Shown here piece by piece: positions 1-36,115 of a stretch of 36,115 nt of DNA (positions within the stretch are counted from its first letter, which is position 1; each line of letters opens with the position of its first letter). The notes under the pieces are model-generated. The model saw only the letters and a list, made by a program, of their open reading frames with translations, did not search any database and was not told where the DNA came from. Source of the DNA: an archaeon (GTDB lineage Archaea; Thermoplasmatota; Thermoplasmata; JAJSAE01); contig JAJSAE010000086.1 of NCBI GenBank assembly GCA_024281315.1, positions 1 to 36,115 of the forward strand, in the 5' to 3' direction. The translations under genes were made by a program, and so were the position numbers.

Positions 1-2450
<2,450 letters not shown>

Positions 2451-2726
2451 TTAACACACGTCCAGGCATGCATATGATTGGTAATCATGGAGACTGGTAC
2501 CTTCCATACGGGTGAAGCAGTCGCTTCTCCCAGCCTCTATACCCTTGCCCACTTAACCCAGTTAAGCAGGTGCACGGATGACGGGCCAATACAGGCCCTG
2601 ATACTCCTCAGATTGAGGGTAGAAGCACCCTATACAGGAGGGGTATTTATAGATTTTGCAGTGCCAAGCAGGTATTTCTCCCGTCAGGCACAGGCTTTCA
2701 CGGGGATATTGAATGGGTATATAAAG
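2451..2726 (-). other. 23S leader region between rRNA and protease gene
   Basis: This 276-base stretch holds no convincing gene. It contains short inverted repeats, for example CTTAAC/GTTAAG around 2550-2564 and TGATT/AATCA around 2474-2487. These could belong to the precursor stem that archaea cut to release 23S, but the 3' partner strand is outside the window. The promoter for the rRNA lies inside it at 2643-2652. Confidence 0.5.
2643..2652 (-). promoter_or_regulatory. TATA box of the 23S rRNA promoter
   Basis: The complement reads tctataaatacc, a good archaeal TATA box. It predicts a start near 2618, giving a leader of about 170 bases before mature 23S. It lies just after the stop codon of the upstream protease gene, so the 23S gene appears to be transcribed alone. 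Confidence 0.6.
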
Positions 2727-4184
2727 TTAATGGGCGGGGCTCCGTGTCGCACTCAAAATAATTGCTCTGCTGGCTGTATGGTCCTTGCTTGCTGCATTCA
2801 GCATGATGGTAGCGTTGTATGTGTTATTCGCAGGTATCTGGACATATACGGATACCTCTGCCGTCCCCTTGTAGGGAAGATGAATTGTAAGTGAATCGCT
2901 CGGTGTTGCATTGCTCTCATTTCCCCGTAACGTCAGCCATGCGCTCCATCCGCCTGGGATATTGGACAGCGATGTGTTCAGGGTCTCGGCAGTGTTTCCG
3001 GTATTATTAAAGGTGTAGTTCACAATTATTGTGCTGCCCCCTGCCGCCGTGATGTTCACGGGGGTTGCAGGAGATACGGCAAAAGACATGTCAGGTGGAA
3101 CATACTGCATTGGTGTAGGAACAAAGCATGTTATCAATATGAAGGCAGCAAACACACCGAGAGCCTGCCTTTTCACATCCAGTTTCCCTGTGTCGTTCAA
3201 AGGAGGCGGGTGGTTCATGCCCAGCAGCATTATGAGAATGGCAAAGAAGAGCCAGCCCGTATAATTGAAGAAAAAGCCGAAAAATGTAAGGGCTATAACG
3301 GTTCCGTAACTGATATATCGGGCCTTGTCGTCCAGCAATGCCCTTACCACATGCCCCCCGTCCAGTTGTCCAGCGGGAAGGAGGTTTATTGCGGTGACAA
3401 AGAGGCCGACCCAGCCTGCAAATGCCGTAGGGTGCAGGAGTACATTTTTTGGCAGGGGTACGAACATGGCGAGAAGCGTGTAAAGCATGGGGAAGGAGAT
3501 GAATGTGGAACCGCCGGGTCCGACTCCTTCGGGAAATGCCTGATTGACCGAGCCTGTGAGGTGTAACCCTATCAGGGTAACCGGTATCGCAACAATAAGC
3601 CCGGCAATGGGTCCCGCAATTCCTATATCAAACAGTGCTTTTTTATTCGGTATGGGTTCTCTGATGCTTATAAAAGCCCCAAAGGTCCCAAGAGGAGGAA
3701 ACGATGGGATGAAGAAGGGAAGGGAGGCGGCCACATTGTGCTTTTTTGCCATGAAGTAGTGCCCCATCTCGTGGGTTCCCAGTATGAGGAGGAGGGGTAC
3801 GGAAAAGTAGATTGTGCCGTTGATTATGTTGTATGCGGAGAACATCTCTCCCTGCCCCATGTATGAGAACCAGCCCACCGCTCCGGCCAGAACAGTTGTG
3901 AATATGGTGATTACAAGCATTATTGCATTGACCGCAACGCTCTTTTTCTTGCGCGGCGGGGTTCTAACGATATTTATTACATACTCCCCTCCGGTTTTCT
4001 TCAGGACCGGATATATGTTTTTATCCTTCAACTCCAACCGCAGTGCCTCAAACTGGTTGTCAAGCGTGAATTCGTCCACATTAACATAAAAGGCCACCAG
4101 GTCAAAGTTCACCCTGATGTCATATACTGGAAAATGACGGCCGACGGCGGCGTTCAGCTCTTCTATATCGCTTTTAAGGGCCAT
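2727..4184 (-). CDS. Site-2 protease family membrane metalloprotease (M50)
   Basis: A 485-residue membrane protease. The zinc site is HEMGH at residues 138-142 and the third ligand motif is NLLPAGQLDGG at about 267-277 (Asp275), both typical of family M50. The first 80 residues are soluble. Several hydrophobic segments follow (about 85-110, 122-137, 185-210, 230-250, 255-270, 285-350). After residue 370 there is an outside-type beta domain rich in N-x-S/T sites, resembling the NEW3 domain, so the protein seems to be a protease with an extracellular sensing or substrate-binding tail. The family cuts membrane-embedded substrates, often membrane-bound regulators; the substrate here is unknown. 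The start is the ATG at 4184, with a TATA box about 45 bases before it. It stands alone, downstream of hypD but with its own promoter. Confidence 0.9.
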   Translation of the reverse strand: MALKSDIEELNAAVGRHFPVYDIRVNFDLVAFYVNVDEFTLDNQFEALRLELKDKNIYPVLKKTGGEYVINIVRTPPRKKKSVAVNAIMLVITIFTTVLAGAVGWFSYMGQGEMFSAYNIINGTIYFSVPLLLILGTHEMGHYFMAKKHNVAASLPFFIPSFPPLGTFGAFISIREPIPNKKALFDIGIAGPIAGLIVAIPVTLIGLHLTGSVNQAFPEGVGPGGSTFISFPMLYTLLAMFVPLPKNVLLHPTAFAGWVGLFVTAINLLPAGQLDGGHVVRALLDDKARYISYGTVIALTFFGFFFNYTGWLFFAILIMLLGMNHPPPLNDTGKLDVKRQALGVFAAFILITCFVPTPMQYVPPDMSFAVSPATPVNITAAGGSTIIVNYTFNNTGNTAETLNTSLSNIPGGWSAWLTLRGNESNATPSDSLTIHLPYKGTAEVSVYVQIPANNTYNATIMLNAASKDHTASRAIILSATRSPAH

Positions 4185-4226
4185 TTAACCTTCCTCTTGC
4201 GATAGGACATGATAACGCTGTGGTAC

Positions 4227-4236
4227 TTATAGATAT
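4227..4236 (-). promoter_or_regulatory. TATA box for the site-2 protease gene
   Basis: The complement reads tatctataagtacc. The predicted start is near 4203, giving a leader of about 20 bases. Further upstream, an 11-base direct repeat (atgcgRgaacc at 4244-4254 and 4265-4275) of unknown meaning lies in the spacer to hypD. Confidence 0.5.
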
Positions 4237-4328
4237 GGTTATGATGCGAGAACCTGCAGGACTTATGCGGGAACCGGGAAGAGGAAACTGGAAGTTTTTG
4301 CTCAGGAATTTAATCCGAACCCCCCCCC

Positions 4329-5417
4329 TCACGGCCCCACGCCCTTTCTCCCGTATCTGTACATAATATTGCAGCTTCCCTCGGTACTGACCATACACGG
4401 CCCGATGGGATTGGATGGTATGCAGGCCTTGCCGAAGAGCGGGCATTCGGTGGAATCAATCACGCCGCGAAGGACATCGCCGCACCTGCATCCCGGAGGA
4501 TCCCTGAATTCAGTTTTCCAGACAGGTTCCAGCACATCTTCGAACAGAAGCCGGGCGTTATGCCCGTCGAACTCCTTTTTGAGTTCCATTCCGCTATCCG
4601 GCAGTGTGGGAAAGCCGCGCCAGCTCACATCCACGGTCCTAAACACCTCCCTGAGTGCACTCTGTGCCCGTATATTCCCTTCGTATTTCACAAGGCGGCT
4701 GTACTCGTTCTCTATTTTCGGCTCTCCTCTGACCACCTGCCGTGCCAGCATGTATGTGGCCATGAGAAGGTCGATGGGCTCGAATCCCGCAACCACCTGA
4801 GATATGCCGTAGTCCTTCGTGAGGAACTCCCACGCCTTCACACCCACTATGGTTGATACATGACCGGGTTCGATAAGGCCGTCAAGCTTCACCTCGCCCA
4901 TGTCGATTATGGCCTTCAGGGCAGGAGGGGTAAATCTGTGAAAGGAAAGAACGGAGAGGTTCTCAGGCGGATTGTCCAGAAGGATTGCGGCCGTTCCCGG
5001 TGCTGTGGTCTCAAAGCCGACCCCAAGAAAGACCGTGTCCTTTCCCGTCTTTCTTGCAATGGCAACGGCATCCTCTGCGCTGTAGACAATTCTGACATCT
5101 CCTCCCTTTGATTTAATGTCGTTCAGCGTCCCGGTGTTCCCCGGAACCCTCATCATATCGCCGTAGGAAACAACGGTTTTTCCTGCCTTTGCAAGGGCCA
5201 TTGCCTCCTCTATTTCTTTCTGCGTGGTAACACAAACCGGACAGCCCGGTCCCTGTCTTATTTCCACATTTGCCTCCTTGAAAAGGGAATCCAGACCGTG
5301 TCTAACAAGTGTGTCCTGATGGGTCCCGCACACATGCATGAATGTGAAATGTCTGTCAAAGTCCTTTATCTCTCTTATTATTCTCTCCGCAAGCGCTTTA
5401 TCTCTGTATCTGAACAT
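4329..5417 (-). CDS. hypD: Hydrogenase maturation protein HypD
   Basis: HypD is the iron-sulfur scaffold that, with HypC, assembles the Fe(CN)2CO group of NiFe hydrogenases. At 362 residues it has the usual family length. Diagnostic motifs are CGTHQ at 30-34 and GPGCPVC at 56-62, plus a Cys-rich C-terminus (PPGCRCGDVLRG, then CPLFGKACIP and GPCMVSTEGSC) that binds the 4Fe-4S cluster. A strong ribosome site (AAAGGAGGTAT) overlaps the hypA stop and sits just before the ATG at 5417. It is the last gene of the hypF-C-A-D run, 2 bases after hypA. A run of nine C (4320-4328, nine G on the coding strand) directly follows its stop codon. Confidence 0.96.
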   Translation of the reverse strand: MFRYRDKALAERIIREIKDFDRHFTFMHVCGTHQDTLVRHGLDSLFKEANVEIRQGPGCPVCVTTQKEIEEAMALAKAGKTVVSYGDMMRVPGNTGTLNDIKSKGGDVRIVYSAEDAVAIARKTGKDTVFLGVGFETTAPGTAAILLDNPPENLSVLSFHRFTPPALKAIIDMGEVKLDGLIEPGHVSTIVGVKAWEFLTKDYGISQVVAGFEPIDLLMATYMLARQVVRGEPKIENEYSRLVKYEGNIRAQSALREVFRTVDVSWRGFPTLPDSGMELKKEFDGHNARLLFEDVLEPVWKTEFRDPPGCRCGDVLRGVIDSTECPLFGKACIPSNPIGPCMVSTEGSCNIMYRYGRKGVGP

Positions 5418-5419
5418 GA

Positions 5420-5821
5420 TTATACCTCCTTTATCTCCTCTTCCTCGTCATTTACTTCCGCCCGTATCCCCGTGATGGTGCACTCCTTTCCGCTCACGAC
5501 CTTCACTCTTCCGCCGCATTTCGGGCAGGAGAATACCGGTGATGTGACATGAAACGCCGGGTTATCCTCATGGGTGATTGGTCCTCTGAATCCGCAGGCG
5601 GGACATTCCACCAGTGCGGGACTGTGTGTTATCTTCAGTTCCGAGCCCTCCAGAACCGTTCCTTTTGCCAGAACACCGTATGCAAACTTCATCTGTTCCT
5701 CCCCAAGAAATGTCAGTTCCCCCACAAGGAGGTCAACCCGCTCCACCCGGATAATATCATGGGAGGGCAGACTGGCCAGAACCTGCTTTACCACCATCTC
5801 GGTCATGGAGAACTCGTGCAT
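5420..5821 (-). CDS. hypA: Hydrogenase nickel incorporation protein HypA
   Basis: HypA delivers nickel to the hydrogenase large subunit. The 133-residue protein begins MHEFSMTEMVV, with the N-terminal Met-His-Glu that binds nickel. It also has the zinc site as two CxxC pairs: CPACG near residue 74 and CPKCG near 99. The length is a little over the usual 115-120 because of an acidic tail (NDEEEEIKEV). It lies 3 bases after hypC and 2 bases before hypD, so it is clearly co-transcribed. The partner GTPase HypB is not in the window. Confidence 0.95.
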   Translation of the reverse strand: MHEFSMTEMVVKQVLASLPSHDIIRVERVDLLVGELTFLGEEQMKFAYGVLAKGTVLEGSELKITHSPALVECPACGFRGPITHEDNPAFHVTSPVFSCPKCGGRVKVVSGKECTITGIRAEVNDEEEEIKEV

Positions 5822-5824
5822 CTC

Positions 5825-6046
5825 TTACAACTCCAGTTTGTCCATCATCTCCTCGAATTCGCGGATCACTTCCTTTGCGCTCTTCTCGTCCATGATCTCA
5901 ATGGCAAAGCCCGCATGCACGACCACATAGTCGCCCACCTTTGCATCGACCATGGAGATGTTCGCGCTCCTTTTCGTTCCGCCGTAGTCTATCATCGCTC
6001 TCTTTCCGTCTATCTCCACCACTCTACCGGGTACCGCAAGACACAT
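5825..6046 (-). CDS. hypC: Hydrogenase maturation chaperone HypC
   Basis: HypC binds HypD and the hydrogenase large-subunit precursor and carries the iron group through its N-terminal cysteine. I chose the ATG at 6046, giving a 73-residue protein beginning MCLAVPGRVVEI. The essential Cys must be residue 2. A GTG nine bases earlier lies inside the ribosome site (GAGGTG, 5 bases before this ATG). The tail is acidic and helical (about residues 50-73). It lies between hypF (90-base spacer) and hypA (3-base spacer). The spacer to hypF contains a second TATA-like element and two perfect palindromes. Confidence 0.95.
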   Translation of the reverse strand: MCLAVPGRVVEIDGKRAMIDYGGTKRSANISMVDAKVGDYVVVHAGFAIEIMDEKSAKEVIREFEEMMDKLEL

Positions 6047-6078
6047 TTCTTTCACCTCTGTTTCGTTTTAACACCATA

Positions 6079-6131
6079 CCTGTGAACACAGGAAGAGTGC
6101 AATCCTCTATTAAATACCTGCGCATCGCAGG
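6079..6131 (-). promoter_or_regulatory. Possible hypC promoter flanked by two palindromes
   Basis: The hypF-hypC spacer contains two perfect palindromes: CCTGTG-AA-CACAGG at 6079-6092 and CCTGCG-CAT-CGCAGG at 6117-6131. A TATA-like element (complement gtatttaatag, 6107-6117) abuts the second and predicts a start near 6085, inside the first. This could be an operator/promoter pair allowing hypCAD expression apart from hypF. The hypF-proximal hairpin could instead act as an attenuator. The sequence alone cannot decide. Confidence 0.4.
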
Positions 6132-6136
6132 ATAGC

Positions 6137-8317
6137 TCAATCCCTCACCCCCGCAACGATATTTTGTCCCATCGAGACCCCCCCGTCTCCGTTCGGTATT
6201 CTCTCGTGCACCGCAAACCGAAGACCGCTGGACCGAACTGCTCTCTCCACCATCCGCATAATCGGAATATTGTAGCTCACACCTCCCGTGAGGCCGATGG
6301 TTTCCACCCCCTCAGAGTCCGCATGCTCTGCAGCCGCATCAACCATTGTTTCGAGCACGGAATTCACGAAAGAACTGACCAGAATCCCGCTGTTATGCGT
6401 TCCTTTCCGCCTCATATCATCCATTTCTCTCAGTGCCTCGATGAACAGTACGGTACCGTCCTCTGTTCGCTCCACGGGAAAGCGAATAATAGCATCCTCT
6501 GGGGAGAGAAGCGGCTCCAGCCTCATGGCAGGTTCTCCGTCGTATGTTCGCCGTGTTCCCGTGCCGAAGATATAGGAAAGCGCGTCGAGAAGGCGGCCCA
6601 TGCTCGTCGTCTGCGGCGATTTTGTCATCAGTTTATCGAAAATCTCGGCCTCTCTATCCGATATTCCGGGAACCGGTGCTTCCAGAAGGGCGAATGCCAG
6701 TCGTCTGGGGTCCTTTGTGGCCGCATCCCCACCGATCAGGGGGAAACGCTCCAGATGGGCCACTCGTTTGAAGTCTTTATATGTGGCATGGAGAACCTCG
6801 CCCCCCCACACATCGCCGTCGCTGCCGTACCCCATGCCGTCAAGGGTTAGAGCCACGACGGAATCAAGCCCCGCATCCAGCATGAGGGAAGCCGCGTGAG
6901 CCCAGTGATGCTGAACCTCAACCACTTCCGAACCGAAGCGGGAGGCAAATTCCATCCCTATTTTTCTTGTGGGATAGTGCGGATGAAGGTCAACCGCCAC
7001 TTTATCAATGGTTTCCACCCCGTTGATTTTCAGAAGATGCTCCGTCGCCTCCCTCAGAAAGTCCTGAACCCCTGCATAGTTGGTATTCCCTATATACTGG
7101 CTGGGAAAGAGCGTCGAGCGAACCGATAGGGAGCAGGTAACATTCCTCTCGGCCCCGAAAGAGAGAATCACGGAGGAATAGGGGACGGAAAAACCGGAGG
7201 GAACAAAGCCTCTGGACCTCCTTATGAACATCGCATTTTCCCCGTACGGAATCACAAGGCTGTCGTCCACCCTGTTCACTATATCCCGGTTGTGAAGGAG
7301 ATATGCATCGGCCCCCAGAGTGAAAGCCTCCTTATTATCCAGAATTATTGGCTCCCCCGGAAGGTTGGCCGAGGTCATTATAAGGGCGTCATGCCCTTCG
7401 AGATGATGGAATATCAGGTGCTGGGCCGGGGTATAAGGAAGATATATCCCGATGTTATCCAGACCGGGTGAGATTTCCTCCGGTACACCCGACCTCTTTT
7501 TCAGAAGCACTATGGGGCGCTGAGGCGAAAGAAGGAGCCGCTCCGCTTTATCGTCAAAAACCGCATACCGTCTGGCCGCCTCGATATCCCTCACCATGAT
7601 GGCAAAGGGCTTCGCTTCCCTCCTGTACCATTCCCTGAGTTTCGCAGTGCGTTCGAGGGTGCAGGTTATGTGCATTCCGCCCCAGCTCTTCACAACGCCT
7701 ATTTTTCCACCTTTAAGCATGGATGCAAAGGCGGAAACCGGGTACTCCGCCTGCAATACCTCATCATCCTCCCCGTACAGCGTATATCGCGGCCCGTCGT
7801 CCGGGCAGGATATGGTCTGGGCGTGAAACCTTCTGTTAAGCGGGTCCCTGTACTCATTCAGGCAGTCATCACAGAGGCTAAAAGGAGCCATGGAGGTTTT
7901 ATCCCTGTCATAGGGCAGGTCTTTTATGACGGAGAATCTGGCCCCGCAGTTGGTGCAGTTGATGAACGGATACATATACCTCCTGTCCGCGGGCTCAAAT
8001 AGCTCCACAAGGCAGTCATCACACAGGGCAATATCGGGAGGAAGAACTGACTCTCTTTCACCACACTGGCTCTCTATTATTCTGAAATCGTCGTACGGAC
8101 AATCCCCTTCCCCATAATCCACCCGGTCAATTCTGGCCAGAGGAGGAAGTCGCTCTTTGAGGGCCTCTAAAAAACCGTCTGCATCGCCGTCTATGCACAC
8201 CTCCACATTGGAGCCGTTGTTTCTCACATAACCGCAAAGGCCGAGGTCAGAAGCCACCCTGAACACGGTTGGCCGGAATCCGACACCCTGAACGACTCCG
8301 TAGAGAAAAAGGCGCAT
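6137..8317 (-). CDS. hypF: Carbamoyltransferase HypF
   Basis: HypF makes the thiocarboxamide on HypE that becomes the cyanide ligand of NiFe hydrogenases. The 726 residues show the full order: acylphosphatase domain (GVVQGVGFRP at 8-17), zinc-finger pair (about 105-180), YrdC-like domain (about 190-380) and Kae1-like carbamoyltransferase domain with HHWAHAA and GSDGDVWGGE near 480-520. The zinc ligands keep the family spacing C-x2-C-x18-C-x2-C-x24-C-x2-C-x18-C, but the last should-be CPxCGP reads CPDDGP, so the eighth Cys is Asp. The start ATG at 8317 lies about 26 bases from a TATA box, so the mRNA may be leaderless. It is first in the hypF-C-A-D operon; hypB and hypE must be elsewhere. Confidence 0.95.
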   Translation of the reverse strand: MRLFLYGVVQGVGFRPTVFRVASDLGLCGYVRNNGSNVEVCIDGDADGFLEALKERLPPLARIDRVDYGEGDCPYDDFRIIESQCGERESVLPPDIALCDDCLVELFEPADRRYMYPFINCTNCGARFSVIKDLPYDRDKTSMAPFSLCDDCLNEYRDPLNRRFHAQTISCPDDGPRYTLYGEDDEVLQAEYPVSAFASMLKGGKIGVVKSWGGMHITCTLERTAKLREWYRREAKPFAIMVRDIEAARRYAVFDDKAERLLLSPQRPIVLLKKRSGVPEEISPGLDNIGIYLPYTPAQHLIFHHLEGHDALIMTSANLPGEPIILDNKEAFTLGADAYLLHNRDIVNRVDDSLVIPYGENAMFIRRSRGFVPSGFSVPYSSVILSFGAERNVTCSLSVRSTLFPSQYIGNTNYAGVQDFLREATEHLLKINGVETIDKVAVDLHPHYPTRKIGMEFASRFGSEVVEVQHHWAHAASLMLDAGLDSVVALTLDGMGYGSDGDVWGGEVLHATYKDFKRVAHLERFPLIGGDAATKDPRRLAFALLEAPVPGISDREAEIFDKLMTKSPQTTSMGRLLDALSYIFGTGTRRTYDGEPAMRLEPLLSPEDAIIRFPVERTEDGTVLFIEALREMDDMRRKGTHNSGILVSSFVNSVLETMVDAAAEHADSEGVETIGLTGGVSYNIPIMRMVERAVRSSGLRFAVHERIPNGDGGVSMGQNIVAGVRD

Positions 8318-8337
8318 GGGCAGAAATTCCCAAGGTA

Positions 8338-8349
8338 GTATTTATAGAC
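8338..8349 (-). promoter_or_regulatory. TATA box of the hyp operon
   Basis: The complement reads gtctataaatac. A start 25-27 bases downstream falls almost on the hypF ATG at 8317, suggesting a leaderless transcript. No ribosome site precedes that ATG. Confidence 0.6.
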
Positions 8350-8423
8350 TGCTGGACAGAGATGGGCATGGGAGGATGTGACAGAGAAAGGATATTGTTC
8401 CGAATATTGCTGTGGTAGCATTC

Positions 8424-8434
8424 AATAAAAAACT
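8424..8434 (-). terminator. T-run terminator after the AbrB-PhoU gene
   Basis: The complement reads AGTTTTTTATT, a typical archaeal oligo-T stop signal, about 40 bases after the stop codon of the AbrB-PhoU gene and before the hyp promoter. Confidence 0.45.
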
Positions 8435-8470
8435 TCACGGAATGGACCATCCCAAGCATTCAGAAGAGTC

Positions 8471-9466
8471 TCACCGCACTAGATAGTTTATGGCCATCTC
8501 GGAGATGTCCCCGGAATACTCTCCCGTCCGCCTTATACTCTCTGTTATGTAACTGAGTGCTATTGCATTCATGCCCTTCTCCTTCATCACCATATTGTTC
8601 AATTTCTCGCATCTCGCCGCCAGTTTTTTTGTCTTCTCTATGGTGGCGTTTGCAGCCTTCATATCCTTTTTAAGCCACGAATCCACGCTGTCGGAGAACA
8701 GGGCCAGAGCCTGTTTGCTCGCCGCTTCTATCTCCTTTAAAATGGCCGGAGACGGCCTTTTCTCCATCTTCATGGCATTCTTTGCAATCCTTACAGCGTG
8801 GTCCCCTATCCGTTCCATTGTCTTGGCCACTATGAAGTAGTAAACACCGCTTTCCTGCGTAATCCCCATCTTCAGCATGGTCTCGGTGCTTCTCAGCGCA
8901 GAATTGTACTGATGGGCCACCAGCCAATACAGGCGGTCCACCTCTATATCCCTCTCCACGGAATCATTCAGAAGGGCATTATCCTCTTTTACAAGGCCCT
9001 CTATTGCGTCCGTGTGCATGGCCCTTACAAGCAGGTGCATCCTCTTTATCGTTCTTTCAAAGGGCATCTCACTGGGACTGAGAAGGTCCCGTATCTCTAT
9101 AAACTTCTCGTCCTCTTCCACTATCTCAAGCCCGACGCTGTTCTGTGAAAATTGTCTTGCCACTGATCTGGCACCCTCCTCCATAACACCTCTGGAATGC
9201 AGGTTTATTACGGAGTATCCCTTAATATATGCGGCCACCAGAATTCTGAAGAGGTAATCGCTGTCCATACCGCCGGTAACATCCATATCCATCTGCCTGC
9301 GATCGCTTTCTTTTCCCGAATCGGGGGATATTATCAGGGTTCCGTCGGGCTGTGCCGTTATGTTGAGCAGGTCGTTCTTCCGTATATTCATCCTCTTTAT
9401 CCACTCTTTCGGGAGGGTGATTATGTAGGACGAGCCGCCGGTCATTTGAACCTTTCTCTTTTCCAT
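8471..9466 (-). CDS. AbrB-type DNA-binding/PhoU-domain phosphate regulator
   Basis: This 331-residue protein starts with a swapped-hairpin SpoVT/AbrB domain (MTGGSSYIITLPKEWIKR, residues 8-25, to about 50). Two PhoU helical bundles follow (about 115-205 and 215-325), with the family's metal-site type motifs such as ERIGDHAVRIAKNA. This fusion is known in archaea and is thought to be a phosphate-responsive regulator. Its position, head to head with pstS across 185 bases, supports control of the pst operon. A TATA-like box 30-40 bases upstream suggests a very short leader. A separate, AbrB-less PhoU is encoded in the pst operon, so the two may divide DNA binding and transporter control (inference). 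Confidence 0.88.
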   Translation of the reverse strand: MEKRKVQMTGGSSYIITLPKEWIKRMNIRKNDLLNITAQPDGTLIISPDSGKESDRRQMDMDVTGGMDSDYLFRILVAAYIKGYSVINLHSRGVMEEGARSVARQFSQNSVGLEIVEEDEKFIEIRDLLSPSEMPFERTIKRMHLLVRAMHTDAIEGLVKEDNALLNDSVERDIEVDRLYWLVAHQYNSALRSTETMLKMGITQESGVYYFIVAKTMERIGDHAVRIAKNAMKMEKRPSPAILKEIEAASKQALALFSDSVDSWLKKDMKAANATIEKTKKLAARCEKLNNMVMKEKGMNAIALSYITESIRRTGEYSGDISEMAINYLVR

Positions 9467-9494
9467 GCTATCATCCGCAGAGAGTATCTGCTGG

Positions 9495-9504
9495 TTTTTA
9501 AAAC
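9495..9504 (-). promoter_or_regulatory. TATA-like box for the AbrB-PhoU gene
   Basis: The complement reads gttttaaaaa, about 30-38 bases upstream of the ATG at 9466. It predicts a start within a few bases of the start codon. Confidence 0.4.
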
Positions 9505-9523
9505 TTTCTATATCTCTATCGAT

Positions 9524-9566
9524 TAGAATATAGAACTATATAGCCACCATATGCAAACATATTCTA
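9524..9566. promoter_or_regulatory. Inverted repeat in the divergent phoU/pstS promoter
   Basis: The arms TAGAATAT (9524-9531) and ATATTCTA (9559-9566) form an inverted repeat. Between them is the self-palindrome CTATATAG (9536-9543). It lies midway between the two divergent promoters, where a shared regulator such as the AbrB-PhoU protein would bind. The stretch is AT-rich, so chance similarity is possible. Confidence 0.4.
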
Positions 9567-9577
9567 TGTCGAGAAGC

Positions 9578-9592
9578 CATAAATAAATACAT
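9578..9592 (+). promoter_or_regulatory. TATA box of the pst operon
   Basis: The sequence cataaataaataca predicts a start near 9610 and a leader of about 40 bases, ending in the ribosome site GGAGATGA before the ATG at 9652. Confidence 0.6.
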
Positions 9593-9651
9593 AAATTTCG
9601 CCTCTTTGTGAAAAAACAGACGGAAATAAAGATAGAAAGGAGATGAGAAAA

Positions 9652-10788
9652 ATGGAAAAAAAGACCATGTATATGGGTGCAACGATTGCTGTTATAGGCA
9701 TAATGGTGCTGGCCGCCGTAATGGCAGGATGGGTCGGAAACACGGGCTCGAATAACAACAGCGACAACGGAACAGGGAGTACCATTATTCTTCGTACCAC
9801 AGGTGCGACTTTCCCCCAGTATCAGGTACAGAAATGGATAGACACATACCAGAAGAGTAACCCCAATGTAAAGATAGAGTACGAGGGAGGTGGCTCCGGA
9901 CACGGCCAGGATGCCTTCATGCAGGGGCTTAGCGAAATAGGGCGCACAGACCCGCCGGTCAGTGAAAGCACATGGAGCAAATTTGAAGACACGGGGGATA
10001 TGCCGTTGCAGTTCCCGGAGGTTGTGGGTGCCGTTGTGATATCATACAACATCCCGGGAGTCGGAGATATAAAGCTCAGTCAGGATGCACTTGTGGGTAT
10101 ATTCATAGGAGACATAGAGTACTGGGATGGTGCAAAAATAACCGGCCAGAATCCTGGTATCAATCTGCCCCATGAGAAAATAATAGTGGTACACAGGAGT
10201 GACTCAAGCGGTACAACCGCAATATTTACCACATACCTTAGCGTCATAAATTCCACATGGGATAAGCAGGTTGGCGCAGGCAAAACAGTCCAATGGCCTA
10301 CAGACGATATGGGAAGAGGACTCGGAGGAAAAGGGAACCCGGGAGTCGTTTCAACCCTTAAACAGACCGACTACAGCATATGCTACACGGAGCTTTCCTT
10401 TGCCATAGAAGAGAGCCTCCCAACAGCATACCTTGAGAACGCAGACGGAAATTACACAGAGCCAACCGATTCTTCCATACAGGCTGCTGTCGCAGGAGTG
10501 AGTTCGAATATACCTCCCCCTGATAAAGGGTACAGCGAGAATCTGAAACAACTCCTGAACGCTCAGGGAAATGACTCATACCCCATAGTGGCATTCACAC
10601 ACATGCTTGTGTGGAAAAACATAGACGGGAAACACTACACACACGACGATGTGACAGCCATAAAGGACTTCATGAAATGGGTGCTCACAGACGGCCAGAA
10701 ACCGGAAAATCTCGCACCGGGATATGTCGGACTACCGGAGGATGTGGCAAACATCGGACTCAGCGCAATAAACCAGATACAGGGATGA
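9652..10788 (+). CDS. pstS: Phosphate ABC transporter substrate-binding protein PstS
   Basis: PstS captures phosphate outside the cell for the PstCAB transporter. I prefer the ATG at 9652 (378 residues). The ribosome site GGAGATGA ends 5 bases before it and would overlap the alternative ATG at 9643. A hydrophobic export/anchor segment spans about residues 7-25, followed by an Asn/Ser/Gly linker with no lipobox cysteine, so it is probably membrane-anchored. Family motifs include TTGATFPQYQVQKWI, YEGGGSGHGQDAF, RTDPPV and, for phosphate contact, HRSDSSGTTAIF. It is the first gene of the operon and is followed by an oligo-T stretch that may allow more PstS than transporter to be made. Confidence 0.94.
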   Translation: MEKKTMYMGATIAVIGIMVLAAVMAGWVGNTGSNNNSDNGTGSTIILRTTGATFPQYQVQKWIDTYQKSNPNVKIEYEGGGSGHGQDAFMQGLSEIGRTDPPVSESTWSKFEDTGDMPLQFPEVVGAVVISYNIPGVGDIKLSQDALVGIFIGDIEYWDGAKITGQNPGINLPHEKIIVVHRSDSSGTTAIFTTYLSVINSTWDKQVGAGKTVQWPTDDMGRGLGGKGNPGVVSTLKQTDYSICYTELSFAIEESLPTAYLENADGNYTEPTDSSIQAAVAGVSSNIPPPDKGYSENLKQLLNAQGNDSYPIVAFTHMLVWKNIDGKHYTHDDVTAIKDFMKWVLTDGQKPENLAPGYVGLPEDVANIGLSAINQIQG

Positions 10789-10797
10789 GCCCAAAAA

Positions 10798-10810
10798 CCT
10801 TTTTTATTTA
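10798..10810 (+). terminator. Oligo-T stretch between pstS and pstC
   Basis: CCTTTTTTTATTT begins 10 bases after the pstS stop, in the only sizeable gap (108 bases) of the pst operon. A partial terminator here would give excess pstS mRNA. No clear second promoter is visible before pstC. Confidence 0.45.
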
Positions 10811-10896
10811 TCGTGACAATATGAAGAAACGCCATTCCTGACCCGAAGTCGTAGAGTCACGCATACAAAACATATTGAAAAAAAGGAGGACATGAC

Positions 10897-11823
10897 ATGA
10901 AAATCAGAAAGCCTGACCTTTTTCAGATAATCACATACCCTGCAGTCATAATCGTATTCGCTATCTTCATCTCTATGCTAATTACCTTCCTGATTAAGTC
11001 CCTGCCCGCATTCGACATGTACGGCTTCAACCTCTACGCAAAAAATGTATGGATAGCTGCAGAGAACCCAGATAATGAAAAATATGGCATTTTGGCCGCA
11101 ATATGGGGGAGCATATACACATCCATCATAGCTGTGGGGGTGGCCCTTCCTCTTTCGATAGGTTACTCGATATTCGTTGTCGATTACGCTCCGAAAAAAG
11201 TCAAGAATGTGCTGATAATACTTTCGGATGTTATGGCTGGACTCCCCACCATAATATACGGGGTGTGGGCGGTCTTCTTCCTTGTACCGGCACTGAAAGA
11301 TAACATCATGACCCCTCTTTACGATACTTTTTCCTTCATACCTCTGTTCTCCGAGCCGTCCATATCCGGGTTCAGCATAATGTCGGCAGGCATACTGCTC
11401 AGCATAATGGTGGCTCCCTTTGCATCGGCAATAATAAGGGAATCATACCAGATGATACCGTTTAAATACAAGGAGGCGGCGTTCTCTCTGGGTCTTACGA
11501 GGTATGAGACCACAAAACTCCTGTTCGGATACATCAAACCTGCGGTCTATTCCGGCATGATTCTCGCATTCGGAAGGGCCATCGGAGAGACCGTTGCCGT
11601 GAGCCTGGTGGTTGGAAACGCATTCAATCTCACAGCCAATATGCTTGCCCCAGGCTACACCATATCTTCGCTCATAGCAAATCAATTTGGAAACGCATTC
11701 ATATACGGACACATGACATCCGTGCTGTATGCCTCCGGACTATTCCTTTTTGTAATAGGTCTTGGCGTCAATCTTCTTGGAATCTATAAGTTAAGGAGGT
11801 GGAGGAAAAATGTCGAAATTTGA
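10897..11823 (+). CDS. pstC: Phosphate ABC transporter permease PstC
   Basis: One of the two membrane subunits of the phosphate importer, 308 residues with about six transmembrane helices (first at about 8-33). The cytoplasmic EAA-type loop is visible as YKEAAFSLGLTRYETTKLL around 190-208, followed by GRAIGETVAVSLV, both typical of PstC/PstA. The ribosome site AAAGGAGG precedes the ATG at 10897; an ATG five bases earlier is in a frame that stops at once. It overlaps pstA by 14 bases. Confidence 0.94.
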   Translation: MKIRKPDLFQIITYPAVIIVFAIFISMLITFLIKSLPAFDMYGFNLYAKNVWIAAENPDNEKYGILAAIWGSIYTSIIAVGVALPLSIGYSIFVVDYAPKKVKNVLIILSDVMAGLPTIIYGVWAVFFLVPALKDNIMTPLYDTFSFIPLFSEPSISGFSIMSAGILLSIMVAPFASAIIRESYQMIPFKYKEAAFSLGLTRYETTKLLFGYIKPAVYSGMILAFGRAIGETVAVSLVVGNAFNLTANMLAPGYTISSLIANQFGNAFIYGHMTSVLYASGLFLFVIGLGVNLLGIYKLRRWRKNVEI

Positions 11824-12643
11824 TATCCGAAAAATAAAGGAAAAGTTGTTCCTCGTTACCGTAGCAGCCCTAGCCATCCTTGCTGTTTTCCCCCTCTTTC
11901 ATATAGTGTTCACCGTGTTTTACGAGGGAATCAGCACAATAATGGCGACTGGCCCCACTTTTATAACGGGAACCCTCGGCGAGGGGGGGATCGGCCCTGC
12001 AATTGTGGGAACCCTTATGCTCACACTGCTCTCATCCATCATCGGCATCCCGATAGCTCTGGCAGTTGGAATATATGCATACGAGTATCCGAACAGCAGA
12101 ATCGGAAAGATTACGACAACGCTTCTCCAGATAATGCTGGAGTTCCCAACAATACTGGTTGGCCTGTTTGTAATGCAACTGATTGTCATCCCTATGGGAA
12201 GCTACTCCGTTATTGCAGGAGCCTTGGCACTGGCAATAATCATGATGCCGTATGTTGCAGTCTATACCGCAGAATCGATGTCCCAGATACCTTTCACATT
12301 CAGAGAAGCGGCCTTCGGTCTCGGCGTTAACAGGGCCAAATCCGTTTTCATGATAATAGCGCCCATCGCAAAAAGAGGGATACTCACAGGACTTCTGATT
12401 TCCACCGCCAAAGTTGCTGGAGAAACTGCGCCCCTGCTGTTCACGGCGGGCGGCCTTTATCAATCCTATCCTCACTCATTTACACAGCCAGTCGGTTCCA
12501 TATCCCTCCTGATATACACCCTTGTCCAGAGCCCGAGCATTGCGGACCATCAGATGGCCTGGGGTGCGGCCTTGGTGCTGATGGTTATATTTCTGGCAGT
12601 CTTCATCCCCATAAGAATGAGCCTTAAGGAGGTAAAACTATGA
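11810..12643 (+). CDS. pstA: Phosphate ABC transporter permease PstA
   Basis: The second membrane subunit of the phosphate importer, 277 residues, six predicted transmembrane helices. The EAA loop reads [19 protein letters not shown] (about 165-183) and the following segment [16 protein letters not shown] is characteristic of PstA. The strong ribosome site AAGGAGGTGG lies in the end of pstC. It overlaps pstB by 4 bases (ATGA), showing translational coupling. Confidence 0.94.
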
Positions 12644-13410
12644 AATCTTTGGAATATGCCATAGAAACGAGGAGACTGAACATATCATACGGAGACAACA
12701 GAGTGATTAAGGATGTGGATATGAAAATACCGAAAAAAACTGTGTTTGCCCTTATGGGGCCTAGCGGATGCGGAAAATCCACCATGCTTCGTGCTTTTAA
12801 CAGAATACTGGAACTCAACAAGGATGCAAAGGTAAGCGGAGAGATAAGGCTCTTCGGAGAGAACATATACGCGCCTGGGGTGGACCCCACCGAAGTGAGA
12901 AAAGAAACCGGAATGGTCTTCCAGTACCCGAACCCATTTCCTCACCTGACAGTCTTCGAGAATGTTGCAATAGGCCTGAAATTGAACAAACTCGTAAAGA
13001 GCAGAGATGAGCTGGAGGACAGGATTCACTGGGCTCTCGAAAAGGCCGCCCTGCTGGATGAGGTTAGGGACAGACTGAAGAATTACCCCTCGGAATTGAG
13101 CGGAGGACAGAAGCAGAGGCTTGTGATAGCCAGAGCTCTTGCCATGAAACCGAAGATCCTTCTCATGGACGAGCCCACGGCAAATATAGACCCAATCGGA
13201 ACGAGAAAGATAGAGGAACTGCTCTTCGAACTGAAAAAGGATTACACAATAGTTCTGGTCACACACTCCCCGCCTCAGGCTGCCAGAGTAAGCGATCATG
13301 TCGGATTTCTATACCTTGGAGACCTCATAGAAGTGGGCAAGACCGGAAAGATATTCGAAAGCCCCGGATCGGAACTTACCGAAAAATACCTTACGGGAGA
13401 ACTTATTTAA
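12640..13410 (+). CDS. pstB: Phosphate ABC transporter ATPase PstB
   Basis: The ATPase that drives phosphate import, 256 residues. Walker A is GPSGCGKST at 40-48, the Q-loop is [10 protein letters not shown] near 93-102, the signature is LSGGQKQRL near 153, Walker B is [13 protein letters not shown] near 173-185, and the switch His is in VTHSP. All are intact and the length is normal for the family. Its start overlaps the pstA stop; the ribosome site is AAGGAGGT. phoU follows after 9 bases. Confidence 0.97.
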
Positions 13411-13419
13411 GGTGATAAC

Positions 13420-14070
13420 ATGAGCGAAAAATTTCACAGAAAACTGAGCGATTTAAAGGAAGAGGTCATGGAGATGGGAGAACTGGCATCCGGTATGCTG
13501 AGTGATTCCATAACGGCCCTCAAGAACCAAGACATTGAGCTGGCAGACTCCGTAATCTCCAAAAAGAATAAACTGGCGGAGATGGATGAGGACATTGAGG
13601 AAAAGGCGCTTACATTCATAGCACTGTATCAGCCCATGGCCAGAGACATGAGAACAATAGGCTGCATACTGAAGATAATAACCTATCTGGCCAGAATCGG
13701 CAGGTACGGAAAGGACATTGCCATGACGGTGAAAGAGCTGGCAGGAGAGAAGCACATCGGAAAGCTGGTGGAAATCCCCTATATGGCCGAGAAGGCCGAG
13801 GAGATGATTCGGGATGCGCTCCGCGCCTTTGAGAACGAAACCGCCATAGATGCGGAGGCTTTCATAAGCAGGGACGACGAACTGGACAGCCTCAGATATT
13901 CCATATTTCGAGAATGCCTCACATACATGATGGAGGACCCGCAGAAAATAACCCGCTGTTCGCATTACATAATGATAGCCAGATACCTCGAAAGATGCGG
14001 GGACCACGCGTGCAAGATGGCCGAAAAGATTAACTACATGGTAACCGGTAAAAGGATGGAGATAAAATGA
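13420..14070 (+). CDS. phoU: Phosphate transport accessory protein PhoU
   Basis: A 216-residue protein made of two PhoU three-helix bundles (about 5-105 and 115-205). Family motifs include RDMRTIGCILKII in the first bundle and ARYLERCGDHACKMAEKI in the second. PhoU tunes Pst activity and phosphate signalling at the membrane. The start ATG at 13420 follows the ribosome site AAGGTGAT. It overlaps arsC by 4 bases. Unlike the divergent 331-residue paralogue, it has no DNA-binding domain. Confidence 0.93.
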   Translation: MSEKFHRKLSDLKEEVMEMGELASGMLSDSITALKNQDIELADSVISKKNKLAEMDEDIEEKALTFIALYQPMARDMRTIGCILKIITYLARIGRYGKDIAMTVKELAGEKHIGKLVEIPYMAEKAEEMIRDALRAFENETAIDAEAFISRDDELDSLRYSIFRECLTYMMEDPQKITRCSHYIMIARYLERCGDHACKMAEKINYMVTGKRMEIK

Positions 14071-14558
14071 AAAAAGTTCTGTTCATATGCACTCACAACT
14101 CTGCGCGGTCCCAGATGGCCGAAGCCTTCCTGAATCACATGTACGGCGACAGATATACGGCGGAGAGCGCGGGAACAGTTGCCACGCAGGTGAACCCGTA
14201 CGCAATAGCGGTCATGGAGGAACTGGGAATATCGATGAAAGGCCACAGGTCCAAAAGCATCGAGGAGTTCAGGGGCAGAACCTTTGATGTGGTGGTTACG
14301 GTCTGCGACAGCGCAAGGGAAGCGTGTCCCTTCTTTCCCGGAAAGGTTGTAATCCACAGGAGTTTTGATGACCCCTCCTCCTATCATGTGAAGAGAGGAA
14401 AAAACACGATAAGGGACGGGCCGGACACGGAAAAACTTGCGGTATTCAGAAGGGTGAGGGATGAGATAAAAGAGTGGATAGAAGAGGAATTTGGCCGAAG
14501 AGACATTGAGCAGACGGCCCCCTCCCTTAACCTGAACCGAAAAAGCGTGGTGGATTGA
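14067..14558 (+). CDS. arsC: Arsenate reductase of the low-molecular-weight phosphatase fold
   Basis: A 163-residue protein of the ArsC/low-molecular-weight tyrosine phosphatase fold. The P-loop is CTHNSAR (Cys8 to Arg14). A second Cys pair, Cys80 and Cys87 in VTVCDSAREACPFFPG, matches the redox pair of thioredoxin-linked arsenate reductases, and the acid loop DDPSS is present. This cysteine set favours arsenate reductase over a plain phosphatase. Its ATG overlaps the phoU stop, so it is the last gene of the pst operon. That fits a role in handling arsenate that enters through the phosphate transporter (inference). No ArsB/Acr3 exporter is in the window. Confidence 0.85.
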   Translation: MKKVLFICTHNSARSQMAEAFLNHMYGDRYTAESAGTVATQVNPYAIAVMEELGISMKGHRSKSIEEFRGRTFDVVVTVCDSAREACPFFPGKVVIHRSFDDPSSYHVKRGKNTIRDGPDTEKLAVFRRVRDEIKEWIEEEFGRRDIEQTAPSLNLNRKSVVD

Positions 14559-14577
14559 GTCGTTTCATTCACCAGCA

Positions 14578-14591
14578 TTTTTTCTCTATTT
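14578..14591 (+). terminator. Oligo-T terminator of the pst operon
   Basis: The run TTTTTTCTCTATTT starts about 20 bases after the arsC stop, with no hairpin, as in many archaeal terminators. It separates the phosphate and iron operons. Confidence 0.45.
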
Positions 14592-14687
14592 GTGCCCGAA
14601 TCACCCGTTTATTCTTCATTTCGTTCTAGGAAGTACCAATAGGACCCTCTCCGTTCCACTTAAAATTACGGCTGTAATAAGGGGAAA

Positions 14688-14697
14688 ACTTTAAGTA
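14688..14697 (+). promoter_or_regulatory. TATA box of the feo (iron) operon
   Basis: ACTTTAAGTA is placed so that transcription would start near 14716, inside the paired metal-regulator boxes. A second weak TATA-like stretch lies at 14657-14668. Confidence 0.5.
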
Positions 14698-14698
14698 G

Positions 14699-14733
14699 TT
14701 TTAGGCATCCCTAATAGTTAGGCACGCCTAAAA
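14699..14733 (+). promoter_or_regulatory. Two tandem DtxR-type iron boxes before the feo operon
   Basis: Two 14-base palindromes with the same arms sit 17 bases apart: TTAGGCATCCCTAA (14701-14714) and TTAGGCACGCCTAA (14718-14731). The outer arms extend the whole to a 35-base symmetric unit running from TTTTAGGC to GCCTAAAA. The half-site TTAGG/CCTAA matches known DtxR/IdeR/MDR1-type boxes. The unit lies directly after the TATA box and covers the predicted start site. Repression by iron-loaded regulator would block the promoter. Confidence 0.85.
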
Positions 14734-14742
14734 GGTGATTAG

Positions 14743-15348
14743 ATGGATGTGAAAAAAACGATAGACATAAGAGGAAAAAGCGTTCAGGAAAGACAGCAGA
14801 CGGCGAAAATAGAGAGTATGACCCTCAGGCCCGGAGAAGTGATAGAGATAATAGCGGATGACGAAAGGATGCCCGCGGTCACTCCGAAGATGGCACAGGC
14901 AATCGGAACAATAGAGGCCATCAATGTGGAAAAAAAGGAGGACGGACTTTATCACGGATACTTCAGAAGAATAGAACTCCTTTCCCTACCTGATGTGGAA
15001 CAAGACGAGACGGTGGAGATTGCAAGAGTTGACGGAGGAGCGCATATCATGACTGAAGCCAGGGAGCTCGGCCTCACGCCCGGCCTCAGGGTGGTGCTGC
15101 GGAAGAAAACAGTTAGCCATGTGCACAGCGGGCCGCTCATTCTGAAGGTCGGGGGAGAGGAAATCCTCATGCCAAGAGGAATAGCGGAGAAAATATGGGT
15201 GGGAGCAGGAAGGCTTCTTGATATGGAGGGCTGCGAAAAAGGAGTAATAACCTCTCTTAAAGACCTTAATAAAGAGATGAAGGAGGGCTTTCGGGAGCTG
15301 GGGCTGAGGGAAGGAGTTGATGTTCATATCAAAGGACATGATACGTAA
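14743..15348 (+). CDS. TusA-like + FeoA-domain protein, N-terminal part before an in-frame TAA
   Basis: A 201-residue reading frame. Residues 1-75 resemble the TusA/SirA fold (IDIRGKSVQERQQ, LRPGEVIEIIADD) but lack the CPxP active Cys. Residues 88-160 are a complete FeoA (SH3-like) domain ending MPRGIAEKIWV. Residues 167-201 begin a second FeoA domain that stops abruptly at TAA (15346-15348). The same frame stays open after the stop and completes the second FeoA domain (EIGGNNFVLGDGESAKILV), then a third. The gene is thus a 312-residue TusA-FeoA-FeoA-FeoA protein broken by one codon. Start ATG 14743 follows AAGGTGAT. FeoA domains bind FeoB or act as regulator SH3-like tails; the role of a triple version is unknown. 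Confidence 0.75.
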   Translation: MDVKKTIDIRGKSVQERQQTAKIESMTLRPGEVIEIIADDERMPAVTPKMAQAIGTIEAINVEKKEDGLYHGYFRRIELLSLPDVEQDETVEIARVDGGAHIMTEARELGLTPGLRVVLRKKTVSHVHSGPLILKVGGEEILMPRGIAEKIWVGAGRLLDMEGCEKGVITSLKDLNKEMKEGFRELGLREGVDVHIKGHDT

Positions 15349-15420
15349 AAAACATATACTTTTGAGATAGGCGGAAATAATTTTGTCCTCGGAGATGGGG
15401 AATCGGCAAAGATTCTGGTT

Positions 15421-15681
15421 TTGCAGGAAGGGAAGACAATGCAGGCAAACTTCCTCGAAGGCGAAGGGATTGTGAAAAAGATAATGGACGGCACGGAGCT
15501 CTTTGAGAGAATGGGGGAACAGGGCATTCTGGGGGCGAAAATCGAAAGAGTCTCTCTGGAAGAGAAGAAGAGCCACAAAGATACCGGACACTTCATAACT
15601 CTCGAAGTCAAGGGCGAGTCGGTACTCCTCGGAAAGGGTCTGGCGGAAAAAATATGGGTAAGAAAGGTAAGGGGGGAATAG
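15421..15681 (+). CDS. C-terminal FeoA domain part of the split TusA-polyFeoA gene
   Basis: This is the continuation, in the same frame, of the gene that starts at 14743. Coding resemblance begins right after the TAA at 15346-15348: the end of the second FeoA domain is encoded at 15349-15420. This part adds a third FeoA domain (GEGIVKKIMDGTELFERMG to GKGLAEKIWV). The listed start is a TTG; an ATG at 15439 is also possible, but neither has a convincing ribosome site. I think it is not an independent gene but the remainder of an interrupted one, unless the TAA is read through or is a sequence error. It ends in TAG. Confidence 0.55.
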   Translation: MQEGKTMQANFLEGEGIVKKIMDGTELFERMGEQGILGAKIERVSLEEKKSHKDTGHFITLEVKGESVLLGKGLAEKIWVRKVRGE

Positions 15682-15682
15682 A

Positions 15683-15766
15683 GTGAAACTGAAAGACGAG
15701 TCGGTTGTGGTTTCGATATTCCCCGGACTGATATCCTCGGCCCCTCTACTGACAAGAAAGAGGTAA
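15683..15766 (+). CDS. Possible 27-residue small protein between FeoA genes
   Basis: A GTG-started frame begins 1 base after the previous stop, following a G-rich stretch, and encodes a short peptide beginning MKLKDESVVVSIFPG and ending LLTRKR. It fills the otherwise empty 94 bases before feoA. No family is recognised. It may be chance. Confidence 0.2.
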   Translation: MKLKDESVVVSIFPGLISSAPLLTRKR

Positions 15767-15775
15767 GGTGATGAA

Positions 15776-16006
15776 ATGACACGGTTGGCAGAACTGAAAA
15801 GCGGAAAAAAAGCGAGAATTGTCCATATGGGTGTTAAAGGCCCTGCCGGACAGAGATATAGAGAAATGGGTATGATTTGCGGGGAGAAGGTTGAGATTGT
15901 CAGAGTCGCTCCCCTGGGAGATCCCATGGAAATAGAGGTCAAAGGCTACAACCTTTCCCTGAGAAAGGAAGAGGCCGAACTGATAATCGTAGAGGTGATG
16001 AAATGA
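15776..16006 (+). CDS. feoA: Ferrous iron transport protein FeoA
   Basis: A 76-residue single FeoA domain (SH3-like barrel) with the family pattern: LAELKSGKKARIVHM, a G-x-x-x-RYREMGM helix, and MEIEVKGYNLSLRKEEAELI at the end. It is a cytoplasmic partner of FeoB. The ribosome site AAGGTGAT lies just before the ATG, and its stop overlaps the feoB start by 4 bases. Confidence 0.92.
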   Translation: MTRLAELKSGKKARIVHMGVKGPAGQRYREMGMICGEKVEIVRVAPLGDPMEIEVKGYNLSLRKEEAELIIVEVMK

Positions 16007-18021
16007 AAGAGACGACAAAGGTAGCGCTCGCGGGAAACCCGAATGTCGGCAAAACCGTCATTTTCAACGAACTCACCGGCTCGAAGCAGCATGTGGGAAA
16101 CTGGCCGGGAGTTACCGTAGAGAAAAAGGTTGGAAATTTCTCACACAAGGACGAGGAAATCGAAGTGGTGGATCTTCCCGGCACATACAGTTTGAGCCCG
16201 TATTCGATAGATGAAAGGATTGCTCGGGACTATATAATAGAGGAAAAACCAGATGCCGTGGTCAACATAGTCGATGCCTCCAATATCGAAAGAAACCTCT
16301 ACCTTACCTTACAACTCCTTGAAGCAGGAGCCAATGTGGTGGTTGCCCTCAACATGATGGACGAAGCACAGAAGAAGGGGATGAAGATCGATGTGAAAAA
16401 ACTCTCGGAGATTTTGAAGGCCCCTGTAATCCCAATGGTCGGCATCAAAGGTGAAGGCGTGAAGGAGTTAAAGAATGCGATATATGAGGAAGTGAAGCAT
16501 CGCAGAGAGCACAGACATATGAGCATGGGGTATGGAAGGGAACTCGAAAAAGGAATAATATCTCTTGAGGAAGAGATGGCACGCTGCCCTGCGCTCAAAA
16601 AATACAGACACCGCTGGCTTGCCATAAAAATCCTCGAAGGTGACGCGGAGGCTATTAAAAAGGTCAGTGAAGCAGGGTGCGATGACCTGATTAAAGAGGC
16701 GAAAAGACTGAGAAAACAGTTCGGTCGGAAACTGGACGAAGACATGGAAACATACTTTGCGGACAAGCGGTATGAATTCGTGGACGATATACTCGGCGTT
16801 GTTCTCATAAAGGGGAAGAAGCTCTGGTCGTTCAGTGACATGCTAGATAAAGTTCTCACCCATAAAGTCTTCGGGATACCCATATTTCTCGCCATGATGT
16901 GGGCTGCTTTTCAGTTCACATTCTCCGTTGCGGTGCCGTTTATGGATGCGATAGACCTCTTCTTCGGATGGCTCGGGGACATTGCCAGAGTCTCTATAAC
17001 AAACCCGGCAATCCAATCCCTTGTTGCCGACGGAATAATCGGCGGCCTCGGAAGCGTCCTGATATTCCTGCCGAACATATTCCTCCTGTTCTTTGTACTG
17101 TCTCTCATGGAAGATTCGGGGTATCTTGCAAGAGCGGCCTTCGTTATGGATAAAGCTATGTATAGAATAGGGCTGCAGGGCAAATCATTTGTTCCCATGC
17201 TTCTTGGCTTCGGCTGCAATGTGCCGGCCATAATGGCCACGAGAACCATTGAGGACAGAAAAGAGAGATTAATAACCATCCTTGTGAATCCCCTGATGTC
17301 CTGCTCGGCCCGCCTCCCCGTATATATTCTCTTTGCAGGAGCTTTTTTCATCGGTGCGGAGGGTAGTGTCATATTCTCCATGTATCTGATGGGGATTCTG
17401 CTTGCGGTTCTCATGGCCCTTCTTCTGAGAAAGGTCTTTTTCAAGGGGAAACCGTCGCCGCTTATTATGGAGATGCCCCCTTACAGGATGCCGACTTTCA
17501 AGAGCAGCGCAATACACATGTGGGAAAAAGGCAGCATGTTCCTGAAAAAGGCGGGAAGCATAATCTTTCTCGGAGTGGTTATAATATGGTTCCTCTCGAC
17601 CTACCCAGGAGGGCCGGGCTCCGATATTGAAACCTCCTATGTGGCGGCAATCGGCCGTTGGGTCCAGCCGATATTTGCGCCGCTCGGATGGGACTGGAAG
17701 GCTGCAATCGCCCTGGTCTTCGGTTTCGTTGCCAAGGAAATAGTTGTCGGAGCATACGGCACCTTCTACGGGATATCGGATGCGGATGAAGGAAGTACAA
17801 GCCTGAGAAGCGAGTTACACGGTGCATTCACGCCGGTGAGCGCGTATGCATACATGGCATTCGTGCTGATATATGTGCCGTGTCTGGCGACGATAGGTGT
17901 GATTAAATCAGAGACGGGCTCATGGAAATGGACCCTCTTCGCAGTGGCCTATATGATGGGGCTGGCCTATCTTGTGGCACTTGTGATAACTGTTGTGGGC
18001 CATCTTCTGGGATTTGCATGA
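16003..18021 (+). CDS. feoB: Ferrous iron transporter FeoB
   Basis: The main Fe2+ importer, 672 residues, in the usual range for the family. N-terminal GTPase: G1 GNPNVGKT at 11-18, G3 DLPG near 58, G4 NMMD near 117. A helical GDI-like region follows (about 170-270), then the polytopic membrane part with two Gate regions. Conserved FeoB motifs are visible, including LGFGCNVPAIMATRTIEDRKER, its repeat-half SCSARLPVYILFAGAF, and AKEIVVGAYGT near the end. It shares ATGA with feoA and is followed after 9 bases by a small membrane protein gene. Confidence 0.96.
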   Translation: MKETTKVALAGNPNVGKTVIFNELTGSKQHVGNWPGVTVEKKVGNFSHKDEEIEVVDLPGTYSLSPYSIDERIARDYIIEEKPDAVVNIVDASNIERNLYLTLQLLEAGANVVVALNMMDEAQKKGMKIDVKKLSEILKAPVIPMVGIKGEGVKELKNAIYEEVKHRREHRHMSMGYGRELEKGIISLEEEMARCPALKKYRHRWLAIKILEGDAEAIKKVSEAGCDDLIKEAKRLRKQFGRKLDEDMETYFADKRYEFVDDILGVVLIKGKKLWSFSDMLDKVLTHKVFGIPIFLAMMWAAFQFTFSVAVPFMDAIDLFFGWLGDIARVSITNPAIQSLVADGIIGGLGSVLIFLPNIFLLFFVLSLMEDSGYLARAAFVMDKAMYRIGLQGKSFVPMLLGFGCNVPAIMATRTIEDRKERLITILVNPLMSCSARLPVYILFAGAFFIGAEGSVIFSMYLMGILLAVLMALLLRKVFFKGKPSPLIMEMPPYRMPTFKSSAIHMWEKGSMFLKKAGSIIFLGVVIIWFLSTYPGGPGSDIETSYVAAIGRWVQPIFAPLGWDWKAAIALVFGFVAKEIVVGAYGTFYGISDADEGSTSLRSELHGAFTPVSAYAYMAFVLIYVPCLATIGVIKSETGSWKWTLFAVAYMMGLAYLVALVITVVGHLLGFA

Positions 18022-18030
18022 GGTGATAAA

Positions 18031-18456
18031 ATGAGTGAAAAAATAAGACTAATCGGGATATACTCCGCAATAATCGGAAGCATATACATCCTTTACGGAA
18101 TGTTGGAGATAATTGCATGGGCCGCAGGGGAACTGAGGTTCCCTCTTTCTCCGAGTCCGGACATATTCGCAGGTTTTATTCTCGTGGTGATTGGCTCCAT
18201 CCTGCTATACCGGGTGAGAGACCTTCTGAGCATGAGATACGAGGGGCTTTCGTTCTTTTTCGTCGCCCTTATTCTCTCGGCAATCATCGGAATAATGTAT
18301 CTGCTGATAATGGGAGCGGACCTTCTCGACGCAACAATAATCGGAGAGCCATGGGCATTCGACTCTGCGGCATACAATCTGCCTGCCATAGTGCTCTTTA
18401 TCCTCCTGCTCCCGGGCTGGCTGATAATCAGAAAGAGAGAGGAGTTCGGTGAGTAA
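18031..18456 (+). CDS. Small four-helix membrane protein in the feo operon
   Basis: A 141-residue protein with four predicted transmembrane helices (about 8-30, 45-62, 72-95 and 115-133) and a charged C-terminus (RKREEFGE). No family is recognised. It has the ribosome site GAGGTGAT, 9 bases after feoB, and its stop codon directly abuts the FeoC-like gene. Tight placement between feoB and feoC suggests a FeoB accessory or stabilising subunit (inference only). Confidence 0.75.
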   Translation: MSEKIRLIGIYSAIIGSIYILYGMLEIIAWAAGELRFPLSPSPDIFAGFILVVIGSILLYRVRDLLSMRYEGLSFFFVALILSAIIGIMYLLIMGADLLDATIIGEPWAFDSAAYNLPAIVLFILLLPGWLIIRKREEFGE

Positions 18457-18723
18457 ATGCTCAGGGAAATAAAGGAAGAACTGAATAAAGGCCCTACCAG
18501 CACGGAAGGGATCTCCGCAGCCCTGGGAGTTTCCGCCGAGAGGATTGAAGATGCTCTCAGATTGTTAATCAACATGGGAGCAATCGAAGAAGTTCCATTG
18601 GTGGAGTGCGGAGTGGAAAAAAGCGTTGCCTGTCTGTTCTGTCCGCTGGCAAAATCCTGTGGAAAAACAGGTATAAAAACATACCGGCTGACATCCACGG
18701 CATTACCCCACAAAAACAATTAA
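18457..18723 (+). CDS. feoC: FeoC-like winged-helix protein with four cysteines
   Basis: An 88-residue protein. Residues 1-50 form a winged-helix type domain (GPTSTEGISAALGVSAERI, then ALRLLINMGAIEEV). After it comes a cysteine cluster spaced C-x7-C-x2-C-x5-C within ECGVEKSVACLFCPLAKSC. FeoC proteins combine a winged helix with a similar Cys loop that binds an oxygen-sensitive Fe-S cluster and controls FeoB. Location as the last gene of the feo operon agrees. The ATG directly follows the previous stop codon. I assign it by fold, cysteines and context, so the symbol is likely but not certain. Confidence 0.75.
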   Translation: MLREIKEELNKGPTSTEGISAALGVSAERIEDALRLLINMGAIEEVPLVECGVEKSVACLFCPLAKSCGKTGIKTYRLTSTALPHKNN

Positions 18724-18746
18724 GGCCGTTACGGCCTATTTTTTAT
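18723..18746. terminator. Hairpin terminator between feoC and the PQQ-type gene
   Basis: A perfect stem AGGCCG-TTA-CGGCCT followed by ATTTTTTATT lies immediately after the feoC stop. It sits between convergent genes and may end transcription of the feo operon; the hairpin itself would also form in the opposing transcript. Confidence 0.7.
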
Positions 18747-18789
18747 TCCCATAAGAAAACGGAAAGAAAGATAAAAAGGGGAAATGGTT

Positions 18790-20142
18790 TCATTTTTTTC
18801 TTCTCACGATTATCTGCATCACAACCGCCAGACCGATTACCAGAAGTGCTCCAGTTACCTCGAAGCCCGGTGTGCTGGTCCCGCCGTTGTCATCGGCCGC
18901 ACTCCCGTCGCTACCAGAATCGCCGGTGGTATCTCCCGTAGTCCCGCCGCTCGTATCATCCCCGGTTCCGGAATCTGTCGTCGGCTCACCTATGGCCCAG
19001 AGATAACTGGACGCACCTATATACACCGTGCCGTCGCTTCCTATGGCCGCCGACGATTTTCCGGGAGATGGAAGGTCGAACTGCCACAGCACTTTCCCAC
19101 CGGAGTCAAGCGCATATACATGGCCGGCGTACCCGTCATTGCATCCAAACACCACATTCCCTGAGGAATCTATTGCCGGAGAGGAGAGGCTCATGCTGCC
19201 TGCTGTGAAATTCCATCTCAGGGTTCCGTTGGGATAGATGGCGTATAACTGGCCGTTCTCAACCGTAAGATATATGTTCCCGTCAGTGTCCACGGCAGGA
19301 GATGAACCTATATAGGAGCCTGTGTCGAACTGCCACACCAGACCTCCGTCGCTGTTTAACTCATACAGAATCCCGTCCTGAGAGCCAAAGGTAATGTTTC
19401 CGTCCGGTGTTATTGTGGGTGCGCCCCATATCTGGCCTCCCGTTTCATACTTCCACTTCAGGGTTCCGCTGAGGTCCAGAGCATATATGCATTTGTCCGT
19501 TGAAGTTATATATACAGCGTCAGCAGTCACGGCCGGCGCACCGATTACGGTGTAATTGGTCTTGAACTTCCACTTCAGGGTTCCGTTCGAATTAAGGGCA
19601 TATAGGTTAAAATCACCGGAGCCGAAGTAGATGGTCCCGTCCGGACCGATGGTAGGGGAGTTGGCATCTCCCGCACCTTCTATGTGATATGTCCAGTTCA
19701 GGGTTCCGTTAGGATGTAGGGCGTAGAATGCCCCGTTGGCATCTCCGAAGTAAATATCGCCGTTGGCCGCGAGTGCAGGGGTTGCGCCCACGGTGTGGTC
19801 CGCCATGCCTACAGTGTCCTCCGTGCTGTACTTCCATTTCTGGCTGCCGTCGGGGTTTATAGCATATAGGGCCTGATGATGCGAGCCGGCATATACGGTT
19901 CCGTCCGGGCCGACCACCGGTGAAGTCGTAACCTCGTCCTCAAGAAAAGCCTTCCATTTTTCACCTCCCGGGTTATCACCGATTCCGTACGTGCTCCTTC
20001 CGGTATTGTGGGAATCACCCTGAAATGCGGGCCACTGGGAGTCTGCCAGAGCATGGGAGCTGTTCGCGGAAACAAGCAGGGTTGCCCCCATGCCGGAAAA
20101 GAGCATGAGAGCGATTATTAATCCTGTTAGCAGTTTTTTCAT
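18790..20142 (-). CDS. Secreted PQQ-type beta-propeller protein with PGF-CTERM-like tail
   Basis: A 450-residue exported protein. The signal peptide covers about residues 1-31 (LLTGLIIALMLFSGMGATLL). Residues 45-385 hold about eight PQQ-like blades with the recurring pattern xDGTVYxGSxxxxLYAxxxxGxxKWxx. A Gly/Asp/Ser/Thr-rich linker follows (about 388-420). The end is TPGFEVTGALLVIGLAVVM followed by RRKK, which fits the archaeal PGF-CTERM signal cut by archaeosortase A before lipid attachment. Such propellers often bind ligands or partner proteins at the surface; no quinoprotein active site is evident. It is divergent from the TPR gene and convergent with feoC. Confidence 0.85.
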   Translation of the reverse strand: MKKLLTGLIIALMLFSGMGATLLVSANSSHALADSQWPAFQGDSHNTGRSTYGIGDNPGGEKWKAFLEDEVTTSPVVGPDGTVYAGSHHQALYAINPDGSQKWKYSTEDTVGMADHTVGATPALAANGDIYFGDANGAFYALHPNGTLNWTYHIEGAGDANSPTIGPDGTIYFGSGDFNLYALNSNGTLKWKFKTNYTVIGAPAVTADAVYITSTDKCIYALDLSGTLKWKYETGGQIWGAPTITPDGNITFGSQDGILYELNSDGGLVWQFDTGSYIGSSPAVDTDGNIYLTVENGQLYAIYPNGTLRWNFTAGSMSLSSPAIDSSGNVVFGCNDGYAGHVYALDSGGKVLWQFDLPSPGKSSAAIGSDGTVYIGASSYLWAIGEPTTDSGTGDDTSGGTTGDTTGDSGSDGSAADDNGGTSTPGFEVTGALLVIGLAVVMQIIVRRKK

Positions 20143-20185
20143 TCATACACCTACCTTTAATACTATGGGAGAGAATGCGTAAAGG

Positions 20186-20200
20186 AGTATTTATTAATTT
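20186..20200 (-). promoter_or_regulatory. TATA box of the PQQ-type gene
   Basis: The complement reads aattaataaatac, predicting a start near 20165 and a leader of about 20 bases with the ribosome site GGTAGGTG. Confidence 0.5.
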
Positions 20201-20221
20201 GCACTGCACATATAGCGCAAG

Positions 20222-20231
20222 CTTTTTAATC
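20222..20231 (+). promoter_or_regulatory. TATA box of the TPR gene
   Basis: CTTTTTAATC lies about 38 bases before the ATG at 20266, in front of the ribosome site AGGAGGGTG. Confidence 0.4.
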
Positions 20232-20265
20232 CCCCAAACCATTTCATTCGACACAGGAGGGTGTT

Positions 20266-21510
20266 ATGGACACCTACGAGAGGATAATATCGATAATCTG
20301 CGAGGATATGCCAGACATCGGCAGGTTCGTCGTGGACAAACAGCTAAAGGATCTGAGGATAGACCGAGCACACATAAGCGAGAGTGACATCCCGCGGATT
20401 ATAGAGGCCATAGTCAAGGTATTCTCCGCCTTCGGGGAGAAAAAATCAGACAGAATACGGAAGAGGCTGATTAAAGAAACCGGAGTAGTTCTCGCCATAA
20501 GCCGGGAGCCAAGCGCCCACAAAAAGATAGATATGCTTACGGACATCGGAAAGGCCGCCTTCTATTCCGGGGACTACGCAGAGTCCCTGAAAACTCTAAA
20601 GGAAGCGTGGAATATCTCACGGAAAATGGATTTTAAGAGGCTTGTTGTGACAGTGGCCATAGAAATGGCTCAGGTGGAAATGAGAATCAAATCCTTCGAA
20701 GAGGCGAAGAATCATCTCTTCATTGCGAGAAGAATAGGGGAAGAGATATACGACCAGAAAAGCCTGCTGAAAGTGGAGTACGGACTGGGCGCTCTGGCGT
20801 GGTGGTCCGGAAACTACCTCAGCGCACTGGAACACTTCGAGAAGGCAATACGGGAAGGGACGAAGATAGGAGACCATTACACAACCGGCATGGCCTGCAT
20901 GGGTGCGGCCAATGCCCACAGTGAACTCGGCGACCCTCAGAAAGATATTGAATATTCGGAGATGGCGCTGGAACATCTGGAAAAGGCCGGAGACAAGCGA
21001 GAACTTGCAAAGCTCTACACCAATCTTGGTGTTCCGTACGAGGAAATCAGGAACTACGAGATAGCGGAAAAAATGTACAATAAGGGGCTTGAGCTGTCGA
21101 TGAAAACAAATTACAGGGGAATGGAGGCATGGTCCCTCTCGAATTTATCAGCTCTTTACACCAACACAGGAAGATTTAAAGAAGCGGAAGGTGCAGCCCT
21201 GAAGTCCATGAAAATCTTCAACGAAATGGAGGATGAAACAGGGCTTGCCATAGCCACGGGCATGCTGGCCAGCCTCCACATGCGGGCAGGAAACATCGAG
21301 AACGCGAAGGAGGAATACGAAAGAGCCATAAAACTCAAAAGAAGGGGGGACAGCGGCTTCGGCCTTGCCAGCTCGCTTGAAGAATACGGTGAACTGCTGA
21401 TGCGTAGCGGGGATGAAGCCGAAGGTAGGACGAGACTTTCCGAAGCCGCAGAGATATACAGAAAGATAGGCAACATGCAGAAAGATATGGAGTGCAGGTC
21501 GAAGATGTAA
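20266..21510 (+). CDS. Tetratricopeptide (TPR) repeat protein
   Basis: A 414-residue cytoplasmic protein with no signal peptide. Residues 1-85 form a helical start domain that I do not recognise. From about 95 to the end there are around eight TPR units with the usual helix pairs, such as GDYAESLKTLKEAWNISRKM, ELAKLYTNLGVPYEEIRNYE and TGRFKEAEGAALKSMKIFNE. TPR arrays are protein-binding scaffolds. There is no catalytic domain and no nearby partner in the same operon; the next gene has its own TATA box. The start ATG follows AGGAGGGTGTT. Confidence 0.85.
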   Translation: MDTYERIISIICEDMPDIGRFVVDKQLKDLRIDRAHISESDIPRIIEAIVKVFSAFGEKKSDRIRKRLIKETGVVLAISREPSAHKKIDMLTDIGKAAFYSGDYAESLKTLKEAWNISRKMDFKRLVVTVAIEMAQVEMRIKSFEEAKNHLFIARRIGEEIYDQKSLLKVEYGLGALAWWSGNYLSALEHFEKAIREGTKIGDHYTTGMACMGAANAHSELGDPQKDIEYSEMALEHLEKAGDKRELAKLYTNLGVPYEEIRNYEIAEKMYNKGLELSMKTNYRGMEAWSLSNLSALYTNTGRFKEAEGAALKSMKIFNEMEDETGLAIATGMLASLHMRAGNIENAKEEYERAIKLKRRGDSGFGLASSLEEYGELLMRSGDEAEGRTRLSEAAEIYRKIGNMQKDMECRSKM

Positions 21511-21542
21511 ACACGACTGCATCACCATTCTTCCAACAATAA

Positions 21543-21553
21543 GGTTATATAGC
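21543..21553 (+). promoter_or_regulatory. TATA box of the surface-protein/MoxR operon
   Basis: GGTTATATAGC lies about 45 bases before the ATG at 21594. It is the only clear promoter before the run of six closely spaced genes that ends at 31635. Confidence 0.55.
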
Positions 21554-21593
21554 GGACTTCATCTATGCATGACTGTGCAGATTTAGTGATACC

Positions 21594-22475
21594 ATGAAGT
21601 CGGGAAGAATTATATCGGCCCTGCTGTCCGCTCTCATACTTATGACGGTATTTGTCCCCGTCTTATCCACTGCCAGCGGTGAGGCCCAGTCTTTTGCCAT
21701 TTATCCAGAAAAAATCTATATTGTTCCCGGTGACTCGTCTCTCTTCTCCATATCCTTTTTGAACAACAATGCCAAAGAGACCACTTTTTCTGCCGATATG
21801 ATCAGCCTTAATCCGCGCATGTCATGGAATCTTATTCTGGATAACAAGAGCGTGAAGACGGTCAGCGTGCCCCCTGCCAGTTCCATCAGCGCTCTGCTCT
21901 CCATCTCGGTTCCGGCCACCATGCCAATCGGCATATACTCCTTTTCCCTGAAAATAAGCGGGGATGCGGATGCCTATCTCAACGGAAGCGTTGTTGTGGA
22001 AACCCCCGTACTCTCTCTCTCTTCTCTGGAGATTCGTCAGAATGGAGGCTATGTTACCTTTAGTCTTAATATTACCGCTGCGGGAAATGTGAGTGCCAGC
22101 AATGTTGTCGTATCGCTGTATATAGACGGGAAGATAAGCGATTCCATGAAGTTCGACAGGGTTCCCACGGACTCCACACTTCCCATTTTTATGAGAGGGA
22201 GCATGGGCCCGGGCACTCATTCTTATAAAATCACGGCCGCAACTATTGACGGTTATTCTCCGGTTCACATCTCCGGGACAGAGGTTATCAGCCAACCGGC
22301 CCGAACACCTTCCTACCTCCCGTACTTTTTCCTTTTCGTTCTTGTGGCCCTCACCGGGGTTTCCCAATTCATCCGCCTGAAAAGAAGGAAGGCGAGGCTT
22401 GTACGCGCAAACTCAAAAATCTCGCTGAGGCCCGACGAAATGCTTCGCATGGACTCCAAGGAGGGGGAAGAATGA
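21594..22475 (+). CDS. Exported membrane-anchored protein with NEW3-like beta domains
   Basis: A 293-residue protein with a signal peptide (about 1-27), two extracellular beta-sandwich domains and one transmembrane helix (about 241-260, PYFFLFVLVALTGVSQFI), followed by a basic cytoplasmic tail. The first domain reads like an NEW3/alpha-galactosidase-associated fold (VPGDSSLFSISFLNNNAKE to PIGIYSFSLKISG); the second resembles a CARDB-type fold (NITAAGNVSASNVVVSLYI). The stop overlaps the start of the giant surface-protein gene, so the two are translationally coupled. It may assist or anchor that protein (inference). Confidence 0.75.
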   Translation: MKSGRIISALLSALILMTVFVPVLSTASGEAQSFAIYPEKIYIVPGDSSLFSISFLNNNAKETTFSADMISLNPRMSWNLILDNKSVKTVSVPPASSISALLSISVPATMPIGIYSFSLKISGDADAYLNGSVVVETPVLSLSSLEIRQNGGYVTFSLNITAAGNVSASNVVVSLYIDGKISDSMKFDRVPTDSTLPIFMRGSMGPGTHSYKITAATIDGYSPVHISGTEVISQPARTPSYLPYFFLFVLVALTGVSQFIRLKRRKARLVRANSKISLRPDEMLRMDSKEGEE

Positions 22476-22663
22476 GAGAGCGTCAGATATTGAAGGGACG
22501 GCTTCTCGTTGTTTCCCTGATACTTCTTCTGATAATGGTCCTGCCATCAGTTTTTTCACCTATCTTGAAATCACCGTTTTCCGTTGACCTGCACGGAGGA
22601 AGCGAACTTTCTTATGCCGACACGGACGGAGACGGCATTCCCGATGTGAAAGAGATATACTAA
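22472..22663 (+). CDS. N-terminal part of the giant surface protein, ended by an in-frame TAA
   Basis: A 63-residue frame: basic start, hydrophobic signal anchor (about 11-30, LLVVSLILLLIMVLPSVF), then the first Ca-binding repeat ADTDGDGIPDVKEIY. It ends at TAA (22661-22663). The same frame continues without a gap as YGTSPTSNDTDGDGMPDGWE into the 1,600-residue remainder. Sister repeats in the gene read LIYGTNP at the same place, so the TAA stands where a sense codon, for example GAA, is expected. Without this piece the downstream product has no export signal. Confidence 0.8.
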   Translation: MRERQILKGRLLVVSLILLLIMVLPSVFSPILKSPFSVDLHGGSELSYADTDGDGIPDVKEIY

Positions 22664-24070
22664 TACGGCACGAGCCCCACCTCTAACGATACGGACGGAG
22701 ACGGTATGCCCGATGGCTGGGAGATAAACAACCGGCAGTGGATAGAATCCGCCGGTGTGTGGACACTGAACCCCACCTCCCCTCTTGATGCGGCAGAGGA
22801 TACGGATAACGACGGACTCGTCAATCATGCGGAGTTCCTGAACAGAACCTCTCCCAATAATCCCGATACGGACGGAGACGGTATGCCCGACGGCTGGGAG
22901 GTGTTCAACGGCCTGAACCCTCTGGACCCCGACGATGCGGCAGGAGATATGGATTCGGACGGCCTTCCGAACCTTTCGGAGTACCTGAATCATACCGAGG
23001 CAAACAACTCAGATACTGATGGAGACGGCCTTCTTGACGGCGCAGAGGTGCTTATTTACGGCACCAACCCTCTTTCCCCGGATACGGACGGAGATGGAAT
23101 GCCCGACGGCTGGGAAATCGATAATAATTTCAACCCGCTCTATCTTGCGGATGCCGGAGAGGATGCAGATCACGATATGCTGACAAACCTCGGAGAGTAT
23201 CTCAATTCAACAGACCCATGGAATCCCGACACGGATGGCGACGGCATGCCGGACGGCTGGGAAGTACTGCACGGATTCAATCCGCTGAATCCCGACGATG
23301 CGGAACAGGATGCAGACAAAGACGGCCTCTCCAATATTGCGGAGATGCGGCTGGGTACCGACCCGCACAACAATGATACCGATTCCGACGGCCTTATCGA
23401 CTCCGAGGAACTTATTTACGGCACAAATCCGCTTATCCCAGATACGGACGGCGAGGGAATAAAAGACGGGACCGAGATACACGGCGTTATCAGCCCCCAC
23501 TATCTCAATACGACATATTTTACCAATGCTACGAATATGGATACCGACAACGACGGGCTGAGTGATTATGATGAGATTTTCAGATATTTTACCGACCCCA
23601 ACAACCCGGACAGCGATGGTGACGGCCTGTTTGACGGTGTTGAGATTGACCCCCAGAGATACGATGCAGAGCCGACCAATGCCACCAATCCCGACACGGA
23701 CGGAGACGGAATGCCGGACGGATGGGAGTACTACAACGGTGTTTACTATATTAATCACTGGAATCCCGACCCGAATAATCCGGCAGATAAAAACGAAGAC
23801 CCGGATAAAGACGGCTTAACCAATTATGATGAGTATCTGCTGGGAACCGACCCGAATAATAACGATACCGATGGCGACGGAATGCCGGACGGATGGGAGG
23901 TCTATTATTTCCTTAATCCACTGGACCCATCGGACGCATATCTTGATAACGATGCCGCCGGAGAGGACGGGGGCATATACTACTGGGTTAATCTCGTGGA
24001 ATATCAGCACAATACCGATCCGAATAATCCAGATACTGACTTTGACGGGATAATCGACCCGCTGGACCCT
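22613..24070 (+). repeat. Array of about 18 Ca-binding (thrombospondin type 3-like) repeats
   Basis: The coding sequence repeats the motif DxDxDGxxDxxE about 18 times, often as DTDGDGMPDGWE alternating with looser units such as DADKDGLSNIAE and linkers like YGTNPLSPD. At DNA level the core gatacggacggagacgg recurs many times. Acidic loops of this type bind Ca2+ and stiffen surface proteins. Unit length varies, so it is a protein repeat, not a CRISPR or simple DNA repeat. Confidence 0.85.
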
Positions 24071-27000
24071 TACCCGAACAATCAGAGGGCGGACGCAGGC
24101 TGGCCTTACCCCTGGTTGATGGGCACTATTTCTCCCGATGTACTAATGTTTAACATAACGACAGATGGAACATCCGGCTCCGCTCGGTACTGGCGCCTTG
24201 CCTCATTTGACAGATACGACGGCTATTGGTGGTACCCATCCGATGGAAGTGACCCATATGCCGGTACGCCCCTAAGCTCCGAAGTGGACGAAAACAAATA
24301 CCCCGGGGTTGAGCATACTTACAGCGTGCAATTAAATGGAACTCTTTTCAGCCCCTCTTCAAGCTCGCTGACCCTCATAAATACCGATGGCATTATTCCC
24401 ACGGCTCTTCATACAATTTCGGTGAATGGCTCCGGCCTCAGATATTACAGCCAAACAGAGGCGTTCCAGAGCGGCGGCGTACAGAACTATACATTTGCGG
24501 CCAGAACATATCAAATAGATAAAGGAGACCTTAAAATAGGGGGCGTTCCTCTCTATGAAACAGGCCTTCTTACTCTGCCTCAGGTTCCAGATAGACTGAT
24601 TAATCTGGCTTTTAATATCACCGAGAACGAGAGCAGCGTCTATGGAAAGGTATCCGCTATTACAGAATTTTTGAGGATGAACTACGAATGCAATAATACC
24701 ACCGTGCCAACGCCTGCGGGTTATGATGCCGTTGATTGGTTTCTATTTAACAGGAGAGAAGGGACTTCCGCAGACTTCGCATCCGCGTTTGCACTTCTTG
24801 CAAGGTTAAACAATATCCCGACCAGAGTGGTTTCCGGATTCCGCAGTGGCGAAAGCACAGACGGCACCCACTATTCAATCCATAAAGATGACCTGCACTT
24901 CTGGGATGAAATTCTTTTTTATGAGATGGGGTGGGTAGAAATAGATGTTACATCTCCGTGGCTCATCGGCCCCGGGGACGGTGCGCCTCCCGGTGAAAAT
25001 TGCAGCATAATCGCCCCTCCCGTTGACATTATCCCCCAGTACACAACACAAAAAGATACAATCATAGGCATAACTTCCGTGAGTTCGAACACTGCGGTTC
25101 GCGGCGAGGGGCAAATGATTGTGGAAGGATTTGTAAGAGACAGCAAGGGAATTTATGTCACGGACCTGCCTATATCCATATTTGTCAACGCTACTAACTC
25201 TTCTTCCCTGGTTCGTATCGGTTCCGTAAGAACCGACAGCTACGGTCATTTCAGAGCCATCTGCCTTATCCCATGGAATGTTACACTCGGATTAAACTGG
25301 ATCAGAGCAAGAGCTCACGGCCTCAATCTCGATGGAACTTCTTTCCTCCCCTCATGGAGTTTGATCTATCCAGAGCCGCTTCTTCTGATGGCCAAATCAT
25401 ACATAAATTTTGAAGCGCAATCTTTCGTAGACGACGGGGGTAATCTGCCTCTGAGTGGCACACTGGAGGACGGAAACGGAAACAGATTTGCCGACTCTAT
25501 GATTACTGTCTTATGGGATTCAAGAATCGTTATGAATGTTACTACCGATACGGACGGGAGTTTTAACACATATTATCATATAAACGATACGGCAGCATAT
25601 CATGAGCTGAAACTTACATACAACGGTTCGGAATTCGTTTATCCCGCTGTATTGCAGCAGCAAATAGCAGTAAAACACAACCTGACGCTCAATATTACCA
25701 GTATTACTGAAAATGTTTATGCGGGAAGCGGCCTGGTTATTACTGGTGTTATTCTGGACAATAATACAACTACCTCGCCGGCGGATACTTCCATAACTGG
25801 GATGTGGCTGTTGTACGAGAACGATTATGTGGGCCACTCCGATATCAATGCTACCGGCCACTTCGAGCTCAATTATACGATTCCCGCAGACACCATCCCC
25901 GGGAAAAAGAACATTGCCATTTATTTCATTGAAAGCGATTTCTACCACTACATTTACCTTCAGAACAACATTACCGTGTACGGAAACTGCACCATCTTCC
26001 TTAACGATGCGGAAGGGGTCAGAAATCATAATGTTAGCATTACCGGCCAGATAAGAAACATGCAGAGCATTTCCTTAAGTGATATGACCGTTGCCCTTTA
26101 TGTAAACAATATTGCGGTGGGAGACGGAATCACCGATTCTACCGGCACCTTTTCTATCTCCTATCATATTCCCCCGGATACTCCCGGAGGCCCGATGGCC
26201 ATCTCTGTCACAACCGAATTACAGAGGAATTATCTGCCGGCAGTTGCCAATGCCACTATTAATGTTATGGTACCCACGACAGTCAATCTGACTCCTGTCA
26301 CTGGCATGGCCGGTGCCAGTATTAATATAAGCGGTGTTCTTGAAACCGAACTCGGGGAGCCGGTGGACGGTGGCCAGATAGCCATCCTCTGGAATCACAC
26401 ATCCCTCGGAGATGTCCCGGTCCGTAACGGCACTTTTTGTAAGATATACAACATTTCCATAACCGACTCAAAGGGGCTCATTCCGATTTATGCGGCCTTT
26501 AACGCCTCTGGCTTCTACCTCAACAGCACGGGGAAAGGAATTGCTACGATTCTGTCCGCCACATCCATTGACCTTTTGTCAGTGAGCCGGGCGGTCGCCG
26601 GGAGAAACCTCACTATTTTCGGCAGAATCTACGAGAAAGACCTGTCTCCTGTTTCCGGCGCACGGGTATGGATTGATATGGAAAGAGGGGGGTGGACGGC
26701 CATCGCAGGTGCTAACGGCACCTTTGCCTCTGTTCATCGCGTCGCCAATCTATCCGCTGGCCATTATAGGCTCCGTCTTGCATTCAACGGCTCTTCGCAG
26801 CGGTATTTACTGGCATCATCCGCCGAAAAGGACATGGTGGTAATGGAAGAAGGTAGAATAATCCCTGTCATACCGGATAGCATAAGCGGCGCAAGCTTCG
26901 AGATGAGGGCACAACTGGTGGGACAGAAAGGTGAAGCCCTTGCGGGCCAGAAGGTAACCGTTGTTGCCAACAGGAGCTATACCGCAGTCACCAACAGCAC

Positions 27001-27571
27001 GGGCTGGATCAATCTTCCGGTGTTCTTTTCAGGGAACGCAAGCGGAGTGATGAACATAACCATTATGTTTAATGGGACCGAACTATACCTTCCGACAGCT
27101 GCCAATACCACTGCATACAGGCCAATAACAGGAACTGGAACGGCGGGCTCGTCCGCAGTTATGGGCCTCTCCATTGTACTCTTAATTGCCGCTGCCGGCG
27201 CTGCGGCCATTCTCCTGATACGAAAAAACAGGCTCAAAGCCATAAAAGACGCCATGGAACGCGCAATATACCACCTTGAAATAAGGGACGACTATCACCG
27301 CATCGTATTCGAGACATACCGGCATCTGATAAAACTCCTGAAGAGATACGGTTATCTGAAAAAGGACTGGGAAACCGTAAGGGAATTCCAGCAGGCGCTC
27401 GGAGATGCTCTGCAGGGAGTTTCGGAGAAAAATCTCATGAGCATATTCGATATCTTCGAGGAGGCCAGATACTCTTCACATAAACTTGGAGAAGAGGAGG
27501 CTGCAGAGGTTAAAAGAGCATTCGAGGCATTCAGAGACGAAATCGCACGGGTAATGGAGGAAAGAAAATGA
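22706..27571 (+). CDS. Giant Ca-repeat/transglutaminase-like/DUF4129 membrane protein (main part)
   Basis: This is 1,621 residues as an open frame, or 1,699 if joined to the signal anchor at 22472 (numbering below uses the joined form). Order: Ca-binding repeats (to about 530); a bridging beta region; a transglutaminase-like domain (about 700-835); about seven Ig-like repeats (about 870-1545, units like VRGEGQMIVEGFVRDSKG); one membrane helix (about 1560-1583); and a cytoplasmic DUF4129 domain ending near VMEERK. The catalytic triad reads Ser766/His809/Asp825 (GTSADFASAF, HFWDE, GWVEID), so the nucleophile Cys is Ser and enzyme activity is doubtful. DUF4129 and transglutaminase-like proteins usually travel with MoxR and DUF58, as here. 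The first ATG, 22706, lies inside a repeat and is not a natural start. Confidence 0.85.
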   Translation: MPDGWEINNRQWIESAGVWTLNPTSPLDAAEDTDNDGLVNHAEFLNRTSPNNPDTDGDGMPDGWEVFNGLNPLDPDDAAGDMDSDGLPNLSEYLNHTEANNSDTDGDGLLDGAEVLIYGTNPLSPDTDGDGMPDGWEIDNNFNPLYLADAGEDADHDMLTNLGEYLNSTDPWNPDTDGDGMPDGWEVLHGFNPLNPDDAEQDADKDGLSNIAEMRLGTDPHNNDTDSDGLIDSEELIYGTNPLIPDTDGEGIKDGTEIHGVISPHYLNTTYFTNATNMDTDNDGLSDYDEIFRYFTDPNNPDSDGDGLFDGVEIDPQRYDAEPTNATNPDTDGDGMPDGWEYYNGVYYINHWNPDPNNPADKNEDPDKDGLTNYDEYLLGTDPNNNDTDGDGMPDGWEVYYFLNPLDPSDAYLDNDAAGEDGGIYYWVNLVEYQHNTDPNNPDTDFDGIIDPLDPYPNNQRADAGWPYPWLMGTISPDVLMFNITTDGTSGSARYWRLASFDRYDGYWWYPSDGSDPYAGTPLSSEVDENKYPGVEHTYSVQLNGTLFSPSSSSLTLINTDGIIPTALHTISVNGSGLRYYSQTEAFQSGGVQNYTFAARTYQIDKGDLKIGGVPLYETGLLTLPQVPDRLINLAFNITENESSVYGKVSAITEFLRMNYECNNTTVPTPAGYDAVDWFLFNRREGTSADFASAFALLARLNNIPTRVVSGFRSGESTDGTHYSIHKDDLHFWDEILFYEMGWVEIDVTSPWLIGPGDGAPPGENCSIIAPPVDIIPQYTTQKDTIIGITSVSSNTAVRGEGQMIVEGFVRDSKGIYVTDLPISIFVNATNSSSLVRIGSVRTDSYGHFRAICLIPWNVTLGLNWIRARAHGLNLDGTSFLPSWSLIYPEPLLLMAKSYINFEAQSFVDDGGNLPLSGTLEDGNGNRFADSMITVLWDSRIVMNVTTDTDGSFNTYYHINDTAAYHELKLTYNGSEFVYPAVLQQQIAVKHNLTLNITSITENVYAGSGLVITGVILDNNTTTSPADTSITGMWLLYENDYVGHSDINATGHFELNYTIPADTIPGKKNIAIYFIESDFYHYIYLQNNITVYGNCTIFLNDAEGVRNHNVSITGQIRNMQSISLSDMTVALYVNNIAVGDGITDSTGTFSISYHIPPDTPGGPMAISVTTELQRNYLPAVANATINVMVPTTVNLTPVTGMAGASINISGVLETELGEPVDGGQIAILWNHTSLGDVPVRNGTFCKIYNISITDSKGLIPIYAAFNASGFYLNSTGKGIATILSATSIDLLSVSRAVAGRNLTIFGRIYEKDLSPVSGARVWIDMERGGWTAIAGANGTFASVHRVANLSAGHYRLRLAFNGSSQRYLLASSAEKDMVVMEEGRIIPVIPDSISGASFEMRAQLVGQKGEALAGQKVTVVANRSYTAVTNSTGWINLPVFFSGNASGVMNITIMFNGTELYLPTAANTTAYRPITGTGTAGSSAVMGLSIVLLIAAAGAAAILLIRKNRLKAIKDAMERAIYHLEIRDDYHRIVFETYRHLIKLLKRYGYLKKDWETVREFQQALGDALQGVSEKNLMSIFDIFEEARYSSHKLGEEEAAEVKRAFEAFRDEIARVMEERK

Positions 27572-28650
27572 AATTGAACAGGTGGATACGCCCTGCAATA
27601 ACCGCTGTCATACTTCTTCTTGTGGTTCTATACCCGATTATTACATTCAATGCCTCCGCTCCCCTTCTATCCACATCTGCGGCCCCCGGCGGCCTCCATT
27701 CCTTCAGAGAGATTGCATCATCCGACTCCACTTTCGTCTCAATCATCTCTTCACCTGTGGTTCTGAACGATGTTCATGTTAAGGAGAAGAACCTTTATCT
27801 GGGAATAGGGGTGTCCAGAGAGATAACACGGGAGGAAATGGCCGCTCTTTCCGGCTTCCTTACGAGAGGGGGAAATGTTCTGATTGCCGATGATTCCACA
27901 GGGGCAAATCCTCTTCTTTCCTATCTCCTTTCCGGACAGAACAGCAGCATCACATTCAGCGGTCACAGGGTCCTTTCCGAGTATAACGCGGGAAACCCCG
28001 AAATGCCGCTTGTGAATGCCACATTATTTATCCGCTCCCGGGGAAACATGAGCACGCACACCGTTGTCCTCAACGGAGCCACCAGTCTCCTTATCGGAGG
28101 GGATGTTCAGATAATCTCCAGAAGCAACCGCAGTTTTGTCGATTACAACGACAACGGTGTGGTGGATGCGGACGAGAAGGAGAATGCCATCACCATGGCA
28201 ATGGCCGATGTTGGAAAAGGAAGACTGCTGGTTATCTCCGACCCGGACATGTTCACAAACGAGATGATATACCGCCAGAACAACAGTGACTTTGTAAAAG
28301 ATATTGTCGCCGACCTTGCAAACGGCGGGATTGTCTACTGTGATGACAGCCTTCACAGCACGGCGTTTACAATTGCCGGTTACACCATAATGGTTAGCAC
28401 CACATATCCATACGACCTGCTCAGCACCTCCATAATTCTGCTTATCTCCTACATTGCGGTCATTCTCGTAAGAGACCCGGAGATATGGGAGCATAAATAC
28501 AGGCCGGACCGTTTCATTCCCCGGCCGGAGTATAATGAGGAAAGACGGCGCGATCTCCGCTGGTCTGCCAGAGCCATGGAACTGGCCGCAAAAAGGAATC
28601 TTACCATAGAAGAGGCGGAGCAGAAGATGAAATCCGGGAGGCACGACTGA
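27568..28650 (+). CDS. DUF4350-type membrane protein
   Basis: A 360-residue protein with an N-terminal membrane helix (about 9-27), an outside domain and a second helix near 286-303, followed by a basic cytoplasmic tail. The outer domain starts APGGLHSFREIASSD and includes LSGFLTRGGNVLIADDS and ADVGKGRLLVISDPDMFTN, matching the DUF4350 pattern (a Rossmann-like GATase-type fold often found next to MoxR and DUF58). It overlaps the previous gene by 4 bases (ATGA). The biochemical role is unknown; it is probably a subunit of the same surface complex. Confidence 0.8.
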   Translation: MKLNRWIRPAITAVILLLVVLYPIITFNASAPLLSTSAAPGGLHSFREIASSDSTFVSIISSPVVLNDVHVKEKNLYLGIGVSREITREEMAALSGFLTRGGNVLIADDSTGANPLLSYLLSGQNSSITFSGHRVLSEYNAGNPEMPLVNATLFIRSRGNMSTHTVVLNGATSLLIGGDVQIISRSNRSFVDYNDNGVVDADEKENAITMAMADVGKGRLLVISDPDMFTNEMIYRQNNSDFVKDIVADLANGGIVYCDDSLHSTAFTIAGYTIMVSTTYPYDLLSTSIILLISYIAVILVRDPEIWEHKYRPDRFIPRPEYNEERRRDLRWSARAMELAAKRNLTIEEAEQKMKSGRHD

Positions 28651-28694
28651 TATGATGATTAACAATTCAAAAAAGAGAAGAGGAGGATAGAAAA

Positions 28695-29708
28695 ATGAAT
28701 GAGAAAACAGAGGTAATAGAAAAAACTCCGAGAGAAAAGACACTTAAAAAGTCAAACTCCGAGGAGATACGGTGGGTACACTCCATGACCGAAGCCATAC
28801 GCAGAGAGGTGGCCAAGGTAATTGTCGGAAAAGAGGAGGTCCTTAAGATGGTGGAGGTGGGAATCCTCTCCAGCGGGAACATCCTGTTCGAAGACTTCCC
28901 CGGCCTTGCAAAGACTCTCATGGCCAATACCTTCGCCAGAGCGCTGGGCTCCGACTTCAAGAGGGTCCAGTTTACACCTGACCTTCTGCCGTCGGACATA
29001 ACCGGGACCGCCATCTACAACGAAAAAGAGATGAGCTTCGAGTTCGTGAAAGGGCCGATATTCACCAACATCCTGCTGGCCGATGAGATAAACCGCGCCC
29101 CTCCGAAGACGCAGGCCGCACTTCTGGAGGCGATGCAGGAGAAACAGGTAACAACCGAGGGAAAGACGCACAGACTCTCCCCCCCATTCATCGTTATGGC
29201 AACGCAGAACCCGATAGAGTACGAGGGAACATACCCGCTACCAGAGGCCCAGCTGGACAGATTCATAATGAAACTGAGCGTCGGATATCCCACCGTCGAG
29301 GACGAGGACGAAATACTGAAGAGAAGGGCTATCAGAAAGAAGGATGATGTGGATGTGAGTGCGTTACTCGGCCCCAAAGAGGTGGTTCAGATGCAGGAAG
29401 CCATTGAAAAGGTGCATATCACACCTGCCATAAGGAGGTACATGGTGAACATCGTCCACGAAACAAGGAATGATGTCAGAGTGGTCGTCGGAGCCAGCCC
29501 CAGAGGCTCGCTGGCCCTGTTCAAACTGGCCCGTGCCTATGCCGTGGTGGAAGGGAGAGATTTCGTGACCCCGGACGATGTGAAGGCCATTGCGTCCCCC
29601 GCTCTCGTCCACAGGCTCATCCTGAAACCGCAGGTTAGGATTAAAGGACTGAGCTCGGAAGATGTTGTAAAGGAGATTCTCGAGAAGGTTGAGGTCCCTA
29701 CCGTTTAA
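28695..29708 (+). CDS. MoxR family AAA+ ATPase
   Basis: A 337-residue AAA+ protein of the MoxR family. Walker A is FPGLAKT (Lys73), Walker B is ILLADEINRAPPKTQAALL (near 124-142), sensor 1 is MATQNPIEYEGTYPLPEAQLDRF, and the lid follows with ASPRGSLAL (sensor 2 Arg). MoxR proteins act as chaperone-like ATPases that mature or activate partner complexes, usually with a von Willebrand-type or DUF58 protein, which is the next gene here. The first 25 residues are a charged extension. The ribosome site GAGGAGG precedes the ATG at 28695. Confidence 0.95.
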   Translation: MNEKTEVIEKTPREKTLKKSNSEEIRWVHSMTEAIRREVAKVIVGKEEVLKMVEVGILSSGNILFEDFPGLAKTLMANTFARALGSDFKRVQFTPDLLPSDITGTAIYNEKEMSFEFVKGPIFTNILLADEINRAPPKTQAALLEAMQEKQVTTEGKTHRLSPPFIVMATQNPIEYEGTYPLPEAQLDRFIMKLSVGYPTVEDEDEILKRRAIRKKDDVDVSALLGPKEVVQMQEAIEKVHITPAIRRYMVNIVHETRNDVRVVVGASPRGSLALFKLARAYAVVEGRDFVTPDDVKAIASPALVHRLILKPQVRIKGLSSEDVVKEILEKVEVPTV

Positions 29709-29740
29709 GGGCGGATAAGGTATGAATGTGAGGGAACAAA

Positions 29741-31030
29741 ATGTGGACGCGTAAGAGTGCTCTGGTGCTTGCAGCCGGCATAACGGCCTATATGCTGTCG
29801 CTCATGATGAACGATACCCTTCTTGCAGGGCTTGGCACCTCGCTCATTGCATATCTCATTCTTGTCTCCTTCACGCGCCGCTCTCTGGAACTACTGCCTA
29901 TGGAAGAATTGAGCTCCCGGGCAAAAACCTTCGGTGTTGTTCGGGTGGAAAGAGATATTTCCTCCGATAGAATATTCGAAGACGGAGAGATAGAGGTTAC
30001 TCTGAAAATAAAAAGCACCGGAGGGACGGGGCTTGTGGAGATATGGGACCATCTGCCGGACAGGGTAAAGATAAAAAGCGGGGACAATCACGCCATCATC
30101 AATCTCTCCGAGGGGCACAACATCATAAGATACACGCTGGAATGCCCGATTATGGGGCCCTACACAATCGGCCCTCTCATGCTCAGGAAGGGTGATTTCT
30201 CCAGCATGTTCTTCGAGGAGGACAGGACAGAAGAGTACTCGGATTTCATCGTTCTTCCCAGTGTGGAGGAGATAAAGGATGCGAGAATTCGCTCCAGAAC
30301 CCCGAAACTCTTTTCCGGCACCGCAACACTGAAACAGCCCGGCCCCGGCTACGAATTCTATGCTCTCAGGGAGTACAGGCCCGGCGACTCGTTCAGGGAT
30401 ATTAACTGGAAGGCGTACGCTCGTTCGAGGGAGTTGCTGGTAAATGCAAGGGAGAGGGAGGCAATCTCCGACATAATGATAATGGTGGATTCGAGGGAAG
30501 GGACGGAAACAGGACCTCTGAATAAGACCTCCAGAATCATAAATGCGAGAGCGGCGGCAAGCCTCGCCTCATACTTCATCAAGGGAAAGAACAGTGTCGG
30601 CCTGACAATATACGGCGACGGAGTGCACATGATGCAGCCGTCCACAGGAGAAAGGCATCTGGACAAAATCATGAGTTCTCTCGCGACAATGACGGCGGCG
30701 GGAGACACCGGACTGGAAGCGGCGGTTTCTGTGGTCGCACCGCACATCCCTTCGAGGTCACCGGTTATAATCGTTTCGAACCTTGAGGGAGACAACAGCG
30801 TAATAGAAGGAATCGAAGCGCTTCGGTCAAGAGATTTTCCGGTTGTGGTGGTCTCTGCCAGCACTCTTGATATTGAGAAGGAAACGGGTAATATAGACAA
30901 GAAGGATTACGATGTCCTGAAAGAACACCGCACCGCACTGATAGAATTCCTGAGACGCGAGAGCGCAAGCGTGGTAGACCGGAAGGTTGATGAGCCGCTT
31001 CAGATAGCACTTCTGGAGGTGATGCAGTGA
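29741..31030 (+). CDS. DUF58 (von Willebrand A-like) membrane protein
   Basis: A 429-residue protein with two N-terminal membrane helices (about 5-22 and 27-45), a beta domain (about 60-165) and the DUF58 core. The diagnostic DUF58 motif appears as FYALREYRPGDSFRDINWKA followed by YARSRELLVNARERE. The vWA-like part after it (IMIMVDSREGTETG) keeps the first Asp and Ser of a metal-ion site but not the full DxSxS. DUF58 proteins are the usual partners of MoxR ATPases. It starts 32 bases after moxR. A perfect GGAGGTGAT at its 3' end serves the next gene. Confidence 0.92.
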   Translation: MWTRKSALVLAAGITAYMLSLMMNDTLLAGLGTSLIAYLILVSFTRRSLELLPMEELSSRAKTFGVVRVERDISSDRIFEDGEIEVTLKIKSTGGTGLVEIWDHLPDRVKIKSGDNHAIINLSEGHNIIRYTLECPIMGPYTIGPLMLRKGDFSSMFFEEDRTEEYSDFIVLPSVEEIKDARIRSRTPKLFSGTATLKQPGPGYEFYALREYRPGDSFRDINWKAYARSRELLVNAREREAISDIMIMVDSREGTETGPLNKTSRIINARAAASLASYFIKGKNSVGLTIYGDGVHMMQPSTGERHLDKIMSSLATMTAAGDTGLEAAVSVVAPHIPSRSPVIIVSNLEGDNSVIEGIEALRSRDFPVVVVSASTLDIEKETGNIDKKDYDVLKEHRTALIEFLRRESASVVDRKVDEPLQIALLEVMQ

Positions 31031-31635
31031 GCGAGAACACGGAAGAAAGAGCAAAGAGGTATGAAATACTCGTTCAGACACTGGCCCTTATCTTCCTTCT
31101 GGCGGTTGTCTGTATAAGTTTCTACATACACTATCTGTTCGGCCATTATCCTTCCTATCGGGATTTTCTGAACAATGAAAGAATATATCTTATTCTTTCG
31201 GTTATAGAGATAACAGCTGGCATATGGGCCATCTTCGGCAGAAGCCTGCCGTTCCTTCTGTCATCATCGGCCCTCCTGCTGATTGGCATAATCTCGGAGA
31301 ATCGGGAGGCACCTCTTTATCTTACTCTGGTATTCTCCGTTTTCTTCATAACCTACTTCGAACTGGCACACCTTGGCATCAAGCTCTCGCACACTGGCAA
31401 GAACGAGGAGGCACAGAATCGACCATATGTGGTTCGAACATACCTTCGCTCTCTCAGTGTTATTCTGATCCTGACCGCGGCATTCGTATTCGCCTCGGTG
31501 GAAATACACTCATACATAGAAGGATACGATATTGCCATGTTTCGCACGGTCTACGGATTCATGCTTGCCTCGGCTCTCCTCTTTCTTGTCCTGCTCGGAG
31601 TCCGTTACCTTGCGAGGCGATTTATGGTAAAATGA
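31027..31635 (+). CDS. Multi-spanning membrane protein ending the MoxR operon
   Basis: A 202-residue hydrophobic protein with about six transmembrane helices (roughly 14-36, 50-68, 70-88, 95-115, 138-158 and 170-195). I recognise no family. It starts with GTG at 31027, overlapping the DUF58 stop by 4 bases (GTGA), and a perfect ribosome site GGAGGTGAT lies 3 bases before it. Its stop codon directly abuts the stop codon of the opposing YhbY-like gene, with no spacer. It is likely a membrane subunit of the MoxR/DUF58 system (inference). Confidence 0.75.
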   Translation: MSENTEERAKRYEILVQTLALIFLLAVVCISFYIHYLFGHYPSYRDFLNNERIYLILSVIEITAGIWAIFGRSLPFLLSSSALLLIGIISENREAPLYLTLVFSVFFITYFELAHLGIKLSHTGKNEEAQNRPYVVRTYLRSLSVILILTAAFVFASVEIHSYIEGYDIAMFRTVYGFMLASALLFLVLLGVRYLARRFMVK

Positions 31636-31860
31636 TTATTTCCTCTTTAAAACCACAGTGAGGCCCCGGACTTCCACGAGTTCCGCGCCGGTCCTTTCGG
31701 CCAGTTCTGCGGCCACTTCCTTCCTCCCTCCGGAGGAGCGGAGCATCTTTATTTTTACAACCCTCTTTGTCCGTATCTGCTCCCTGAGTTCTTCTATAAG
31801 GGAGTCGGTTATCCCGTTCTTTCCGACATGCAATGTTACCGGAATATCGCCCGTGTTCAT
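31636..31860 (-). CDS. YhbY-like (CRM domain) RNA-binding protein
   Basis: A 74-residue protein made of one CRS1/YhbY domain: HVGKNGITDSLIEELREQI, then VVKIKMLRSSGGRKEVAAEL and a final strand VRGLTVVLKRK. The GxxG-type loop (GKNG) is in place. Archaeal members are predicted ribosome or RNA-processing factors. It overlaps the RNase P subunit gene by 4 bases, an association that supports a shared role in stable RNA maturation. Confidence 0.88.
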   Translation of the reverse strand: MNTGDIPVTLHVGKNGITDSLIEELREQIRTKRVVKIKMLRSSGGRKEVAAELAERTGAELVEVRGLTVVLKRK

Positions 31861-32249
31861 TCTTTCACCTCTTTTTCTCCTGTTTCATCGTTCCTGTTAC
31901 TCTCTTCTCCCCGGCCCTTTTCCAGCGTTCCATTTGCGCTGGAACCATACGGGAAGCGGTATATTCGGCCGCAATTTCCGCAGGTTACGGAGATTTTTCC
32001 CATGTTTAGCCGATATGTTGAGTTCCGTCCAGGCACCAGAAAGGCCCCGCATTTCCTGCAAAAATGACGCCTATAAATGCCAAGGCTAAGATTGTACCTC
32101 ATAGCTGTCTTTCTGGCCAAATAAACATACCTGTCCGCCCGGTCCTGCCGTGAGTTCATGGCTTCTTTTTCCGCAAGCTCGAACAGGCTGGCAATCTGGC
32201 GTCTGGCCATTCGTCTTTCAAGGCTCTTTTTTCTTCTGCGCTTCGACAC
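31857..32249 (-). CDS. rnp4: Ribonuclease P protein component 4 (Rpp21/RNP4)
   Basis: A 130-residue homologue of the Rpp21/Rpr2 subunit of RNase P, which helps remove 5' leaders from tRNA precursors. The basic N-terminus (KRRRKKSLERRMARRQIASL) forms helices, with ARKTAMRYNL in the second helix. The zinc ribbon has CRKCGAFLVPG near 65 and VTCGNCGR near 88. A charged 30-residue tail after about residue 100 is extra. The start is GTG at 32249, with a TATA-like box about 25 bases before it, so it may be leaderless. It is divergent from a tRNA-Leu gene. Confidence 0.9.
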   Translation of the reverse strand: MSKRRRKKSLERRMARRQIASLFELAEKEAMNSRQDRADRYVYLARKTAMRYNLSLGIYRRHFCRKCGAFLVPGRNSTYRLNMGKISVTCGNCGRIYRFPYGSSANGTLEKGRGEESNRNDETGEKEVKE

Positions 32250-32390
32250 GACCGTGCGATGTTTTGCTCATTAATAAAGGTGAGTGTTATAGTCAAAGAC
32301 ATAACTTCCTAGGCTAATGAGTCTCTGACTAGCGTCGCTGACCTGACAAAAACCGTTCTGAAATCATAAGTTAATAAAGTCAGGGCGGCG
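32250..32390. other. Spacer between rnp4 and the tRNA-Leu gene
   Basis: The rnp4 TATA-like element (complement cctttattaa) lies at 32271-32280. The rest holds no gene I can support; short CTGA repeats occur at 32325-32345 without a matching C box. Confidence 0.4.
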
Positions 32391-32400
32391 ACTATAAATA
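32391..32400 (+). promoter_or_regulatory. TATA box of the tRNA-Leu gene
   Basis: ACTATAAATA lies about 30 bases before the first base of the mature tRNA, the normal archaeal distance. Confidence 0.65.
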
Positions 32401-32424
32401 CCACTTTTCGTTTCATCCGTTCAA

Positions 32425-32550
32425 GCGGGGGTACCCGAGCGGCCAAATGCCAGGTAGTAAACTACCACACATCTGCTCCTGGCAGACCAGAGGGGCAGGG
32501 CTTAGGACCCTGTGGTTAGTCCTTCGAGCGTTCGAATCGCTCCCCCCGCA
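32425..32550 (+). tRNA. tRNA-Leu (anticodon UAG) with an intron in the D-loop
   Basis: Acceptor stem GCGGGGG (32425-32431) pairs with CCCCCGC (32543-32549), with A550 as discriminator and an encoded CCA at 32551-32553. The D-stem CCC (32434-32436) pairs with GGG (32492-32494). The anticodon stem is CAGGG/CCCTG around the loop CTTAGGA, with TAG at 32503-32505. A long variable arm (32513-32525) and T-arm GAGCG-TTCGAAT-CGCTC complete a class II leucine tRNA. Between D-loop bases GGCCAAA and the D-stem GGG lie 44 extra bases that cannot be in the mature form (see intron). It is next to the RNase P protein gene. Confidence 0.93.
32447..32490 (+). other. Non-canonical tRNA intron (44 nt) in the D-loop
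   Basis: Removing 44 bases restores a standard D-loop. The intron folds on itself: TGCCAGG (32448-32454) pairs perfectly with CCTGGCA (32478-32484), and TAG/CTA close a TAAA loop inside. A bulge-helix-bulge can be drawn with GGCC (32441-32444) against GACC (32485-32488, one mismatch), bulges AAA (32445-32447) and AGA (32489-32491). Cuts after the second base of each bulge give this intron; a one-base shift gives the same tRNA. Archaeal splicing endonuclease cuts such motifs. The usual site is after the anticodon (37/38), so this position is unusual. Confidence 0.85.
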
Positions 32551-32572
32551 CCATAACGGTCACGATTCCCAA

Positions 32573-32581
32573 ACCTTTAAA
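32573..32581 (+). promoter_or_regulatory. TATA-like box before the truncated Ca-repeat gene
   Basis: CCTTTAAAT lies just after the tRNA gene and predicts a start almost on the GTG at 32605, so a leaderless transcript is possible. Confidence 0.35.
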
Positions 32582-32604
32582 TCCTTCCTGTTCTATATCA
32601 ATTC

Positions 32605-34137
32605 GTGTGCGATATAGGTTTAGAACACGGCCAATCCCATTTTCATTACGGTCCAGACCTTCCATTTGAGGAAGAGCTTTTTATTGATGCATTAGACCCC
32701 ACGAACGGCATGAGGGACACCGATGGAGACGGAATGCCGGACTACAAAGAAGTCCATTACGAGGACTTCTACCCCTTCATTGTCAACTGGGCCAACGACC
32801 AGCACAGGCAGAACCCGGAGGATTTCAATGCAACGGAGTACCTGAAGAACCAGTTCAACCCGTTTGTGAGGGAGAATATACCGCCGATGCTTCTTTCCAT
32901 GTCTGTAACAACCGTAACCGAGGATGTCTATACATGGGTTGGCTGCTGCGGTGTCGGAGTCAATATTTGGACTGGCTGGAACACATACGCCGACATAAGA
33001 GCGAGGATATATGATGTCGGCGGCTTATCATCCGTTAAAATCTCCGGCCCCGGCGGCACGGTAACATTCTCTTCCCTCCATAACGGCTGGTACAACACAA
33101 CGATAGATGTGGGCTTCTGGGAGGCCGCAACGGAGTACACAATAAAACTCGATGCCAAAGATAATGCAGGCAACGAGCTCACATACGATTACACGGTTAA
33201 GGGACTGTTCGCCGGCGTGCTGGACTTCATAAAGGATATATGGGATGCGGTTGCAGGGGCGTTAAACAAAGCGTGGGAGGCTGTGAAGAGTGCGGTGGAT
33301 TTCATCGTCGACTTTGTTGTAAACTTAGTTAAAAAGATGATAAATATGGCCTTGAGCCCTGTGGTTGATGCGATTTCAGGGTGGATGCGCGAATTTGCAG
33401 AAATTATACAGCAACATTTCATAATGTATCGGATAAATGCTTCTTCACATGATAGCAACCATATCCTGGCCTCCGCCCATAACAGTGAGACGGATGGCTA
33501 TGACCCTAATGTAGGTCTTACCGGAGACGCTGAGGCCTTTTCCGCAATTATTAGATTTATCATGTGGCCGGTTTATGCGTTATCCGCAATAGTTTATGCG
33601 ATGTATGCAATCGAAGCAGTGGTTAAAGCATTTACTGGAGGCGCAGAACAAGTTGCGGGGATGCTGGGTGGGACGATTGCAAAAGTCGTCTTAGCCTCGG
33701 TTGTGGGTGTCGGTATTTCTCTGGCTACCATAGGTGCCATCAGTCTTAGTGTTGATTATGTATTCTCTTTTCTGGGGCTGGGCGAGTCGCTTAGTATAGG
33801 CCATGAGGTAACTGAAATCTTCGCGCAGTTAATCTACTGGCTGGTTGAGCACGGCAAACTTGTTCCTTCTATGGTGTTTGCGCTGCTCGGTTTGATATTT
33901 TCTATGGTAGCAGAATCTACGGGCTCTGGCTTGGCCTTATTGGTAGCTGATATTATATCGCTAATATCCGTTTTATATTCCGGCTATACGCTCATTAAAG
34001 GAAGTAACTTCGAAAAAGCATTAAAAGAGTTCTTTCCGATAACCGATTTGCTCAACTCCCTGATTACTATAAGCTCTTTTGCACTGGTTCCGTTAGAAAT
34101 CCTCTCTCACAAAGATCTCTACTTCCAGGAGGGTTGA
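32605..34137 (+). CDS. Probably 5'-truncated Ca-repeat membrane protein
   Basis: A 510-residue frame that opens with GTG in the middle of what looks like protein body: no signal peptide, then one Ca-binding repeat (RDTDGDGMPDYKEV, about residue 37) like those of the giant protein. A beta-sandwich follows (about 95-195), then a long amphipathic-helix stretch (about 200-270, with WEAVKSAVDFIVDFVVNLV) and four or so hydrophobic helices (about 310-490). An in-frame stop (32578) lies just upstream. It may be the remnant of a longer surface gene cut next to the tRNA, or a shortened gene using a leaderless GTG. The second half is AT-richer than its neighbours. Function unknown. Confidence 0.6.
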   Translation: MCDIGLEHGQSHFHYGPDLPFEEELFIDALDPTNGMRDTDGDGMPDYKEVHYEDFYPFIVNWANDQHRQNPEDFNATEYLKNQFNPFVRENIPPMLLSMSVTTVTEDVYTWVGCCGVGVNIWTGWNTYADIRARIYDVGGLSSVKISGPGGTVTFSSLHNGWYNTTIDVGFWEAATEYTIKLDAKDNAGNELTYDYTVKGLFAGVLDFIKDIWDAVAGALNKAWEAVKSAVDFIVDFVVNLVKKMINMALSPVVDAISGWMREFAEIIQQHFIMYRINASSHDSNHILASAHNSETDGYDPNVGLTGDAEAFSAIIRFIMWPVYALSAIVYAMYAIEAVVKAFTGGAEQVAGMLGGTIAKVVLASVVGVGISLATIGAISLSVDYVFSFLGLGESLSIGHEVTEIFAQLIYWLVEHGKLVPSMVFALLGLIFSMVAESTGSGLALLVADIISLISVLYSGYTLIKGSNFEKALKEFFPITDLLNSLITISSFALVPLEILSHKDLYFQEG

Positions 34138-34139
34138 AG

Positions 34140-34868
34140 ATGGGTAAGGGAAGGCTCATTCTAATCTCGCATGCGCCTTCAAAGATAAGGGTCATTCTTT
34201 CATCCGCAGTCTTCATTTTTGCGTTTGGAGTAGCCATGCCTATCTTTTTTCATGGTTTGATAACTCGTTTGATCGCTCCGGGAAACTACAACCTGAGGGC
34301 AATTGAAAGTTACCTTGTACTAATCCTTCTAACAGTGGTATTTGTTTTCGCAATGGGAATCTCTCTCATGCAGAACAGCTACAGAGTCTATGAAAACGGC
34401 CTCACCTTGATGTATCCTAACTTTCTAAACTGGCTCTTTCATAACAACAAAAAAGAGGGGAAATTCGTCAGATGGGAGCAGATGCTCGGGTATGTCCGGC
34501 TTAAATCTGATGAAGAAAGAGCAAGAGAGAAGAAAGATGATGGAGATGTGGTCACGGTCTTTTACTGGAATTATGAGAGGTTTGCCATATCTATGGAGAT
34601 GTTCGGGGAGGATTTAAAGGATGTGGATGTGGTAGAAAGGGAACTGATAAAGCACGGAGTAAGACCTGCCCCAAGGATGTGCCCAGGCTGTGGAAAAAAG
34701 TTGCTCGGCTTCGATTATCTCTATAATCGCTGCGAGAACTGCAGGACAGAGATATTCAAACTGCCGGATGGTGCGAAGATAATGCCGTGGGTTGAGCGGC
34801 ATAGAAAGATGAAAGAGATGCGAAGAAGAAAGGAGATGAACATCGTGCCAGAAATCCGCACCAAGTAA
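34140..34868 (+). CDS. Two-helix membrane protein with C-terminal zinc ribbon
   Basis: A 242-residue protein starting at the ATG at 34140, which follows AGGAGGGTTGA; a TTG six bases earlier overlaps the previous stop and is less likely. Two membrane helices (about 17-38 and 58-78) are followed by a soluble domain and a zinc ribbon CPGCGKKLLGFDYLYNRCENC (about 180-200). The end is strongly basic (RKMKEMRRRKEM). I recognise no family. It is probably co-transcribed with the gene before it, 2 bases apart. Confidence 0.7.
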   Translation: MGKGRLILISHAPSKIRVILSSAVFIFAFGVAMPIFFHGLITRLIAPGNYNLRAIESYLVLILLTVVFVFAMGISLMQNSYRVYENGLTLMYPNFLNWLFHNNKKEGKFVRWEQMLGYVRLKSDEERAREKKDDGDVVTVFYWNYERFAISMEMFGEDLKDVDVVERELIKHGVRPAPRMCPGCGKKLLGFDYLYNRCENCRTEIFKLPDGAKIMPWVERHRKMKEMRRRKEMNIVPEIRTK

Positions 34869-34901
34869 GTTATATGAAATTAAGTCTATGTGGTGATTCC
34901 C

Positions 34902-34982
34902 ATGCCCTCACTCCATATCCGCAAACTGAAAGGCTCACACCGCAGGCGTTTAAAGAGCCCTGTGGCCGAAGTCTTTAAATAG
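34902..34982 (+). CDS. Possible 26-residue basic peptide
   Basis: An ATG frame preceded by the ribosome-site-like GGTGATT (4 bases spacing) encodes a short basic peptide beginning MPSLHIRKLKGSHRRRLKSP. A TATA-like ttatatga lies about 30 bases before it. Its end overlaps the TATA box of the next gene. No family recognised; low confidence. Confidence 0.25.
   Translation: MPSLHIRKLKGSHRRRLKSPVAEVFK
34973..34982 (+). promoter_or_regulatory. TATA box of the acylphosphatase/coiled-coil gene
   Basis: CTTTAAATAG predicts a start near 35003, only a few bases before the ATG at 35010, so the mRNA is nearly leaderless. Confidence 0.6.
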
Positions 34983-35009
34983 TTTTCTCTAGTATTAGCC
35001 TTGAGAAGC

Positions 35010-35963
35010 ATGGTAGTAAGAGCAGAAATATACATATCCGGCAGAGTCCAGAAGGCGGGTTATCGTGACTTTATAGATGAAGTTGCTTATTCCCTTAGAA
35101 TCAACGGATATGTGAAAAATCTCGAAGATGGGCGCGTGGAGCTTATCTGTGAGGGCGAGAAAGAGGCGATAGAAGCCCTCATCAAATCAATAAATATCGA
35201 AGAGTACCCCATTCGTGTAGAGGACATCTCCGTAACATATGGTACCCCCACTGGAGAGTTTAAGAGTTTTGACATAATCAGAGAAGAGGATATTACCCTC
35301 GCCACTTATGAAAGAATGGATCTGGCCGCCAGATATATGCGGCAGATGAACAATAACCTAGGCGAGAAAATTGATACAGTTGGGAATAAGATAGATATCC
35401 TCTCCGAAAAAACTGATACGGGCTTTTCCGAACTTGGAGAAAAAATAGATACCGGTTTCTCAGAACTCGGCAATAAGATTGATAAGGTCGGCCAGAAAGT
35501 TGATGTAGTCGGCAATAAGATAGATGTCCTTTCCGAGAAGACGGATAAAGGCTTCTCAGAACTCGGAGAGAAGATTGATAAGGTCGCCGAAAAGGTTGAT
35601 ACTGTTGGCAACAAGATAGACACCCTTTCCGAGAAAACAGATAAGGGCTTTTCCGAACTCGGTGAAAAAATAGACAACAATTCCACAGAATCAATTATAA
35701 GGCTTGATACCATCGGCTATAACACCGGGGAATTGAACGAAAAAATCGATAATATGTCACTGGAACTCCCGGTTGTGGCCGAGAAGGTGGACAGGTTCAG
35801 AGAAGATACCATCGGGGCCTTTGGTGAACTGGACCGGAAATACCATGTGATTTCTCAGAATCTCGAGAGGTTGAACAGCAACATAGAGAAGATGGTGGAC
35901 GACCTCGGAATTTTGATCCGGGAATTCGTGGAAGAAAAAAGAAGAAACGAGGGATTGAAATAA
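35010..35963 (+). CDS. Acylphosphatase-domain protein with long coiled coil
   Basis: A 317-residue protein. I use the ATG at 35010, because the TTG at 35001 lies at the predicted transcript start. Residues 1-92 are an acylphosphatase domain: GRVQKAGYRDF carries the catalytic Arg19 and GYVKNLEDG the catalytic Asn37, although the usual GVGF is changed to KAGY. From about 115 to 228 there is a regular repeat of heptads and 11-residue units (GNKID, LSEKTD, GFSELGEKID), then further coiled coil to residue 315. Free acylphosphatases are about 90 residues, so the fusion is unusual. The coiled coil suggests an oligomer or a rod; the function is unknown. Confidence 0.75.
   Translation: MVVRAEIYISGRVQKAGYRDFIDEVAYSLRINGYVKNLEDGRVELICEGEKEAIEALIKSINIEEYPIRVEDISVTYGTPTGEFKSFDIIREEDITLATYERMDLAARYMRQMNNNLGEKIDTVGNKIDILSEKTDTGFSELGEKIDTGFSELGNKIDKVGQKVDVVGNKIDVLSEKTDKGFSELGEKIDKVAEKVDTVGNKIDTLSEKTDKGFSELGEKIDNNSTESIIRLDTIGYNTGELNEKIDNMSLELPVVAEKVDRFREDTIGAFGELDRKYHVISQNLERLNSNIEKMVDDLGILIREFVEEKRRNEGLK
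35361..35685 (+). repeat. Tandem coiled-coil coding repeat (about 96 bases per unit)
   Basis: The protein unit is 32 residues built as 7+7+11+7, for example VGNKIDxLSEKTDxGFSELGEKIDKVxxKVD split in two lines of similarity. It occurs about three times, and the first copy carries an extra 11-residue block. The DNA is also similar between copies (ataagatagat, ccgagaa, ggcttttccgaactcgg), so the array likely grew by recent duplication. Confidence 0.75.
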
Positions 35964-36022
35964 TCGTTTTTCCCATCGGGCAAACTGTCCTATCCCGAAA
36001 TTATTTTACAGTCCGTTTCGGT

Positions 36023-36115
36023 ATGGGTATGACAAAGCTAAACCAAAAGAAAATCGAATGGATTATCCGAGAAATCGAAAAAGGCCGCTCCATGTCCACA
36101 ATTGCAAGAATCCAA
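36023..36115 (+). CDS. Start of a probable transposase/integrase-type HTH protein (cut by right edge)
   Basis: The last 93 bases encode 31 residues, MGMTKLNQKKIEWIIREIEK followed by GRSMSTIARIQ, and run off the window. This resembles the N-terminal helix-turn-helix of archaeal IS481-type transposases (KLNxKKIxWIIRE...STxxIARIQ). An alternative start is the ATG at 36029. Without the catalytic domain this stays a likely but unproven call. Confidence 0.6.
   Translation, partial: MGMTKLNQKKIEWIIREIEKGRSMSTIARIQ

Follow-up and report, generated by a model that had tools for sequence, protein, structure and literature searches.

Non-canonical introns of archaeal tRNAs have been described in bulk from the Thermoproteales and Thaumarchaeota and, recently, from Asgard archaea (PMC8450103, PMC11291895). 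The α4 and α2 splicing endonucleases of Euryarchaeota are described as acting on canonical motifs only and are found in lineages that have introns at 37/38 only, while Korarchaeum, whose enzyme carries a loop, is the only α2 archaeon with non-canonical introns (PMC4033280, PMC4090602). The α'2 enzyme of A. fulgidus is also reported to be limited to canonical motifs (PMC12397907, PMC4033280).

Here we describe an interrupted tRNA-Leu(UAG) gene in a 36,115-nucleotide stretch of DNA from an archaeon of the class Thermoplasmata (the whole stretch is called the window below). From sequence comparison, we put a probability of about 0.9 on the reading that this is a functional gene with a 44-nt archaeal intron at 21/22, folded into a relaxed motif and most likely cut by an EndA of the α'2 type before ligation of the exons. 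The closest likeness is to the Thermoproteales and other Thermoproteota, in which D-loop and T-loop introns (at 20/21, 22/23, 25/26, 59/60 etc.) have relaxed or strict motifs with 3-nt bulges and sometimes occur several to a gene; the thermoproteotal endonucleases, however, are (αβ)2 enzymes with a CSL loop, whereas a single-gene α'2-type enzyme without the loop is encoded here. Non-canonical positions and relaxed motifs outside the Thermoproteota are also shared with ARMAN-2 (Micrarchaeum, ε2 endonuclease), but the EndA of ARMAN-2 has three units and an ASL loop, and the present enzyme is built of two units and lacks an insertion at the ASL site. With Euryarchaeota that have α4 or α'2 EndA the genome has in common the enzyme type and the presence of 37/38 introns; the position and the relaxed motif set the Leu(UAG) intron apart from their canonical 37/38 introns. 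Methanopyrus kandleri and Methanothermobacter likewise have tRNAs with more than one intron, and the M. kandleri EndA also lacks loops, but it is a heterotetramer of constrained specificity rather than a fused homodimer type.

The coordinates of the gene and of its predicted motif are collected in Table 1. All stems of tRNA-Leu(UAG) are present, including an acceptor stem of 7 bp, a D-stem of 3 bp (CCC/GGG), the anticodon arm CAGGG CUUAGGA CCCUG and the T arm GAGCG UUCGAAU CGCUC. The first-pass annotation, made from the window alone, had proposed a 44-base insertion separating the D-loop from the D-stem's 3' strand, and comparison with intronless orthologues, many of which were found when 60 genomes of the same class were searched, confirms this. 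In the alignment with one of them (G036:C16:321-403), query positions 19-23 and 63-67 fall on the same five bases, and this overlap of the two query halves fixes the insert length at 44 nt. The sequence of this orthologue, CCCGAGCGGCCAAAGGGGCAGGGCTTAGGACCCTG, is the exact spliced form of the window's tRNA over that stretch, and once the intron is taken out the window's gene is the same in layout as the intronless orthologues. The TATA-box-like element TATAAATA is consistent with a candidate archaeal promoter for a tRNA with a short leader. Divergent from the tRNA gene and adjoining it is a gene (31857-32249, minus strand) for an RNase P Rpr2/Rpp21-like subunit (PF04032); further downstream (35001-35963, plus strand), an acylphosphatase domain (PF00708) is fused to a long coiled-coil-like tail of GFSELGEKIDKV repeats.

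Table 1. Features of the interrupted tRNA-Leu(UAG) gene in the window, with its predicted splicing motif, and loci of three-intron tRNA-Lys(UUU) genes in relatives
Feature	Position or locus	Strand	Basis or remark
TATA-box-like TATAAATA	32393..32400	+	~29 bases upstream of the tRNA start; sequence
tRNA-Leu(UAG) gene	32425-32550	+	interrupted; anticodon UAG
5' exon, GCGGGGGTACCCGAGCGGCCAA, positions 1-21	32425..32446	+	agrees with intronless orthologues
Central helix, 5' strand GGCC (exon G18 G19 C20 C20a)	32441..32444	+	pairs with 32485-32488, one C.A mismatch
5' bulge AAA	32445..32447	+	predicted cut after 32446; same AAA in both homologues
Intron, 44 nt, between positions 21 and 22	32447..32490	+	intronless orthologues; homologous introns in L123 (G108) and L115/L122 (G101)
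Inner helix, 5' strand TGCCAGG	32448..32454	+	sequence and shuffle test
Inner helix, 3' strand CCTGGCA	32478..32484	+	sequence and shuffle test
Central helix, 3' strand GACC, within intron	32485..32488	+	sequence
3' bulge AGA	32489..32491	+	predicted cut after 32490; AGA in G108, AAA in G101
3' exon, positions 22-73, long variable arm	32491..32550	+	82-91% identity to many orthologues
Encoded CCA, directly 3' of the tRNA	32551..32553	+	sequence
Three-intron tRNA-Lys(UUU) genes	L165, L166, L167, L171, L173, L175, L176, L179, L183, L186, L187		relatives

ARAGORN detects no tRNA in the window, and a search of the whole genome with Rfam RF00005 at E values up to 10 does not list the interrupted gene; both miss it because of the D-loop insert. 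Since the two tools miss essential tRNAs in genomes of this class, tRNAs reported as 'missing' there deserve re-examination. In the present genome, Ile(GAU) was not found among the expected tRNA set.

The insert had been described as forming a perfect stem of its own, with AAA and AGA bulges around a near-perfect 4-base helix, and these elements are all present. The inner helix (UGCCAGG/CCUGGCA) has 7 bp and no mismatch, and of the four positions of the central helix (GGCC/GACC) three form standard pairs, the remaining C.A mismatch recurring in the homologous introns of G101 and G108 discussed below. On the exon side only the pair C32440-G32492 adjoins the 3' bulge and is followed by mismatches, while the D-stem CCC/GGG of the precursor makes a detached outer helix, lying 4 nt farther out on the 5' side. 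The intron therefore lacks the strict hBHBh' arrangement, in which an outer exonic helix stands next to the 3' bulge, and for want of a proper outer helix at that place it is classed as relaxed; its motif is of the HBh'/bulge-helix-loop subtype, which is seen also in known non-canonical introns. When the insert is shuffled with the exon and the insert length held constant, helices in register with 7 or more inner and 3 or more central pairs are obtained at a frequency of 1.5e-5 for mononucleotide and 5e-5 for dinucleotide shuffles. The unconstrained minimum-energy fold predicted for the precursor is without the motif, at -55.5 versus -45.1 kcal/mol for the target structure, and counts against the motif, though the calculation omits protein binding and modification.

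The type of splicing endonuclease encoded in the genome, which the first-pass annotation had named as a useful check, can be assigned from a single detected endA gene (G000:C45) that encodes a protein of 350 aa. As one polypeptide contains two N-terminal and two C-terminal endonuclease domains (tRNA_int_endo, PF02778 and PF01974, two stretches each), the enzyme is by domain content of the α'2 type. Alignment by eye places the complete catalytic Tyr/His/Lys only in the second, C-terminal half, Tyr and His being absent from the first. The best solved relative is 5x89, which we take to be the M. kandleri enzyme. A CSL or ASL loop (10-18 residues after F-[FY]-G in the catalytic half) is absent from this EndA and from its alignable relatives, the ASL site of ARMAN-2 being placed by published analogy with the CSL. 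At the CSL site the protein has the length of wild-type A. fulgidus EndA, and the engineered, loop-bearing A. fulgidus enzyme (3p1y) exceeds this by 10 residues. An FFGK motif lies at the point where broad-specificity enzymes have the CSL/ASL insertion; its lysine, conserved in most of the class's EndA proteins, could take the role of the loop lysine.

We infer the following course of processing. The tRNA would be transcribed from the nearby TATA element, and its arm would fold into the 3-bp D-stem, the central helix between the 3' end of the intron and G18-G19-C20-C20a, and the 7-bp intron hairpin. The homodimeric α'2 EndA, without CSL or ASL, is the most likely nuclease, with a cut behind the second base of each bulge; the exons would be joined by an archaeal tRNA ligase, expected to be RtcB. 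The first-pass annotation also held that the intron disrupts the D-arm until it is removed. For the D-loop this stands; the D-stem need not be affected, as its 3 bp can form in the precursor and serve as the outer helix, so that splicing need not precede D-stem formation. Splicing should, by inference, come before docking of the D-loop with the T-loop, because the central helix ties up G18 and G19.

An alternative for the enzyme is that a loop-less α'2 EndA is unable to act on the relaxed motif, and that another or additional nuclease, or an unrecognised EndA partner, removes the intron. We regard this as unlikely, although the publications cited above restrict loop-less enzymes to canonical motifs and the genome is incomplete. 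Only one endA gene was found, and relatives in the class likewise have a single two-domain EndA ORF. Homodimeric enzymes have moreover been reported to cut bulge-helix-loop-like motifs (PMC8707768), and A. fulgidus EndA excises a bulge-helix-loop intron, at 37/38, from full-length pre-tRNA (PMC6379350). Excision by the α'2 EndA remains the preferred reading.

An intron homologous to that of the window is present at the same site of tRNA-Leu(UAG) in two members of another family (G101 and G108). The three introns have AAATGCCAG and GACCA beside AGGGG in common and differ in their interiors. Relative to the window, two pairs of the inner helix become G-U in G108 and still pair, and one pair is lost. 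The window and G108 introns are identical at 39 of 44 bases (89%), but their EndA proteins are only about 49% identical. Common flanking DNA was looked for as the cause of this likeness and not found: nothing outside the tRNA-Leu(UAG) gene itself matches when the two regions are compared, the flanks being unrelated. The likeness may reflect either transfer of the tRNA gene between lineages or a hidden or strong constraint on the intron sequence.

The G108 homologue (L123) came from a family search. A scan for D-loop insertions in tRNA-Leu(UAG), covering one genome per species for 84,980 species, gave 16 matches, two of which proved on inspection to be real D-loop insertions; most of the 16 were rejected as intronless tRNAs lying behind a chance CCGAG. 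One of the two (L115), in the Methanomassiliicoccales archaeon CSMAG_2432, is clearly homologous and lies at the same site as in the window; its stretch is identical to that of G101, which belongs to the window's class. The other (L110) is in a Thermofilum MAG (Thermoproteota), and interrupts the D-loop of the same tRNA as in the window. A D-loop insert of tRNA-Leu(UAG) in G025 (L119) was rejected as a homologue, having a similar place but another sequence and a poor central helix; the sister genome G014 is without it, which points to a recent gain or loss. A narrow-pattern search of 400 genomes used a pattern able to match G025 only.

The homologues also bear on the possibility that tRNA-Leu(UAG) is a decayed, interrupted pseudogene and that CUA is decoded by another tRNA. 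The first-pass annotation had raised the question of another intact tRNA-Leu(UAG); no second gene was found in the genome, which is 91.45% complete in 107 contigs, by RF00005, R1 or DNA search. An intact copy could sit in a gap, and partial copies of other tRNAs do occur in the genome. The exon positions, however, are all intact, CCA included, the TATA-like element stands at the expected distance, and two other genomes retain the intron with its helices at that very site; we consider decay very improbable. The genome also has genes for the other leucine tRNAs (CAA, UAA, CAG and GAG), none of them with an intron.

Other tRNA genes of the same genome are interrupted as well. Ordinary 37/38 introns are found in the Glu, Pro, Tyr and Trp tRNAs and in a CAU tRNA. 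The only tRNA-Lys(UUU) gene detected (L073, G000:C21, minus strand) is interrupted in its D-loop, at 20/21, by an intron of 32 nt, whose bulges are GTA/AAA and whose CTAG/CTAG central helix is fully paired; taking the intron out joins CTAGGT to AGAGC, which gives a D-loop equal to that of the intronless tRNA-Lys(CUU). The tRNA-Arg(CCG) gene (L224, G000:C9:8101 onward) is interrupted twice, at 37/38 and, by 29 nt, in the T-loop at 59/60; the T-loop intron forms a strict motif on the T-stem, with seven inner pairs, AAA/ACT bulges and a TTCG/CGAA central helix. That the Leu(UAG) insertion persists after maturation, giving the tRNA an enlarged D-arm, is scarcely credible, for although it folds into a stem on its own, retention would break the contact between the D-loop and the T-loop, with G18 and G19 sitting in the central helix, the bulge-helix-bulge features lie exactly at the borders of the insert, and inserts of the same kind occur in this genome at Lys 20/21 (there with pairs that covary across the class) and Arg 59/60.

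Across the class, the Lys(UUU) D-loop intron is found with a strict pattern in 91 of 400 genomes, representing 37 of 105 genera, and the reversed control pattern has no match. Its bulges are GTN and AWA in all 48 representative sequences; 42 of these have CTAG/CTAG as the central helix and the other 6 have CCAG/CTGG, a compensatory change. The inner-helix sequences are very diverse, and they pair in 217 of 240 cells compared with 167 ± 5 (maximum 185) for shuffled partners (5000 shuffles; 48 sequences), a figure that is not to be read as a probability because the 48 rows are related. At least 11 relatives from several families have three introns in tRNA-Lys(UUU), in the D-loop, the anticodon loop and the T-loop. 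In family f12, tRNA-Leu(UAG) has an intron in the T-loop and not the D-loop, short in two genes (L126, L054) and about 100-165 nt in two others (L127, L125); the long introns could hold another RNA.

The first-pass annotation had remarked that non-canonical intron sites are less well known in euryarchaeal-type genomes, which fits the reviews but understates the present case, since D-loop and T-loop introns are widespread in this class. A literature search, which some key papers lay outside so that absence is not proven, returned no description of non-canonical introns in the class. The Leu(UAG) intron is a further case of a known kind, and its interest is that of a class-wide exception to the rule of enzyme-intron co-evolution. 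We lean towards the view that the Thermoplasmata as a whole keep D-loop and T-loop introns, up to three per gene, and that a loop-less α'2 endonuclease removes them, relaxed ones included. If so, neither a CSL nor an ASL loop would be required for broad substrate use, and the published rule would need revising. The window locus and its relatives make up a large, testable set of exceptions to reviews that tie non-canonical introns to loop-bearing endonucleases.

Fragments of tRNA genes also occur in the genome. A T-arm with a 3' acceptor strand and CACC (L225, G000:C35, near 13955) has no recognisable 5' half nearby and may be a pseudogene, an integration scar or part of a split gene. Partial ends of tRNA-Ser (L102, G000:C76:4060), tRNA-Lys (L101, G000:C22:2136) and tRNA-Arg (L223, G000:C59) lie near intact genes and resemble what integrating elements can leave.
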